DNA from: Candidatus Krumholzibacteriota bacterium
GTDB lineage: Bacteria; Krumholzibacteriota; Krumholzibacteriia; JAJRXK01
Direction: 5' to 3'
Assembly (NCBI GenBank): GCA_024276305.1
Contig: JAJRXK010000001.1
Coordinates: forward strand, 1-55,624
DNA length: 55,624 bases
Position numbers and translations under genes: made by a program. Every line of letters begins with the position of its first letter. The first letter of the stretch is position 1. The notes under the pieces were generated by a model. It worked only from the letters and a program-made list of their open reading frames with translations. It was not told the DNA's origin and made no database searches. Shown here piece after piece: positions 1 through 55,624 of this stretch.

Positions 1-322
1 ACTCCTGAGACCTGCCGGAAGATGCACCCTCCGACTCTCCGGAAACCAAAGCACGAAACACCTCTTCGAAAACATCCTCCAACGACTCGATGCGGCCTAG
101 ATTATTGTCACATCAGGGCTAGACGCGGAGACATCGTAGTCGAAGGAGCCGATGGCCTGCGGGTGTCCGGGGATCTTCGAAGACTTCACCCCCTCCGCTC
201 GGTCCTCGCAGTGGTGCGTCGCCGGAATCGGCGTGCGTCGCCGAGAGCAGGCGAACAAATGGCGTATATTCGGCCTTCCGACCGGCCCGGATGGAGCTTC
301 TCACCCTTCCTGTCTCCGCCGG

Positions 323-351
323 TTGCACCCCGATCACCCGTCTGCTAAGGT
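323..351 (+). promoter_or_regulatory. Candidate sigma70-type promoter for recA
   Basis: TTGCAC (323-328), a 17-bp spacer and TAAGGT (346-351). Predicted transcription start is near 358, giving a leader of about 180 nt before recA. The spacing matches the candidate promoters of selA, prs, DUF2723 and mraZ in this window. Confidence 0.45.
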
Positions 352-405
352 GCCGCCTGCAACGCCGGACCGAAGACAATCCCGCGCAAGAGAGGCCGTC
401 CCTGG

Positions 406-419
406 CGGCCGATCGGCCG
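406..419. repeat. 14-bp perfect palindrome in recA leader
   Basis: CGGCCGATCGGCCG is its own reverse complement and lies about 50 nt downstream of the predicted recA transcription start. It could be an operator or an RNA hairpin; it does not match a LexA box known to me. Confidence 0.4.
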
Positions 420-495
420 TCGATGGGCCATTCGTGGAAAGCCTCCTCCACCGCGAGTGCTCCTTCGGGCCTCCCCTCGGGTACCGTTGTTCGGC

Positions 496-515
496 GCATT
501 CCAAGTACGCATTCC
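496..515 (+). repeat. Direct repeat GCATTCC-N6-GCATTCC just upstream of recA
   Basis: Two copies of GCATTCC at 496-502 and 509-515 (13-bp period), ending 20 bp before the recA start codon. Direct-repeat operators are used by some LexA proteins (alphaproteobacterial GTTC-N7-GTTC type), so an SOS operator is conceivable, but the sequence differs and the link is speculative. Confidence 0.25.
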
Positions 516-535
516 CACAAGTGAGGCAATTGTCC

Positions 536-1642
536 ATGGCAAAGGACCCGAGAGACGATCGCAAGAAGGCATTGGAGTTGACCCGGGCTCAAATCGACAA
601 GCAATTCGGCAAGGGCTCGATCATTCGGCTGGGGGACGAGGGCGCGGTGGCCGAGGTCGACGCAATCTCGACCGGTAGCCTCAACCTGGATATCGCATTG
701 GGGGTCGGCGGCCTCCCGCGGGGCCGAGTGACCGAGATCTATGGTCCCGAAGGCAGCGGCAAGACCACCGTGTGTCTGAGCACCATCGCCCACGCCCAGC
801 AGGGCGGGGGGGTGGCGGCCTTCATCGACGCCGAACATGCGCTCGACCCTGGCTACGCTCGCAAGTTGGGCGTGAACATCGACGAACTGTTGGTGTCTCA
901 GCCAGATACGGGAGAACAGGCCCTGGAGATCACCGAAATGCTGGTCCGCAGTGGCGCGGTGGACATGATCGTAATCGACTCGGTGGCGGCCCTCACGCCC
1001 CGGGCCGAGATCGAAGGCGAGATGGGCGACACTCATGTGGGTCTGCAGGCTCGACTCATGAGCCAAGCTCTTCGCAAGCTCACGGGAGCGATCAAGAAGA
1101 CGAATACGCTGGTGATGTTCACCAATCAGATCCGCATGAAGATCGGTGTGATGTTCGGCAATCCCGAGACGACCTCGGGGGGCAATGCCTTGAAGTTCTA
1201 CGCCTCGACCCGCCTGGACATTCGTCGGATCGGCGCGATCAGCGAGGGCGAGAACGTCACCGGCAGTCGGGTGCGGGTGAAGGTAGTCAAGAACAAGGTT
1301 GCTCCTCCGTTCAAGAAATGCGAGTTCGACATCCTCTACGGCGAGGGGATCTCCCGAGAGGGGGATCTCATCGATCTGGCAGTCAACGCCGAGATCGTCC
1401 GCAAGAGCGGCGCATGGTTCAGCTACGGTGAAGAGCGCCTGGGTCAGGGTCGAGAGAATGTCCGCGTGTTTCTCAAGGAGAACCAGGCTCTGCGCGAGAA
1501 GATCGAGGACCAAGTTCTGGTGCACTACGGCGTGAAGGAAGAGCCCTCGGCTCCGACGGAGACCAAGCCCGCGGCGGCCACGGTGGAGGCCAGTGTCGAC
1601 GCGGCTCCGGCGGCCAAGCGCAAGAGAGCTTCGGCCAACTGA
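536..1642 (+). CDS. recA: Recombinase RecA
   Basis: RecA is the cytoplasmic ATP-dependent strand-exchange protein of homologous recombination and co-protease for LexA. The 368-residue product has the standard length. Walker A is GPEGSGKTT at residues 70-78, followed by the conserved blocks [18 protein letters not shown] and [19 protein letters not shown], and a C-terminal domain ending in an Ala/Lys-rich tail. The ATG at 536 is chosen because it begins the family N-terminus and follows a GTGAGG Shine-Dalgarno with about 9-nt spacing; an in-frame GTG at 521 is possible but less likely. recX follows 7 nt after the stop, the classical recA-recX pairing. The leader holds a palindrome and direct repeat that may mediate SOS control. 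Identification is certain. Confidence 0.98.
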
Positions 1643-1649
1643 GGTCGCA

Positions 1650-2318
1650 GTGCGCATCGAGAGTATCGAGCGGAACGAAGTCCTTCGCCTGGTCCGCATC
1701 CGCACCGACGAGGGCGAGGACTTCGAGCTCGGACTGAATGCGGAAGAGGCCCGGGGCATGGTTCCGGGCCTCCTTCTGGACTGCGATCAGGTGGACAGGC
1801 TGAGGCTGGCGGCTCAACGCAAGGCCATTGCCAAGAAAGTATTCGGCTGGTTGGATCGGCGGCGTCGCACCGCGCTCTGGTTGCGACGAAAGTTGCTCGA
1901 CGAGGGACACGATTCCAATGCCGTCGAAGCGGTTCTGGAAGAGTTTCGTCGACAGGGCTTGGTCTGCGACCGAGAGTACGCGAGGGCGTGGTGCGCCGAT
2001 CAACTCCGGCGCAAGCCGGTGGGACGGCGGTGGCTGCTCGCAAGACTGGGGCGAGAAGGGGTTGGAGAGGAGGATGCCTGGTGGGGGATCGACGCCGAGC
2101 TTCCCGCCGATGCCGAAGGCGATTGCGCGAGGGCTGCCCTCCGTCGCAAGCGTTTCGATCTGAGCGAGTGGAAGGACCAGGTACGGGCGATGCGTTTTCT
2201 GCAGAGCCGGGGTTTCGGACCCGGGTGTGCCCGGGGCGCGATCGAGGATCTGCGGCGTGCGGAGCGAGGGGCCGAAACCGGTGGTAGGGACGATGCCCTC
2301 GACTTCGATGACCACTAG
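1650..2318 (+). CDS. recX: Regulatory protein RecX
   Basis: RecX binds and modulates RecA filaments. The 222-residue product is mostly helical, with RecX-type three-helix repeats: a KVFGWLDRRRRTALWLRRKL segment, a VEAVLEEFRRQGLVCD segment typical of RecX, and a C-terminal FLQSRGFGPGCARGAIEDL repeat. I chose GTG at 1650 because GAGG lies just upstream and it follows the recA stop; an upstream start at 1593 would overlap recA by about 50 nt. The N-terminal 60 residues form a small beta-rich region seen in long RecX proteins. Its position directly after recA supports the call. The 3' end overlaps the start of the glycosyltransferase gene. Confidence 0.9.
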   Translation: MRIESIERNEVLRLVRIRTDEGEDFELGLNAEEARGMVPGLLLDCDQVDRLRLAAQRKAIAKKVFGWLDRRRRTALWLRRKLLDEGHDSNAVEAVLEEFRRQGLVCDREYARAWCADQLRRKPVGRRWLLARLGREGVGEEDAWWGIDAELPADAEGDCARAALRRKRFDLSEWKDQVRAMRFLQSRGFGPGCARGAIEDLRRAERGAETGGRDDALDFDDH

Positions 2319-3486
2319 GGCCGAAACCGATCGCGAGGCGGAAGGTCCGTCTCTGGGCCGGGTCGCGCTGGTTCACGATTGGCTCAACGGATACCGGGGC
2401 GGTGAAAAGGTTCTCGAGTCCATCGCGGAGCTGGTGGGCCCGGCCGACCTCTACACTCTCTTCCATGTGAAGGGGGTGCTGCCGGCCATCATCGAAGACC
2501 GCCCCCTCTACGCTTCCTGGATGAACGCCATTCCGGGAGTCCAGGGGCGATATCGCTGGCTGCTGCCGCTCTTTCCCTCCTGGGCCGACCGTCTGGATCT
2601 TCGCGACTACGACCTCATTCTCAGTACGAGTCACTGCGTGGCGAAGGGCGCCGGAGCGAGGTCGAAGGCTCTGCACCTGTGCTACTGCCACACTCCCATG
2701 CGATATGTCTGGGACCGCTTCGAGGACTATTTCGGCCACTGGACCGGATTGAGGCGACGGATCGTCGAGCACCAAGCGGAGCGATTGCGTGGTTGGGATC
2801 GCGCGTCGGCTTCGCGGGTGGACCACTGGATCGCCAACAGCTCCTTCGTGCGTCAGCGCATCCTCGATTTCTACGAAGTCGATCCCGATCGGGTCGCGGT
2901 CGTCGCGCCTCCGGTCGATGTGCAGCGATTCGCTGGGGTGGAGACAACGAGTGGTTCGCGTTATCTGGTGGTCTCGGCTCTGGTGCCCTACAAGCGGATC
3001 GACGTCGCGGTCGAAGCCTGTGCTCGAAGTGGCCGTCCTCTGGATGTCGCGGGATCTGGACCGGAGTTCGGTCCACTCGAAGACTTGGCGAGGCGTTGGC
3101 CGAAGAGCGATATTCGTTTTCTGGGCTTCGTCCCGGATGCGGAGCTGCCGCGGCTCATGGCCACGCACCGCGCCTTCCTCTTCCCCGGAGTCGAGGACTT
3201 CGGCATCACGGTGGTCGAAGCAACGGCGGCAGGCTTGCCGACCATCGCTCAACGGGCGGGCGGGGCTCTGGACAGTGTGAAGCCGGGAGTGAACGGACTG
3301 CTCTACGAGGGGGAGTCCGTAGAGGCCTTGATCGCAGCACTGGACGAATTCGAAGGCTCTGGTGCATCCTACTCCGTCGATGCCATGCGCGAATGGGCCG
3401 ACGGTTTCAGCCGTGAAGCCTTCGCGCGTCGCTATCGCAACGAGCTCCGCCGAGCGATGGAGCGGCAGCAGAGCCGAGGGGAGTAG
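2293..3486 (+). CDS. Glycosyltransferase family 4 (WbaZ-like)
   Basis: Retaining GT-B glycosyltransferase expected to add a sugar, probably mannose, to a lipid-linked glycan at the cytoplasmic face of the membrane. About 397 residues. The N-terminus VHDWLNGYRGGEKVLESIA and a CYCHTPMRYVWDRF segment are typical of the WbaZ-like subgroup. The C-terminal half has the GT4 donor site with an EX7E motif (EDFGITVVE). ATG at 2293 has a GGTAGGG upstream with about 5-nt spacing; ATG at 2308 is an alternative. It overlaps the recX end and is followed within 2 nt by a polyprenyl glycosylphosphotransferase, so both probably act on the same glycan. Donor and acceptor cannot be read from the sequence. Confidence 0.85.
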   Translation: MPSTSMTTRAETDREAEGPSLGRVALVHDWLNGYRGGEKVLESIAELVGPADLYTLFHVKGVLPAIIEDRPLYASWMNAIPGVQGRYRWLLPLFPSWADRLDLRDYDLILSTSHCVAKGAGARSKALHLCYCHTPMRYVWDRFEDYFGHWTGLRRRIVEHQAERLRGWDRASASRVDHWIANSSFVRQRILDFYEVDPDRVAVVAPPVDVQRFAGVETTSGSRYLVVSALVPYKRIDVAVEACARSGRPLDVAGSGPEFGPLEDLARRWPKSDIRFLGFVPDAELPRLMATHRAFLFPGVEDFGITVVEATAAGLPTIAQRAGGALDSVKPGVNGLLYEGESVEALIAALDEFEGSGASYSVDAMREWADGFSREAFARRYRNELRRAMERQQSRGE

Positions 3487-3487
3487 A

Positions 3488-4939
3488 GTGCCGAAGTCCA
3501 CCCCGCGTCACGACGCCGACCTCCTCCAACCCACGGTATTCCTTCTGGCAGATCTGCTCTCGCTGGAGGCGGCGTTTCTGCTCACCTTCTACATCCGCTT
3601 TCTCACCGGATGGTTGGCGACTCCGCTCGGGGTGCCCCCATTCGAACAGTATCTGAGTGCGAGTTTCGTATTGCTCCTGGTCTGGGCCGGAATCTTCTAC
3701 TCCCAGGGCCTCTACGATCCGACTCGCCGCAAACGCCTCGAGGAGGATCTCGACGGACTCTTCCGTGCGGTGGCCTTGGGGAGCATGGTGATCCTGGCCC
3801 TGGCCTTCTTCGTGCGCAAGATCACCTACTCGCGAACCTTCTTCGTGATCTTCTTCTTCAACAGCCTCTTCTTCTTGGCCTTCGGCCGACTCGTCGCTCG
3901 TTCGGTCCTCAAGCGCTACTTGCGGCGCGGGCGAGGAGTGGTCCGGGTCCTCTTCGTGGGAGCTACCGCAATGCGGGGCCGGTTGCTCGAGACTTTCGAA
4001 CGCCTGCCGGAACTTGGGCTTCGCGCCGTGGGTCAGATCATCGATGATCCCGAGCGCGAGGCCATCACCGGGGCGGTCGCCGACGGCAGCACGGACGACA
4101 GTGGGCGCCATCTCGCCGTCCTCGGCTCGTTGAAGGAGATCGAGAAGATCGTCGAGGCCCATGCCATCGACCTCGTGTTGTTGACCTTGCCCTTTCGTCA
4201 ACTCTGGTTGGTCGCCGAAGTCGCCGACCGACTGGGCGACCAGGTGGTGGATGTCCAATTCGTCCCGGACATGAAGCGCTTGCACTCGAGCCGGATGCGA
4301 ATGCGCGAGATCGCCGGGATGCCCTTCATCAGCGTTCGCAACCGAGGCCTCACCGGCATGGATCGCATCATCAAACGCGCCTTCGACATCGTGGTCTCGG
4401 CCCTCGCGCTGATCGTGATCTCACCCTTGCTCCTGGTGTTGGCCCTCGCGGTGAAAGTCACGTCGCGCGGTCCGGTCCTCTATCGTCAGGCGAGACTGGG
4501 ACGGGATCATCAGAGCTTCGACATGCTCAAGTTCCGCACCATGCGGGTAGACGCGGAGGAGTCGAGCGGACCGGTGTGGACGCAGCAGAACGATCCGCGG
4601 CGGACGGCGATCGGTTCGTTCTTGCGGCGCTTCAGCCTCGACGAACTCCCTCAGTTCTGGAACGTTCTGCGGGGCGACATGAGTCTGGTGGGACCGCGAC
4701 CGGAGCGGGAGGTCTTCGTTCGGGAATTCCAACAGGACATTCCGCGATATCTGGAACGGCATCGGGTCCGGAGCGGATTGACCGGTTGGGCTCAGGTCCA
4801 CGGTCTGCGTGGAAACACCCCCATCGAAGTCCGGACCCTCTACGATCTCTACTACGTCGAAAACTGGTCCTTGACTCTCGATCTCCAGATCCTGCTGCGA
4901 ACCTTCGTGCACGTGTTGCGCGGTGACAATGCCTATTGA
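3488..4939 (+). CDS. Polyprenyl glycosylphosphotransferase (WcaJ/ExoY-type sugar transferase)
   Basis: Membrane enzyme that transfers a sugar-1-phosphate from a nucleotide sugar to undecaprenyl phosphate, the first committed step of a surface polysaccharide. The 483-residue protein has the full architecture: four N-terminal membrane helices, a Rossmann-like central domain (VLFVGATAMRG), a fifth hydrophobic segment (FDIVVSALALIVISPLLLVL) and the catalytic domain with KFRTM, SLDELPQFWNVLRGDMSLVGPRP and the terminal GDNAY. GTG at 3488 starts 2 nt after the preceding stop. This intact copy contrasts with the catalytic-domain-less relative fused to a GT2 at 45829-47382. The sugar is not determinable from sequence. 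Confidence 0.93.
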   Translation: MPKSTPRHDADLLQPTVFLLADLLSLEAAFLLTFYIRFLTGWLATPLGVPPFEQYLSASFVLLLVWAGIFYSQGLYDPTRRKRLEEDLDGLFRAVALGSMVILALAFFVRKITYSRTFFVIFFFNSLFFLAFGRLVARSVLKRYLRRGRGVVRVLFVGATAMRGRLLETFERLPELGLRAVGQIIDDPEREAITGAVADGSTDDSGRHLAVLGSLKEIEKIVEAHAIDLVLLTLPFRQLWLVAEVADRLGDQVVDVQFVPDMKRLHSSRMRMREIAGMPFISVRNRGLTGMDRIIKRAFDIVVSALALIVISPLLLVLALAVKVTSRGPVLYRQARLGRDHQSFDMLKFRTMRVDAEESSGPVWTQQNDPRRTAIGSFLRRFSLDELPQFWNVLRGDMSLVGPRPEREVFVREFQQDIPRYLERHRVRSGLTGWAQVHGLRGNTPIEVRTLYDLYYVENWSLTLDLQILLRTFVHVLRGDNAY

Positions 4940-4945
4940 GGGAAC

Positions 4946-5836
4946 ATGATGACGGCCATCGCTTTCCTGAAGACTCTGCGTCCGCACCAGTGGACCAAGA
5001 ACTTGGTCCTCTTCGCGGCGATCATATTTGCTCAGAGCCTCAACGACACCGGTCTTCTGTTGCGTGCGATCGCGGGATTCGGCATCTTCTGCGGTCTCAG
5101 CGGATCGGTCTACTTGCTCAATGACCTCAAGGACGAGGCCAAGGACCGACTGCATCCGACCAAACGCAATCGTCCCATCGCGTCGGGGGCCCTGCCCCGG
5201 TCGGTGGCATTGATCGGTCTGATGGTCCTCGCGGCGGCAGCTCTGGCGGCCGCGACTCGACTCGGCCGAGGCTTCGTCGTCGTGGCCGTGTCCTTCCTGC
5301 TGCTGAACCTCGCCTACTCTTTCTTCCTCCGGCGGATGGTCTTGTTGGACGTGATGGCCATCGCGACCGGATTCGTCCTGAGGGCCCTGGCCGGGACCGA
5401 ACTCCTCCTGGGAGCGGGGGCGGAGGTTCGGATCTCGCCCTGGCTTCTCATGTGCACCTTCTTCCTCTCCCTCTTCTTGGCGTTGGGAAAGCGCCGTCAC
5501 GAATTGGAGGGAGTCGATCATGATCACCGTCGGAGCCTCGATCACTACAGCGTGGAATTGGTGGACCGGCTCACAGCCATCACTGTGGCGGTGACCATCC
5601 TGAGTTACAGCATCTACACGATCTGGCCCGATACCGTGGCCTACTTCGGAACCGACAAGCTCCTCTACACCATCCCCTTCGTCTTCTACGGCTTGGGTCG
5701 CTACCTCTACCTCGTGCTCGAGAAGGAGGGTGGTGGCGACCCATCGGAGATGCTGCTCAACGATCGCTCGATTCTCCTGACGGTCCTCCTCTGGATTCTC
5801 ACCGTGACCTGGATCATCTACGGCTCCGCGGCGTAG
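4946..5836 (+). CDS. UbiA-family polyprenyl-phosphate phosphoribosyltransferase (DPPR synthase-like)
   Basis: Integral membrane prenyltransferase-fold enzyme. The N-terminus LRPHQWTKNLVLFAAIIF and the Asp motif NDLKDEAKDR followed by HPTKRNRPIASG are characteristic of decaprenyl-phosphate phosphoribosyltransferases, which join PRPP to polyprenyl phosphate. About nine hydrophobic helices over 296 residues fit the family length. In mycobacteria the product is the precursor of decaprenylphosphoryl arabinose; no DprE1/DprE2 epimerase pair is seen in this window. It lies between a glycosylphosphotransferase and a DUF362 gene, and a prs gene lies 2.4 kb downstream. The start is ATG at 4946 or 4949. 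Other UbiA activities are possible but fit the motifs less well. Confidence 0.82.
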   Translation: MMTAIAFLKTLRPHQWTKNLVLFAAIIFAQSLNDTGLLLRAIAGFGIFCGLSGSVYLLNDLKDEAKDRLHPTKRNRPIASGALPRSVALIGLMVLAAAALAAATRLGRGFVVVAVSFLLLNLAYSFFLRRMVLLDVMAIATGFVLRALAGTELLLGAGAEVRISPWLLMCTFFLSLFLALGKRRHELEGVDHDHRRSLDHYSVELVDRLTAITVAVTILSYSIYTIWPDTVAYFGTDKLLYTIPFVFYGLGRYLYLVLEKEGGGDPSEMLLNDRSILLTVLLWILTVTWIIYGSAA

Positions 5837-5854
5837 GAGGAAGGGGAGGTATTC

Positions 5855-6859
5855 ATGGCACGCACTCGTGTCGCCGTCGTGGCTGCGACGGCCGAGACCG
5901 TAGAAGAAGACATTCACCGCGCCCTCGACCTGGTCGGAGGAGGGATCGCTCGCCATCCTCATCCCGTGGTGGTGGCGACCGAGGCGCCGGATCCGGGTCT
6001 ACCGGGCGGAGCCACCAAACCCTGGCAGTGGAGTGCCTGGGCGAGGTGGGAGCGCGACCATGGTCACGAGGCGGGGGCGAAGCTGTGGTGCGCAACCCCT
6101 CGCACCGGCCATGCAAAGCCTGCGTTGGGCTGGAGGCCCGTCGGAGGCGCCCAGGTCCTTCCCTGTCGTCCGGGGGAGGGAGCCCTGGTCGAAGCTCCGA
6201 CACCGCTGCTGACCGCCGCTTGGGGGGAGGCGCCGCGACGAGGGGAGTGGGGTGGAGATCGGGCCGCGATGCTGGCTTCGGTGGTCCAGAGCCCGCGGTG
6301 GGCGGTGCGAGGGGCCGTTGCCCTGGCCTGCGACGCGCAGCGGGCGGGTCGGCCGTGGCCCGAGCTTCCCGCCCAGCCCGATGCGGTGGCCGAGCTCTTT
6401 CGGATGCACCGGGAGACCTTGGCCGGTGCAGTCTGTCTGGTGGACGCGACGGTCTGCGGGAGTGCGTCGCGGCGGATGCGTCCCCGAGTTCTGGACCTGA
6501 TCCTGGCGGGCACCGATCCGGTCGCCGTCGACAGCGTGGCGGCGGTGTTGATGGGATGGATCCCACGGTCGATGCCGTGGTTGGTGCGCCTGGAGGAAGA
6601 GGGACTGGGGGTGGGGGATCCCGCTCATATCGAGTGCGTAGGGGGCGGACCGGAGCTCTCGTCTCTGCTCCCTGGACTGCGGCCCTGGCGTCCCCCGCGG
6701 ACCCGACGGGGCGGGGTGGTCCTGACCCGGCTGGGCGAAGTGGGTCGACGCGTCTATCATGCTCTGCTCTGGCAACCGTGGGTGGGGCGGCCCCTCCACC
6801 GGTTGTATGCGCAATGCCCCTGGGGTCGGCTCGAAGCGGCTCCTCGCTGGAAAGAGTGA
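5855..6859 (+). CDS. DUF362 domain protein without ferredoxin motif
   Basis: The 334-residue product matches DUF362 at both ends. The N-terminal pattern TRVAVVAAT...VEEDIHRALDLVGG resembles the usual start, and LDLILAGTDPVAVDSVAAVLMG near residues 215-237 is the family's strongest signature. Many DUF362 proteins carry 4Fe-4S cysteine clusters; here cysteines are few and no CxxCxxC motif is seen. The biochemical role of DUF362 is not established to my knowledge. A strong GGAGGAAGGGGAGG ribosome-binding region precedes ATG 5855, and ispE begins 2 nt after the stop, so it is cotranscribed with DPPR-synthase-like and isoprenoid genes. The middle third is Trp/Arg-rich and poorly conserved. Confidence 0.7.
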   Translation: MARTRVAVVAATAETVEEDIHRALDLVGGGIARHPHPVVVATEAPDPGLPGGATKPWQWSAWARWERDHGHEAGAKLWCATPRTGHAKPALGWRPVGGAQVLPCRPGEGALVEAPTPLLTAAWGEAPRRGEWGGDRAAMLASVVQSPRWAVRGAVALACDAQRAGRPWPELPAQPDAVAELFRMHRETLAGAVCLVDATVCGSASRRMRPRVLDLILAGTDPVAVDSVAAVLMGWIPRSMPWLVRLEEEGLGVGDPAHIECVGGGPELSSLLPGLRPWRPPRTRRGGVVLTRLGEVGRRVYHALLWQPWVGRPLHRLYAQCPWGRLEAAPRWKE

Positions 6860-6861
6860 GC

Positions 6862-7761
6862 ATGGAACGAGACCAGGATCGGGGCTACGACCTTCAGGCG
6901 CGGGCGCCGGCCAAGGTGAATCTCCACCTCGAGGTGCTGCGTCGCCGGGAAGATGGCTACCACGAGGTCGAGACGGTGCTCCAGACCGTCGAGATCTTCG
7001 ACGAGCTCCGATTCCGGGTGACCAAGGGTCCCATTCACGTCCACTGCGATCATCCCTCGGTGCCCATCGATCGGTCCAATCTCTGCCATCGGGCGGCCAA
7101 GCTGGTCAAGACCCACTACGGTGTTTCCGGGGGGGTGGAGATCGAGCTGACCAAGAAGATCCCCGTCGCCGCGGGGCTCGGCGGCGGGTCTTCGGACGCC
7201 GCAGCCACGATTGCCGCGGTCTCGAGGCTGTGGGGTCTCCACCTCGACGCCGAGGAGCAGGAGAAGCTGGCCTCGAAGCTCGGCGCGGATGTGCCGTTCT
7301 TCGTGCGGGGAGGCACCCAGTTGGCCAGGGGGATCGGCGACGAATTGACCCCCCTTCACGCTCGGGGCGTAGGCAGCTATCTCATTGTCACCCCGAAACT
7401 TGAAGTCTCTACCGCATGGGTCTACAGCCAACTGAGAATGGGGTTGACCCACACTTGCCCCAAGGTTAACCTCCAGACCATCAAGGCGCTGCTCTCGCGG
7501 TTTCCGGAGCGGAGGTGGGTGGGCTTCAATCGCCTGTCCGAAGTCGTGTTTCCGGAGTATCCGAAAGTGCAGCGGCTCTTTCTGCAGCTCGAGGAGACCG
7601 ACCCCCAATTGGTGCTTCTGAGCGGCAGCGGGCCGAGCCTCTTCGCTGTCTACCCCGATGATGAGGCCGCCCATCGCGCGGTGGACGAGCTGGAGCTCGC
7701 AGGCGCATCCTCCTGGATCGTAGGCTCCACGCGCCAGGGGGTCACGCTCCGTGAAGCCTAG
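6862..7761 (+). CDS. ispE: 4-diphosphocytidyl-2-C-methyl-D-erythritol kinase
   Basis: GHMP-family kinase of the MEP isoprenoid pathway, phosphorylating the 2-hydroxyl of CDP-ME in the cytoplasm. The 299-residue product shows ARAPAKVNLHLEVLRRREDGYHE at the start (substrate Lys and the HE of the family), the glycine-rich ATP motif PVAAGLGGGSSDAAA around residue 105 and the C-terminal GHMP motif LLSGSGPSLFAVY. ATG 6862 begins 2 nt after the DUF362 stop. It supplies isoprenoid units for the polyprenyl phosphate used by the upstream sugar transferases. Identification is secure. Confidence 0.96.
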   Translation: MERDQDRGYDLQARAPAKVNLHLEVLRRREDGYHEVETVLQTVEIFDELRFRVTKGPIHVHCDHPSVPIDRSNLCHRAAKLVKTHYGVSGGVEIELTKKIPVAAGLGGGSSDAAATIAAVSRLWGLHLDAEEQEKLASKLGADVPFFVRGGTQLARGIGDELTPLHARGVGSYLIVTPKLEVSTAWVYSQLRMGLTHTCPKVNLQTIKALLSRFPERRWVGFNRLSEVVFPEYPKVQRLFLQLEETDPQLVLLSGSGPSLFAVYPDDEAAHRAVDELELAGASSWIVGSTRQGVTLREA

Positions 7762-7773
7762 GTGACGGGTCGG

Positions 7774-7787
7774 TGACAGGGATGTCA
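7774..7787. promoter_or_regulatory. Inverted repeat upstream of spoVG
   Basis: TGACA-GGGA-TGTCA lies in the 75-bp gap between ispE and spoVG. It could be an operator for spoVG; no matching second copy was noticed, so the role is unproven. Confidence 0.25.
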
Positions 7788-7836
7788 TGGCTGACTCGGG
7801 CCTTTCGGAGCTCGTTCCTCAGCCAGGGGGCATCGC

Positions 7837-8154
7837 GTGGAGATCACAGAGATTCGCATCACCCTCCGAAATGACGACAAGTTGAGAGCCTTCGCGAGCA
7901 TCACTCTCGATGGCCAGTTCGTCATTCGTGGCCTGAAGATCATCGAAGGATCGAATGGGGTCTTCGTGGCCATGCCTTCGCGCCAGCGCAAGGACGGCAG
8001 TTATCAGGACGTCGCCCACCCGATCAACCGCGAGACGCGGGAGTGGCTCGAGGCCGAAGTGATCGGGGCCTACAAGGATGAAGTCCGGCGCGCCGAGCAA
8101 GGGCCGGCGCAGCCCTATGCCCGTGAAGGTGTGAGCGGCGGCGAAGACTACTGA
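7837..8154 (+). CDS. spoVG: SpoVG family regulator
   Basis: Small nucleic-acid-binding protein (105 residues) named for a Bacillus sporulation phenotype but widespread in non-sporulating bacteria, where it binds DNA and RNA. The family pattern is clear: [20 protein letters not shown], then [22 protein letters not shown] and the Lys/Arg-containing helix, [22 protein letters not shown] at 7837 follows a CAGGGGG ribosome-binding site at about 6 nt. It sits between ispE and prs, the ispE-spoVG-prs order also seen in other bacteria. There is no sign of sporulation genes nearby, so the name should not be taken as evidence of spores. Confidence 0.93.
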
Positions 8155-8201
8155 TTCTGGTCTGGGGCGCGCCGTTGCGGCCGGACCCACGCAGGCTCTC
8201 C

Positions 8202-8230
8202 TTGACGTAGCCCGGTTTTGTGACGAGCAT
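8202..8230 (+). promoter_or_regulatory. Candidate promoter for prs
   Basis: TTGACG (8202-8207), 17-bp spacer, GAGCAT (8225-8230). The -35 is good and the -10 weak, but the form resembles the mraZ promoter (TTGACA-N17-GAGAAT). The predicted start near 8237 gives a leader of about 50 nt. Confidence 0.4.
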
Positions 8231-8286
8231 GCGGACGTCGTCCGTCCTGCGTAGCCATCTGCCAGAAGTTGGTGCGAGTCGTGCCC

Positions 8287-9231
8287 ATGGGTCGTCGTCT
8301 CCGCGTGATCTCCGGTCGGAGCCACGCGGATCTTTCCCGTCGTATCTGCCAGTATCTCGACGTCCCCCTGACCGAAGTCCAGATCGATGACTTCAGCGAC
8401 GGTGAGATTCACCTTCAGATCGAAGAAAACATCCGCGGGATGGATGTCTTCATCATCCAGCCGACCAACCCTCCCGGAGACAATATTCTCGAGCTCCTGC
8501 TCCTGCTCGACGCGGCCCGGCGAAGTTCGGCCCAGCGGATCACGGCGGTGATTCCCTACTTCGGCTACGCCCGGCAGGATCGCAAGGATCGTCCGCGAGT
8601 TCCGATTTCGGCCAAGCTGATGGCCAATCTCATCACCAAGGCCGGGGCCGACCGAGTCCTGACCATGGATCTGCACGCGGCTCAGATCCAGGGCTTCTTC
8701 GACATCCCCCTCGACCACCTCTACGCGGCGCCGGTGCTTCTCGACCACTATCTCGACCACCCCGACCGCGGGGAGTTCGCGGTGGTGGCCCCCGACGTGG
8801 GCAGCGTCAAGATGGCCCGAGCCTTCGCCAAGCGACTGGGGGCGCCCCTGAGCATCATCGACAAGCGGCGCCCTCGGCCGAATCACGCCGAAGTCGTGAA
8901 TTTCATCGGGAATGTCCGCGACAAGCACGTGGTGATCTTCGATGACATGATCGACACCGGGGGCACCATGTGCGATGCGGCCAAGGAATTGGTGAATCAC
9001 CAGGGAGCGGTGGCGGTGGAGCTCTGCGCCACCCACCCCATTCTCTCCGGTCCGGCCCTCGATCGGGTGAACGAAGCCCCGGTGGAGCGGGCGGTGGTGA
9101 CCAATACCATCGCCTTCGATCGGGGGGCGTCTTGCCCCAAGATCGAGATTCTCGACATTTCGCCCCTGCTCTCCGAGGCGATCAAGCGAATCCACCTCGA
9201 GCAGAGCATTTCCTCACTTTTCGTCCAATAG
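8287..9231 (+). CDS. prs: Ribose-phosphate pyrophosphokinase
   Basis: Makes PRPP from ribose 5-phosphate and ATP for nucleotide synthesis; PRPP is also the expected donor for the UbiA-type enzyme at 4946-5836. About 314 residues. Visible family features include the FSDGEIHLQIEENIRG block, the ATP/flexible-loop region YFGYARQDRKDRPRVPISAK, the MDLHAAQIQGFFDIPLDHL block and the PRPP-binding loop VVIFDDMIDTGGTMCDAA. Several in-frame starts exist (TTG 8269, GTG 8272, GTG 8281, ATG 8287); ATG 8287 begins the conserved N-terminus, but none has a strong Shine-Dalgarno, so the start is uncertain by up to six codons. Confidence 0.95.
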   Translation: MGRRLRVISGRSHADLSRRICQYLDVPLTEVQIDDFSDGEIHLQIEENIRGMDVFIIQPTNPPGDNILELLLLLDAARRSSAQRITAVIPYFGYARQDRKDRPRVPISAKLMANLITKAGADRVLTMDLHAAQIQGFFDIPLDHLYAAPVLLDHYLDHPDRGEFAVVAPDVGSVKMARAFAKRLGAPLSIIDKRRPRPNHAEVVNFIGNVRDKHVVIFDDMIDTGGTMCDAAKELVNHQGAVAVELCATHPILSGPALDRVNEAPVERAVVTNTIAFDRGASCPKIEILDISPLLSEAIKRIHLEQSISSLFVQ

Positions 9232-9257
9232 ACCTACCCGTTTTCGAGATCTTGGCC

Positions 9258-9263
9258 TATACT
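9258..9263 (+). promoter_or_regulatory. Possible -10 element upstream of rplY
   Basis: TATACT is the best -10 match in the 220-bp gap between prs and rplY, but the base pairs at -35 spacing are poor (TACCCG). The remaining 190 nt before rplY would be a long untranslated leader in which I see no known riboswitch. Confidence 0.25.
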
Positions 9264-9451
9264 TTCCGGCTCGTGTGGCCTCCCCGCGACCCATTCGCCG
9301 GAGAGAGGTCCACAGAGGTTCCATGAAGCCGCGGCGGGCGCTCGTTCCGAGTCCCTTTCCGTGAGTTTTCCGCGCCGCCGACGGAGTGAAGTCGTCTTCG
9401 GACACCGATTTCTCCGTTTCGAGGGGCGCGACCGACGAGAGGATGTAGCAA

Positions 9452-10120
9452 ATGGCAACCGTCACCATTGCGGCCCAGCCGCGTGAGGGGCGCAAGAAGG
9501 GAGCGGCGCGCAGACTCCGCGCCGCCGGAAGGATTCCCGCAGTTCTCTACGGACTCGGCGAGGCTCCCCTCAAACTCAGCTTCGATGACCGGGACTTTCG
9601 CCGTGCGATCGGTACCGGATCGGGAATCCGGGCCGTGTTGAAGCTCGAAGTCGAGGGTGGAGACGAGAAGGTCGCCATTCTGCGCGAGATCCAACGCCAT
9701 CCGGTCAATCGCAATGTGGTCCACGCGGATCTATTGGCCATCGATCTCACGCAACCGATCGAGGTTTCGGTGCCCATCGTCCCGAAGGGGATCTCCATCG
9801 GCGTGCGCAACGAAGGCGGAGTTCTGGGTTGGGCTCGGCGTGAGTTGAACATCCGGGTGCTACCGACCAGGATTCCGGAGTCGATCGAGATCGACCTCAC
9901 CGATGTGCACATCAACGAGGCGATTCACGCTGGGGACATCGAAGCGGATGGATTCGAGATCATCGACGATCCGCAGGCGACGATCTGCAGTGTGGCCAGC
10001 GTCTCGCTCGTCGAGGAAGTCACCGAGGAAGGCGAAGGAGAGGCCACCGAGACCGAGGGCGGCGAAGATGGCGCCACCGAGGGCGAGGCTGCCACTCCTA
10101 CCGAGGGCGATTCGGAGTAG
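9452..10120 (+). CDS. rplY: 50S ribosomal protein bL25 (CTC/TL5 form)
   Basis: Ribosomal protein that binds 5S rRNA, here the long general-stress form. Residues 1-90 are the 5S-binding domain (REGRKKGAARRLRAAGRIPAVLYG and HPVNRNVVHADLLAID). Residues 95-185 are the TL5/CTC beta domain (VSVPIVPKGISIGVRNEGGVL and a DIEADGFEIIDDPQATICSV block). The last 40 residues are an acidic, Glu/Thr/Gly-rich tail usual in this form. Total is 222 residues. ATG 9452 is preceded by GAGAGGATG. The pth gene starts 2 nt after the stop, the common prs-rplY-pth order. Confidence 0.95.
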   Translation: MATVTIAAQPREGRKKGAARRLRAAGRIPAVLYGLGEAPLKLSFDDRDFRRAIGTGSGIRAVLKLEVEGGDEKVAILREIQRHPVNRNVVHADLLAIDLTQPIEVSVPIVPKGISIGVRNEGGVLGWARRELNIRVLPTRIPESIEIDLTDVHINEAIHAGDIEADGFEIIDDPQATICSVASVSLVEEVTEEGEGEATETEGGEDGATEGEAATPTEGDSE

Positions 10121-10122
10121 GA

Positions 10123-10728
10123 ATGTCGTTGGATCCCCCCGTGCCGGGGATCGACGGCAGAGGTCCGGACTCCGAAGTACGACTCGTGGTCGGCCTGGGG
10201 AATCCCACCGAGCGCTACCGGCGCACCCGCCACAACCTCGGCTTCAGAGTTCTCGATGCTCTCGCACACGGACCGGTGACGGCCGGGGCTGGCGACTATC
10301 TCCAGCTGGACTGGACCGTCGGGGGGAATCGTGTCGTCGGTATTCGACCTCTGACCTACATGAATCGAAGCGGTCGAGCAGTTCGCGAAGCTTGCCTTCG
10401 TTTCGGCGTGGTGCCGGAGGACTGCCTGGTCGTCGTCGATGATGTTGCGCTTCCGCTGGGACGTTTGCGTCTACGCGCGCGGGGATCAGCGGGAGGGCAC
10501 AATGGGCTCAAGTCCGTCGAGGAATGCCTGCAGACTCAGGACTATCCTCGCCTGAAGTTGGGGTGTGGTCCGCTGCCCGAGGGCGAGGATCTCGCCGATT
10601 GGGTACTCGGTGATTTCACCGAGGAAGAGGAGAAGGAAGTGGGGGCGATGGTCGAGAGGGCGAAGGATGCCGTCACGACCTGGGTCCGCCACGGTGCGGA
10701 AGAGACCATGGCTCGTTTCAACGGCTGA
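10123..10728 (+). CDS. pth: Peptidyl-tRNA hydrolase
   Basis: Releases tRNA from peptidyl-tRNA that has dropped off the ribosome. The 201-residue protein shows VVGLGNPTERYRRTRHNLGF with the catalytic His in RHNLG, the substrate-binding Asn in PLTYMNRSG, the catalytic-support Asp in VVVDDVALPLGRLRLR and GSAGGHNGLKS. The first 18 residues before the core are an unconserved extension, so a shorter start is possible, but ATG 10123 directly follows rplY and is kept. The C-terminus has the usual acidic helix and lid region. Confidence 0.95.
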   Translation: MSLDPPVPGIDGRGPDSEVRLVVGLGNPTERYRRTRHNLGFRVLDALAHGPVTAGAGDYLQLDWTVGGNRVVGIRPLTYMNRSGRAVREACLRFGVVPEDCLVVVDDVALPLGRLRLRARGSAGGHNGLKSVEECLQTQDYPRLKLGCGPLPEGEDLADWVLGDFTEEEEKEVGAMVERAKDAVTTWVRHGAEETMARFNG

Positions 10729-10797
10729 AGCGAGCCTGCCGATCACTCTGTTCCCTGTACCGCGTGAGCGGTGAGGATCTGGGAGGAAATTGCCGCG

Positions 10798-12849
<2,052 letters not shown>

Positions 12850-12860
12850 TCGTTTTCGAT

Positions 12861-12885
12861 CCGTGGCGGCGTGGGGTCGCCACGG
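12861..12885 (+). promoter_or_regulatory. Hairpin between hppA and rpsF
   Basis: CCGTGGCG and CGCCACGG form a perfect 8-bp stem with a 9-nt loop, 11 bp after the hppA stop. A second 5-bp stem (CGGGG/CCCCG, 12892-12907) follows. There is no T-tract, so this is not a canonical intrinsic terminator; it may be a 3' stabiliser, an attenuator or part of a ribosomal-protein leader for rpsF-rpsR. Confidence 0.45.
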
Positions 12886-12977
12886 CAGACCCGGGGACGA
12901 TTCCCCGATTCCCTGCCAGGTGGGTCGTGATGGCCTGCCGGGCCGAGCCGCAAGGCAAGTCCAGAGGGAGGACATGA

Positions 12978-13340
12978 ATGCGTAAGTACGAGTGCGTGAT
13001 GGTGTTGCATCCGGGAGTATCGGAAGCCGACACCGAGGCCATCCTCGATCGCTTTCGGGCCACGGTCGCGAAGCACGAGGGTGAGGTCACTCAGCACGAC
13101 CACTGGGGACGGCGAGAACTCGCCTATCCCATCGAGAAGCAGACCAACGGGGACTACCATTTGTTGCAGTTCACTGCGAACAATACCTTCGTGATCGAGG
13201 CAGACCGCGATCTTCGTCTCGACGAGCATGTGCTGAGGCACTTGATCGTTCAGGACGAGGAATGGGCCGAGCGCAATCGTGCTCACCAGGCCAAGATCGG
13301 TCTCGACAAGAAGGCAGAGGAGGCGCGAGATGGCCGGTAA
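12978..13340 (+). CDS. rpsF: 30S ribosomal protein bS6
   Basis: Primary partner of bS18 in the 30S platform. The 120-residue product has the family start [20 protein letters not shown], the central [20 protein letters not shown] strand-turn block and the [19 protein letters not shown] helix-strand. A GAGGGAGGACATGA ribosome-binding region precedes ATG 12978. The 3' end overlaps the rpsR start by 11 nt, so the two are translationally linked. In several bacteria the S6:S18 complex represses its own mRNA by binding a leader motif; whether the 128-nt upstream gap holds that motif could not be established by eye. Confidence 0.96.
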
Positions 13341-13605
13341 GAGCAGAGGAGACCGCAAGGGCGGCAATCGCAAGGACCGCCGTTTCCGGGGCAAGAACAA
13401 GCGTTGTTGGTTCACCGATCAGGGCATCATTGCCATCGACTACAAGGATGTGGACCTCCTGCGTCGCTATATGTCCGAGCGCGGCAAGATTTCTCCGCGG
13501 CGGAACACGGGCACTTCGCCCAAGATGCAGCGAGAGCTCGCACGTGCGATCAAGCGCGCGCGCCATCTCGCCCTTCTTCCCTTTGTCCGCGAGTACTACC
13601 GCTAG
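13330..13605 (+). CDS. rpsR: 30S ribosomal protein bS18
   Basis: bS18 forms a heterodimer with bS6 in the small subunit. ATG 13330 gives 91 residues: a strongly basic N-terminal arm (about 20 residues rich in Lys/Arg/Gly) followed by the conserved core [39 protein letters not shown] and [11 protein letters not shown]. The single Cys in NKRCWF sits at the position often occupied by Cys in zinc-type S18, but no four-Cys set is present. The start overlaps the end of rpsF; an earlier in-frame start at 13279 lies deep inside rpsF and is not favoured. Confidence 0.95.
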
Positions 13606-13618
13606 AGAGGAAGAGCCC

Positions 13619-14062
13619 ATGGAAATCATTCTTCTGCACGACATCGAAAAGCTCGGTCGTCGAGGCGAGAGCAAGTCGGTCGCGGCCGGCTACGCGCGGA
13701 ACTTCCTCTTCCCGCAGGGTTTGGCCGTTCGAGCGGACACCGCCAAAGTGAAGGAACTCGAGATGCGGTTGAAGGCGCTCGAGAACCGGGATGCGCGGGG
13801 TCTGAACGAGGCGCAAGCCAAGGCGAAGGGCATGGCTGGTTTCACTCTGACCATCACCGGCGCCGCGAGCGATGACGACAGGCTCTACGGAAGCGTGTCT
13901 TCGCAGATGATCGCGGCGGGACTCACCGAGGCCGGCCACGAGGTCTCGGCGCGGCAGGTCCTCCTCGAGGAGCCGATCCGTCAGCTCGGGACCTTCGAAG
14001 TTCCGGTTCGCCTTCACCGCGAGGTCACGGCGGAGGTAAGGGTCGAGGTGAAGCGTCAGTAA
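13619..14062 (+). CDS. rplI: 50S ribosomal protein bL9
   Basis: Large-subunit protein with two globular domains joined by a long helix. The 147-residue product begins with the classical MEIILLHDIEKLGRRGESKSV and GYARNFLFPQGLAV, then the charged connecting helix at residues 40-75, then the C-terminal rRNA-binding domain with DDRLYGSVSSQMIAAGL and LGTFEVPVRLHREV. ATG 13619 lies 13 nt after rpsR and is preceded by AGAGGAAGAG. The rpsF-rpsR-rplI order is conserved widely; a single-stranded-DNA-binding protein gene often found between rpsF and rpsR is absent here. Confidence 0.96.
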   Translation: MEIILLHDIEKLGRRGESKSVAAGYARNFLFPQGLAVRADTAKVKELEMRLKALENRDARGLNEAQAKAKGMAGFTLTITGAASDDDRLYGSVSSQMIAAGLTEAGHEVSARQVLLEEPIRQLGTFEVPVRLHREVTAEVRVEVKRQ

Positions 14063-14063
14063 C

Positions 14064-15437
14064 ATGGATGTCCCCGGCCACATCTTTCGAGAGTACGACG
14101 TGCGGGGTGTCGTCGCGACCGATCTCACCCCGTCCGTCGTGACCGCGTTGGGCCGTGCCTTGGGCACGGCCTTTCGTCGCCGTGGCGCCCGGAGGGTGGC
14201 CATTGGTCGGGATGTCCGACCCTCGGGAGACGAACTCTTTGCCTTCCTTCGGGACGGGATTCTCTCCACGGGGTGCGATGTGGTGGACTTCGGCCGGGTT
14301 CCCACTCCCGTCTTCTACCACGGCTGTGCGACGCGCGAGGTCGACGGCGGAGCGGTGATCACCGGAAGCCACAACCCGCCGGAATTCAACGGCTTCAAAC
14401 TGGTTCTGGCGGGTCAGAGCTTCTTCGGGGAGCAGATCCAGGAACTTCGTCGCCTGATGGTGGACGAGGACTACGAAGTCGGCGAGGGCCGGGCCAGCGC
14501 CGAAGAGGTGGTGGAGGGATATCTCTCCGACCTCTGCTCGAGAGTTGCGATCTCCCGTCCCGTGCGTTTCGCCTACGACAGCGGCAACGGAGCAGCGTCC
14601 TTGGTCGCATCGCGTCTCTTTTCCGCCCTCGGCCTCGAACCGGTGGCCCTCTTCGACGAACCCGACGGGGAGTTTCCCAATCATCATCCCGATCCGACTC
14701 TTCCCGAGAATCTCGAAGATCTCCGGGCCCGGGTTCTGGGCGACGATCTCGAAGTGGGGATCGCCTATGATGGTGATGCAGACCGCATCGGGGTCGTCGA
14801 CGATACCGGGAAGATCCTGTGGGGCGATCGTCTACTCATTCTCTACGCCCGTGATCTGCTGAGTCGTCAGCCGGGATCGACCATCATCCACGACGTCAAG
14901 TGCAGCCAGACCCTCACCGATGCGATCGAATCGGCGGGCGGGAAGGCCGTGGTGTGGAAGACCGGTCACTCTCTCATCAAGCAGAAGATGAAGGAGACCG
15001 GTGCGCCCCTCGCGGGCGAGATGAGCGGCCACATGTTCTTCGGGGAGAACTACTACGGATTCGACGACGCGCTCTTTGCCACGCTCCGCTTGCTCGAGAT
15101 CGTGGCGCGGAGCGAAGGCCGTCTCAGCGAAGCGCTGGCCGATGTCCCCGAAATGGAAGTGACGCCGGAGTTGAGGATCGACTGCCCCGATGAGGTGAAG
15201 TTCGACGTGGTGAATCACGTGCGCGATTTCCTGCGGGCCGAGCACTCGATCGTCGATATCGATGGGGTGCGAGCGACCTTTCCGAAGGGGTGGGGGCTGG
15301 TGCGCGCCAGCAACACCCAACCCGCCTTGGTGATGCGAGTAGAAGCGGAAGATCCGCGGGCTCTGGCCGAGTACCGGAGCTACCTCGAAGCCGCGGTCGA
15401 GCGGGCGCGCAAGGCCGTGAGGACGGCAGAGCCATGA
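14064..15437 (+). CDS. Phosphomannomutase/phosphoglucomutase
   Basis: Alpha-D-phosphohexomutase interconverting hexose 6- and 1-phosphates, likely making mannose 1-phosphate for the next gene. The 457-residue protein shows all four active-site loops: the phosphoserine loop TGSHNPPEFNG (Ser102), the metal loop DGDADR (residues 236-241), the sugar-binding GEMSGHM loop and the phosphate-binding RASNTQPALVMRVEA near the C-terminus. ATG 14064 follows the rplI stop by 1 nt. Overlap with the mannose-1-phosphate guanylyltransferase gene (start 15434, stop 15437) indicates a coupled pair. Whether it also acts on glucose is not decidable here. Confidence 0.92.
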   Translation: MDVPGHIFREYDVRGVVATDLTPSVVTALGRALGTAFRRRGARRVAIGRDVRPSGDELFAFLRDGILSTGCDVVDFGRVPTPVFYHGCATREVDGGAVITGSHNPPEFNGFKLVLAGQSFFGEQIQELRRLMVDEDYEVGEGRASAEEVVEGYLSDLCSRVAISRPVRFAYDSGNGAASLVASRLFSALGLEPVALFDEPDGEFPNHHPDPTLPENLEDLRARVLGDDLEVGIAYDGDADRIGVVDDTGKILWGDRLLILYARDLLSRQPGSTIIHDVKCSQTLTDAIESAGGKAVVWKTGHSLIKQKMKETGAPLAGEMSGHMFFGENYYGFDDALFATLRLLEIVARSEGRLSEALADVPEMEVTPELRIDCPDEVKFDVVNHVRDFLRAEHSIVDIDGVRATFPKGWGLVRASNTQPALVMRVEAEDPRALAEYRSYLEAAVERARKAVRTAEP

Positions 15438-16525
15438 GTGCATCTGTCGATCGCGCCCACGCCTTCATCCTGGCGGGGGGCAGAGGAACGCGCTTCTGGC
15501 CACTCTCTCGCCACCGTCGGCCCAAGCAATTCCTCGACTTCACGGGCGAAGGGTCGCTCTTGGCCCTGACCGTGGCGCGCCTGAGCCCGCTGATTCCGCC
15601 CGAGAGGCAGTGGGTCATCACCAGCGAGGACCTGGCTCCACTGGTGAGAGAAGTTGCTCCCGCGATCCCGCCGCAGCAGATTCTGGCCGAGCCCGAGGGC
15701 CGCAACACCGCGCCCGCAGTGGCCCTGGCCGCGGCTCTCCTCGAAGAGAGAGATTCCGGGCCTCTTCCCTTCGCGGTCTTGCCCAGCGACCATCTCATTT
15801 CTCCCGGAGAGGACTTCCGCAACGATCTGGGCCGGGTTCTCGAGGCCGCCGTGGAGACTCCCGCCCTCTTCACCTTCGGCATCGCGGCTCGGACTCCGGA
15901 GACGGGATATGGCTATATCGAGGCCGAACGGGCCATGCCCCCCGGCGGTCTCGGAGCGGTGCGCGCCTTCCACGAAAAGCCCGATCTGGACCGGGCGGAG
16001 GACTATCTCCGCTCCGGACGCCACTATTGGAACAGCGGAATCTTCGTGTGGACCCAAACCACCCTGCTCGAGGAACTGGGTCGTCACGAAGCGGGAATGG
16101 TGGCTGCAGTCCGTGGCCTGGCCGCGACGGCGCGACCGGGAACCCCGGACTTCTCCTCGGCGTTCCAGGGAGCATACTCTCGGTGCCGGTCCGTATCGAT
16201 CGACTATGCGCTCCTCGAGAAAGCTCGAGACGTCCGAGTCCTGGTGGCGGATTTCGATTGGAACGACGTGGGGCACTGGAATGCGATGGCCGATCTCTGG
16301 CCGCCGAGCAATCAGGGGAGCGCGATCCGTGGCACTGCGCTGGAAATCGAAAGCCACGACAATGTCGTCCACAGTGAGGATGGACTGACGGCTCTGGTCG
16401 GGGTCGATTCGCTCATCGTGGTGAGAACGTCCGACGCGACGCTCGTCTGTCATCGCGATCGGGCTCAGGACATCAAGGACCTGTTGGAGGAACTCCGGTC
16501 GCGAGGGCTGGATCAGTATCTTTGA
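15434..16525 (+). CDS. manC: Mannose-1-phosphate guanylyltransferase
   Basis: Makes GDP-mannose from mannose 1-phosphate and GTP. The 363-residue protein begins with the nucleotidyltransferase signature FILAGGRGTRFWPLSR and RPKQFLDF, continues with the family blocks EPEGRNTAPAVALAA, LPSDHLI and FHEKPD, then NSGIFVW and DFDWNDVGHWNA. It is the monofunctional form: the cupin phosphomannose isomerase domain of longer ManC/AlgA proteins is absent. ATGA-type overlap couples it to the upstream mutase. GDP-mannose is the likely substrate for the dolichol-phosphate-mannose-synthase-like enzyme at 45114-45821. Confidence 0.93.
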   Translation: MSASVDRAHAFILAGGRGTRFWPLSRHRRPKQFLDFTGEGSLLALTVARLSPLIPPERQWVITSEDLAPLVREVAPAIPPQQILAEPEGRNTAPAVALAAALLEERDSGPLPFAVLPSDHLISPGEDFRNDLGRVLEAAVETPALFTFGIAARTPETGYGYIEAERAMPPGGLGAVRAFHEKPDLDRAEDYLRSGRHYWNSGIFVWTQTTLLEELGRHEAGMVAAVRGLAATARPGTPDFSSAFQGAYSRCRSVSIDYALLEKARDVRVLVADFDWNDVGHWNAMADLWPPSNQGSAIRGTALEIESHDNVVHSEDGLTALVGVDSLIVVRTSDATLVCHRDRAQDIKDLLEELRSRGLDQYL

Positions 16526-16529
16526 AGGC

Positions 16530-16543
16530 CGGCCCTCGGGCCG
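16530..16543 (+). promoter_or_regulatory. Short GC-rich hairpin after manC
   Basis: CGGCC-CTCG-GGCCG (5-bp stem, tetraloop) just after the manC stop and before the strong GGGAGGAAG ribosome-binding site of the next gene. Too short and without a T-run to call a terminator. Confidence 0.3.
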
Positions 16544-16565
16544 TGATCTTTGGGAGGAAGACAAC

Positions 16566-17807
16566 GTGAAGCTCAAGAATCTCGCGATGGTCGCCATTGG
16601 TGCTCTCATCGTCCTGGGACAGGGTTGTGGTGGGGATCAGCAGGAAAGTGGGGGGGTGGAGCTGGTGAAGTCCCGAGCGGATTTCTCACCGGTGATCGCC
16701 CGGGTGGGCGATTGGGAGATCACCCAGGACTACTTCGACTTTCGATACGAGAATCTCTCGCCGACGGAAAAGGGGCGCTTCTCCGGAGAGGGTTGGCGGA
16801 TCCGATTCCTGGACAGTCTGGTGGACGAAGCACTCATCTACGATCAGGCGCGGAACGAAGGCTTCCAGAATCAGCGCGAAGTGGAGTGGCGCCTGGACAT
16901 GGCGGACCGGTCCATCCTCTTCAAGGCCTTCTACGACTATTACTTCAAAGACCATCTCGAGGTCCCCGAAGATCGGATCGTGGAGTTCTACGAGCAGAAC
17001 AAGGACAGCTACAAGTCCGCCGGGCGTTTGCTGGGCTTTCACATTCAATGTGACTCCAAGGAGAAGATCGACCAGGCGGCGGCGGACCTGGCGGCGGGGA
17101 TTCCCTTCGGGACCGTGGCTCTCAAGTACAGCGAAGACGAGGCGACTCGTGATGATGGAGGCATGCTCGGTTGGTTCAATCCCGATGGATACGTTCTCGG
17201 AATGGGCTTCAACAAGGAGTTCACGGACTTCGCGTTCAGCCTTCCCGTGAACCAGGTGAGCGAACCGAAGAAAATCGGGGATCACTGGCACATCGTCAAA
17301 GCCACCCACAAGATTCCGGGAGAGACGCAGAGCTTGGAGCAGGCGAGGGATCGTATCGAGAGGGAGTTGCGTCCGTTCTTTGCCAAGGAAGCCTTCGAAA
17401 AGCGCGTGCGTGAACTCCAGCGAGAAGTGGGCATCACCTACTACGGGGACTACGACGTCAAGGAGACGCGCAGCGCGGAGCAGCTCTATCGCTTGGCCGG
17501 GGAAACTCGGAATCCCCAATCCCGTCTGGGATACTACAGGTCTCTGGTCAAGAACTACCCCGACCACGGATTGGCGGACGATGCTCTGTTCATGATGGGA
17601 TTCATCCACAGCGAGGAATTCGGCGAAGTGGGAGAGGCCAGTCGCATCTTCTACCGCTTGCAGCGAGATTATCCCGAGAGCCAGTGGGTCGAGAGCGCAG
17701 ATTGGCTTCTGAAACATCCGGGGCGCAGTGAGCCGAGTCTCCGTGGCGATGCGCTCCCCAAGGATGCCTCCGAAGCCGGACAGCGGATCAACGACGTGCG
17801 CGACTGA
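16566..17807 (+). CDS. Parvulin-type peptidyl-prolyl isomerase, probable lipoprotein, with C-terminal repeats
   Basis: Envelope chaperone of the SurA/PrsA style. The 413-residue product starts at GTG 16566 with a hydrophobic signal ending near Cys21 (VLGQGC, a non-ideal lipobox), so lipid attachment is likely but not certain. An N-terminal chaperone-like helical region follows (residues 40-150). The PPIC rotamase domain is at about 155-270 with KYSEDEATRDDGGMLGWF and HWHIVKATHK. The C-terminal 110 residues contain TPR-like segments (LGYYRSLVKNYPDHGLADDA and RIFYRLQRDYPESQWV). It opens a run of envelope genes and probably folds or escorts outer-membrane proteins. Confidence 0.88.
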   Translation: MKLKNLAMVAIGALIVLGQGCGGDQQESGGVELVKSRADFSPVIARVGDWEITQDYFDFRYENLSPTEKGRFSGEGWRIRFLDSLVDEALIYDQARNEGFQNQREVEWRLDMADRSILFKAFYDYYFKDHLEVPEDRIVEFYEQNKDSYKSAGRLLGFHIQCDSKEKIDQAAADLAAGIPFGTVALKYSEDEATRDDGGMLGWFNPDGYVLGMGFNKEFTDFAFSLPVNQVSEPKKIGDHWHIVKATHKIPGETQSLEQARDRIERELRPFFAKEAFEKRVRELQREVGITYYGDYDVKETRSAEQLYRLAGETRNPQSRLGYYRSLVKNYPDHGLADDALFMMGFIHSEEFGEVGEASRIFYRLQRDYPESQWVESADWLLKHPGRSEPSLRGDALPKDASEAGQRINDVRD

Positions 17808-17899
17808 TCGGGATTCTGTGTGGCCTGCCATCTTCGTGCTTTGCGCGAGAGGGTGGGCGTGGCAACCTGAACAGACTCGATTCGACGGGGAGGTGTCCC

Positions 17900-18301
17900 G
17901 TGCGTGGTCTGATGATCGTGGTTTCGATGGTGTGGCTGGTGTGCTCGGTGCCGGTCACGGGCTTGGCACAGGACGAGGACGACGGAATCCGGGTCGCCGA
18001 GGCGGTGATCACCACCTCGGTGGTGGATCGCCAACCCACGGACCGGCTCGAAGTCGTGGCCGCCGGGACCGAACAGGTGGCCTGCTGGACCGACCTCAGG
18101 AATGCCGCGGGACAGACGGTGATTCACGCCTGGATCCACGACGGGCAGACCCGGGCCCGAGTGCGGATCGAGGCGCGGGCCGATCGGTGGCGGTGCTATT
18201 CGACCAAGCGACTGTTGCCCGGGTGGACTGGGGAATGGGAAGTGAAGATTCTCACTGAGGACGGTCGGGTTCTGGCGACGGTTCCTTTCACGGTGAGGTG
18301 A
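17900..18301 (+). CDS. DUF2914 family secreted protein
   Basis: The 133-residue protein has a signal peptide (hydrophobic residues 4-20, likely cleaved after GLA) followed by a DUF2914-type domain: AVITTSVVDRQPTDRLE, then VACWTDLRNAAGQTVIHAWI and RWRCYSTKRLLPGWTGEW. DUF2914 domains are small beta-sandwich-like modules of unknown function in exported proteins, often linked to envelope stress or PPIases. GTG 17900 is preceded by GGGGAGG. It lies 92 nt after the parvulin gene and 4 nt before the next gene, which supports cotranscription with the downstream gene. No catalytic residues are recognisable. Confidence 0.8.
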   Translation: MRGLMIVVSMVWLVCSVPVTGLAQDEDDGIRVAEAVITTSVVDRQPTDRLEVVAAGTEQVACWTDLRNAAGQTVIHAWIHDGQTRARVRIEARADRWRCYSTKRLLPGWTGEWEVKILTEDGRVLATVPFTVR

Positions 18302-18305
18302 TGCC

Positions 18306-18887
18306 ATGATCGAGGTCAAGATCGGAGGGCTGGTTCCCGATCGTCAGGGACGCAGCCATATTCTGCTGTTGAAGATTCCGACGACCTCGAAGTATCTCCC
18401 GATCTGGATCGGAGCCGCCGAGGCCACCTCCATCGCCCTGGTCTTGAGGGGGCAGCGATTCGACCGGCCCCTGTCCCACGACCTCATGCGCGACATCGTC
18501 ATCGGCCTGGGCGCGTCGGTGGAGCGGGTGGTCATCACCAGTCTGAGGGAGGGGACCTTCTTCGCCCGCTTGGTCCTCCAACGCGACGGCGAGGTCATCT
18601 CGGTCGATGCCCGCCCGAGCGATTGCATCGCACTGGCCTTGAGAGTCCCCTGCCCGGTTTTCGTGACCGAGGAACTCCTGCAGAGTCAGCTCGAGCATCT
18701 CGTGGAAGTCGAAGAGGCGGAAGCGGCCACGCTGGCGGCGGAATCCGGCGACAGTGGCCCGGGCCAACCCGAAGCCCAGGGTCCCATCTCCCAGCAGTCG
18801 CTTCGCGACCTGATGCGGAGCGTCGAGCAGGGTCGGCGGCCTCCGGAAGATCCCGGGGCGGACACTCGGGGCGACGAGGAGATCTGA
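18306..18887 (+). CDS. Bifunctional nuclease (BFN/DUF151) family protein
   Basis: BFN-domain protein, 193 residues. The core spans residues 1-130: LPIWIGAAEATSIALVL near the start, then RPLSHDLMRDIVIGLGA, TFFARLVLQRDGE and the signature SVDARPSDCIALALRV. Plant and Thermotoga members have been linked to nuclease activity, but the biochemical role in bacteria is not firmly known. The C-terminal 60 residues are an acidic, low-complexity tail; unlike some relatives there is no UVR domain. ATG 18306 follows the DUF2914 stop by 4 nt, and the next gene starts 2 nt after the stop, so it is in an operon. Confidence 0.85.
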   Translation: MIEVKIGGLVPDRQGRSHILLLKIPTTSKYLPIWIGAAEATSIALVLRGQRFDRPLSHDLMRDIVIGLGASVERVVITSLREGTFFARLVLQRDGEVISVDARPSDCIALALRVPCPVFVTEELLQSQLEHLVEVEEAEAATLAAESGDSGPGQPEAQGPISQQSLRDLMRSVEQGRRPPEDPGADTRGDEEI

Positions 18888-18889
18888 AG

Positions 18890-19438
18890 GTGGCCATCCT
18901 CCGGGAGTATCGAGGCCTTCGACCGCGAATCGGTGAGAGGGTCTACTTGGCCGACGACGTCGTGCTCATCGGCGACGTGGTGGTCGAGGACGGGGCTTCG
19001 ATCTGGTGGGGGAGTGTCCTGCGAGGGGACTGTGGCGCGATTCGAGTGGGTCGCGGATCGAATGTCCAGGAGGGTTCGTTGCTCCACGCCACGACGAATC
19101 TCAGTCGGACGGTGATCGGTCCGGAGGTCACGGTCGGCCATCATGCGATCATTCACGGCGCGACCGTCGAGGAGGGGGCGCTCATCGGAATGAAGAGTAC
19201 CATCCTCGACTTGGCGGTGGTGGGTTCGTTCAGCATCGTGGGGGCGGGAGCCCTGGTCGCAGAACGAGCGGAGATCGCTCCGGATTCCCTGGTGGTCGGA
19301 GTTCCGGCGCGGTGGAAGAAGAACCTCGCTGCGGCGAATCGCGAGCAGAGCCGCGCCCGCGCCCAGGAATACCGGGAGTTGGCTTCCCACTACTTGAAGT
19401 TGCGGGCGGAAGCTGAGCTCCGCGGAGGTTCGGAGTGA
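18890..19438 (+). CDS. Gamma-carbonic-anhydrase-like hexapeptide-repeat protein
   Basis: Left-handed beta-helix protein of the gamma-CA/YrdA family (182 residues). Hexapeptide repeats run from about residue 20 to 150, e.g. VLIGDVVVEDGASIWWGSVL, RGDCGAIRVG and VVGSFSIVGAGALVAE. Three histidines occupy the metal-ligand positions: GSLLHAT and the two in VGHHAIIHG. The C-terminal helix packs against the helix in this family. Activity as a carbonic anhydrase is often not detected for YrdA-type members, so the substrate is uncertain. GTG 18890 is chosen with GAGGAG upstream. The stop overlaps the next start as GTGA. Confidence 0.88.
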   Translation: MAILREYRGLRPRIGERVYLADDVVLIGDVVVEDGASIWWGSVLRGDCGAIRVGRGSNVQEGSLLHATTNLSRTVIGPEVTVGHHAIIHGATVEEGALIGMKSTILDLAVVGSFSIVGAGALVAERAEIAPDSLVVGVPARWKKNLAAANREQSRARAQEYRELASHYLKLRAEAELRGGSE

Positions 19439-21309
19439 GGCCTCGAGTCCTGCGGGTCTTGGTGCTCGGCGGCGCGATCCTCGCACTCGTGCTCTCCGGT
19501 TGTGCACACCCTCCCGGACGTCGGGGATTCGGCCGCCCGGCCCTGAGTGTGGAGCAGGTGCGCGCCGCCCAGGGGATGCTCCAGCAGTTGCGAGCCCGGG
19601 CCGCGGACGAAGAGTGGGCCGAGGCCGAGACTCTGGCCATGGAGATTCTGGAGACCTACCCCGCTTTCGAGAGTGAGGCCGAAGTGCTCTGGATCGGGTC
19701 GTCGGCGGCGCGACACCGCGGACGTCTTCGCACCGCCGAGGAGCTCTGGCAGACTCTGATCCGTGATCATCCCCAGAGTGGCTACTCGATGCAGGCTCAG
19801 TGGGAGCTGGCCGAGCTCTACCGTTCCCGGGGACAGTGGGAGTCCGAAGCTCGGACCCTCATTGCCCTCCATGACCGTCTCGATGCCAGCCAACCGCGAC
19901 GGGACCAGGTCCGGCAGCGCCTGCGCGCATTGCTGGACCAGGATCTGGATCTCTCCGCCCTCGACGTCCTGGCCCGGGAATTCGGACGGACTTTCATCGG
20001 GAGCAGTGCCCACTGGGCGGCGCTGCGTCGTGCCGAGACCGAGGAAGTGGGACCGCGGGAACTGGGGCGCCGGCTGGAGGTCTTCCTTCGCGACTATCCC
20101 CAGAGCCGACATCGAGACGAGGCGCGTGCGTGGTTGGCGCGGCTCGCGAGAGACGGTCAGTACGAGACGCCGGAGGACCTTCGCCTGGCCCGAGTGGATC
20201 GGATCGGAGTGCTCTGCCCCTTGAGTGGAGAGTATGCGACGCTGGGCCAAGCGCTCTACGACGGAGCTCTCTTGGCCCTCGAGGAACACAATCGAGCCAG
20301 CGGTGACTCTCTCTCGATGGTGGGGCTGGACACGCGGGGCGACGAAGTCGTCGCGGTGCAGGCGGCTCGAACGCTCATCGAAAAAGATCGAGTGATCGCC
20401 ATCGTGGGGGCGCTGACCTCGTCCACCACCACGGCCGTCGCGGTGCTCTGCCAAGAACGGGGAGTCCCTCTGGTCTCTCCCACCGCGACCAACGAGAACA
20501 TCAGTCAGTTGGGCGAGTTCGTCTTTCAGACCAATCTGACCCGGGACTTCGAAACCCGATTGGTGGCCCAGGCCGCGGTCCAAGCCCTGTTGCGGCGCCG
20601 GTTTGCCATCCTCTATCCCGACGACGAGGATGGGAGAGCGAAGGCCGATGTCTTTGCCGCCGAGATCGAAGCCCTGGGGGCGAGGGTCGTGGCCAGCGAG
20701 CCCCTGCATCGGGGACAGACCGATTTCCGCCAGGCCATTACGCGGGTGCGGGAGGCCGGACCCGAAGCTCTGTTTCTCCCCATCGCACCCAGCGAGATGC
20801 GGTTGCTCGGGCCGCAGCTCGTCTTCCACGACCTTCGGGTCCAGCTGCTCGGGCCGAGCACCTGGATCAACACCGGCCTTCTGCGGCAGGCCCAGGACAG
20901 CCTCGATCGCGCGGTCGTCCCCAGTGATCAGGCTCTGGTCTCGCAAGCGGAGAGCGAGCACTTCGCGCGGCAGTGGAGACGACGCTTCCCCGAGCGGGCG
21001 GCCAATCCCTTCGCGCAGAAGAGCTACTTTGCGATGCGGCGAGTGATCAACTCTCTCGATCCGACGGGGGAGGACACCCGCGAACGTCTGCGTTCGAAGA
21101 TTGCCGCCGCCTTCCTGGCGCCGGGACTGCAGGGCGGTAGCCCCTTCCTCAAGCTGCGGGTACTGGCCGAGGGGAAGGAGTTCCCCTTCCCGGTGGAGGA
21201 CTTTCCCGGGCTGCAGAACCCACCGCCAGCGGAGGCCGACAGCTTGGATCACCACGACCTGCCCCTCGAGTCGGATGGCGTCGATCCGGCCGGAGACGCT
21301 TCAGGGTGA
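19435..21309 (+). CDS. LpoA-like lipoprotein: TPR region plus type 1 periplasmic-binding domain
   Basis: 624-residue lipoprotein with an excellent lipobox LSGC (Cys23). Residues 35-235 are helical with TPR-like repeats (AEELWQTLIRDHPQSGYSMQAQ and ELGRRLEVFLRDYPQSRHRDEA). Residues 255-600 form a Peripla_BP_6 / branched-chain-amino-acid-receptor-type domain: VLCPLSGEYATLGQALYDGA, IVGALTSSTTTAVAVLCQERG, VSPTATNENISQLG and FRQAITRVREAGPEALFLP. This TPR + PBP arrangement resembles LpoA, an outer-membrane activator of penicillin-binding protein 1A; without ABC permease genes nearby a transport role is less likely. GTG 19435 overlaps the preceding stop. The gene ends in a 9-bp convergent overlap with the TonB-like gene. 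Confidence 0.82.
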   Translation: MRPRVLRVLVLGGAILALVLSGCAHPPGRRGFGRPALSVEQVRAAQGMLQQLRARAADEEWAEAETLAMEILETYPAFESEAEVLWIGSSAARHRGRLRTAEELWQTLIRDHPQSGYSMQAQWELAELYRSRGQWESEARTLIALHDRLDASQPRRDQVRQRLRALLDQDLDLSALDVLAREFGRTFIGSSAHWAALRRAETEEVGPRELGRRLEVFLRDYPQSRHRDEARAWLARLARDGQYETPEDLRLARVDRIGVLCPLSGEYATLGQALYDGALLALEEHNRASGDSLSMVGLDTRGDEVVAVQAARTLIEKDRVIAIVGALTSSTTTAVAVLCQERGVPLVSPTATNENISQLGEFVFQTNLTRDFETRLVAQAAVQALLRRRFAILYPDDEDGRAKADVFAAEIEALGARVVASEPLHRGQTDFRQAITRVREAGPEALFLPIAPSEMRLLGPQLVFHDLRVQLLGPSTWINTGLLRQAQDSLDRAVVPSDQALVSQAESEHFARQWRRRFPERAANPFAQKSYFAMRRVINSLDPTGEDTRERLRSKIAAAFLAPGLQGGSPFLKLRVLAEGKEFPFPVEDFPGLQNPPPAEADSLDHHDLPLESDGVDPAGDASG

Positions 21310-22047
21310 GCCGGAGGCCGGATGCTGGTCAGAGGCCGTAGGGGACGGGGGTCCAGTGGTGAACACGAAGTTGATCTGATCCCAGAAACCGCTTGGCATT
21401 CCGTCAATTAGAAGCGGTTTGTAGACCCATTTCCGCACCGCTTCCAGGACGGCCTCGGCGAAGAGGTTTCCCCCGTTGTTGCCCCGGAGATAGGCCTCTG
21501 CCACGTGGCCGCTCTCGTCCACGTACATCGCCACCGACACCACGATGCGCCGCTGACGGAGGGAGGCACTGGCCTGCAGGGGGTAGGTCGGGTTCACCGA
21601 CTGGAGGAGGACGAATTGCATCGACTGCTGGGCCGCACGGCTGCGTCGGACCTGGGCCTGGGGGTCGTCTTGGCGAGAGTGGGAGGTCCCATCACGGTTG
21701 ATTCGAGAATCCTGAGGGATCCCGCGACCCGTCTCCTGGTCGAGAGGGCGGGGGTCGGGGTTCTCGGCCAGAATCCTCTCCGTCAGCTGAGGGTCCACGC
21801 CCTGAGTCGTGGCGGCGAGCTGACGGAATTCCTCCTGGCTGACCTCGTCGATGGGGGTGTCCGGGATCACCTCGATGTTGTCCAGAATCTCGAGGGGACC
21901 CTCGATTCCGGTACGGCGATACCACTCGCCTTCGGGATCGCCCTGGGGCCCGAAGAGGACCACGAGGATCAGGCCGAGGACCACCGCCGCCACCGCCGCC
22001 ATCAGGCGCTGGGAATAGCCCCATCTCTCTTCGAGTTTGCGATCCAT
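21301..22047 (-). CDS. TonB-domain protein
   Basis: Only minus-strand gene in the window. The chosen start (codon at 22047) gives 248 residues: short cytoplasmic N-terminus, one membrane helix at about residues 14-34 (RLMAAVAAVVLGLILVVLFG), a periplasmic linker, and a C-terminal TonB-type domain (VSVAMYVDESGHVAEAYLRG and AEAVLEAVRKWVYKPLLIDG). TonB transduces proton-motive force to outer-membrane transporters, but isolated TonB-CTD proteins also have other envelope roles; no exbB/exbD are nearby. GGGAAG precedes the start. A longer form from GTG 22185 would run through the selA promoter and is less likely. It is divergent from selA and convergent with the LpoA-like gene. Confidence 0.85.
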   Translation of the reverse strand: MDRKLEERWGYSQRLMAAVAAVVLGLILVVLFGPQGDPEGEWYRRTGIEGPLEILDNIEVIPDTPIDEVSQEEFRQLAATTQGVDPQLTERILAENPDPRPLDQETGRGIPQDSRINRDGTSHSRQDDPQAQVRRSRAAQQSMQFVLLQSVNPTYPLQASASLRQRRIVVSVAMYVDESGHVAEAYLRGNNGGNLFAEAVLEAVRKWVYKPLLIDGMPSGFWDQINFVFTTGPPSPTASDQHPASGSP

Positions 22048-22123
22048 AACTTCCCGTGAGACAAGGGCTTCGGGGGAGGTCTCCAAGTACCTTCGGAGCA
22101 GCGGGGGCTGGGGCTCGCGCGGT

Positions 22124-22152
22124 TTGACCCGCAGCGGGGGCTGTGCTAGGTT
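22124..22152 (+). promoter_or_regulatory. Candidate promoter for the selA-smc-ftsY-rib-nusB unit
   Basis: TTGACC (22124-22129), 17-bp spacer, TAGGTT (22147-22152). Predicted start near 22159, about 57 nt before the selA ATG. Because all downstream genes to nusB overlap or nearly abut, this could drive about 11.7 kb. Confidence 0.45.
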
Positions 22153-22215
22153 GCGCCCACTGCGAGCGTGCTCCACGTTCCTCACCTATCGCGGTGGTGG
22201 CACCGCTCCAAATCC

Positions 22216-23685
22216 ATGACCGATCTTCTTCGCCTCCTTCCCTCGATGAGCCAAGTGCTCGCCCGACCCGGGGTGAGGGCCCTCCTCGACGAGTGGCAAC
22301 GGGACGTCGTCTGCGACGTGGCGAGAGGAGTTCTCGACGAGCTTCGTCGCAGTCTCCGCCAGGGTCAAAGCCTTCCCGACCTTCCCGCATCCGGAGTCGA
22401 TGAGGATTTCCTTCTGCATCTGACCGAGGACCGGCTCCGCTGCGGGATGGAGGAGCTCGGCCGTCCCCACCTCCGCCGGGTGGTCAATGCCACGGGAGTC
22501 CTGCTTCACACCAATCTTGGGCGGGCTCGCCTCTCGACGCAAGCGGCGGCCGAGGCCGCCCGGGCGGCGACCGAGGCGGTGTCTCTGGAGGTCGACCTCG
22601 AGACGGGGCGGCGGGGCCGGCGCGCGGCGCGAGTGGAGCGCCTGGTCGCCCTGCTCACCGGAGCTTCTCGAACGGTGGTGGTCAACAACGGGGCCGCCGC
22701 GCTGTGGTTGGCGGTGCGTGCCCTCGCAGCGCGAGGGGGGCGGGTCTTGGTCTCGAGAGGGGAGCAAGTGGCCATCGGGGGGAGCTTCCGGATGCCGGAG
22801 CTTCTGCGAACCACCGGTGCCCGGATGGTCGACGTGGGCACCACCAACCGAACGACGGTGGAGGACTATGCGGCCGAGCTGCGCGACGGTGACCTTCTGT
22901 TGAAGGTCCATCCCAGCAACTACCGCGTGGTGGGATTCCACGAGGAGGCGTCGGTCGAGGCCCTCGCCGACCTCAGCCGGGAGCGGGGCGCGCGGCTGAT
23001 CTATGATGCGGGAAGTGGAAGTCTGGTCGACTCCTCCCGCTACGGACTGCGGGGAGAGGCGACGGTGGCGGCCTGTCTCGACGCCGGCGCGGCCGTGGTC
23101 ACCTTCAGCGGGGACAAGCTTCTGGGCGGACCCCAGGCGGGGCTGGCGGTGGGAGAGGCCGACTCCGTCGAGCGCATGGCGAAGCACCCGCTGATGCGGG
23201 CACTGCGGGTCGACAAGATGGTCTTGGCCTCTCTCGAGGCCACCCTCCTCGCCTACGCGCGGCGGGGAGGGAGCCCCGCTCCGGCCCTTCCCTTCTACGA
23301 AGCTCTCGAAGTCGGGGAGCCGGAGCTGCGACGGCGTGCCCAGCGTCTGGCCGAGGACCTGGCTTCGACTCGTCCTCGGGGCTGGCGGATCGAGCCTCGG
23401 TCCAGCCGGGCTTCGGTGGGGGGAGGCTCCTTCGCCGATCAGAGCCTGGAGAGCTGGGAGGTCGGGTTGGTGGCGCCGACCGAGCGAGCGGCTCTCCGAC
23501 TGCATCAGGCCTTGCGTCGGGCCGAGCCCGCCGTGTACACCCGAATCGACGGTTGCGAGGTCGGGCTCGATCTGCGAGCGGTGCCGGAGACGGAAATCGA
23601 AATCCTCGGGCGCCAGGTCGGCGCGCAGTGGTCTCGGTCCCAAGAACCATCGGTGCGAATGCGGCAGGGGGAGGAAGGTCGATGA
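22216..23685 (+). CDS. selA: L-seryl-tRNA(Sec) selenium transferase
   Basis: PLP enzyme converting Ser-tRNA(Sec) to Sec-tRNA(Sec) with selenophosphate. The 489-residue protein fits the family. N-terminal tRNA-binding helices start with LLRLLPSMSQVLARPG; the core shows VVNATGVLLHTNLGRARLS, LEVDLETGRRGRR, VVVNNGAAALWLAV and NYRVVGF. The PLP lysine lies in SGDKLLGGPQAG (Lys301). ATG 22216 begins the family N-terminus although no good Shine-Dalgarno precedes it. No selB, selD or tRNA(Sec) is in this window, so selenocysteine use must be checked genome-wide. The end overlaps the next gene as ATGA. Confidence 0.93.
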   Translation: MTDLLRLLPSMSQVLARPGVRALLDEWQRDVVCDVARGVLDELRRSLRQGQSLPDLPASGVDEDFLLHLTEDRLRCGMEELGRPHLRRVVNATGVLLHTNLGRARLSTQAAAEAARAATEAVSLEVDLETGRRGRRAARVERLVALLTGASRTVVVNNGAAALWLAVRALAARGGRVLVSRGEQVAIGGSFRMPELLRTTGARMVDVGTTNRTTVEDYAAELRDGDLLLKVHPSNYRVVGFHEEASVEALADLSRERGARLIYDAGSGSLVDSSRYGLRGEATVAACLDAGAAVVTFSGDKLLGGPQAGLAVGEADSVERMAKHPLMRALRVDKMVLASLEATLLAYARRGGSPAPALPFYEALEVGEPELRRRAQRLAEDLASTRPRGWRIEPRSSRASVGGGSFADQSLESWEVGLVAPTERAALRLHQALRRAEPAVYTRIDGCEVGLDLRAVPETEIEILGRQVGAQWSRSQEPSVRMRQGEEGR

Positions 23686-25211
23686 ACGATCGTCACCAGG
23701 ATTCGAATTCGAAGGTCCCGTCCCGAGGTGGCGAGGGCGGCTATGACTGGCTCACCCAGCCCGCCTCGGAGGGTCAGGCATCCCCCGAGATCCTCTACGC
23801 GACCGCGCTGCGAGTGGGAGTGGACGCCTGGGAGGATTCCACCCTGGCCGAGGAGCTCGAATCCTTGGCCGAGACCCTCGCCTCCGGCTTGTCCGCAGAT
23901 GAGGATCCTGACGCGGGGCGAGTCTTTCAGGTCACCGACCTCGTCGAGGAACCCGAGGGAAGGGTCCGCCTCGCGCTCAGCCTGGCCCGGAATCTGCGCG
24001 AACGCGGGTTGGAGGTCATCCTCGTCGATGCCGATCTCCGATTCGTGGGGCTGGCTCGACACCTGGACGAATCCCTCGCCGACGCCGAAGGATTCGTCGA
24101 TGCCCTGGAATACGGTGCGTCCGCCGCTGCACTCCTGAAGGCGACTCCGAGGGAGGGAGTTCGTGTTCTGCCGGTCGGATCCTATCGTCCCGATCACACG
24201 CATCTGCTCTCCGACGACGCCCTCCGGCGGCTGGTCCGGCAACTGCGAGCCGCGGCGGATGTCGTCTTCCTCTTGGCCCCCGCCTGGACCGCGGATGGCC
24301 GATTCCACCCCCTGCTGGTTCACAGCGATCAGGTCATTCTGGGTTTCGACCTCGACCGGTCGTCGGCCGAGCCTCTGGCGGCGTTGCGGCGCTACCTCGA
24401 TGGACTGGGCATTCCTCTCGCTCCGCTGGTGGTGCGGGTGACGGACGATCCCGCGGACGGGGCGGTCGAGGTCGCGTTGGAGGAGAACCGCCAGACCACC
24501 GCCGCGGCCTCGGATCGGTCGTCGGGCCCTTCCCCGATCGAGTCTCCCTACGGGATCCGGCCGGAGTTGGGCGACGAGGCTTCGAGTCCGGGGGTGCGTC
24601 GACTCCTGATCGGCCTGGTCTTGGTGCTGGTGGCCTTCGTGGGATGGTGGGGGTGGACCGAAATGCGGGCTGCGCCATCCAAGACTCTTCCGCTCGAGGT
24701 GGCGGATCTGAGTCCAGCTCCCGAAGTGGCGACGGATCTCTCCGCCGCAGGTCTGGATTCCGAGACGGCGGCAAGCGCTGATTCGTCGGGGGCGGGGGTG
24801 TCGGCGGCAGCGGCTGCCATGGAGTCGGTTTCGATCGTCGAGCCCGAGGAGCAGGCGATCCCAGTGGCGGAGGAGCCCCCCCGGTCCGAGCTTGGTTCTT
24901 CTTCCGCATCGCCGTCGCCGGCGGAGGAGCTTTCTTCGGAAAGACTTCCGGCCGAGCTCTTCCTGGCCGTGCACGACGGTTGGGCCCTGCACCCCTGGAG
25001 CTTCGCCGACTCCAGTGATGCCGCGGCCGCGATGCTCTCCCTCGAGCGTCAGGGGATGCATCCCGTGGTGCATTCGGCGACGGTGAAGGGAAGGCTTTGG
25101 TATCGAGTTCTGGTCGGGAACTTCGAGTCCCGGGAGCAGGCCTGGGCCGCGCGCGAGTTGTTGTCCGAAAGGGTTCGGACGGATTGGGTGGGAGTGGTGA
25201 GAGTTCGGTAG
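23682..25211 (+). CDS. Degenerate ParA/BY-kinase-like domain + transmembrane helix + SPOR domain protein
   Basis: 509-residue three-part protein. Residues 75-270 resemble a MinD/ParA/BY-kinase Rossmann P-loop domain: RVFQVTDLVEEPEGRVRLAL followed by LARNLRERGLEVILVDADLR, where VILVDADLR matches the second Walker motif. At the P-loop position PEGRVR replaces the expected GEGKS/T, so the catalytic Lys and Ser/Thr are missing and ATP hydrolysis is unlikely. One membrane helix lies at 307-326, then a Ser/Ala/Glu-rich linker, and a SPOR-type domain at about 425-509 (DAAAAMLSLERQGMHPVV, LWYRVLVGNFESREQAWAA). Inferred topology is cytoplasmic ATPase-like domain and periplasmic peptidoglycan-binding SPOR. 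It lies directly before smc-ftsY, suggesting a link between septum and chromosome. Function is inferred. Confidence 0.75.
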   Translation: MNDRHQDSNSKVPSRGGEGGYDWLTQPASEGQASPEILYATALRVGVDAWEDSTLAEELESLAETLASGLSADEDPDAGRVFQVTDLVEEPEGRVRLALSLARNLRERGLEVILVDADLRFVGLARHLDESLADAEGFVDALEYGASAAALLKATPREGVRVLPVGSYRPDHTHLLSDDALRRLVRQLRAAADVVFLLAPAWTADGRFHPLLVHSDQVILGFDLDRSSAEPLAALRRYLDGLGIPLAPLVVRVTDDPADGAVEVALEENRQTTAAASDRSSGPSPIESPYGIRPELGDEASSPGVRRLLIGLVLVLVAFVGWWGWTEMRAAPSKTLPLEVADLSPAPEVATDLSAAGLDSETAASADSSGAGVSAAAAAMESVSIVEPEEQAIPVAEEPPRSELGSSSASPSPAEELSSERLPAELFLAVHDGWALHPWSFADSSDAAAAMLSLERQGMHPVVHSATVKGRLWYRVLVGNFESREQAWAARELLSERVRTDWVGVVRVR

Positions 25212-25259
25212 AGCTGGAGTTCGTCGGCTCGACGAGTCGACTTCGGGAGGGGTTGCACC

Positions 25260-28200
25260 TTGCGACTGAAGCGTGTGGAGATGATCGGGTTCAAGTCCTT
25301 CATGGACCGAACCGTGTTGGACTTTCGGGACGGCATCACCTGCGTGCTCGGACCCAACGGTTGTGGAAAGAGCAATGTGGTCGACGCGGTGCGTTGGGTG
25401 CTCGGTGAACAGAGCGCCAAGCAACTCCGCGGCGAGAAGATGGAAGACGTCATCTTCAAGGGGACCCGGCGGCGCAAGCCGATGTCCTCGGCCGAAGTGA
25501 GCCTGGTCTTCGACAACACCGCTCAGCGATTGAATCTGCCCTACGCCGAAGTGGCAGTGACTCGGCGGGTCTCCCGAGCGGGGACCAGCGACTACTTCCT
25601 GAACAAGACTCCCTGTCGGCTCAAGGACATTCGGGATCTCTTCTACGACACCGGGGTCGGCAACAATGCCTACTCCGTGATCGAGCAGGAGATCGTGGGG
25701 CAGGTGCTCGACCCATCGGAGGACAAGGTTCGGACGATTCTCGAAGAGGGTTCGGGGATCGTCCGCTACAAAGTGAAGCGCAAAGAAGCGCTGCGGAAAC
25801 TCGACCTCACCGAACGTGATTTGCTCCGGGTCGAGGACATCATCGAGGAAATCGGTCGCCAGGTCCGCAGCCTCGCCCGTCAAGTGGGCAAGGCGCGGCG
25901 CCATCAGCGTCTCTACGGCGAAGTGAAGGCCCTGGAATTCGTCCGCGCGCACATGAAGAGGCAGCAGCTCCAGGCCGAGCTCGACACTCTCCGCGACAAG
26001 GACCAAGAGCTGCGGGCCGAAGGCAGTGGCGACGACGCCGAGGCTTCTCGCATCGAGTCCCAAGTCTCCCAGCTCCGGCCCGAACTCGACGGTCTCGAAG
26101 ACCGGCGCCGCGAGAAGGCGCAGGCGCTCTCGGAGGTCGAGTCCCAACTCAATCGCATCGAAGGGGAACTCCTGGTTCTGCAGGAGAAGATCGCCTCGGG
26201 GCAGCGCCGTCGTGAGGAGATCTCGGCCGAGATGGAGCGTGGCGGGTCGCGGGCCACCCAACTCCGAGAGGAGCAGGAGCAGGCCGAGGTCGAGCACGCA
26301 GCGGTGGTGGAGCGCTTGCGCGAGCGAGAGGCGGGAGTGAAGGCCCGGGAGGCCGCAGCCCAGGAGGTTGGAGCGACCTTCGAGCAGGCCCGCCGAGAGC
26401 TCGCCCAAGCCCAGCAGATGTCCCTGGGATTCCTGCGTCAGGAGGCGGATCAAAAGCAGGACATCACTGCGGCCGAGACCAAATTGGAGGCATTGCGTCA
26501 GCAGGAAGATCGGCTGCGCCAGACGCAGGGAGAGTCGGAACAGCGACTGCAAACCCTGCGGGAGCAGTTGACGGACATCGAATCGCAAGTGGAAGCCAAA
26601 CACCGCGAGATCGACGAAAAGCAGCAGGCCTTGGTCACCGTCGAGTCGGAGGTTAAGACTTCGGACGAACAGTTGCAGCAGTGTTCCCAACTGCGCAATG
26701 CGGCGTCCGATGAGTTGGCGCGGGTGGAGAGCCGTCACGAAATGGCCCTGAAGCTGGCCGAGGACTATGAAGGCTATCGTGCCGGTGCGGCTACTCTGCT
26801 CAAGGACGAACAGTTGAAAGGCCGGGTCAAGGGAGCCATGGCCGAGCGGCTCAAGGTCGAGCCGGACTATGCGGCGGCCTTCGAGCTCCTCTTCGGCGAG
26901 GATGCGGATGCCCTCCTCGTCGACGCCGTCGGTGATGCTCGGGACCTCGCTCAGCGACTGGTCGACGAGGAACTCGGACTCGCCAGTTTCGTGGCCGACC
27001 TCGGACGCAGTTCCAATCAGCCTCTCGATGACAGTGGAGTTCCGGGACGTGCGGCGACGGATCTGGTGCAGGTCGATGCCGAGGCTCAGGGCGTCCTCTC
27101 GAGATGGCTCTCTCGGGTGAGAGTGGTCGAGACCAGCCGCGAGGCCGTCGATGGGGTTCTGGAATACGCGGGGCGGGGTTTCAGTTTCCTCTCCAGAGAT
27201 GGCCTCTACTTGCGACATGATGGATTGGTTCGGGGAGGATCGGGGGCTCGTCGTGCGCTCTCTCTCTTCGGCCGTCGAGACCAAGTCGAACAGCTGGCGG
27301 AAGAAGTGCAGAGGCGTCGTTCGCTCCTCGCCGAACGGGAGCGAGAGGAGCAGGCGCACCGCGAAGCCCTGCGGGTGGCCCGGGAACGGGTGACCGAGGT
27401 TCAACGCGAGTTGAGCGAATCACGTCAGGCCGCAGCCGCGCTCCAGCAACAGCTCGCATCGCGCCAGGGAATGGTGGAGCGAGAGCAGGAGGAAGGCCGG
27501 CGCAACGAGACCCAACTTCGTCAGGTCGAAGCGGAGATGCAGGAGCTCCTCGCCGAGGTCGAAAGCTTGCGGCTGAGCTTGGGCCGACATGGCGAGAGTC
27601 AGGAGGCATCCCAGAGGCGGGTCGAAGAGCTCACCAGCCGGGTGGCGGAACTCGAGGCCGAGCGAGATCGACAGGCGGAGGAGTTGGGGGAGGCCCGACT
27701 CGCGCTCACCCACGACCGAGGAGTCGATCGGGAGTTACGGGGAAGGCGCGATCGACTCGAGAACATGCGCAGCGAACTCGACGAGCGTCTGCGGAACCTC
27801 GATGCGGAGGGCGCCACGCTGGAGAAGAACGTGGCCCAGTGGCAGGAGGAAGTCCGGTCTCGTCGCGAAGAAGTCGATGGACTCTATCGGATGCGGTCGC
27901 AGCGGCAGGAGGATCTGCGCGAGGTCAACGAGATCATCGACGGCAAGCGCAACGAAGTGGAGCAGCTACGCGAGCAGCTGCGACTGGTGCACGAACGGCA
28001 GAAGCAGAAGGCCGATGCCTTGCACGAAGTGGAGACGCAGATCACCAAGGTCGAGCTCACGCTGGCCAACCTCGAGGACCGCATCCAGGAGAAGTTCGAG
28101 ACCACGGTGGAGGAGGGTTATCAGGCCATCGAAGAAGGCCAACTCCCGTCGGACCTCGTGCGTGAGGAGGACACTTATCAGCTCTCCCAGGTCGAGGAGA

Positions 28201-28982
28201 TGTTGAACGAACGGCAGCAGCGCTTGGACAAGATCGGGCCGGTGAACTTCGTGGCCCTCGACGAATACGAGGAGAAGAAGCAGCGCTTGGACTTCTTGGA
28301 ACAACAGCGGGACGATCTGCTCAAGAGCAAAGACGATCTCCTGCGCGCCATCGACACCATCAACCGGACCGCCCGGGAGATGTTTCAGACCACCTTCGAG
28401 CAAGTGCGCCAGAATTTCCGAGAGATTTTCACGACCCTCTTTTCGGGAGGCGAGGCGGATCTGATCCTCCACAAGACCGACGATCCCCTGCAGAGCGACA
28501 TCCAAGTGATGGCGCGTCCGAGTGGCAAACGGGTGGACAGTGTCTCCCTCCTCTCCGGTGGGGAGCGCGCCCTCACCGCCATCGCCCTGCTCTTCGCGGT
28601 CTACCTCATCAAGCCCAGTCCTTTCTGTCTCCTCGACGAGGTCGACGCGCCACTCGACGACATGAATGTGGGGCGCTTCGTCCGGCTGCTCGAGCGTTTC
28701 AGTGATCGTACTCAGTTCATCGTGATCACCCACAACAAGCTCACCATGGAAGCGGGCAATCACCTCTACGGGGTGACGATGGAAGAGAGTGGAGTGAGCC
28801 GCCTGGTTTCGGTGAGCTTCGACGAGTTGCGGGGCGAGGATCCCATCGAGGCCCTCGAGGGAATCGCGGCCCAGCGAGAGGCGGACCAGGCCAACCCCGA
28901 GCGTCGCCTCGACCCCGGACATGCGGTCGACAAAGCGCGGGAGATGGCGGCCGAAGCGGGTGCGCAGCCCGAGGAGGTCTGA
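25260..28982 (+). CDS. smc: Chromosome segregation protein SMC
   Basis: Bacterial condensin subunit, 1240 residues. N-terminal ATPase half: IGFKSFMD and Walker A GPNGCGKSN (residues 31-39). Long coiled coils occupy about 165-500 and 680-1010 (Glu/Gln/Arg-rich heptads). The hinge at about 505-665 includes GRVKGAMAERLKV, EDADALLVDAV and a GGSGARR segment. The C-terminal half contains the ABC signature LLSGGERALTAIAL and Walker B/D-loop PFCLLDEVDAPLDD. TTG 25260 is used with GGGAGGGG 7 nt upstream; no ATG near gives a better N-terminus. Genes scpA/scpB are not in the window. The adjacent ftsY repeats the smc-ftsY order known from Bacillus. Confidence 0.97.
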   Translation: MRLKRVEMIGFKSFMDRTVLDFRDGITCVLGPNGCGKSNVVDAVRWVLGEQSAKQLRGEKMEDVIFKGTRRRKPMSSAEVSLVFDNTAQRLNLPYAEVAVTRRVSRAGTSDYFLNKTPCRLKDIRDLFYDTGVGNNAYSVIEQEIVGQVLDPSEDKVRTILEEGSGIVRYKVKRKEALRKLDLTERDLLRVEDIIEEIGRQVRSLARQVGKARRHQRLYGEVKALEFVRAHMKRQQLQAELDTLRDKDQELRAEGSGDDAEASRIESQVSQLRPELDGLEDRRREKAQALSEVESQLNRIEGELLVLQEKIASGQRRREEISAEMERGGSRATQLREEQEQAEVEHAAVVERLREREAGVKAREAAAQEVGATFEQARRELAQAQQMSLGFLRQEADQKQDITAAETKLEALRQQEDRLRQTQGESEQRLQTLREQLTDIESQVEAKHREIDEKQQALVTVESEVKTSDEQLQQCSQLRNAASDELARVESRHEMALKLAEDYEGYRAGAATLLKDEQLKGRVKGAMAERLKVEPDYAAAFELLFGEDADALLVDAVGDARDLAQRLVDEELGLASFVADLGRSSNQPLDDSGVPGRAATDLVQVDAEAQGVLSRWLSRVRVVETSREAVDGVLEYAGRGFSFLSRDGLYLRHDGLVRGGSGARRALSLFGRRDQVEQLAEEVQRRRSLLAEREREEQAHREALRVARERVTEVQRELSESRQAAAALQQQLASRQGMVEREQEEGRRNETQLRQVEAEMQELLAEVESLRLSLGRHGESQEASQRRVEELTSRVAELEAERDRQAEELGEARLALTHDRGVDRELRGRRDRLENMRSELDERLRNLDAEGATLEKNVAQWQEEVRSRREEVDGLYRMRSQRQEDLREVNEIIDGKRNEVEQLREQLRLVHERQKQKADALHEVETQITKVELTLANLEDRIQEKFETTVEEGYQAIEEGQLPSDLVREEDTYQLSQVEEMLNERQQRLDKIGPVNFVALDEYEEKKQRLDFLEQQRDDLLKSKDDLLRAIDTINRTAREMFQTTFEQVRQNFREIFTTLFSGGEADLILHKTDDPLQSDIQVMARPSGKRVDSVSLLSGGERALTAIALLFAVYLIKPSPFCLLDEVDAPLDDMNVGRFVRLLERFSDRTQFIVITHNKLTMEAGNHLYGVTMEESGVSRLVSVSFDELRGEDPIEALEGIAAQREADQANPERRLDPGHAVDKAREMAAEAGAQPEEV

Positions 28983-28984
28983 GT

Positions 28985-29938
28985 TTGGTCTTCGGAGCCA
29001 TTCGCAAACTCAAGCGCGGTCTGGACAAGACTCGCAATCGTTTGGTGGGCCGCCTCGGGGCGGCCCTCAAGCGCGAAGTCTATCTCACCGAGGGGTTCTT
29101 GGAGGAAGTCGAAGAGATCCTCATCGCCGCGGACGTTGGAGTGGAGGCGGCGGTCGAACTCAGCGAGGGACTGGGCCGGCGCCTGCGTGAAGCGGGAGGG
29201 ACGGCGAAGCTCGAAGACGTGACTTCGGTGCTGAGGGAAGAGATCGCGAACATGCTCGGCGGTGCCGAAGGCGAATCCATCGAGTCGGGAGGTCCCCCTC
29301 ATGTGATTCTCGTGGTCGGGGTCAATGGTGTGGGCAAGACCACGTCGATCGCGAAGTTGGCGAAGTGGCACCAAGGGCAGGGACGACGGGTGCTCCTGGG
29401 AGCCGCGGACACCTTTCGCGCCGCTGCGGTGGAACAGTTGTCCCTGTGGGCGGATCGAATCGGAGTGGAGATCGTCAAGCAGGACATGGGCGCCGATCCA
29501 GCGGCGGTGGCCTTCGACACCGTGGCCCGGGCCAAGGCCCAGGGATTCGACGTGGTGATTCTCGATACCGCCGGACGTCTACAGAACAAAGAAGGGCTCA
29601 TGCGCGAGCTCGAGAAGATCGGTCGAGTGGTACGCAAGCAAATCGAGGATGGTCCTCACGAGACCCTTCTCTGCCTCGACGCCAATACCGGGCAGAATGG
29701 GATCAGTCAGGCCCAGGAATTCACCGCGACGGTTCCCCTCGATGCGATCTTCCTCACCAAGCTCGACGGCACCGCGAAGGGGGGCATCGTGGTGGCCATC
29801 GCGCAGGGTCTCGATCTCCCGGTGCGATATGTCGGGACGGGAGAGAGTGCCGATGACTTCGCGCTCTTCCACGCGCAGGACTTCGCCGGAGCGCTCTTCG
29901 AGGCGGACGAAGAGAGTGTGGGTCAGGAGAATTCGTGA
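28985..29938 (+). CDS. ftsY: Signal recognition particle receptor FtsY
   Basis: SRP-receptor GTPase that delivers ribosome-nascent chains to the Sec translocon. 317 residues: a short basic N-terminal helix (residues 1-30) instead of a long acidic A domain, the four-helix N domain to about 105, and the G domain with G1 GVNGVGKTTS (112-121), the DTFRAAAVEQL insertion region, DTAGRLQNK and the TKLDGTAKGG / GTGE closing motifs. TTG 28985 is preceded by GGAGG at 7 nt. The stop overlaps the ribD GTG start (GTGA), so translation is coupled into the riboflavin genes. Confidence 0.96.
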   Translation: MVFGAIRKLKRGLDKTRNRLVGRLGAALKREVYLTEGFLEEVEEILIAADVGVEAAVELSEGLGRRLREAGGTAKLEDVTSVLREEIANMLGGAEGESIESGGPPHVILVVGVNGVGKTTSIAKLAKWHQGQGRRVLLGAADTFRAAAVEQLSLWADRIGVEIVKQDMGADPAAVAFDTVARAKAQGFDVVILDTAGRLQNKEGLMRELEKIGRVVRKQIEDGPHETLLCLDANTGQNGISQAQEFTATVPLDAIFLTKLDGTAKGGIVVAIAQGLDLPVRYVGTGESADDFALFHAQDFAGALFEADEESVGQENS

Positions 29939-31074
29939 GCATTTCGTCGAGGGGATCTCGAGAGGACTCCTACTGGATGCGACGCGCGTTGGTCTTGGCT
30001 CGACCTCACCTGGCCCGAGCTTGGCCCAACCCCACGGTCGGTGCAGTGGTGGTCCGCGATCGCGAGTGCTTGGGTCAGGGTGTGCACCTGGGCCCCGGGC
30101 ATCCTCATGCCGAGGTTGCGGCCATCGCGGCCGCGGAGGCCGCGGGTCACTCGGTTCGGGGCAGCACGGTCTACGTCACCCTCGAGCCCTGCCACCACCA
30201 GGGCCGCACTCCTCCCTGTACCCGGACCCTCCTCGGGGCCGGGGTCGGCCGCGTCGTCTATGCCGTCGCCGACGACAACCCGCGGGTGCCGGGAGGGGGG
30301 GGGGCCTTCCTGCGGGAGCGGGGTCTGGACCTCCGGACGGGAGTCCTGGGTCGGGTGGCCTGGGAACTCAACCATCCCTTCTTCGAGACCCCCACCGACC
30401 GCGAGGTGCACTGGACTCTGAAACTGGCCCTGGGTCTCGACGGGACTCTCGCGCCGGGGGGCGTGGATCTCAGCGATCCCCGAGCCCGGCGGATCACCGG
30501 AGCGTTGGCCCATCGCCGGGCCCACCGTCTCCGCGGCGGGGCCAGAGCGGTGGTGGTGGGATCGCGGACCATCCGCCTGGATCGTCCCCGCCTCGATCTT
30601 CGACATCTCTCTCCCGATGCGGTCGCCGGTCCCGGACCGCGGCCGGTGGTCTTGGACTCCGGAGCCGCATTGGGGCCGGAGGAGCTGCCCGCCAGGGCGC
30701 TGGTTTTCCACGCCTCCGACCGGGGGAGCCACGCCGTGGAGGAGGATCGGGAGTGGGTCCGGGTGGATCGCCGCGAGGATGGCCGGCTGGCATGGCCTCG
30801 GATCGCCCAAGAACTCGCGGACCGAGGTCTGGGTCTGGTTCTGGTCGAAGGCGGCGCGGCGGTCGCGGCGGACCTGCTGGACCACTGTCCGCCCCAGCGC
30901 ATCCACCTCCTGATTGCCCCGCGAGGATGGAAGAATGCCTCCGTGCGGCTCCCGCTCGCCGTGGACCTCGATCGCGACTACCGTAGGGTACGTGTGCGGC
31001 CCCTCGGGCCCGATGTCGAGTGGGTCTTCCAGCGCCGGGATCTTCCGGAGGGGCCTGGGAATCGTCAGGAGTGA
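29935..31074 (+). CDS. ribD: Bifunctional pyrimidine deaminase/reductase RibD
   Basis: Two successive steps of riboflavin synthesis: deamination of the pyrimidinone from GTP and NADPH reduction of the ribosyl side chain. 379 residues. The deaminase domain (1-145) has the zinc-binding HAE at 58-60 and PCHHQGRTPPC with Cys86 and Cys95. The reductase domain (150-370) shows LKLALGLDGTLA, GGARAVVVGSRTI and the NADPH-site LVLVEGGAAVAADLL. The GGGG run near residue 120 and low conservation of parts of the C-terminus are not truncations. The GTG start overlaps ftsY, and ribE follows 3 nt after the stop. No FMN riboswitch can precede it because the upstream bases are ftsY coding sequence. Confidence 0.94.
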   Translation: MSISSRGSREDSYWMRRALVLARPHLARAWPNPTVGAVVVRDRECLGQGVHLGPGHPHAEVAAIAAAEAAGHSVRGSTVYVTLEPCHHQGRTPPCTRTLLGAGVGRVVYAVADDNPRVPGGGGAFLRERGLDLRTGVLGRVAWELNHPFFETPTDREVHWTLKLALGLDGTLAPGGVDLSDPRARRITGALAHRRAHRLRGGARAVVVGSRTIRLDRPRLDLRHLSPDAVAGPGPRPVVLDSGAALGPEELPARALVFHASDRGSHAVEEDREWVRVDRREDGRLAWPRIAQELADRGLGLVLVEGGAAVAADLLDHCPPQRIHLLIAPRGWKNASVRLPLAVDLDRDYRRVRVRPLGPDVEWVFQRRDLPEGPGNRQE

Positions 31075-31077
31075 GCC

Positions 31078-31734
31078 ATGTTCACGGGCATCGTCCAGGC
31101 CGTCGGTCGGGTGGAGACGTTGCGCAGCAGCGTCGACGATCGAGATCTGGTGGTTCGTGCCCCCGCCCCCGTCGTCGACCGCCTGGAGATCGGGGCGAGC
31201 ATCGCCCTCGATGGAGTGTGCCAGACGGTCACGGGCTTGGAGCCCGGGCGCTTCGAGGTCCACGCCATCGCGGAGACCCTCCGAGTGACCACGCTCGGAT
31301 CTCTGGCCGTCGGCGATTCCCTCAACCTGGAGACCGCGTTGGCCGCCGGAGATCCTCTGGGCGGGCACTTCGTGCAGGGTCATGTCGATGGGGTGGCGCA
31401 GATCGTGGGACAGCGGTCGGTGGGCGACTCCACGGCCTTTCGTTTTCGGGCCGACCCCGCTTTGGTGTCCCAACTGGTACCCAAGGGGAGTGTCGCGATC
31501 GACGGAATCAGTCTGACCGTGGGTCCGGAGGTGGGCGAGGTGCATTTCGAAGTCTTCCTCATTCCGCACACTCTCGAGGTAACGACATTGGGGGCCAAGA
31601 AGGTCGGCGATCGCGTGAACCTCGAAACCGACGTTCTGGGGAAATATGTTCTGCGCTACCTCGACCGAGGTGGGGATACGACCCTCCAGATCGATGATCT
31701 CCACCGGGCAGGATTCGGAGGCGGAGCGAAATGA
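31078..31734 (+). CDS. ribE: Riboflavin synthase alpha subunit
   Basis: Dismutates two 6,7-dimethyl-8-ribityllumazine molecules to riboflavin. 218 residues with two tandem lumazine-binding beta barrels; the first starts with the invariant [13 protein letters not shown] and has [12 protein letters not shown], the second has the matching [13 protein letters not shown] and the [12 protein letters not shown] block. The C-terminus provides the trimerisation helix. ATG 31078 lies 3 nt after the ribD stop; the stop overlaps the ribBA start as ATGA. Identity is secure. Confidence 0.96.
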
Positions 31735-32981
31735 CCGGAGCCAAATCCACCGCATCGAGATCGGACTTCGATCGCATCGAGGATGCCATCTCGGCCTTCG
31801 GCCGCGGAGAGATGATCATCGTCGTCGATGACGAGGAGCGGGAGAACGAGGGGGACGTGATCTTCGCGGCCGAGAAAGTGTCGGCCGAGAAGATCAATTT
31901 CTTGGCCAAGGAGGCCCGTGGGTTGGTCTGCGTGGCCGCCGAACAGTCCCATCTCGAGCGGCTCGAACTCTATCCCATGGCCCATCGCAACACCTCTCGG
32001 TTGGGCACTCGCTTCACCGTGAGCATCGATGCGGCGGAGGGAACCACCACCGGTATTTCGGCGGCGGACCGTGCGCTGACCATTGCGCGATTCGCGGCCG
32101 CCGATTCGGGACCGAACGATTTCGCGCGTCCGGGACATGTCTTTCCCCTGCAGGCGGTTCGAGGCGGAGTCCTGAAGCGAGCGGGTCATACCGAAGCGGC
32201 CGTCGATTTGGCGCGTCTGGCGGGATTGAATCCCAGTGGTGTGCTCTGCGAGATCATGGACGACGACGGCACGATGGCCCGAGTGCCCGCACTCCTGGAA
32301 TTCGCACGACGCTTCGAGTTGCCCATCATCACCATCCACGATCTCATCGAATACCGCCGTCTCCACGAACGACTGGTGGAACGGCTCGAGGAAATCCCGC
32401 TGCCGACGCGGGCCGGAGACTTTCGCATGTGTCTCTATCGTTCTTCGGTGGATTCGGACGAGCACGTCGCATTGGTCAAGGGCGAGATTTCGGCCGAGTC
32501 ACCGACCCTGGTCCGGGTGCACTCCGAATGCCTGACCGGCGACCTCTTTCACAGCTTGCGATGCGATTGCGGAGATCAGCTCGAGTCCGCCTTGGCCCGG
32601 ATTTCCGCCGAGGGCAATGGAGTCTTTCTGTACATGCGCCAGGAGGGACGGGGCATCGGCCTGCGGAACAAGCTGCGCGCCTACCGACTGCAGGACGAGG
32701 GCGCGGATACGGTGGAGGCCAACGCAAAGCTGGGATTTCCGCCCGATCTGCGCCACTATGGAATCGGAGCGCAGATTCTCTTCGACCTGGGAGTGCGCAG
32801 AATGCGCCTGCTCACCAACAACCCTCGCAAGATCGTGGGCTTGGAAGCCTATGGTCTGGAACTCGTGGAGCGCGTTCCCTTGGAGATCCTTCCCAACTCG
32901 CGCAATCGTCGTTATCTCGCCACCAAACGTGACAAGCTCGGACACCTTCTCGGTGAGCTCGACTCGGAGGCATCCTCATGA
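31731..32981 (+). CDS. ribBA: Bifunctional 3,4-dihydroxy-2-butanone-4-phosphate synthase / GTP cyclohydrolase II
   Basis: Supplies both branch precursors of riboflavin. Residues 15-215 are the RibB domain with the acidic metal-binding [16 protein letters not shown] and the [21 protein letters not shown] block. Residues 220-410 are RibA with the zinc site [20 protein letters not shown], the catalytic region [10 protein letters not shown] and the LTNNPRKI block. 416 residues is the normal length of the fused form and no catalytic residue appears lost. Overlaps ribE upstream and ribH downstream by 4 nt each. Confidence 0.96.
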
Positions 32982-33460
32982 CGCAGAATTTCGAAGGTAC
33001 CTACAATGGTGCCGACCGCCGCATCGCGATCGTGGTGGGGCGCTTCAACTCGCTGTTCTCCGAGCAGATGCTCGAGGGTTGTGTGGATGGCCTGGTGCGG
33101 CACGGGGTGGCCGATGATGACGTCCATGTGGTGCACGTTCCCGGCGCGTTGGAGATCCCCCTCGTTTGCCAACGCCTGGCCCGAAGCGAGGACTACGATG
33201 CGATCATCGCGTTGGGTGCGGTGATTCGCGGGGCAACCCCTCACTTCGACCATGTGAGCACGGTGGTCAGCCGAGGATGCGCCGAGGTGGCTCTCTCCGA
33301 GAGCACCCCGGTGGTCTTCGGAGTCCTGACCACGGACAACCTCGAGCAAGCCATGGAGCGCGCGGGCACCAAAGCCGGCAACAAGGGATTCGATGCGGCC
33401 ATGACTGCCTTGGAAATGGCCAATTTGCTGCCGCTGATGCCCGAAGAGGCCGAAGAGTGA
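32978..33460 (+). CDS. ribH: 6,7-dimethyl-8-ribityllumazine synthase
   Basis: Condenses the RibB and RibD products into the lumazine precursor; forms pentamers or 60-mer shells. 160 residues with [18 protein letters not shown] at the N-terminus, [38 protein letters not shown] and the catalytic-His context, then [20 protein letters not shown] near the end. ATG 32978 overlaps the ribBA stop by 4 nt. The 3' end overlaps nusB by GTGA. Complete and ordinary. Confidence 0.96.
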
Positions 33461-33879
33461 AGGCAGCCCGCCGCCGCAAGGCGCGTGAGCTCTTGGTCCA
33501 GGCCCTCTACGCGGCCGAACTCGGCCACCAGCCCCTCGCTCAGGCGGTGGCCGACCAGATCGAGCGGCGCCATCCCCACGAGGAGTCCATGGACTACATC
33601 CAGGGGCTGCTGGCCGAGCTCCAGAAGAACGAGGCGGGTCGTGATGAGCGCATCGATGCCGTGCTCGAGGGCTGGTCTCCGGAACGAGTCGGGGTGGTGG
33701 AGCGTTGCATCTTGCGACTCGGGGTGGTGGAGCTGGAATCTCGGTCCGATGTGCCCACCGCGGTCATTCTGGACGAGGCCATGGGATTGGCGCGCCACTT
33801 CGCGACGGAAGACTCGGCTCGATTCGTCCACGGGGTCCTCGATCGCCTCGGTCGTGAATTGCGATCGACCGAGGGCTGA
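33457..33879 (+). CDS. nusB: Transcription antitermination protein NusB
   Basis: Helical RNA-binding protein of rRNA antitermination complexes. 140 residues: [21 protein letters not shown] at the start, [22 protein letters not shown] in the middle and [21 protein letters not shown] near the C-terminus match the family. GTG 33457 overlaps the ribH stop. ribH-nusB adjacency is widespread among bacteria. It is the last gene of the large selA-to-nusB unit; the next gene has its own promoter immediately downstream. Confidence 0.95.
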
Positions 33880-33912
33880 GTTTTCTCTTCTTGGCCATCG
33901 GCGTTCCTCCGG

Positions 33913-33942
33913 TTGTTCTTCTCCCTCTCGCCGCGATACAAT
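33913..33942 (+). promoter_or_regulatory. Promoter giving a probable leaderless mRNA
   Basis: TTGTTC (33913-33918), 18-bp spacer, TACAAT (33937-33942; 5 of 6 consensus bases). The usual 7-nt distance places transcription start at the A of ATG 33949, so the methyltransferase mRNA would have no 5' leader; no Shine-Dalgarno is present. Confidence 0.5.
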
Positions 33943-33948
33943 CATCGG

Positions 33949-34731
33949 ATGAAAGAATCTCGCAAGGAACACTGGGAGGCCTTCTGGTCGCAAGCCGGAG
34001 AGCTCTCGCTGGACGATGTCTACGACAATGGTGGACGGATCCTCCGAGAAGTATTCGCCGCGACGGATCCCAAGGGATTGCGGGTCCTGGAGGTCGGGGC
34101 CGGAACCGGTCGTGACAGTCTGGCCCTCGCGGCGGCGGGGGCCGAAGTCGTGACCCTCGACTATGCGCCCCGCAGTCTGGGACTCATCCGAGACGCCGCT
34201 CGGGCTGCGGATGCTCGGGTCCACGTGGTGGGGGGCGACGGGCTGCGATTGCCCTTTCCCGATGAGAGTTTCGACCTGGTCTTTCACCAAGGTTTGCTGG
34301 AGCATTTCCGGGACCCCGGTCCCCTGTTGCGGGAGAATGTGCGGGTCCTCAAGAAGGGAGGCCTGCTCCTGGTGGATGTTCCCCAGCGCTACCACTACTA
34401 CACTCTGGGCAAGCACCTCCTGATGCTCTTCGATCGGTGGTTCGCAGGGTGGGAGACGGAGTTCAGTATCGGTGAACTCGAGGGTCGCATGTCCGAGGTG
34501 GGCCTGCGCTGCGAGCGAAGCTACGGCGACTGGATGGTCCCCGGGCTCTTCTACCGGGCCTTGCGCAAAGTATTGCTCACCGGTCCGGGGTGGCGTTTGC
34601 CGATGTATCCTCCGCCCCTTCCGATCTTGGGTGGTCTTGGTGCGAAGTGGAGGGCGTGGTTCTCGACGAAGAGGGCGTCTCTGTACACCACCATCGTGAT
34701 CGGAGTCATCGGGCGGAAGCCCACGACCTAG
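33949..34731 (+). CDS. Class I SAM-dependent methyltransferase
   Basis: 260 residues with a Methyltransf_11-type fold. Motif I is VLEVGAGTGRDSLALAAAGA, followed by an acidic end of strand 2 (LDYA), PFPDESFDLVFHQGLLEHF (motif IV/post-motif) and LKKGGLLLVDVPQRYHYYTLGK. The C-terminal 80 residues are aromatic-rich and may bind substrate or membrane. The substrate cannot be told; its position at the head of the glycan region, 12 nt before a GT4 gene, suggests a sugar, lipid or quinone-like acceptor. ATG 33949 appears to be read from a leaderless transcript because the promoter -10 ends 6 nt upstream. Confidence 0.8.
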   Translation: MKESRKEHWEAFWSQAGELSLDDVYDNGGRILREVFAATDPKGLRVLEVGAGTGRDSLALAAAGAEVVTLDYAPRSLGLIRDAARAADARVHVVGGDGLRLPFPDESFDLVFHQGLLEHFRDPGPLLRENVRVLKKGGLLLVDVPQRYHYYTLGKHLLMLFDRWFAGWETEFSIGELEGRMSEVGLRCERSYGDWMVPGLFYRALRKVLLTGPGWRLPMYPPPLPILGGLGAKWRAWFSTKRASLYTTIVIGVIGRKPTT

Positions 34732-34742
34732 CGGAGAATCCC

Positions 34743-35852
34743 CTGAAGATCCTGGCACTCAACTGGCGAGATCGGAGTGACCCCATGGGGGGAGGGGCGG
34801 AGGTGCACCTCCACGAGATTTTGCGCCGACTGGTGGAATGGGGACACGAGGTGACCTGGATTGCTTGCCACTATCCGGGGGCGGCCTTCGAGGAAGTGGG
34901 CGATGACGGGATTCGTTACTTGCGGCGGGGGCGGTGGGAGCTCGCGAATTTTCATCTGCCTCGGTTGCTCCGCGAAGAGACGCGACGACACCACTACGAC
35001 GTGGTGCTCGAAGACATCAACAAGATTCCCTTCTACTCTCCTCTTCACACCCGCCTGCCCGTACTCGCGGTGGTTCCTCACCTCTTCGGGGGCACGGTCT
35101 TTCGGGAGACCAATCCGCTCTTCGCGACCTATGTGTGGATGAGCGAGTTCCCGTTGCGGTGGATCTACCGCGGATGTCGCTTCATGGCCATCAGCCAGAG
35201 CACCAAGGAGGACCTCCAGAAGCGAGGGATTCCGGGCGAGCTCATCGACGTCGCCGAGTGCGGTATGGACCACTCCCGCTACCGTATGGAGAACCCTCCG
35301 GCGAGGAAGGATCCCCCCCAGATCGTCCATCTCGGCCGCTTGCGTCGGTACAAGAGCGTCGGTGTCGTGATCCGGGCGCTGGTCCGTATTCGGGAGGTCT
35401 TCCCCGAGGCCGAGCTGCAGATCGTGGGAGACGGTCCGGATCGGGTGCGTCTGCAGACCCTGGCCTTTCGCCTGGGGCTCTCCCGCGCGGTGCATTTCCG
35501 GGGTTATCTGCCCCGCGAAGAGATTGTCGATCTCTTGTATCGAAGTCGACTCTTTCTCAATCCCAGCCCGAAGGAGGGATGGGGCCTCACGGTGATCGAA
35601 GCCAACGAATGCGGAGTTCCGGTGGTCGCGAGTCGCCGGCCGGGGCTCATGGATTCGGTCCGAGACGGCCAAACGGGTCTGCTGGCCGAATACGGAAATG
35701 TGGAGGACTTCGCGTCCAAGTCCCTCGAACTCCTGACCGACCTGCCCCGGTGGCGAGCGATGAGCGAGAACGCCACCCGCTGGGCCCAAAGCTTCGACTG
35801 GGAGGATACCGCGCGGGGCACCTTGGAGAGTCTGCAGCGATGTCTTCGGTGA
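34743..35852 (+). CDS. Glycosyltransferase family 4, apparent CTG start
   Basis: GT-B glycosyltransferase, 369 residues. The N-terminus LKILALNWRDRSDPMGGGAE is typical of GT4 proteins with the first strand and donor-loop glycines. The C-terminal domain shows IVHLGRLRRYKSV, LQIVGDGPDR and the EX7E motif EGWGLTVIE. The conserved first strand begins at 34743 with CTG, preceded by GGAG at 6 nt; the next ATG (34785) would delete that strand, and upstream GTG codons lie within the methyltransferase gene. CTG initiation is therefore the best reading. It is probably involved in extending a lipid-linked glycan; sugar unknown. Confidence 0.82.
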   Translation: MKILALNWRDRSDPMGGGAEVHLHEILRRLVEWGHEVTWIACHYPGAAFEEVGDDGIRYLRRGRWELANFHLPRLLREETRRHHYDVVLEDINKIPFYSPLHTRLPVLAVVPHLFGGTVFRETNPLFATYVWMSEFPLRWIYRGCRFMAISQSTKEDLQKRGIPGELIDVAECGMDHSRYRMENPPARKDPPQIVHLGRLRRYKSVGVVIRALVRIREVFPEAELQIVGDGPDRVRLQTLAFRLGLSRAVHFRGYLPREEIVDLLYRSRLFLNPSPKEGWGLTVIEANECGVPVVASRRPGLMDSVRDGQTGLLAEYGNVEDFASKSLELLTDLPRWRAMSENATRWAQSFDWEDTARGTLESLQRCLR

Positions 35853-36925
35853 GGAAGTCCCTGTGGTGGCTCTTCAGCGGATGGAGGGCTTGGATCCTCC
35901 GTCTGGCCTTCAGTGCGGGGCTGCTCCTGTGGCTGGTGGCTCAGTTGCGGGGCAGTGGCACGCAGCTGCGGGCCCTGCGGCCGGTGGATCTCTGGCCGGC
36001 GGCTCTGGCCTTCGGCGCAAGCACGGTGCTGGGCGCTTGGCAGTGGACGAGGATCCTGCGCCACGCGGGGGTCGAGGTATCCGCCGCCCGGATGCAGGCG
36101 CTCTACTGGGTGGGCCTCTTCTTCAACAATTTTCTGCCCTCCAACGTGGGCGGCGATCTGGTGAAGGTGGCCGATCTGGCGGTCGATACCGGGAAGGTGC
36201 TGCGGCCACTGGCGGGGACTCTCCTCGATCGGGTGCTGGGTCTGAGCGCGTTGGTGGCCCTGGCCTTCTTGGCCGGTTTGGGCTTGGGGGGAGGCGCTCC
36301 CGCGGGTATTCCCTGGTGGGCGCTGGGCTTGTTGGTCCTGCCGACCATCGGTCTGGCGGCCTCTCTCCTCTCGGGTCGCGCGGGACGGGGCATTTCCTCT
36401 CTGGCCGGATACCTTCTCCCGGCCCGAATGGCCGGCCGGGTTCGAGAGCTTCTCGTCGAGCTGGCCTCCTACCGGGCCCAGCCCTGGTTCGTGGTCCAGC
36501 TCGCAGCCCTGGCCCTGGTGGTCCAGGGCTTGAGGGTCGCGACGCATCTCGCAGTGGCGTGGGCCATGGGAATCGAGTTGAATCTCGAAACCGTTCTCGC
36601 ATTCTACGTGGTGGTCCCCATCCTGGGGGTGGCGATCGTCCTTCCCCTCTCCTTCAATGGGCTGGGGGTCCGAGAGTTTGCTGCCTCGAGGCTGATGCCG
36701 GAAATGGGGATTGCGCCGGCGTTGGCGTTCAGCTTGCAGGTGGCCACCTACTTCGTCCAAGTGGCCGTCAGTCTGATCGGCGGCGTGATCTTCGGGATCC
36801 TGCTCTTGAGGGGACGGCTCATGGCGCGGGGGGCAGAGCTGCCTCGCCGGGGAACTCCATCGCCGGCGGGGGGTTCGATGGACAGCCCCAGCCCACCATC
36901 GGCCGATCGGGAGTCGCCGCCGTGA
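35840..36925 (+). CDS. UPF0104 / lysylphosphatidylglycerol-synthase-TM-like flippase-type membrane protein
   Basis: Integral membrane protein of 361 residues with about eight hydrophobic segments between residues 18 and 330. The family block GLFFNNFLPSNVGGDLVKVADL is characteristic of LPG_synthase_TM/UPF0104 proteins. A second conserved segment is VVPILGVAIVLPLSFNGLGVRE. Members are related to the flippase half of MprF and often sit in glycan clusters, where they may move lipid-linked sugars or lipids; direct evidence here is absent. The last 35 residues are a Pro/Ser/Arg-rich tail. ATG 35840 overlaps the GT4 end by 13 nt, so the two genes are coupled. Confidence 0.85.
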   Translation: MSSVRKSLWWLFSGWRAWILRLAFSAGLLLWLVAQLRGSGTQLRALRPVDLWPAALAFGASTVLGAWQWTRILRHAGVEVSAARMQALYWVGLFFNNFLPSNVGGDLVKVADLAVDTGKVLRPLAGTLLDRVLGLSALVALAFLAGLGLGGGAPAGIPWWALGLLVLPTIGLAASLLSGRAGRGISSLAGYLLPARMAGRVRELLVELASYRAQPWFVVQLAALALVVQGLRVATHLAVAWAMGIELNLETVLAFYVVVPILGVAIVLPLSFNGLGVREFAASRLMPEMGIAPALAFSLQVATYFVQVAVSLIGGVIFGILLLRGRLMARGAELPRRGTPSPAGGSMDSPSPPSADRESPP

Positions 36926-36940
36926 ATCCTGTCGGAGAGG

Positions 36941-36969
36941 GTGACCTCACTGAAGATTCGGGCTAGAGT
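36941..36969 (+). promoter_or_regulatory. Candidate promoter for the DUF2723 gene
   Basis: GTGACC (36941-36946), 17-bp spacer, TAGAGT (36964-36969), predicted start near 36976. The downstream gene begins at 37011 with GGGAG upstream. Matches the form of the selA promoter. Confidence 0.4.
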
Positions 36970-37010
36970 GACCCGTCTCATTTCTTTCGTCCACGGGAGT
37001 CGAGCGCGCC

Positions 37011-39506
37011 ATGCGGAAACTCTTCGACGCTGATCACGGCGTCGCTGCCCTGTTGTTCTTGGTGAGTATGGGCGTCTACGCGGCGACCACTTCTCCGAGC
37101 ATCGCGTTCTGGGATTGTGGAGAGTTCGTCTCCTCCGCCTATACCCTGGGCATCCCTCACCAGCCGGGGACTCCGCTCTACGTTCTGGTGGGCAAGGTCT
37201 TCAGTCTCCTGCCGCTCTTCGGTCTCACCGTGGCCCGAAAGATCAACCTGATGAGTGGCTTCTTCGCGGCCCTCGCGGTGGTCTTCATGTACTTGACCGC
37301 ACTACGTCTGCAGCGGAATTGGGTACAGGAGAAGGTGGCTCCTTCGCCGGCCTGGTTACAGCGCACGGGAGCTGCGGTCGGAGCGCTCTTTCTGGCCTTC
37401 AGTACGACCTTCTGGACCAGCGCGATCGAGGCAGAGGTCTACTCCTTGGCTTCCTTCACTCTCGCCTTCGTGTCCTTTCTGGCGGTTCGCTGGTACGAGT
37501 TGAGGGACAAGGCGAGCAGCGCGACCTTGATGCTGCTCATCGTCTACCTCATGGGTATGTCGGTCGGATTCCACATGGGATCGATCCTGGTCTTTCCCGG
37601 CGTGTTCCTCATGGTCATTCTGGCCGATCGCAAGGCTCTGACCTCGGTGGACATGGTATTGGTGTCGGGAGTGATGGGCGCGTTCGTGCTGTCCACCATG
37701 AAGGCGCCGGACTTGTTGGTGTTGTTCATCTTCGGAGTCTGCCTCGCGGGCGCGATCTGGCGTCTGTTGACCTACGGCAGCCAGGACGAGATCGCGGAGA
37801 ATCGGTGGTTCGCCCTGGCGGGAATCGCCTTGTTTCTTCTGGGCCTGTCCGTCCACCTCTTCATGCTGATCCGAGCCCATCAAGACCCGCTCATCAACCA
37901 GACCGACCCCACGACTTTCGATCGCCTGCTGACCGTGCTCCGCCGCGAACAGTATCCGCCCCGAAGCCCATTCCACCGTGAAGCTCCACTGATCTGGCAG
38001 ATCGGGCACTTCCTGGGCAGCGTTTCGTGGAAGGGGGGGCAACTGGCGGGTCGGCCGGTGACCGGCTATCTCCAGCAATTCACCTTCTTTTCGAAGCCGA
38101 ATTTCGCAGACACTCTCGTGCCGCTCACCCTCTGGGTCTTCGGTTTGTGGTACCAGCTGAAGGGGCACTGGCGTCAGTTCTGGGTCTTCTTCGTCGTGCT
38201 GCTGGTGAACTCGGTGGGGTTGATCATCCTGCTCAACTTCACCGATCAGGAGGTCAGGGACCGAGACTATTTCTACTTCGGCGCTTATCAATTCCTGAGT
38301 CTGTTCATCAGTCTCGGCGCCGCGGGTCTGTTGCGTTCGGCCTGGGAAACGTGGAAGGACGCATCTGCGACACGGTTGGCGTTGAAGTGTTGCGCGGGGC
38401 TCTTGATTCTGTTGCCCTTGTCGCCGGTACTCTTCGGCCCCTTCGGTCATCAAAAGTGGTTCGAGCACGACCGCAGCCACAACCTCATCGCGCGCAACTA
38501 TGGTTACAACATTCTGGCGAGCTTGCCTCCGAATGCGATCCTGGCCACGAATGGCGACAACGACACCTTCCCCTTGTGGTATCTCCAACAGGTGGAGGGC
38601 TATCGTACGGACGTGAGGGTGGTCAACCTCAGCTTGATCAACCTGCCGTGGTACATCAAGCAGTTGCGAGACTACGAGCCGACCGTTCCCATTCGGTGGA
38701 ACGACGCGCAGATCGATGGCAAGGAAGACATCGTTTATCGCAAGTGGCGTTGTCGGCTCGAAGCCGAGCGGATGCCTGATGGCGAGCCGGCTTGGGTGCG
38801 CGACAAGACGATGTGGCACATCGTGCGTGAGAACAAGTGGGAGCGTCCCATCTACTATGCGGTTACCGTTCCCAATCGAAACATCGGGATGTTCGTTCCT
38901 TACCTGGAGATGGAAGGATTGGTCTATCGGTTGACGCCCGACCGGAACGAGACCGGCGATCCTCGCATCGACCCCGACAAGATCTGGCGGAACTTTACGG
39001 AAGTCTATGACTTCAGGTCGGTTCTCGATGCGGAAGGCAACGCGGATCACACCGTGTATCGGGACGCTCAATCCGAACACCTTCTTCGCAACTATCCCGC
39101 AGCTCTGGGTCGAGTGGGCTACTTCGCGGCGAAGCGTGGAGACTTCGACCTTGCCCAGGAGGCGCTCGAATTCGCCTACGGCCTCGAGCCGACATTTCCG
39201 GTCGTCGGAGACATCCTTCCCTATGTGTACATGCGGGTGGGTGAGTACGACAAAGCCGAAGCAGTGGCGGAGAAGTTCTTGGAGGTAGAGATCGATCCAG
39301 TGCGGTCTGCGATGGATGTGGCCCAGGCCTACCTTCAGTTGGACAAGCCGGAGCGGGCGGTGAAGTGGTCCAAGGAGCTCTACGATCGTGCGCCTGACGT
39401 GCCGGATTACACTCAACTCTACGTGCGTTCGCTGGTTCTGGCTGGCCGCGACGAAGATGCCAGGGGAATCATGGAGGAGTGGGTCCGACGCACTGGAGAC
39501 GTTTAG
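37011..39506 (+). CDS. DUF2723 GT-C-like membrane protein with TPR tail
   Basis: 831 residues. About 11-12 membrane helices lie within residues 10-470. The DUF2723 signature is clear near the N-terminus (SPSIAFWDCGEFVSSAYTL, then GIPHQPGTPLYVLVGK), with Asp/Glu in the first extracytoplasmic loop as in GT-C glycosyltransferases and protein O-mannosyltransferases. A soluble segment at about 490-680 carries NYGYNILASLPPNAILATNGDND and SLINLPWYIKQL. The last 120 residues contain TPR-like repeats (LAQEALEFAYGLEPTFPVV, AYLQLDKPERAVKWSKELYD). Predicted to transfer a polyprenyl-linked sugar on the outer face of the inner membrane; the acceptor is unknown. ATG 37011 has a candidate promoter 42-70 nt upstream. 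Confidence 0.82.
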   Translation: MRKLFDADHGVAALLFLVSMGVYAATTSPSIAFWDCGEFVSSAYTLGIPHQPGTPLYVLVGKVFSLLPLFGLTVARKINLMSGFFAALAVVFMYLTALRLQRNWVQEKVAPSPAWLQRTGAAVGALFLAFSTTFWTSAIEAEVYSLASFTLAFVSFLAVRWYELRDKASSATLMLLIVYLMGMSVGFHMGSILVFPGVFLMVILADRKALTSVDMVLVSGVMGAFVLSTMKAPDLLVLFIFGVCLAGAIWRLLTYGSQDEIAENRWFALAGIALFLLGLSVHLFMLIRAHQDPLINQTDPTTFDRLLTVLRREQYPPRSPFHREAPLIWQIGHFLGSVSWKGGQLAGRPVTGYLQQFTFFSKPNFADTLVPLTLWVFGLWYQLKGHWRQFWVFFVVLLVNSVGLIILLNFTDQEVRDRDYFYFGAYQFLSLFISLGAAGLLRSAWETWKDASATRLALKCCAGLLILLPLSPVLFGPFGHQKWFEHDRSHNLIARNYGYNILASLPPNAILATNGDNDTFPLWYLQQVEGYRTDVRVVNLSLINLPWYIKQLRDYEPTVPIRWNDAQIDGKEDIVYRKWRCRLEAERMPDGEPAWVRDKTMWHIVRENKWERPIYYAVTVPNRNIGMFVPYLEMEGLVYRLTPDRNETGDPRIDPDKIWRNFTEVYDFRSVLDAEGNADHTVYRDAQSEHLLRNYPAALGRVGYFAAKRGDFDLAQEALEFAYGLEPTFPVVGDILPYVYMRVGEYDKAEAVAEKFLEVEIDPVRSAMDVAQAYLQLDKPERAVKWSKELYDRAPDVPDYTQLYVRSLVLAGRDEDARGIMEEWVRRTGDV

Positions 39507-39571
39507 GCGCGGGAGCAATTCGAGCGATTCCTGCTCGAAGAGGATTCCACACGAAGCCAGGGCGGCGGGCA

Positions 39572-40594
39572 GTGAGTTCGGGCTTCGATCTCCCTTCGGC
39601 GTGGAGCGGAGAGTCGCGGCGAGTTCTGGTGACCGGGTGCGCTGGCTTTCTCGGGAGTACGCTCACGGACGTCCTGGTGGAAGCGGGGCACGATGTCGTC
39701 GGCATCGACTCCTTCACCGACTACTACGATCCTGATCTGAAGCGCGAGAATCTGGCTGGGGCCATTGCTCAGTCCAACTTTCGCCTGATAGAACGTGACC
39801 TGAATGATTGCGATCTTCCTGCATTGCTCGCAGACCGTGAATTCTGCTTCCATTTTGCCGCCCAGGCCGGGGTCCGGGCTTCCTGGGGAAGTGAATTCGA
39901 TCTGTACCTGCGATCGAATATTCGGGCGACGCAGCTCTTACTGGAGTCTGCCGCCCGGGTTCGGCGTGAAGGCGGCACTCTACGGCGACTGGTCTATTCG
40001 AGCTCGAGCAGCGTCTACGGGAATCAGCCGCGCTATCCGGTGGCGGAGGACGTGGTCAAGCAGCCCTTCAGCCCTTATGGCGTCACCAAGCTGGCCGCGG
40101 AACAGCTCTGCGTGCTCTACGGAGAGAACTTCGATCTGCCCTCTACGAGCTTGCGTTACTTCACGGTCTACGGGCCCCGGCAGCGGCCGGACATGGCCTT
40201 CCGAAAGTTCCTCGAGGCGGCCCATCGAGGTCAGCCCTGGAGGATCTACGGCGACGGGCGGCAGACCCGAGACTTCACCTATGTCGAGGATGCCGTTCGC
40301 GCGAATCTTCTCGCGGCCGATGAAACTACGGCCTGGTCGGTGTACAATGTAGGCGGCGGTTCCCGAGTGGTGCTTTCCGATGCGTTGGATCTGTTGCGGA
40401 GCGCATGCCTTCGACACCACTTGGCAGAAGAGGTCACGGTGGACTACGTGGCGAGGGTGGAGGGAGACGTCCTCCACACCGCCTCGGATGGCAGTCGCAT
40501 TCGTGAGGCACTGGGCTTCGAAGCACGCGTTGGTTTGGCCGAGGGATTGGACGCGGAGTGTCGTTGGTTGTCGGAAAGGATCAGCGGATCATGA
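39572..40594 (+). CDS. NAD-dependent nucleotide-sugar epimerase/dehydratase
   Basis: SDR-family sugar-nucleotide enzyme, about 340 residues. Rossmann motif VTGCAGFLGSTLTDVL near the start, FHFAAQAGVRASW, the serine-rich LVYSSSSSVYGNQPRYP and the YxxxK catalytic pair in FSPYGVTKLAAE, then RYFTVYGPRQRPDMAF. DSFTDYYDPDLKREN and GVRASWG match UDP-glucuronate 4-epimerases (uronate epimerase group) better than GalE, but the substrate is not certain. GTG 39572 is chosen to give a normal N-terminus; upstream starts would overlap the DUF2723 gene. The stop overlaps the next gene (ATGA). Confidence 0.86.
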   Translation: MSSGFDLPSAWSGESRRVLVTGCAGFLGSTLTDVLVEAGHDVVGIDSFTDYYDPDLKRENLAGAIAQSNFRLIERDLNDCDLPALLADREFCFHFAAQAGVRASWGSEFDLYLRSNIRATQLLLESAARVRREGGTLRRLVYSSSSSVYGNQPRYPVAEDVVKQPFSPYGVTKLAAEQLCVLYGENFDLPSTSLRYFTVYGPRQRPDMAFRKFLEAAHRGQPWRIYGDGRQTRDFTYVEDAVRANLLAADETTAWSVYNVGGGSRVVLSDALDLLRSACLRHHLAEEVTVDYVARVEGDVLHTASDGSRIREALGFEARVGLAEGLDAECRWLSERISGS

Positions 40595-41595
40595 ACCACT
40601 CAGCGGTGCCCGCGCAAGCGGGGCCTGGAGTCGATGTCGAAGAGTTGAGAACAGAGCTCTTCTCCTCGGGTGAGTGCGATCTCACCGTGCTGATTCCGGC
40701 CTACAACGAGGCGGAGAGCTTGCCGGAACTCATCGAGCGGGTCAGTTCCGAGTGCCGGAGTCTCGATCTTCGTTTCGAGATCTTGGTCATCGATGACGGG
40801 AGTACCGATGGCACGGCGCAGTTGCTCCGAGAGCTCCGTCAGAGTCATCCCTCGCTGATCTGCGTGCAATTCTTGCGCAACTACGGCAAGTCGGCCGCTC
40901 TGGCGGCCGGATTCGAGAGAGCCCGCGGATCGGTGATCATCACCATGGATGCGGATCTGCAGGACGACCCCGCCGAGATCGGGAATCTGTTGGCGGCCCT
41001 CGCGGGAGGACTCGATCTGGTGAGTGGTTGGAAGCAGGATCGAAAGGATCCCTTCATCAAGACCAGCACCAGCAAAGTGTTCAATCGGGTGACCGGACAC
41101 TTCACCGGGATCCGCCTTCACGATTTCAACTGCGGGTTGAAGGCCTACCGTCGAGAAGTGGCGAAGTCTCTACGGGTCTACGGGGAATTGCACCGCTACC
41201 TCCCCGTTCTCTCGCACGTCATGGGATTCCGAGTAGGAGAGATTCCGGTCCGCCACCACGCACGGCAACATGGGGTGACGAAGTTCGGTCGGGCGCGCTT
41301 TCTCAATGGAGTGTTCGATCTGATGACCGTTCTCTTTCTCACCCGTCAGCAGACCTCTCCGCTCCATTTCTTCGGTCGCGTGGGTCTGGTGTTCGGAGGC
41401 TTGGGTGCGGTGATCAGTCTCTACTTCTTGGGAGTGTGGTTGACCGGTCACGGTCTTCGGCTGCGGCCTCTGATGCTGTTGGGAATCTCCTTTCTCCTGG
41501 TGGCGATCCAATTCATCAGCTTGGGACTGTTGGCGGAACTCTTGGTTGCAGCACGTGGACAGACTCAGGTGTACCGAGTCCGGGCTGAGGACTGA
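40591..41595 (+). CDS. GT2 polyprenyl-phosphate glycosyltransferase (GtrB/ArnC-like)
   Basis: 334 residues. The GT-A domain (about 35-260) shows VLIPAYNEAESLPELIERV, VIDDGSTDGTAQLL, FLRNYGKSAALAAGFERARG and the metal-binding MDADLQDDP. Two C-terminal membrane helices lie at about residues 272-325, as in GtrB, ArnC and related enzymes that charge polyprenyl phosphate with a sugar on the cytoplasmic side. This makes it a likely donor-forming enzyme for the GT-C proteins of the cluster. The sugar cannot be assigned. ATG 40591 overlaps the epimerase stop; the epimerase product may be its donor. Confidence 0.88.
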   Translation: MNHSAVPAQAGPGVDVEELRTELFSSGECDLTVLIPAYNEAESLPELIERVSSECRSLDLRFEILVIDDGSTDGTAQLLRELRQSHPSLICVQFLRNYGKSAALAAGFERARGSVIITMDADLQDDPAEIGNLLAALAGGLDLVSGWKQDRKDPFIKTSTSKVFNRVTGHFTGIRLHDFNCGLKAYRREVAKSLRVYGELHRYLPVLSHVMGFRVGEIPVRHHARQHGVTKFGRARFLNGVFDLMTVLFLTRQQTSPLHFFGRVGLVFGGLGAVISLYFLGVWLTGHGLRLRPLMLLGISFLLVAIQFISLGLLAELLVAARGQTQVYRVRAED

Positions 41596-41597
41596 GG

Positions 41598-42551
41598 GTG
41601 GAGGAGTTGCCGCGACTGGGGGTCGTTGTCCTGAACTGGAACGGGCGATCGCATCTCGAGTCCTGTCTTCCGGGACTCGTTCGCGCCTGTGGGAGCCGGC
41701 ACTTCGCCTTGGTGGTGGACAACGACAGTCGAGATGGAAGCGCGGATTGGATTCGCGAACACCATCCAGAACTGGAACTGCTCGTCCTCTCCGAGAACCG
41801 ACGATTCGCGGGGGGGAACAACGCCGGCGTGCAGCGGGCCCTGGAACGAGGCGCCGACGTGGTGGTCTGCCTCAACAACGACACGCGGGTGGAGGAAGGG
41901 CTTCTCGACGCCTTGGCCGAGGTCTTTCTTCGGGATGATTCGATCGCCGTGGTGGGCCCTCGCATCGTCTACGCCGACGCTCCCGAGAAGATCTGGTTCG
42001 GGGGGGGAGAGGGGAATCCTGCAACCGGGTGGGTCTCCCATCGCGCGCTGCGGAGCTCCACCGCGAAGGGATCGGATCCGGAAGGCGACACCGCCTGGAT
42101 CACCGGTTGTTGCTTGGCCGTGCGAGCCGAGGTGTGGGAGGCTCTGGGTGGACTCGACGAGACCTTCTACATCTACTCCGAAGACGTGGATTTCTGCTTG
42201 CGGGCCCGGAAAATGGGCGGCCGAGTGTTCTACACCCCCCGAGGCCGGCTCCGCCACGCCGTGAGTTCGTCGGTGGGAGGCCAGGACTCCCCCTTCAAGG
42301 CCTATCATCGCACCCGTTCTCGGTGGCAGCTCCTCGGCCGTCATGGGGAGGGCGTCCTCTGGCCGGCGGGGGTGTTGGTCCAGGATCTCTTTCTCCTCTC
42401 GCGTTGTCTCCTGCGTGGGCGTTTTGGGGCCGCGATGGCCGTGGCTGAGGCATGGTGGGACCTGATGTCTCCGGGCAACCCGCTGCGACATCCGGCCGGA
42501 GAGCTCCTATCGGGAGCTGGTACTTGCGCCACGAAGGCCCCCCCGCCATGA
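41598..42551 (+). CDS. GT2 glycosyltransferase (rhamnosyltransferase-like)
   Basis: 317 residues, GT-A fold of the WbbL-like group. VVVLNWNGRSHLESCLPGL, LVVDNDSRDGSADWI, FAGGNNAGVQRALERGA, the DxD-like CLNNDTRVEEG, and GCCLAVRAEVWEALGGLDE followed by YSEDVDFCLRARKMGG are all standard for this group. No membrane helix is certain although residues 260-300 are fairly hydrophobic. It probably adds a deoxysugar to a growing lipid-linked oligosaccharide. GTG 41598 lies 2 nt after the preceding stop. Confidence 0.88.
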   Translation: MEELPRLGVVVLNWNGRSHLESCLPGLVRACGSRHFALVVDNDSRDGSADWIREHHPELELLVLSENRRFAGGNNAGVQRALERGADVVVCLNNDTRVEEGLLDALAEVFLRDDSIAVVGPRIVYADAPEKIWFGGGEGNPATGWVSHRALRSSTAKGSDPEGDTAWITGCCLAVRAEVWEALGGLDETFYIYSEDVDFCLRARKMGGRVFYTPRGRLRHAVSSSVGGQDSPFKAYHRTRSRWQLLGRHGEGVLWPAGVLVQDLFLLSRCLLRGRFGAAMAVAEAWWDLMSPGNPLRHPAGELLSGAGTCATKAPPP

Positions 42552-42588
42552 TGCGTCTTGGACTCGATCGAATCAGAGGGGGCCTGGG

Positions 42589-45117
42589 GTGATCCAGTGG
42601 AAAGCACCGACGGAGTTGCGGCCCGCCGGCCTCGCGCTCGTGATGCTCATCGCGGCGCTGGTCTGGATGCATCCGGAGATCACCTGGAAGGGGGCGGTCT
42701 ATTCCAGCAGTGATACCCAGGCGGCAGCGGCTTTCCAGAGCGCGGGGCAGCGTTCCCTCGAGGCCGGCGAATACCCCTACTGGAATCCCTTCGTATTCAC
42801 CGGAATGCCCTCCTTCGCGAGTCTCGCTTACAACCCCGGGGTCTATCCGCTCACCGCTCCCTTGCACGCGGTGCGCGAGTTCCTGAACCTGCCTCCCATG
42901 ACCTGGCTCCTCTTCCATCTCTGGTTGATGGGAGTGGGGATGACGGGGTATCTGCGTTGGCGGGGGGCCTCGTGGGCCAGTGCCACCGTGGGTGGGGTGC
43001 TCTTCATGAGTCTTCCCAAGATCCTGGCCTGGTCGGCTTATGGGCATGGCACCAAAGTGGGAACCTTTGCGTGGTTTCCCTGGGCGATCTGGACTGCGGA
43101 AGCGGCGCTGCGGAAGTCTTCGCTGCGGTGGGCCGCGGCTCTGGCCCTGGTGCTGTCGATGCAGCTACTGCGCGCGCATGTGCAAATCGTCTACTACACG
43201 GTGATGACCATTGCGATCTGGGTTGGAGCTCAGGCCTGGGCTGAGCTTCGAGGAGGCGGCTGTCGGTCTCGGCTGGGTCGGTCGGTGGTGTGGGTGGGCC
43301 TGGCGGGTCTTCTCGCATTGGGGGTCGCCGCGACCCTCTACCTGCCGGTCCTGGAGTATCAGGGCTGGTCCATTCGCGGGGCTAGTGGGGGAGGGGCCGC
43401 GGCGGCCACGAGCGCCTACGACTACGCCACGAGCTGGAGCATGAGGTGGTCGGAGATTGCGACCTTCTGGTGGCCCACCGCCGTGGGCTACGGTCGAGCT
43501 GCCTACGTCGGGGGAATGCCCTTCACCGATTACCCGCACTACCTGGGGTTGCCGCTCCTGCTGCTGGCCGCATTCGGCGTGGCCACGCGTCGCGATCGTT
43601 GGTCTTGGGCTGCAATGTCGGTCGTGCTTCTCTCGACCCTCGTGGCTCTCGGGAAATACGGCCCCGTCTATCGATTGTTCTACGACATTTTGCCCGGGTT
43701 CCAGAAGTTTCGAGTGCCGGTGATGATCCTTTGTATCCAGCACTTTGCGGTGGTGGTCCTCGCCGCTGGTGGACTCGACTCGGTGGCGGAGCGATTGCGG
43801 GGAACCCGCCCGCGGTGGATGGGACTCCCGCTGGCGGCGGGATTGGTGTTCACCGGAGTGGTGCTGGTGGGCTTGGGGAGCGTGGGGTCGACCGCGTGGC
43901 AGAGTTGGCTCCAGGATCACTGGTCCCAGTTGGCCCAGTCCGCGGGACGGGGGCGTCCACCCTTCGCCGCCATGCAAGCGGTGGCCGAGATCGCGACGGG
44001 CGATGCGCTTCGCTTGGGTTTGGTCCTCGTGGCTCTGGTCGGAGTCGGGGTCGGGATGGGTCGGCGACGACTCTCGGCGACGGTGGGGATCGCGCTCATT
44101 GGGATGCTGCTCTTCATCGACATTTGGAGAGTGGACCTGGTACTGCTCCATCCCGAGCGGGGATTGCCGAGCTTGGCTCGTCAGGGCCAACAGGTCGTCG
44201 CCGCCCCGTCCGAAGCGGTGGTGCGGCACCTGAGAGCATTCGAGGAATACACCGCGCCTTCGGAACTCAGCACCTGGCTGCTGGAACAGTCCACGCGGCC
44301 GAGGGTCTGGCCGATTCTGGGACCTCGGGCGACGGACAATGTGTTGGCCGCGCGGGGGATCGTGAGTCTGGGCGGATACTATGCGGCCAAGCTCAAGGTG
44401 TACGAAGATTTGCGTGAGAGGCTCTACGCGCCGGGTCGTCCGGAGGTGAAGCTGGCGAATCTCCTCGCGGCGGAGTTCGTTCTCAGTCCACAGTCCTTCT
44501 CCGAGGAGACCCTCGCGGCTCTCCGTCGCATGGGTTTGGACTTGGGTTCCGAGGCTGAGTACGTGGGTGAAGAAGGCGTGGTCTATCGTAATCTCAGCTC
44601 GGGGCCGAGGGCCTGGCTGGTGCACCGGGTCGAGCTCGAAGAAGCTGGGCAGACCACGACTGGTGTGTTGCCATCGACTTCGGTGTTGGATCGCGTCGTG
44701 GCGCCGAGTTTCGCCGTCGCAGACCGTGCCATCGTTTCCGGACCGCCCGATCCTCTGCCCGCTCCCGCTTCGGGACCGGAGCGCGTGGAGCTGCGGAAGG
44801 AGACCTTCCATCGATTGGAGTACGAGGTCGAGTCCACTGCGAACGCTCTCGTGGTATTTGCCGAGATCTGGTATCCGCAGTGGCATGCGCGTGTGGACGG
44901 GAAGAGAGTGGAGCTGCTCCGCGCGGATCTCGCCCTGCGGGCAGTAGCCGTTCCTGCGGGCCAGCACGTGGTAGAATTGGAGTACGTCGCCGGGAGCCAC
45001 CGGGTAGGGGAGTGGATACGAGCACTGAGCTTGTTGGTGATTCTGGCGGGATGGTTGTTTCCGCTGCTGCTGCGTCGGCGCACGAGTGCACCCGGAGAAG
45101 GAGCCGAGGGTTCATGA
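42589..45117 (+). CDS. YfhO-like membrane protein
   Basis: 842-residue membrane protein of the bacterial YfhO family, GT-C-like. About 11-13 hydrophobic helices between residues 12 and 530 and one or two more at the C-terminus (ALSLLVILAGWLFPLLL). The N-terminal loop AVYSSSDTQAAAAFQSAGQ followed by YPYWNPFVFTGMPSFASLAY is characteristic. Residues 540-800 are a soluble region ending in VVFAEIWYPQWHARVDGK, the family's C-terminal block. YfhO of Listeria and Bacillus glycosylates teichoic acids using a polyprenyl-linked sugar; here the acceptor is unknown. GTG 42589 follows an AGAGGGGGCC region. It overlaps the Dpm1-like gene by ATGA. Confidence 0.84.
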   Translation: MIQWKAPTELRPAGLALVMLIAALVWMHPEITWKGAVYSSSDTQAAAAFQSAGQRSLEAGEYPYWNPFVFTGMPSFASLAYNPGVYPLTAPLHAVREFLNLPPMTWLLFHLWLMGVGMTGYLRWRGASWASATVGGVLFMSLPKILAWSAYGHGTKVGTFAWFPWAIWTAEAALRKSSLRWAAALALVLSMQLLRAHVQIVYYTVMTIAIWVGAQAWAELRGGGCRSRLGRSVVWVGLAGLLALGVAATLYLPVLEYQGWSIRGASGGGAAAATSAYDYATSWSMRWSEIATFWWPTAVGYGRAAYVGGMPFTDYPHYLGLPLLLLAAFGVATRRDRWSWAAMSVVLLSTLVALGKYGPVYRLFYDILPGFQKFRVPVMILCIQHFAVVVLAAGGLDSVAERLRGTRPRWMGLPLAAGLVFTGVVLVGLGSVGSTAWQSWLQDHWSQLAQSAGRGRPPFAAMQAVAEIATGDALRLGLVLVALVGVGVGMGRRRLSATVGIALIGMLLFIDIWRVDLVLLHPERGLPSLARQGQQVVAAPSEAVVRHLRAFEEYTAPSELSTWLLEQSTRPRVWPILGPRATDNVLAARGIVSLGGYYAAKLKVYEDLRERLYAPGRPEVKLANLLAAEFVLSPQSFSEETLAALRRMGLDLGSEAEYVGEEGVVYRNLSSGPRAWLVHRVELEEAGQTTTGVLPSTSVLDRVVAPSFAVADRAIVSGPPDPLPAPASGPERVELRKETFHRLEYEVESTANALVVFAEIWYPQWHARVDGKRVELLRADLALRAVAVPAGQHVVELEYVAGSHRVGEWIRALSLLVILAGWLFPLLLRRRTSAPGEGAEGS

Positions 45118-45821
45118 AATCACTGGTGATCATTCCGACCTATGACGAGGCCACGAATATACGCCGCATCGTCCCCGCGGTGCTCGAACAGTCCGACGAC
45201 CTGCACGTGCTCGTGGTGGACGACAACAGTCCCGATGGCACCGGCGACATCGTGGATGAGATGGCGGCCGAGAACCCTCGGATCCAGTGCTTGCATCGAG
45301 AGGACAAAGGTGGGCTGGGATCGGCCTACATCGCGGGATTCCGTCACGCGCTCGAGCACACCGACGCGGAATTCATTTTCGAGATGGACGCCGATTTTTC
45401 TCATGATCCCGCCACCATTCCGGATTTCCTCGAGGCCATCGAAGATGCAGACCTAGTGGTCGGCAGCCGCTACTTGGACGGAATCACGGTCATGAATTGG
45501 CCGCTTTCTCGACTCATCCTGAGTGTGGTGGCGAATACCTACGCGAGTTTGGTGACCGGCATTCCCATCAAGGACTGCACCGGAGGCTTCAAGTGCTTCC
45601 GCCGCGAGACTCTCGAGGCGATGCCTCTCGATCGTGTGCGAAGCGATGGATATGCCTTCCAGATCGAACTCAACTTTCACGTACATCGGGCTGGACTGCG
45701 CATCCGAGAAATCCCCATCGTGTTCACGGACCGCGTCGAAGGGGTGAGCAAGATGTCCCGAAGGATCATCTGGGAGGCCGTCTGGATGGTGTGGCGTCTA
45801 CGGTTGTTCCCCGATCGCTGA
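45114..45821 (+). CDS. Dolichol-phosphate-mannose synthase-like GT2
   Basis: 235-residue soluble GT2 without C-terminal membrane helices, matching polyprenol-monophosphomannose synthases: LVIIPTYDEATNIRRIVPAV, VVDDNSPDGTGDIVDEM, GLGSAYIAGFRHAL, the metal-binding MDADFSHDP and DLVVGSRYL. The C-terminal CTGGFKCFRRETLEAM and IREIPIVFTDR blocks complete the family pattern. The likely reaction is GDP-mannose plus polyprenyl phosphate to polyprenyl-P-mannose. GDP-mannose would come from 14064-16525. It is cotranscribed with the YfhO-like gene, its likely user. Specificity for mannose is inferred from family. Confidence 0.88.
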   Translation: MKSLVIIPTYDEATNIRRIVPAVLEQSDDLHVLVVDDNSPDGTGDIVDEMAAENPRIQCLHREDKGGLGSAYIAGFRHALEHTDAEFIFEMDADFSHDPATIPDFLEAIEDADLVVGSRYLDGITVMNWPLSRLILSVVANTYASLVTGIPIKDCTGGFKCFRRETLEAMPLDRVRSDGYAFQIELNFHVHRAGLRIREIPIVFTDRVEGVSKMSRRIIWEAVWMVWRLRLFPDR

Positions 45822-45828
45822 GCACGAC

Positions 45829-47382
45829 GTGGAACCCTATCCTCTGGACCTGAGTCTGATCGTGGTGAACTACCACAGTCGGGCGCCGTTGACCGCCCTG
45901 CTGGCGAGCCTTGGTGAGCACCCCATCGAGGCCCAGCACGAGGTCCTGGTCGTCGACAACTCGCCGGACGATGGGGTAGCTGGTTGGTTGGCGTCGGAGC
46001 ATCCCGCCGTCCGAGTGATCGAATCGGGGGGCAATGTCGGCTATGCCCGCGCGGTGAACGCGGGGATCGGAGCCGCTCGGGGCCGGGAGATCCTGGTCAT
46101 CAATCCCGACGTTCGACTCGAAGCCCAGAGCGTGGATCGCAGCCTGGAGTATCTCCGTGCACATCCGGAGGTTGGTATTGTGGGGGTGCGCCTGGTGAAC
46201 GCCGATGGCACCGACCAACACAATGCCCGCCGCTTCTACACCCTGACCACCATATGCCTCCGGCGTACGCCACTCGGCAGGATCTGGCCCAACCATCCTT
46301 CGATGCGGGATCACCTCATGCTCGACGACGATCTCCGCTCGCCGGGTCCAGTGGACTGGGTGACCGGAGCGTACATGCTGGTGCGGAGGGAGGCTCTGGA
46401 CCGCGTGGGAAGGATGGACGGCCGGTTCTTTCTGTACTTCGAGGACGTCGACTGGTGCCAACGGATGTGGGACGAGGGCTACGAGGTGCATCTCCTGTCG
46501 GATGTTTGCCTGCACCACGAACATCAGCGGACGAGCGCCAAGCTCAACCGCAGTCTCTTTCACCATCTGCGCAGTTTCTTCAGCTACTACGACAAGTGGG
46601 GAGCGTTGATCTACGTCGCGCGTCGGCTCCAGGGGCCTTGGCGCAGAGTCGCAGCGGTGATCACCGATGCCGTGGCGTTGAATGTCGCCTTCCTGTTGGC
46701 CTTCTTCGCTCGTCGGATGCTCGATGCCTATTTCCCCGAGCCTCTCTTCGGCCTCGTCGACTACCTGCCCCTCATTGTGTTCACGAATGTGGTGTCCGCG
46801 GTGACATTGGCCTTCCTCGGCCGTTATTCCTCGCGTGGCCAAGAGTCCGACCACCGCGCTTTCGATTCGCTGCGGGCGGCCTTTCTCGTAGTACTGGTGG
46901 TGATGGCCGGCACCTACTTGTCCCATCTGCAGACCTTCAGCCGGGCGGTCCTCCTGATGTTCGTCCCTCTGTATCTGGCGGCGCTCGAGCTCACCCGCCG
47001 ATGGGGGAGACGGGTGTTGGGGGGAACGGATGACCGAGCGGCGTCGAAACGACGGGTCGCAGTGCTCGGCCCCTGGGAGGAGCCCCACGATTTCGTCGCG
47101 GAGGACTGGGTGTTTGCCGGCTGTGTGGGCGCAGCCGGGTGCGGCCGACGGGAACTGGGAGCCGTGGCCGACCTCGACGTCGTCGTGGATCGATATCGCA
47201 TCGACGAGCTACTCGTGCCCTGTGGTATCGAACCCGAAGACGACCTTCTCGAATCCCTTCGGCGTGTGCGCGACCGGGGAGTGGAGATTCTTTGCGAGGA
47301 TCCATGGCTTCCCCACGGCTCGGGCTCGGGCTGTGCTCGTCTGGGGCGGTGGTGGAGGATCTGGAGTCCTCGCAAGACATGA
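45829..47382 (+). CDS. GT2 glycosyltransferase fused to the non-catalytic half of a polyprenyl glycosylphosphotransferase/CapD-type protein
   Basis: 517-residue fusion. Residues 1-255 are a complete GT2 domain (LIVVNYHSRAPLTALLASL, VVDNSPDD, GNVGYARAVNAGIGAARG, INPDVRLE, FLYFEDVDWCQRMWDEGY). Residues 275-400 contain four membrane helices in the arrangement of WcaJ/WbpM N-termini (VAAVITDAVALNVAFLLAFF, then a GRYSSRGQES loop and FDSLRAAFLVVLVVMAGTYL). Residues 410-500 are a degenerate Rossmann region (RRVAVLGPWEEP, YRIDELLVPCG). The bacterial sugar-transferase domain or CapD domain that normally follows is absent and the gene ends in a stop at 47380-47382. No frameshifted remnant of it is seen downstream. 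May tether the GT2 to a membrane complex. Confidence 0.8.
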   Translation: MEPYPLDLSLIVVNYHSRAPLTALLASLGEHPIEAQHEVLVVDNSPDDGVAGWLASEHPAVRVIESGGNVGYARAVNAGIGAARGREILVINPDVRLEAQSVDRSLEYLRAHPEVGIVGVRLVNADGTDQHNARRFYTLTTICLRRTPLGRIWPNHPSMRDHLMLDDDLRSPGPVDWVTGAYMLVRREALDRVGRMDGRFFLYFEDVDWCQRMWDEGYEVHLLSDVCLHHEHQRTSAKLNRSLFHHLRSFFSYYDKWGALIYVARRLQGPWRRVAAVITDAVALNVAFLLAFFARRMLDAYFPEPLFGLVDYLPLIVFTNVVSAVTLAFLGRYSSRGQESDHRAFDSLRAAFLVVLVVMAGTYLSHLQTFSRAVLLMFVPLYLAALELTRRWGRRVLGGTDDRAASKRRVAVLGPWEEPHDFVAEDWVFAGCVGAAGCGRRELGAVADLDVVVDRYRIDELLVPCGIEPEDDLLESLRRVRDRGVEILCEDPWLPHGSGSGCARLGRWWRIWSPRKT

Positions 47383-47548
47383 TGAACGAGACTCCGGATT
47401 TCCCTTGGGGGTCGATCCACCTCCGTGGTCGTCCGCCCGCGGGATCTCGTGTTATGGTAGGGGATCAACATTCGATGCTTTGGGTCGAATGTCGAACCGC
47501 CCCGGCTGCCGTCGCTGGATTCTTCATCGTCCCCGATGCGAGGAAAAG

Positions 47549-49984
47549 ATGGTAATCACGAAGCAGAGCTCGACTTCGGGGCTCGTCGTCTGTCTGTTGG
47601 TGCTCGCCGTAGGTGTCTCGATGTCGGCGGTCGCGCTGGCCGAGGGATTGCGGGACCGCGACGCGTGGGAGGTGCTCGTCCCTCGCAACCGGCCGGTGGA
47701 CAGCGTGTGGTGGCAGGGCAGAGTGGTCGTGGCTGACGATGGTGGGGGCCTCTTTCTTTACGACCCCCAGAGCTCGAGGCTCGATGCGTGGACCACCCGT
47801 GAGGGACTGACCTCCAACTTTCTCACTGCAGTGGATGCGGATACTTCGGGGAATCTCTGGGTGGGCAGTCGCGGGGGAGGAATGATGCGGGTCAGGGGAC
47901 CCGGGGTCACCAAGGCCATCACCGGTTTGCTCGAGAACTCGATCACCGATCTGGCTGCTGACGGAGGCCATGTCTACTACGGCACTCTCTCCGGCGCGGG
48001 CCGCGTCGCGGGAGGCTTTCCGGAACGGGTGTACCAGACCTCGAACGGGCTCCCCAGTGACGAAGTGCTTTCTGTTGCCGCGTTCAACGGGATTGCCTGG
48101 TTCGGGACTCCATTGGGGGTCGCTCGTTTCGACCGGGAGACGAGTCTCCTGCAAGTCGTCAATCAGGGTTTGGGCTCGAATCTCGAAGTCTTGGATCTCG
48201 ACGCTTCGGCGAAGGGCACCTTCGTCTCCACCGCAGATGGGGTCTACGCCTGGGGAGATTCCACCTGGATTGCGTTGCCCGTGCCTCCCGTATTGGTCGA
48301 GCGCCTGGTACCGGTCACCGGCCGGATGATCGGTCTTGCCGACGGTGACGCGGCTTACGAGCTGACCGACGGCGCGACGAGTTGGGTGCCCTTCAACCTG
48401 GATGCGACCAGCTACGATTTCACGACTCTGGACAATGGAGGCGAGATTCAGTATCCGGGTGCGGTGGAGGCTCCGGACGGGACTCTGTACTTCGCGGCGA
48501 CTTCCCTGCGCCCGGGGACGATTCGAAATGATCCCCTGACCACTCTCTGGATTCCCGGCGTCGGAGACATCGGTGCTCTGAGGGGTCTCTTCGGATCCGA
48601 GATTCGGGCGATGGCCCCCGATGGTGCGGGCGGGGTCTGGTTGGGCAGCTTCCCGGTCTTCGACGGAATTACGCACTGGCGCAGCGATCGCAGTGTCGTC
48701 GCCTATGCCCTCCGGGACGCAGATCCTTCCGACGCGGTCGATCTGGGTTGGATGCAGGCGCTGAAGATCGCGGCTCTCGTCGATCGCCGGGGAGATCTCT
48801 GGGTGTCCACCTTTTCCAAGGGACTCACCCGAATGCGCCCCAGTTCGGACGAGAATCCCGCGACTTCTTCCTACCTCCATCTACGACCGGAGGATTCACC
48901 GCTTCGATCCAAGAGAGTGGTGGCGATGGCGGAAGATCCCAAAGGGCGCCTCTGGTTCACGAGCGACGCGGGGGCGGCGGTGGGGGACCTCAATATCGGC
49001 GTGGACATTCTCCTGGATCCGACGGACCCCCTGAATCCTGCCAGCTGGCTCAAGCTCACTCCGGCCAATTCCTTGCTCTCGGGCCCGGCGGTCATGGCCA
49101 TCGACTTTCAAGGCGCCGACAGGGTCTGGTTCAGTGTGAACGGAGCTGGAATCCAGCGTTGGGACTACGACGGGACCACCGGCAGCGGCGACATCGAGGT
49201 GACGACAATGACCGATGCGTTCTCGTGGAAGAGGATTGCGCGTCTGCCTGACACTGCTGGCGGAGTGGACCTTGCGGCGCCCCGAGGCTTGGAGTTCACT
49301 TCCGATGGTCGGGCCTGGCTCGCCGCGGAAGGCAATGGAGTATTCCGCTTCGATCCCGAATCGAGCTTGCAGCCCTGGGAAGTGGATCAGATTCGGCTCT
49401 CGACCTTCGGCGTCACCTTGCTCAGCAGTCTGGTCCGAGCCATTGCGCTCGATGGCCGTGGAGCGTTGTGGGTGGCCAGTGACGTCGGTCTCGATCGAAT
49501 CACCGAGACTTCCGAGGGTTATCGTGTGGATGCCTTCAGCGACTTGCCCACCTTCGAGAGCCGGGACTTGGGCAGGATCTACTCGCCGGACATTCTGTCT
49601 CCGCTCCCGACGTCGAATCTGACCAATCTTGTCCTTGACCGCGAACGGCAGCAACTCTACATCGCTTCGAAGGCCGGTGCGGCCAGGATCGACTTGGGTC
49701 AGCTCACATCCGCCTCGTCCGGGGAGTTCATGTTCTCGGTGAGTCCCAATCCATTGCGGGCCGAGGACACGGGCTTTGTCGTGAGCGATTTCGACGGCGA
49801 GGCTACGGTCGAAGTCTACAATCTTCTGGGAGTACGCATTCTGAGACGAACCGGGGTGCGGGCGGGAGATCAGGTGTGGGATGCTCGGAATCGCTTGGGT
49901 GACTTTGTCGCCGGCGGAATGTATGTGCTGAGACTTCAGACCGGTGCCGGAAGTGCACAGAGAACGGTGGCGATCGAACGATGA
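47549..49984 (+). CDS. Exported two-propeller protein with T9SS/FlgD-like C-terminal domain (PorZ-like)
   Basis: 811 residues. Signal peptide at 1-32 (hydrophobic LVVCLLVLAVGVSMSAVALA). Residues 35-720 contain many two-component-regulator-propeller-type repeats, e.g. SRLDAWTTREGLTSNFLTAV, NGLPSDEVLSVAAFNGIAW, RSKRVVAMAEDPKGRLWFTS and RAIALDGRGALWVASDVGLD, consistent with two beta-propellers. Residues 725-811 form an FlgD-Ig/T9SS type A-like sorting domain (FSVSPNPLRAEDTGF, VEVYNLLGVRILR, DFVAGGMYVLRLQ). The size and layout recall PorZ of the Bacteroidetes type IX system, but a propeller protein of another role is possible. ATG 47549 has AGGA upstream. The stop overlaps the next gene (ATGA). 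Confidence 0.75.
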   Translation: MVITKQSSTSGLVVCLLVLAVGVSMSAVALAEGLRDRDAWEVLVPRNRPVDSVWWQGRVVVADDGGGLFLYDPQSSRLDAWTTREGLTSNFLTAVDADTSGNLWVGSRGGGMMRVRGPGVTKAITGLLENSITDLAADGGHVYYGTLSGAGRVAGGFPERVYQTSNGLPSDEVLSVAAFNGIAWFGTPLGVARFDRETSLLQVVNQGLGSNLEVLDLDASAKGTFVSTADGVYAWGDSTWIALPVPPVLVERLVPVTGRMIGLADGDAAYELTDGATSWVPFNLDATSYDFTTLDNGGEIQYPGAVEAPDGTLYFAATSLRPGTIRNDPLTTLWIPGVGDIGALRGLFGSEIRAMAPDGAGGVWLGSFPVFDGITHWRSDRSVVAYALRDADPSDAVDLGWMQALKIAALVDRRGDLWVSTFSKGLTRMRPSSDENPATSSYLHLRPEDSPLRSKRVVAMAEDPKGRLWFTSDAGAAVGDLNIGVDILLDPTDPLNPASWLKLTPANSLLSGPAVMAIDFQGADRVWFSVNGAGIQRWDYDGTTGSGDIEVTTMTDAFSWKRIARLPDTAGGVDLAAPRGLEFTSDGRAWLAAEGNGVFRFDPESSLQPWEVDQIRLSTFGVTLLSSLVRAIALDGRGALWVASDVGLDRITETSEGYRVDAFSDLPTFESRDLGRIYSPDILSPLPTSNLTNLVLDRERQQLYIASKAGAARIDLGQLTSASSGEFMFSVSPNPLRAEDTGFVVSDFDGEATVEVYNLLGVRILRRTGVRAGDQVWDARNRLGDFVAGGMYVLRLQTGAGSAQRTVAIER

Positions 49985-51411
49985 CCCGACGTGTGTTGAT
50001 GATGGGGGCGGGCGAGGCGGCCCGACTGGTGGCGAGAGGTCTTCAGCAGGGAGAATACGATCGCGTGGTCGTGGGTTTCCTCGACGATGATCCCGATCTG
50101 CAGGGGACTCAAATTGCCGGCATTGATGTTCTGGGTCGAACCTCCGAAGTGGAGAGAGTCGCGCGAGAACAGGATGTGGACGAGATCATCCTGTCGATCC
50201 CATCAGCTCCTGGTGCGATCATCCGACGTCTCATCAGTGATGCCCATCGAACTCGACTTCCGGTGCGCATCGTTCCCGGCATTCGCGATATCATCAAAGG
50301 GAGTGTTGGCTACGAACAGGTGCGTTCCGTGGCTCCCGAGGACCTGCTCGGTCGTGAGACCGTGGATCTCGAAGAAGGACCCATTCGCGCCGCGGTCGAA
50401 GGTCGCAGTATCCTCGTCACGGGTGCCGGGGGATCCATCGGTTCGGAGCTGTGCCGCCACCTGGTGGGTTTCGAACCCGCGCGGATGTATCTGCTCGGGA
50501 GGGGCGAGAACAGTCTCTTCGAGATCGACGAGGAGCTTCGTGACGCCTTCTCTTTCGGGGGCGGACGGGTGGTATTGGCGGATGTGCGCGATACCGAGCG
50601 CATGCAGCGATTGGCGGGTGAAATCCGAGCCGACGTGGTATTGCACGCTGCGGCGCACAAGCACGTTCCCCTCATGGAGCTCTACCCCGAAGAAGCGTTG
50701 ATGGTGAATGTCGTGGGAACTGCGAACGTGCTCGGCTTCGCCCGCTCCGTGGGTGCGGAGCGCTTCGTGATGCTGAGCACGGACAAGGCGGTCGCTCCTC
50801 GGAGTGTGATGGGCGCGACCAAACGTCTGGCCGAATTGCTGGTGCAGTGCGCTGCTCGCGATGGAGGGTTGCGGTTCATGGCCGTGCGTTTCGGCAATGT
50901 GCTTGGAAGCCGAGGATCGGTGGTCCCTCTCTTTCTCCGGCAGCTCAGTCGAGGCGGACCCCTGACCGTGACGCACCGCGAAGCGACTCGGTACTTCATG
51001 ACGATCAAAGAAGCTGCGATGCTCGTGGTCCAGGGCATGGCCAGCGGGCAGGGGGGAGAAACCTTCGTCCTCGACATGGGTGAGGCCATCCGAATCCAAG
51101 AACTGGCCGAAAACCTCATCGCCCTTTCTGGTTTCGGACGCGAAGACGAGATCCAGATCGTCGAGACCGGATTGCGCCCTGGAGAGAAGCTCACCGAGCA
51201 GTACCTCGCCGACACTGACCCCACGGTTCCCGGTCCTCACCCTCAGATCTTGGTTGCCCGTCCGCCCATCCCCGAGGGTTTCGATCCCCGTGCATTGGTC
51301 GAGGAGATGCGCGATCTCGCAGCTCGTGCCTCTCGAGACGAGATCCGTCGACGGATCATCGAGCTTCTCCCCGACCACGATCTTCGCCGCAGCGGCGCGG
51401 TGGGGAGTTGA
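49981..51411 (+). CDS. CapD/WbpM-type UDP-sugar 4,6-dehydratase lacking membrane helices
   Basis: 476 residues. An N-terminal Rossmann domain (RRVLMMGAGEAARLVARGL, GFLDDDPDLQG) is followed from residue 143 by an SDR dehydratase domain (ILVTGAGGSIGSELCRHL, VVLHAAAHKHVPLME, STDKAV, MGATKRLAE with Met-xxx-Lys as in the WbpM catalytic triad, FGNVLGSRGSVVPLF). The C-terminal block ETGLRPGEKLTEQYL is family-specific. WbpM/FlaA1-long proteins normally carry four N-terminal membrane helices; here they are absent. Likely reaction is UDP-GlcNAc 4,6-dehydration, giving a deoxysugar precursor. Translationally coupled to the PorZ-like gene. Confidence 0.88.
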   Translation: MTRRVLMMGAGEAARLVARGLQQGEYDRVVVGFLDDDPDLQGTQIAGIDVLGRTSEVERVAREQDVDEIILSIPSAPGAIIRRLISDAHRTRLPVRIVPGIRDIIKGSVGYEQVRSVAPEDLLGRETVDLEEGPIRAAVEGRSILVTGAGGSIGSELCRHLVGFEPARMYLLGRGENSLFEIDEELRDAFSFGGGRVVLADVRDTERMQRLAGEIRADVVLHAAAHKHVPLMELYPEEALMVNVVGTANVLGFARSVGAERFVMLSTDKAVAPRSVMGATKRLAELLVQCAARDGGLRFMAVRFGNVLGSRGSVVPLFLRQLSRGGPLTVTHREATRYFMTIKEAAMLVVQGMASGQGGETFVLDMGEAIRIQELAENLIALSGFGREDEIQIVETGLRPGEKLTEQYLADTDPTVPGPHPQILVARPPIPEGFDPRALVEEMRDLAARASRDEIRRRIIELLPDHDLRRSGAVGS

Positions 51412-51417
51412 CCGAGG

Positions 51418-52365
51418 GTGAGCGGGCTCTGCTGCGAGCTTCGCCATGAAGTCGATGACCGTGAGTGGGATGTCCTGATTCGTCAGTCCTCGTTACCGTC
51501 TCCATTCCAGGACCCTCGTTTCGCCCGCGCCATCGGACGAGCCGCTCCGGATTGGGACCCTCGGTGGATCGAAGTGAGAAGGGACGGACGACTCGTGGGC
51601 GGACTCGGAGTGATGGTCCGCCGACATCTGGGGTTGGAGGACTGGGTCAGCGGGTGGAGCGGGTCCTACGGGGGACCTCTCTGGGATGGCGCTCCGGAGG
51701 TCGTGGAGGATCTCGCTCTCGCCTTTCGCCGGACCGACAGCCTTCGACGCCGGAGAAGTGAGATCGTCTGGGCCGGAGCCGAACGTCCGGCGGGGCCCTG
51801 GAAGGGGTGGGAGCCTTTGAAGACCGCAGTGCTGCCTCTCGATGGTCAGGCCTCCTTCGACGACTTCCTGCGGGGGACTTTTCCCAAGAACCGGCGCAAC
51901 GAATGCACACGGAGTGAGAAGCGTGGGTTGAGAGTGGTTCACGATCCGGAGGGGGAGTATCTGATCCCGGTGTGGGAACTCTATTCGCAGCGTTGCCAGC
52001 AATGGCGTTCGCCTGTCGTTCCCTGCGAGCTTCTGGAAGAATTCGTGTCGGAGTGGGAGGAAGTGTCTCTCTTCGTCGCCCTCCACGAAGCAGAGGGCGT
52101 GGTCGGAGGGCATGTTTGCGTGCGCAGCGGGACGGAACTCTTCGCGTGGTTGGGAACCACCCGGCGGATGGAACGAGTCTACCCCTCGGCACTGCTCATT
52201 CGAGAAGAAGCCCGCTGGGTTCATGAGAATGCTCTGCTTCGTCTGAACCTCGGTAGCAGCATGGGGATCGGGGGAGTGCAGAACTACAAACAGTTGCTCG
52301 GTGCGACGGAAGAAACCCGGTGGATCCTGAGAGATCGAGCGTGGTGGTGGCCGAGGCGACGATGA
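51418..52365 (+). CDS. FemAB/GNAT-like acyltransferase
   Basis: 315 residues of the GNAT_acetyltr_6 / FemAB-like group. An N-terminal half with SLPSPFQDPRFARAIG and GRLVGGLGVMVRR, then FPKNRRNECTRSEKRGLRVV, a second half with VALHEAEGVVGGHVCVRSG, and the closing NLGSSMGIGGVQNYKQLLGA block typical of these proteins. Relatives are found in polysaccharide and exosortase clusters and may acylate or aminoacylate a sugar. The substrate is unknown. GTG 51418 lies 6 nt after the dehydratase stop, and the end overlaps the next gene, so it acts with the glycan enzymes. Confidence 0.75.
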   Translation: MSGLCCELRHEVDDREWDVLIRQSSLPSPFQDPRFARAIGRAAPDWDPRWIEVRRDGRLVGGLGVMVRRHLGLEDWVSGWSGSYGGPLWDGAPEVVEDLALAFRRTDSLRRRRSEIVWAGAERPAGPWKGWEPLKTAVLPLDGQASFDDFLRGTFPKNRRNECTRSEKRGLRVVHDPEGEYLIPVWELYSQRCQQWRSPVVPCELLEEFVSEWEEVSLFVALHEAEGVVGGHVCVRSGTELFAWLGTTRRMERVYPSALLIREEARWVHENALLRLNLGSSMGIGGVQNYKQLLGATEETRWILRDRAWWWPRRR

Positions 52366-53846
52366 AACAGAACTGGAGAACCCACGGAAGTCTGGCCCTT
52401 CTCGTCTATGTGACCCAACTGTGGTTCTACCGCGGATACGTCACGGACGACACCTGGATCTATGCTCGCTTCGCTCAGAACCTCGCTCGCTACGGGGAGT
52501 TGAGTTTCAATCCGGGCCATCCCATCCACGCGGCGACCAGCCCCCTGTGGGCCCTTCTGGCGGCGATCGGCGCGAGGGTGGGCTTCGCCCCGATCCACGT
52601 TCTGATGGCATTGGGATGGGTTTGTGGGGCGATCAGCGTGTTGGTGTTCAGTCGGCTCGTGCACCGACTCGTGCCTCATTCGGGCCTGGCCCTGGGAGTG
52701 ATCCTGGTCTTCGCCACCGAAGTGTGGTGGGTGCGATGGTCGGCTTCGGGCATGGAAACGGCCCTCGGTGTGCTGTGGCTTCTCCTGGTCCTCGACCTCA
52801 GTTGGAGGCCTCCCTCCCGGGTGCCGGTCTTGGCTCTGGGGTTGGTCCTGGGCGGTGGGTTTCTCATTCGTCCGGAGAGCTTGGCTCTGACCGCTACCTT
52901 CGCTTTGGCGCTGGTTCGCCAGCCGGAATTGCGGGCCCGGAAGATCCTGTGGGGGGCTCTACTCGTGGTGCCTCTGTTGTGGACGGCCTACGCCTGGCCC
53001 ACCTTCGGACATCTGCTTCCCGCAACCATGCAGGCGAAGTCGACTCCGATCGGATTGCAGTGGCCTCGTTTCCTGCACAACCTTCGGGTCTTGGCCGGTC
53101 TGTACCTCGTGGCGGCGCCCTTGGCCACCGCAGCCTGGGTGGTGGGAATGGGCCGGGGACGGTGGGAGTGGCGAGGAGAGGATTGGAGCGAACCGGTATG
53201 GAGGGTCTGGATGCTCCTCCTTCCCGCCGCCTACTTGGTGCGCGATGTCCAGGTCGTGAGCCGCTACTTGGAGTTGGTGCTTCCGGTGGTCCTGCTGTGG
53301 TCTGCCCGGAGGTGGTCGCGTTCGAGGACTCTCGAGTCTGCGCGGTGGCGGCGGGGGGCGGTGGCTCTGTGCGCCTTGCAGGTCTTGGTGGCCCTCGGCC
53401 TCACCCTCGGATGGGTGGCGCCTCGGAGTCGTGCCTTCGGACAGAGTCTGGAAGCCGGACTGGGAGATCTGGCGGCCTGGATCGTCGAGAACACCCAGGA
53501 CCAGGACTTGGTTGCGGTATACGACATCGGCTACCTGGGCGCCAAGTGCAACCGTCCCATCCTCGACCTCGGCGGTTTGGTGCAGCCTCAGATCAATGCC
53601 CTTCGTGATCACATCGATGATGCCGAGATCCTGCGCCAGGGCCTCTTCCTCGACTATGGCCAGCCGACCGTTCTGGTGGACCGCGACCCGCAGCCCGCGG
53701 CCCTCGACGGACTCGTCCTGAGAGGCTTGCGCCTGCAGGCGGTGTTGCATCGAAGGGTGGCGAATCTCGGACTGTCGCGACCCGAACCGGTGTACTACAC
53801 CCTCTATCGTCTGCTCCCCGTTGTGGAGGACGACGCGGCGAACTGA
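52362..53846 (+). CDS. GT-C-type membrane glycosyltransferase
   Basis: 494 residues, about nine membrane helices. The first periplasmic loop carries DDTWIYARFAQNLARYGELS followed by FNPGHPIHAATSPLWALL, a DD-x-N-FNPG-PLW pattern seen in bacterial GT-C arabinosyl- and mannosyltransferase-like proteins (AftB and relatives). The C-terminal 130 residues are soluble (LDLGGLVQPQINALRDHID). It would use a polyprenyl-phosphate sugar on the outer face. ATG 52362 overlaps the FemAB-like stop. Last gene of the glycan region. The donor may be the pentose lipid implied by the UbiA-type gene at 4946-5836, but that is conjecture. Confidence 0.78.
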   Translation: MKQNWRTHGSLALLVYVTQLWFYRGYVTDDTWIYARFAQNLARYGELSFNPGHPIHAATSPLWALLAAIGARVGFAPIHVLMALGWVCGAISVLVFSRLVHRLVPHSGLALGVILVFATEVWWVRWSASGMETALGVLWLLLVLDLSWRPPSRVPVLALGLVLGGGFLIRPESLALTATFALALVRQPELRARKILWGALLVVPLLWTAYAWPTFGHLLPATMQAKSTPIGLQWPRFLHNLRVLAGLYLVAAPLATAAWVVGMGRGRWEWRGEDWSEPVWRVWMLLLPAAYLVRDVQVVSRYLELVLPVVLLWSARRWSRSRTLESARWRRGAVALCALQVLVALGLTLGWVAPRSRAFGQSLEAGLGDLAAWIVENTQDQDLVAVYDIGYLGAKCNRPILDLGGLVQPQINALRDHIDDAEILRQGLFLDYGQPTVLVDRDPQPAALDGLVLRGLRLQAVLHRRVANLGLSRPEPVYYTLYRLLPVVEDDAAN

Positions 53847-54031
53847 AGACCCGCTTCGTTCCGTTTTCCGGCAGACTTCTGGACCTTCCCCTCGGCCCTC
53901 GTTCTGGGCCGGCACTCCCCTCGGTCCCGGGGGGCGAGTCCCCACATCCTGGTCCCGGCCCCTCGTTCTCTCCGGAATCGCCGCTCTTCCCACGATTCTC
54001 GAATCGTCTCGAGATTCTCGCATCCGACCGC
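53847..54031. other. Intergenic region with hairpins after the glycan cluster
   Basis: No gene seen. It contains a perfect 6-bp stem (53893-53911), an imperfect GC-rich stem around 53914-53940, and the CGATTC-TC-GAATCG inverted repeat near 53982-53995. No poly-T tract follows any of them, so intrinsic termination is doubtful. Confidence 0.5.
53893..53911 (+). terminator. Possible terminator hairpin downstream of the glycan cluster
   Basis: CGGCCC-TCGTTCT-GGGCCG forms a perfect 6-bp stem 46 bp after the last glycan-cluster stop. Lack of a T-tract keeps confidence low; a Rho-dependent or processing role is possible. Confidence 0.25.
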
Positions 54032-54060
54032 TTGACAGCCCGGATCAGATCGCCGAGAAT
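54032..54060 (+). promoter_or_regulatory. Promoter of the mraZ operon
   Basis: TTGACA (54032-54037; perfect -35), 17-bp spacer, GAGAAT (54055-54060; 4 of 6). Predicted start near 54067, immediately before a set of GGG-containing repeats that are probably MraZ sites, and about 82 nt before the mraZ start. Confidence 0.6.
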
Positions 54061-54068
54061 CCGCCTGT

Positions 54069-54103
54069 GGGACAAAAAGTTCCAATAAGGGGCAAAAAGG
54101 GAA
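54069..54103 (+). promoter_or_regulatory. Probable MraZ operator repeats
   Basis: GGGAC (54069), GGGGC (54089) and GGGAA (54099) lie on a 10-nt grid, each followed by an A-rich spacer. E. coli MraZ binds repeats of TGGGN separated by 5-nt spacers, so this is a likely autoregulatory site just downstream of the promoter. A further GGGAC at 54138 overlaps the ribosome-binding region. Confidence 0.55.
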
Positions 54104-54112
54104 AAACGAAGT

Positions 54113-54135
54113 AACTTGTTTCAACAAAGCAAGTT
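54113..54135 (+). promoter_or_regulatory. Hairpin in mraZ leader
   Basis: AACTTGTTT-CAACA-AAGCAAGTT forms a 9-bp stem (one G-U pair) with a 5-nt loop, ending 2 nt before the mraZ Shine-Dalgarno GGGAC. It could affect mraZ translation or be an operator half-site pair. Confidence 0.35.
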
Positions 54136-54148
54136 ATGGGACAAACAA

Positions 54149-54625
54149 GTGCGAAACAACGGCGATTTTGGGGATTCCACGGGAGCTTCGGCTCTGAGCT
54201 TCTTCGGCCGCTTTCGGCTGAAGCTCGATGCCAAGGGACGCCTGACTCTGCCTGCGATCCATCGCCGAGTTCTCGAGGAGACGGAAGAGTGGATGGTGCT
54301 CCGGCCGGGTTCGGAGGGATTCGTCCAGGTCATTCCCGCTGCCCATTGGCAGCGAGTCCTCGCCCGTCGTCGGACGCAGGCCCGGGGACGCGATCAGCAG
54401 TGGATCCGGCGCCTGGAGGCGAGCGAAGTCGCGGTGGCGGCGATCGATTTGAAGGGCCGCATCACTCTTCCGCGAGAACTCATCGAGGGCAGCGGAATCG
54501 ACCGCGAAGCGCTCGTGCTGGGCGTGGGTGCACACTTGGAGATCTGGAATCCGGAGCGCTACTTCGAGGCCGCAAGGGGTCACGAGGTGGACGGAGGAGA
54601 AATCGACGACCTGCTCTACGGCTGA
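54149..54625 (+). CDS. mraZ: Transcriptional regulator MraZ
   Basis: DNA-binding autoregulator at the head of the division/cell-wall (dcw) cluster. 158 residues with two SpoVT/AbrB-like swapped-hairpin domains: FFGRFRLKLDAKGRLTLP near residues 20-38 and AVAAIDLKGRITLPRELIEG in the second half, each with the DxKGRxxxP signature, plus HLEIWNPERYFE. GTG 54149 is chosen because GGGAC precedes it by 7 nt; a TTG at 54116 would include the leader hairpin. Probably represses itself through the repeats at 54069-54103. The next gene is not rsmH as usual, but a STAS-like gene. Confidence 0.93.
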   Translation: MRNNGDFGDSTGASALSFFGRFRLKLDAKGRLTLPAIHRRVLEETEEWMVLRPGSEGFVQVIPAAHWQRVLARRRTQARGRDQQWIRRLEASEVAVAAIDLKGRITLPRELIEGSGIDREALVLGVGAHLEIWNPERYFEAARGHEVDGGEIDDLLYG

Positions 54626-54662
54626 CCTTCGCGATTGCGGCGGGGGCAGATAGGTCAGGGGT

Positions 54663-54713
54663 GCCGGGCGTCGGGGGCGATGCTCGCGCGGGGTGCGCCC
54701 CCCGACGCTCGGC
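54663..54713 (+). promoter_or_regulatory. Long GC-rich hairpin between mraZ and the STAS-like gene
   Basis: Arms 54663-54677 and 54699-54713 pair over 15 bp with one G-U pair; the loop is 21 nt. It begins 38 bp after the mraZ stop. AATTCTC follows, not a T-run. Candidate attenuator, RNase site or terminator. Confidence 0.5.
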
Positions 54714-54728
54714 AATTCTCAGGAGAAG

Positions 54729-54744
54729 CGCCGGTTGACCGGCG
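54729..54744 (+). repeat. Inverted repeat CGCCGGT-TG-ACCGGCG
   Basis: Perfect 7-bp arms separated by 2 bp, 38 bp before the STAS-like start codon. More likely a DNA operator than an RNA hairpin because the loop is only 2 nt. Confidence 0.35.
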
Positions 54745-54781
54745 GCGTCAAGGACGACGGGAAGACGAGGTTCGAGACAGC

Positions 54782-55258
54782 ATGCAGACGCGCAACACGA
54801 CCACCAATGCCCGGGCCGGCAGCGGAAGATCTTCCGCCACCGCTTGGGGCGGCTTCGTGCTCCTGCGGAGGGAACCGCAGATCCTGCACGTGAAGCTGAC
54901 GGGGAGGCCGTCGGTGCGCACGCTGGATGATCTCGATCACCGCCTCGATCAAGTCCGGTCAGCCGGCGCGACCACCTTCTTGGTATTGGATGCTCGTCAC
55001 CTCGAGCACCTGCCACTTCACGTGGCTCGAGAAGTGGTCGCCCGTGAGAAGCGATGGAGGTCGAGGGGAGTGGTGGGAGTGTGGATTGGACTCAGCCGAT
55101 ATCTTGCCAATCTCCTGCTCTTGGCGAGTCCGACCGAGGAACAACTGCCGGCCTTCGACGATCTCGAGGCACTGCGTGAACAGATCGGCTGCCTTTTCGC
55201 AGGGCCGGCGACTGTCGCACGTGGACGGCTCGAGATGGTCGGATCCCTCTTCCACTGA
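54782..55258 (+). CDS. STAS-like domain protein of unknown function
   Basis: 158 residues. After a 25-residue Thr/Ser/Arg-rich start, residues 28-120 look like a STAS (anti-sigma-factor-antagonist) fold: ILHVKLTGRPSVRTLDDLDH, then a FLVLDARHLEHLPLHVAREV strand-helix and GVVGVWIGLSRYLANLLLLA. No conserved phosphoserine context (DSSG) is evident, so regulation by phosphorylation is not supported. The N-terminal boundary is uncertain; ATG 54782 has GAGG about 11 nt upstream. It lies between mraZ and rsmH, which are normally adjacent; rsmH starts 1 nt after its stop, so it is part of the dcw operon. Confidence 0.6.
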   Translation: MQTRNTTTNARAGSGRSSATAWGGFVLLRREPQILHVKLTGRPSVRTLDDLDHRLDQVRSAGATTFLVLDARHLEHLPLHVAREVVAREKRWRSRGVVGVWIGLSRYLANLLLLASPTEEQLPAFDDLEALREQIGCLFAGPATVARGRLEMVGSLFH

Positions 55259-55259
55259 G

Positions 55260-55624
55260 GTGGAGGGATCGGATCACATCCCGGTTCTGCTGGCGGAGTG
55301 CGTCGAACGACTCCAGCCCGCCGACGGGAAGGTGATCGCGGATTTGACGCTCGGGGGTGGCGGACACGCTCTGGCCTTCCTGCAGGCCGGAGCACGAGTC
55401 GTCGCCTTCGATCGAGACCCCGAGGCACTGGCTCGCACGAAGTCTCGCCTCTCGCCCCACTTGGATCGATTCACGCCCGTTCACCGGGGATTCGGGGGAG
55501 TCGCCGAAGCCCTGAGGGATCTGGGCATCGCGACCGTCGATGGGGTACTCATGGATCTCGGTCTTTCCAGCGACCAGCTCAACACCCCGGGTCGGGGCTT
55601 CGCGCATCGTCTCGCAGGTCCCCT
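55260..55624 (+). CDS. rsmH: 16S rRNA (cytosine(1402)-N4)-methyltransferase, 5' part
   Basis: Gene runs off the right edge; 121 codons are visible from GTG 55260 without a stop. The protein starts HIPVLLAECVERLQPADG, has the SAM-binding ADLTLGGGGHALAFLQAGA, FDRDPEALART and the family signature DGVLMDLGLSSDQLNTPGRG leading into GFAHRLAGP. This is the RsmH/MraW N-terminus. It modifies C1402 of 16S rRNA together with RsmI and is the second gene of most dcw clusters. GTG with GAGG just upstream is the only plausible start because the preceding STAS-like gene ends at 55258. Confidence 0.95.
   Translation, partial: MEGSDHIPVLLAECVERLQPADGKVIADLTLGGGGHALAFLQAGARVVAFDRDPEALARTKSRLSPHLDRFTPVHRGFGGVAEALRDLGIATVDGVLMDLGLSSDQLNTPGRGFAHRLAGP

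Follow-up and report, generated by a model that had tools for sequence, protein, structure and literature searches.

A degenerate bacterial tyrosine kinase domain joined through one membrane helix to a SPOR domain and encoded between selA and smc in Candidatus Krumholzibacteriota

SPOR domains normally bind the septal cell wall, where they recognise denuded septal glycan, and in most of them a Gln at the position of FtsN Q251 contacts the glycan. In FtsN, DedD and DamX the domain is C-terminal and follows a cytoplasmic N-terminus, one transmembrane (TM) helix and a linker, and the cytoplasmic part of these proteins is, to our knowledge, not of the bacterial tyrosine (BY) kinase fold. CpsD of Streptococcus pneumoniae, a capsule protein that works with CpsC, is catalytically active as a kinase and is not known to carry a SPOR domain. 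This BY-kinase is septal, interacts with ParB and has an effect on the nucleoid (PMC4574921). BY pseudokinases are represented by EcpK of Myxococcus xanthus and HfsB of Caulobacter crescentus, both proposed to be scaffolds (PMC12004946). The protein described here shares with EcpK and HfsB the BY-kinase fold, the loss of catalytic motifs and a proposed scaffold role; however, those two are separate proteins that partner a polysaccharide co-polymerase, whereas here the domain continues into a TM helix and a SPOR domain and the gene adjoins smc.

The gene lies at positions 23682..25211 (+ strand) of the window, by which we mean the whole stretch of 55,624 nt of contig JAJRXK010000001.1 that was analysed, and it encodes 509 amino acids in the order BY-pseudokinase, TM helix, linker, SPOR domain, as assigned from the ORF, Pfam, NCBIfam and AlphaFold2. 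Its ATG overlaps the stop codon of selA (22168..23685, + strand; Pfam SelA 2e-108) by 4 nt in the sequence ATGA, and 48 nt separate its own stop codon from the TTG start codon, at 25260, of smc (25260..28982, + strand; Pfam SMC_N 1.6e-69, and SMC_hinge), which is followed directly by ftsY (28985..29938, + strand; Pfam SRP54 2e-71, and SRP54_N). A previous sequence-only reading of this DNA had given the same ORF, overlap and gap before smc-ftsY, and the sequence and Pfam matches bear out all of these. The promoter scan gave no sigma-70-type promoter in the locus region, and terminator matches there were close to the shuffle expectation. Upstream of selA, 19435-21309 and 21301-22185 encode an LppC/Peripla_BP_6-type protein with a TPR-like N-terminal part and a TonB-C protein; both genes are kept near the locus in many relatives.

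The N-terminal domain is a cytoplasmic, Rossmann-like, degenerate BY-kinase domain (residues 53-250, 23838..24431, + strand; AlphaFold2, Foldseek and PDB profile search). No model of Pfam or NCBIfam matched it above cut-off in our scans, the matches below cut-off being CbiA (Pfam, E=0.017) and, within residues 52-245, the weak BY-kinase matches TIGR03018 (E=2e-8) and TIGR01007 (E=1.5e-7). About residues 53-250 were modelled confidently by AlphaFold2 with 38 sequences (pLDDT mostly 85-95), and the first ranks of a Foldseek search of this model against the PDB were held by BceF (5e-11), Wzc (9e-11), VpsO (3e-10) and CapAB, over a range of E from 5e-11 to 1e-8, with ParA-type folds ranking below the BY-kinases. 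The family profile, searched against PDB sequences, likewise leads to BceF (3.3e-12). A relative from another phylum, modelled from a different alignment, gave the same layout and the same BY-kinase matches, and Foldseek and the PDB profile search thus agree on the BY-kinase Rossmann-like fold for two independent models. The cytoplasmic domain is a degenerate BY-kinase domain and not ParA/MinD-like; of the "ParA/BY-kinase-like" origin suggested earlier the BY-kinase half stands, and descent from ParA or MinD was rejected since BY-kinases match better by both profile and fold. Two members from the phylum of G285 keep a 'SPEELALELDLPLLG'-like stretch, e.g. SPEELALELDLPLLGALP, before the core, which we take to be typical of Wzc-type proteins, where such a stretch lies between the membrane part and the kinase; the NCBIfam matches of these two members to exopolysaccharide transport kinases agree with a Wzc-type link.

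With Wzc, CapAB, BceF and VpsO the family thus has the fold and the best sequence matches in common, but it is without their P-loop Lys, Walker B Asp, Tyr-rich tail and Wzz part. When 65 members were mapped on BceF, none had Lys at the Walker A Lys position (34 have Arg, 16 Ala and the rest other residues), none had Gly-Lys-Ser/Thr at the P-loop position, none showed the deviant Walker A KGGxGKT of ParA/MinD, and none had the Walker B Asp. In the window protein the P-loop position reads PEGRVR (residues 91-96, 23952..23969, + strand), with R94 at the Walker A Lys, and a Leu occupies the Walker B Asp position at about residue 198 (24273..24275, + strand). The Walker A'-like VILVDADLR (residues 112-120, 24015..24041, + strand) is retained; the first Asp of its DxD, here D116, is present in 65/65 members and the second in 43/65, and the Gly of the motif that follows is again found in every one of the 65. 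D116 belongs to a conserved patch together with G137, D140 and G145. EcpK, in contrast, has lost all three Walker motifs. A Tyr-rich C-terminal tail is absent, residues 250-302 containing one Tyr and the domain running into the TM helix. By fold (Foldseek) and by lost catalytic motifs (65-member mapping) the domain is a BY pseudokinase. The sequence-only reading had quoted both motifs correctly and was right that the P-loop is lost; to this must be added that the Walker B Asp has gone as well. The substitution of Arg for Lys (34/65) makes nucleotide binding unlikely, although weak binding may be possible.

A recently decayed or frameshifted copy was considered as an explanation and rejected, for the losses are identical in all members and other sites are invariant. 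A homologue with intact Walker A at the same locus was sought in the relatives and none was found, the few GKS matches falling outside the P-loop position. Ordinary BY-kinases, in which GEGKST precedes a VDADLRRP-like motif, were seen elsewhere in the genome for five of the relatives' loci examined, so that the smc-linked copy appears as the degenerate member of a family that still has active forms in related organisms. One member (L113:7594-9660, + strand) has a short in-frame repeat, AGNGVR, in several copies at the dead P-loop.

The rest of the protein has the layout of FtsN, DedD and DamX. A single TM helix (residues 303-329, 24588..24668, + strand) appears in the AlphaFold2 model between linkers of low confidence, and a hydrophobic segment is found in 63/65 members; Lys and Arg number 236 on its N-terminal side and 144 on the other across the family, which fits an N-in, C-out topology. 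The SPOR domain (residues 424-509, 24951..25208, + strand) is matched by Pfam SPOR at E=1.4e-9 (38.6 bits against a cut-off of 21), the fold being modelled over residues 424-508 at pLDDT about 95, and Pfam finds it in 32/35 diverse members. Structure prediction had been proposed earlier as a check on this protein; it was run, the model contains both a P-loop-like fold and a SPOR fold, and together with Pfam it upholds the described arrangement, in which a P-loop-like fold that lacks Walker A is followed by a single TM helix and a SPOR domain.

With the SPOR profile of the family, alignments were obtained to FtsN (1UTA, E=5e-5), DamX and a CwlC-type amidase, and in these H437, S440, W473 and R475 fall on FtsN Q251, S254, W283 and R285. 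The last three of these are among the five FtsN positions whose mutation cut localisation to the septum, with the side chain of S254 reported as dispensable (PMC6895207). The family thus shares the equivalents of S254, W283 and R285 with FtsN, DedD and DamX but differs from them at residue 437 (24990-24992), where most members have His for the usual SPOR Gln. From these sequence features the domain is likely to bind denuded septal glycan, and we infer septal targeting of the whole protein, a location that it would share with CpsD in addition to the BY-kinase fold. TIGR02223 (ftsN) scored 12.1 bits for the window protein and no more than 46.5 in any member scanned, short of the equivalog cut-off of 107.65.

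Homologues were found at E<=1e-6 in 79/80 Candidatus Krumholzibacteriota genomes, a few of the matches spanning the SPOR end only. In the loci fetched the gene follows selA, commonly with the 4-nt overlap, and is separated from the downstream smc, which has the same strand, by about 26-95 nt, and nearly all loci examined adjoin smc; the linkage to smc-ftsY noticed in the window is thus both confirmed and conserved in relatives. The rib genes are also among the conserved neighbours. The order selA, pseudokinase-SPOR gene, smc, ftsY occurs in five lineages, those outside the phylum being the phyla of G315 (represented by 7 genomes), G147 (by 20) and G285 (by 5), plus G350 (1/8 of its phylum), with adjacency to smc inspected in a subset of the genomes from other phyla. 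Among the matches listed from a scan of 387 genomes across the bacterial domain, we recognised no further full-length case. Those records that carry a name are metagenome-assembled genomes, and the bacteria are uncultured. Several apparent exceptions were rejected: in family f4 a divergent copy precedes smc in 3/4 genomes, and the contig of the fourth begins inside smc; an absence from part of the G147 phylum was likewise rejected for the genomes checked; and the presence of homologues throughout the phylum and in other lineages speaks against a single-genome oddity.

The pseudokinase-SPOR protein is the fastest-evolving of the four (mean identity 23%). Its pairwise identity tracks that of SMC with r=0.90, that of SelA with 0.85 and that of FtsY with 0.82. 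These values fit vertical descent but do not point to SMC in particular as the partner; the correlation with SMC is no higher than that between SMC and SelA. That the architecture and gene order recur in the phylum and in four other lineages indicates an old gene, vertically inherited and kept by selection.

Taken together, we think it probable, at roughly 60%, that the protein is a BY-pseudokinase scaffold fused to a septal anchor of the FtsN/DamX type, forming a bitopic protein of the inner membrane. The dead BY-kinase domain would face the cytoplasm and the SPOR domain the periplasm; binding of the latter to amidase-denuded glycan would concentrate the protein at the constricting septum, and the pseudokinase domain, for which we propose a scaffold role, could there dock either a partner from the cytoplasm or a second copy of itself, neither hydrolysing ATP nor phosphorylating tyrosine. 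That the cytoplasmic domain has kept nucleotide binding, its Arg standing in for the P-loop Lys, and acts as a ParA/MinD-like switch seems very improbable to us: the frequent Arg and the invariant Walker A' Asp described above would suit it, but no member has the P-loop Gly-Lys-Ser/Thr or the Walker B Asp, and ParA-type folds rank lower than BY-kinases. Somewhat less improbable, though still unlikely, is an export scaffold like EcpK or HfsB that would place a Wzz-type co-polymerase at the septum, with capsule made at division as by pneumococcal CpsCD. The BY pseudokinases known so far do serve polysaccharide co-polymerases (PMC12004946), CpsD links the synthesis of capsule with the septum, and in the same genome an AAA-TM-SPOR protein has a Wzz-like protein and a BY-kinase as neighbours; however, the neighbours tracked here are selA, smc, ftsY, rib, TonB-C and the LppC-like lipoprotein, with no wzz, wzy or glycosyltransferase among them.

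What the scaffold would hold separates the two remaining readings. The partner may, speculatively, be SMC, ScpAB, ParB or another chromosome factor, and coupling to chromosome segregation is plausible; the one pointer to it within the family is gene order, and its precedent is the pneumococcal CpsD-ParB pair. Against the chromosome link stands selA, which has no role in division and is an equally conserved neighbour. A dedicated coupling protein, whose SPOR domain would read the closing septum while the pseudokinase held SMC/ScpAB, ParB or another chromosome factor, appears doubtful. A more serious possibility, to which we give a little under an even chance, is a divisome regulator of the FtsN/DedD/DamX type, whose partner would be the septal peptidoglycan machinery and for which the adjacency to smc would be mere inherited order; it overlaps with the pseudokinase scaffold preferred above and differs from it in the partner. 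The bitopic layout with a long periplasmic linker and SPOR domain, as in FtsN, and the partial TIGR02223 match of some members would agree with such a regulator, as would the equal conservation of ftsY and the rib genes beside that of selA and the unexceptional correlation with SMC. It is less easily reconciled with a separate short TM-SPOR protein (234 aa) of FtsN/DedD type in the same genome, and it leaves unexplained why a whole pseudokinase domain has been retained in five lineages.

Each of the two kinds of protein is already known, and what is new is the combination of a BY pseudokinase with a bitopic SPOR protein in a conserved place. The literature search found no paper joining "SPOR domain" and "BY-kinase" (subscription journals are thinly covered in it), so that the earlier statement that no characterised protein has this combination holds, in the literature searched, for BY-kinase plus SPOR. 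It does not extend to the layout of an NTPase fold, TM helix and SPOR domain, since on contig 28 of the same genome an AAA_22-TM-SPOR protein (L146:1602-3137, - strand) likewise joins an NTPase-like domain through a TM helix to SPOR, and "NTPase fold plus SPOR" alone is thus not unique. That protein differs in its intact Walker A (GGIGLGKT) and in its position away from smc, in a cluster of polysaccharide genes where a Wzz-like co-polymerase and a BY-kinase-like ORF are also found; the Pfam scan gave no AAA_22 match in the pseudokinase-SPOR family.

Few proteins are in contact with both the septal wall and the chromosome, and those few are lineage-specific; a conserved family that adjoins smc in five lineages or more offers a concrete, testable candidate for connecting division with the chromosome. 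If the coupling were true, several uncultured phyla would link chromosome clearance to the processing of the septal wall. The family also suggests that BY pseudokinases, known to date as scaffolds for polysaccharide systems, found a further use in the cell envelope, close to division genes. It is widespread, and its N-domain scores below the cut-offs of the Pfam and NCBIfam models scanned.

Other SPOR proteins were seen in passing. SPOR and BY-kinase matches lie close together on one contig in two further genomes too (G001 and G003). The short FtsN/DedD-like TM-SPOR protein of the same genome is encoded on contig 71 (L145:6242-6943, + strand), and SPOR-matching ORFs of about 230-270 aa recur in many relatives. 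On contig 99 of the same genome a TPR and SPOR protein (L147:3921-5009, + strand) is encoded directly 5' of a mutS-like gene.
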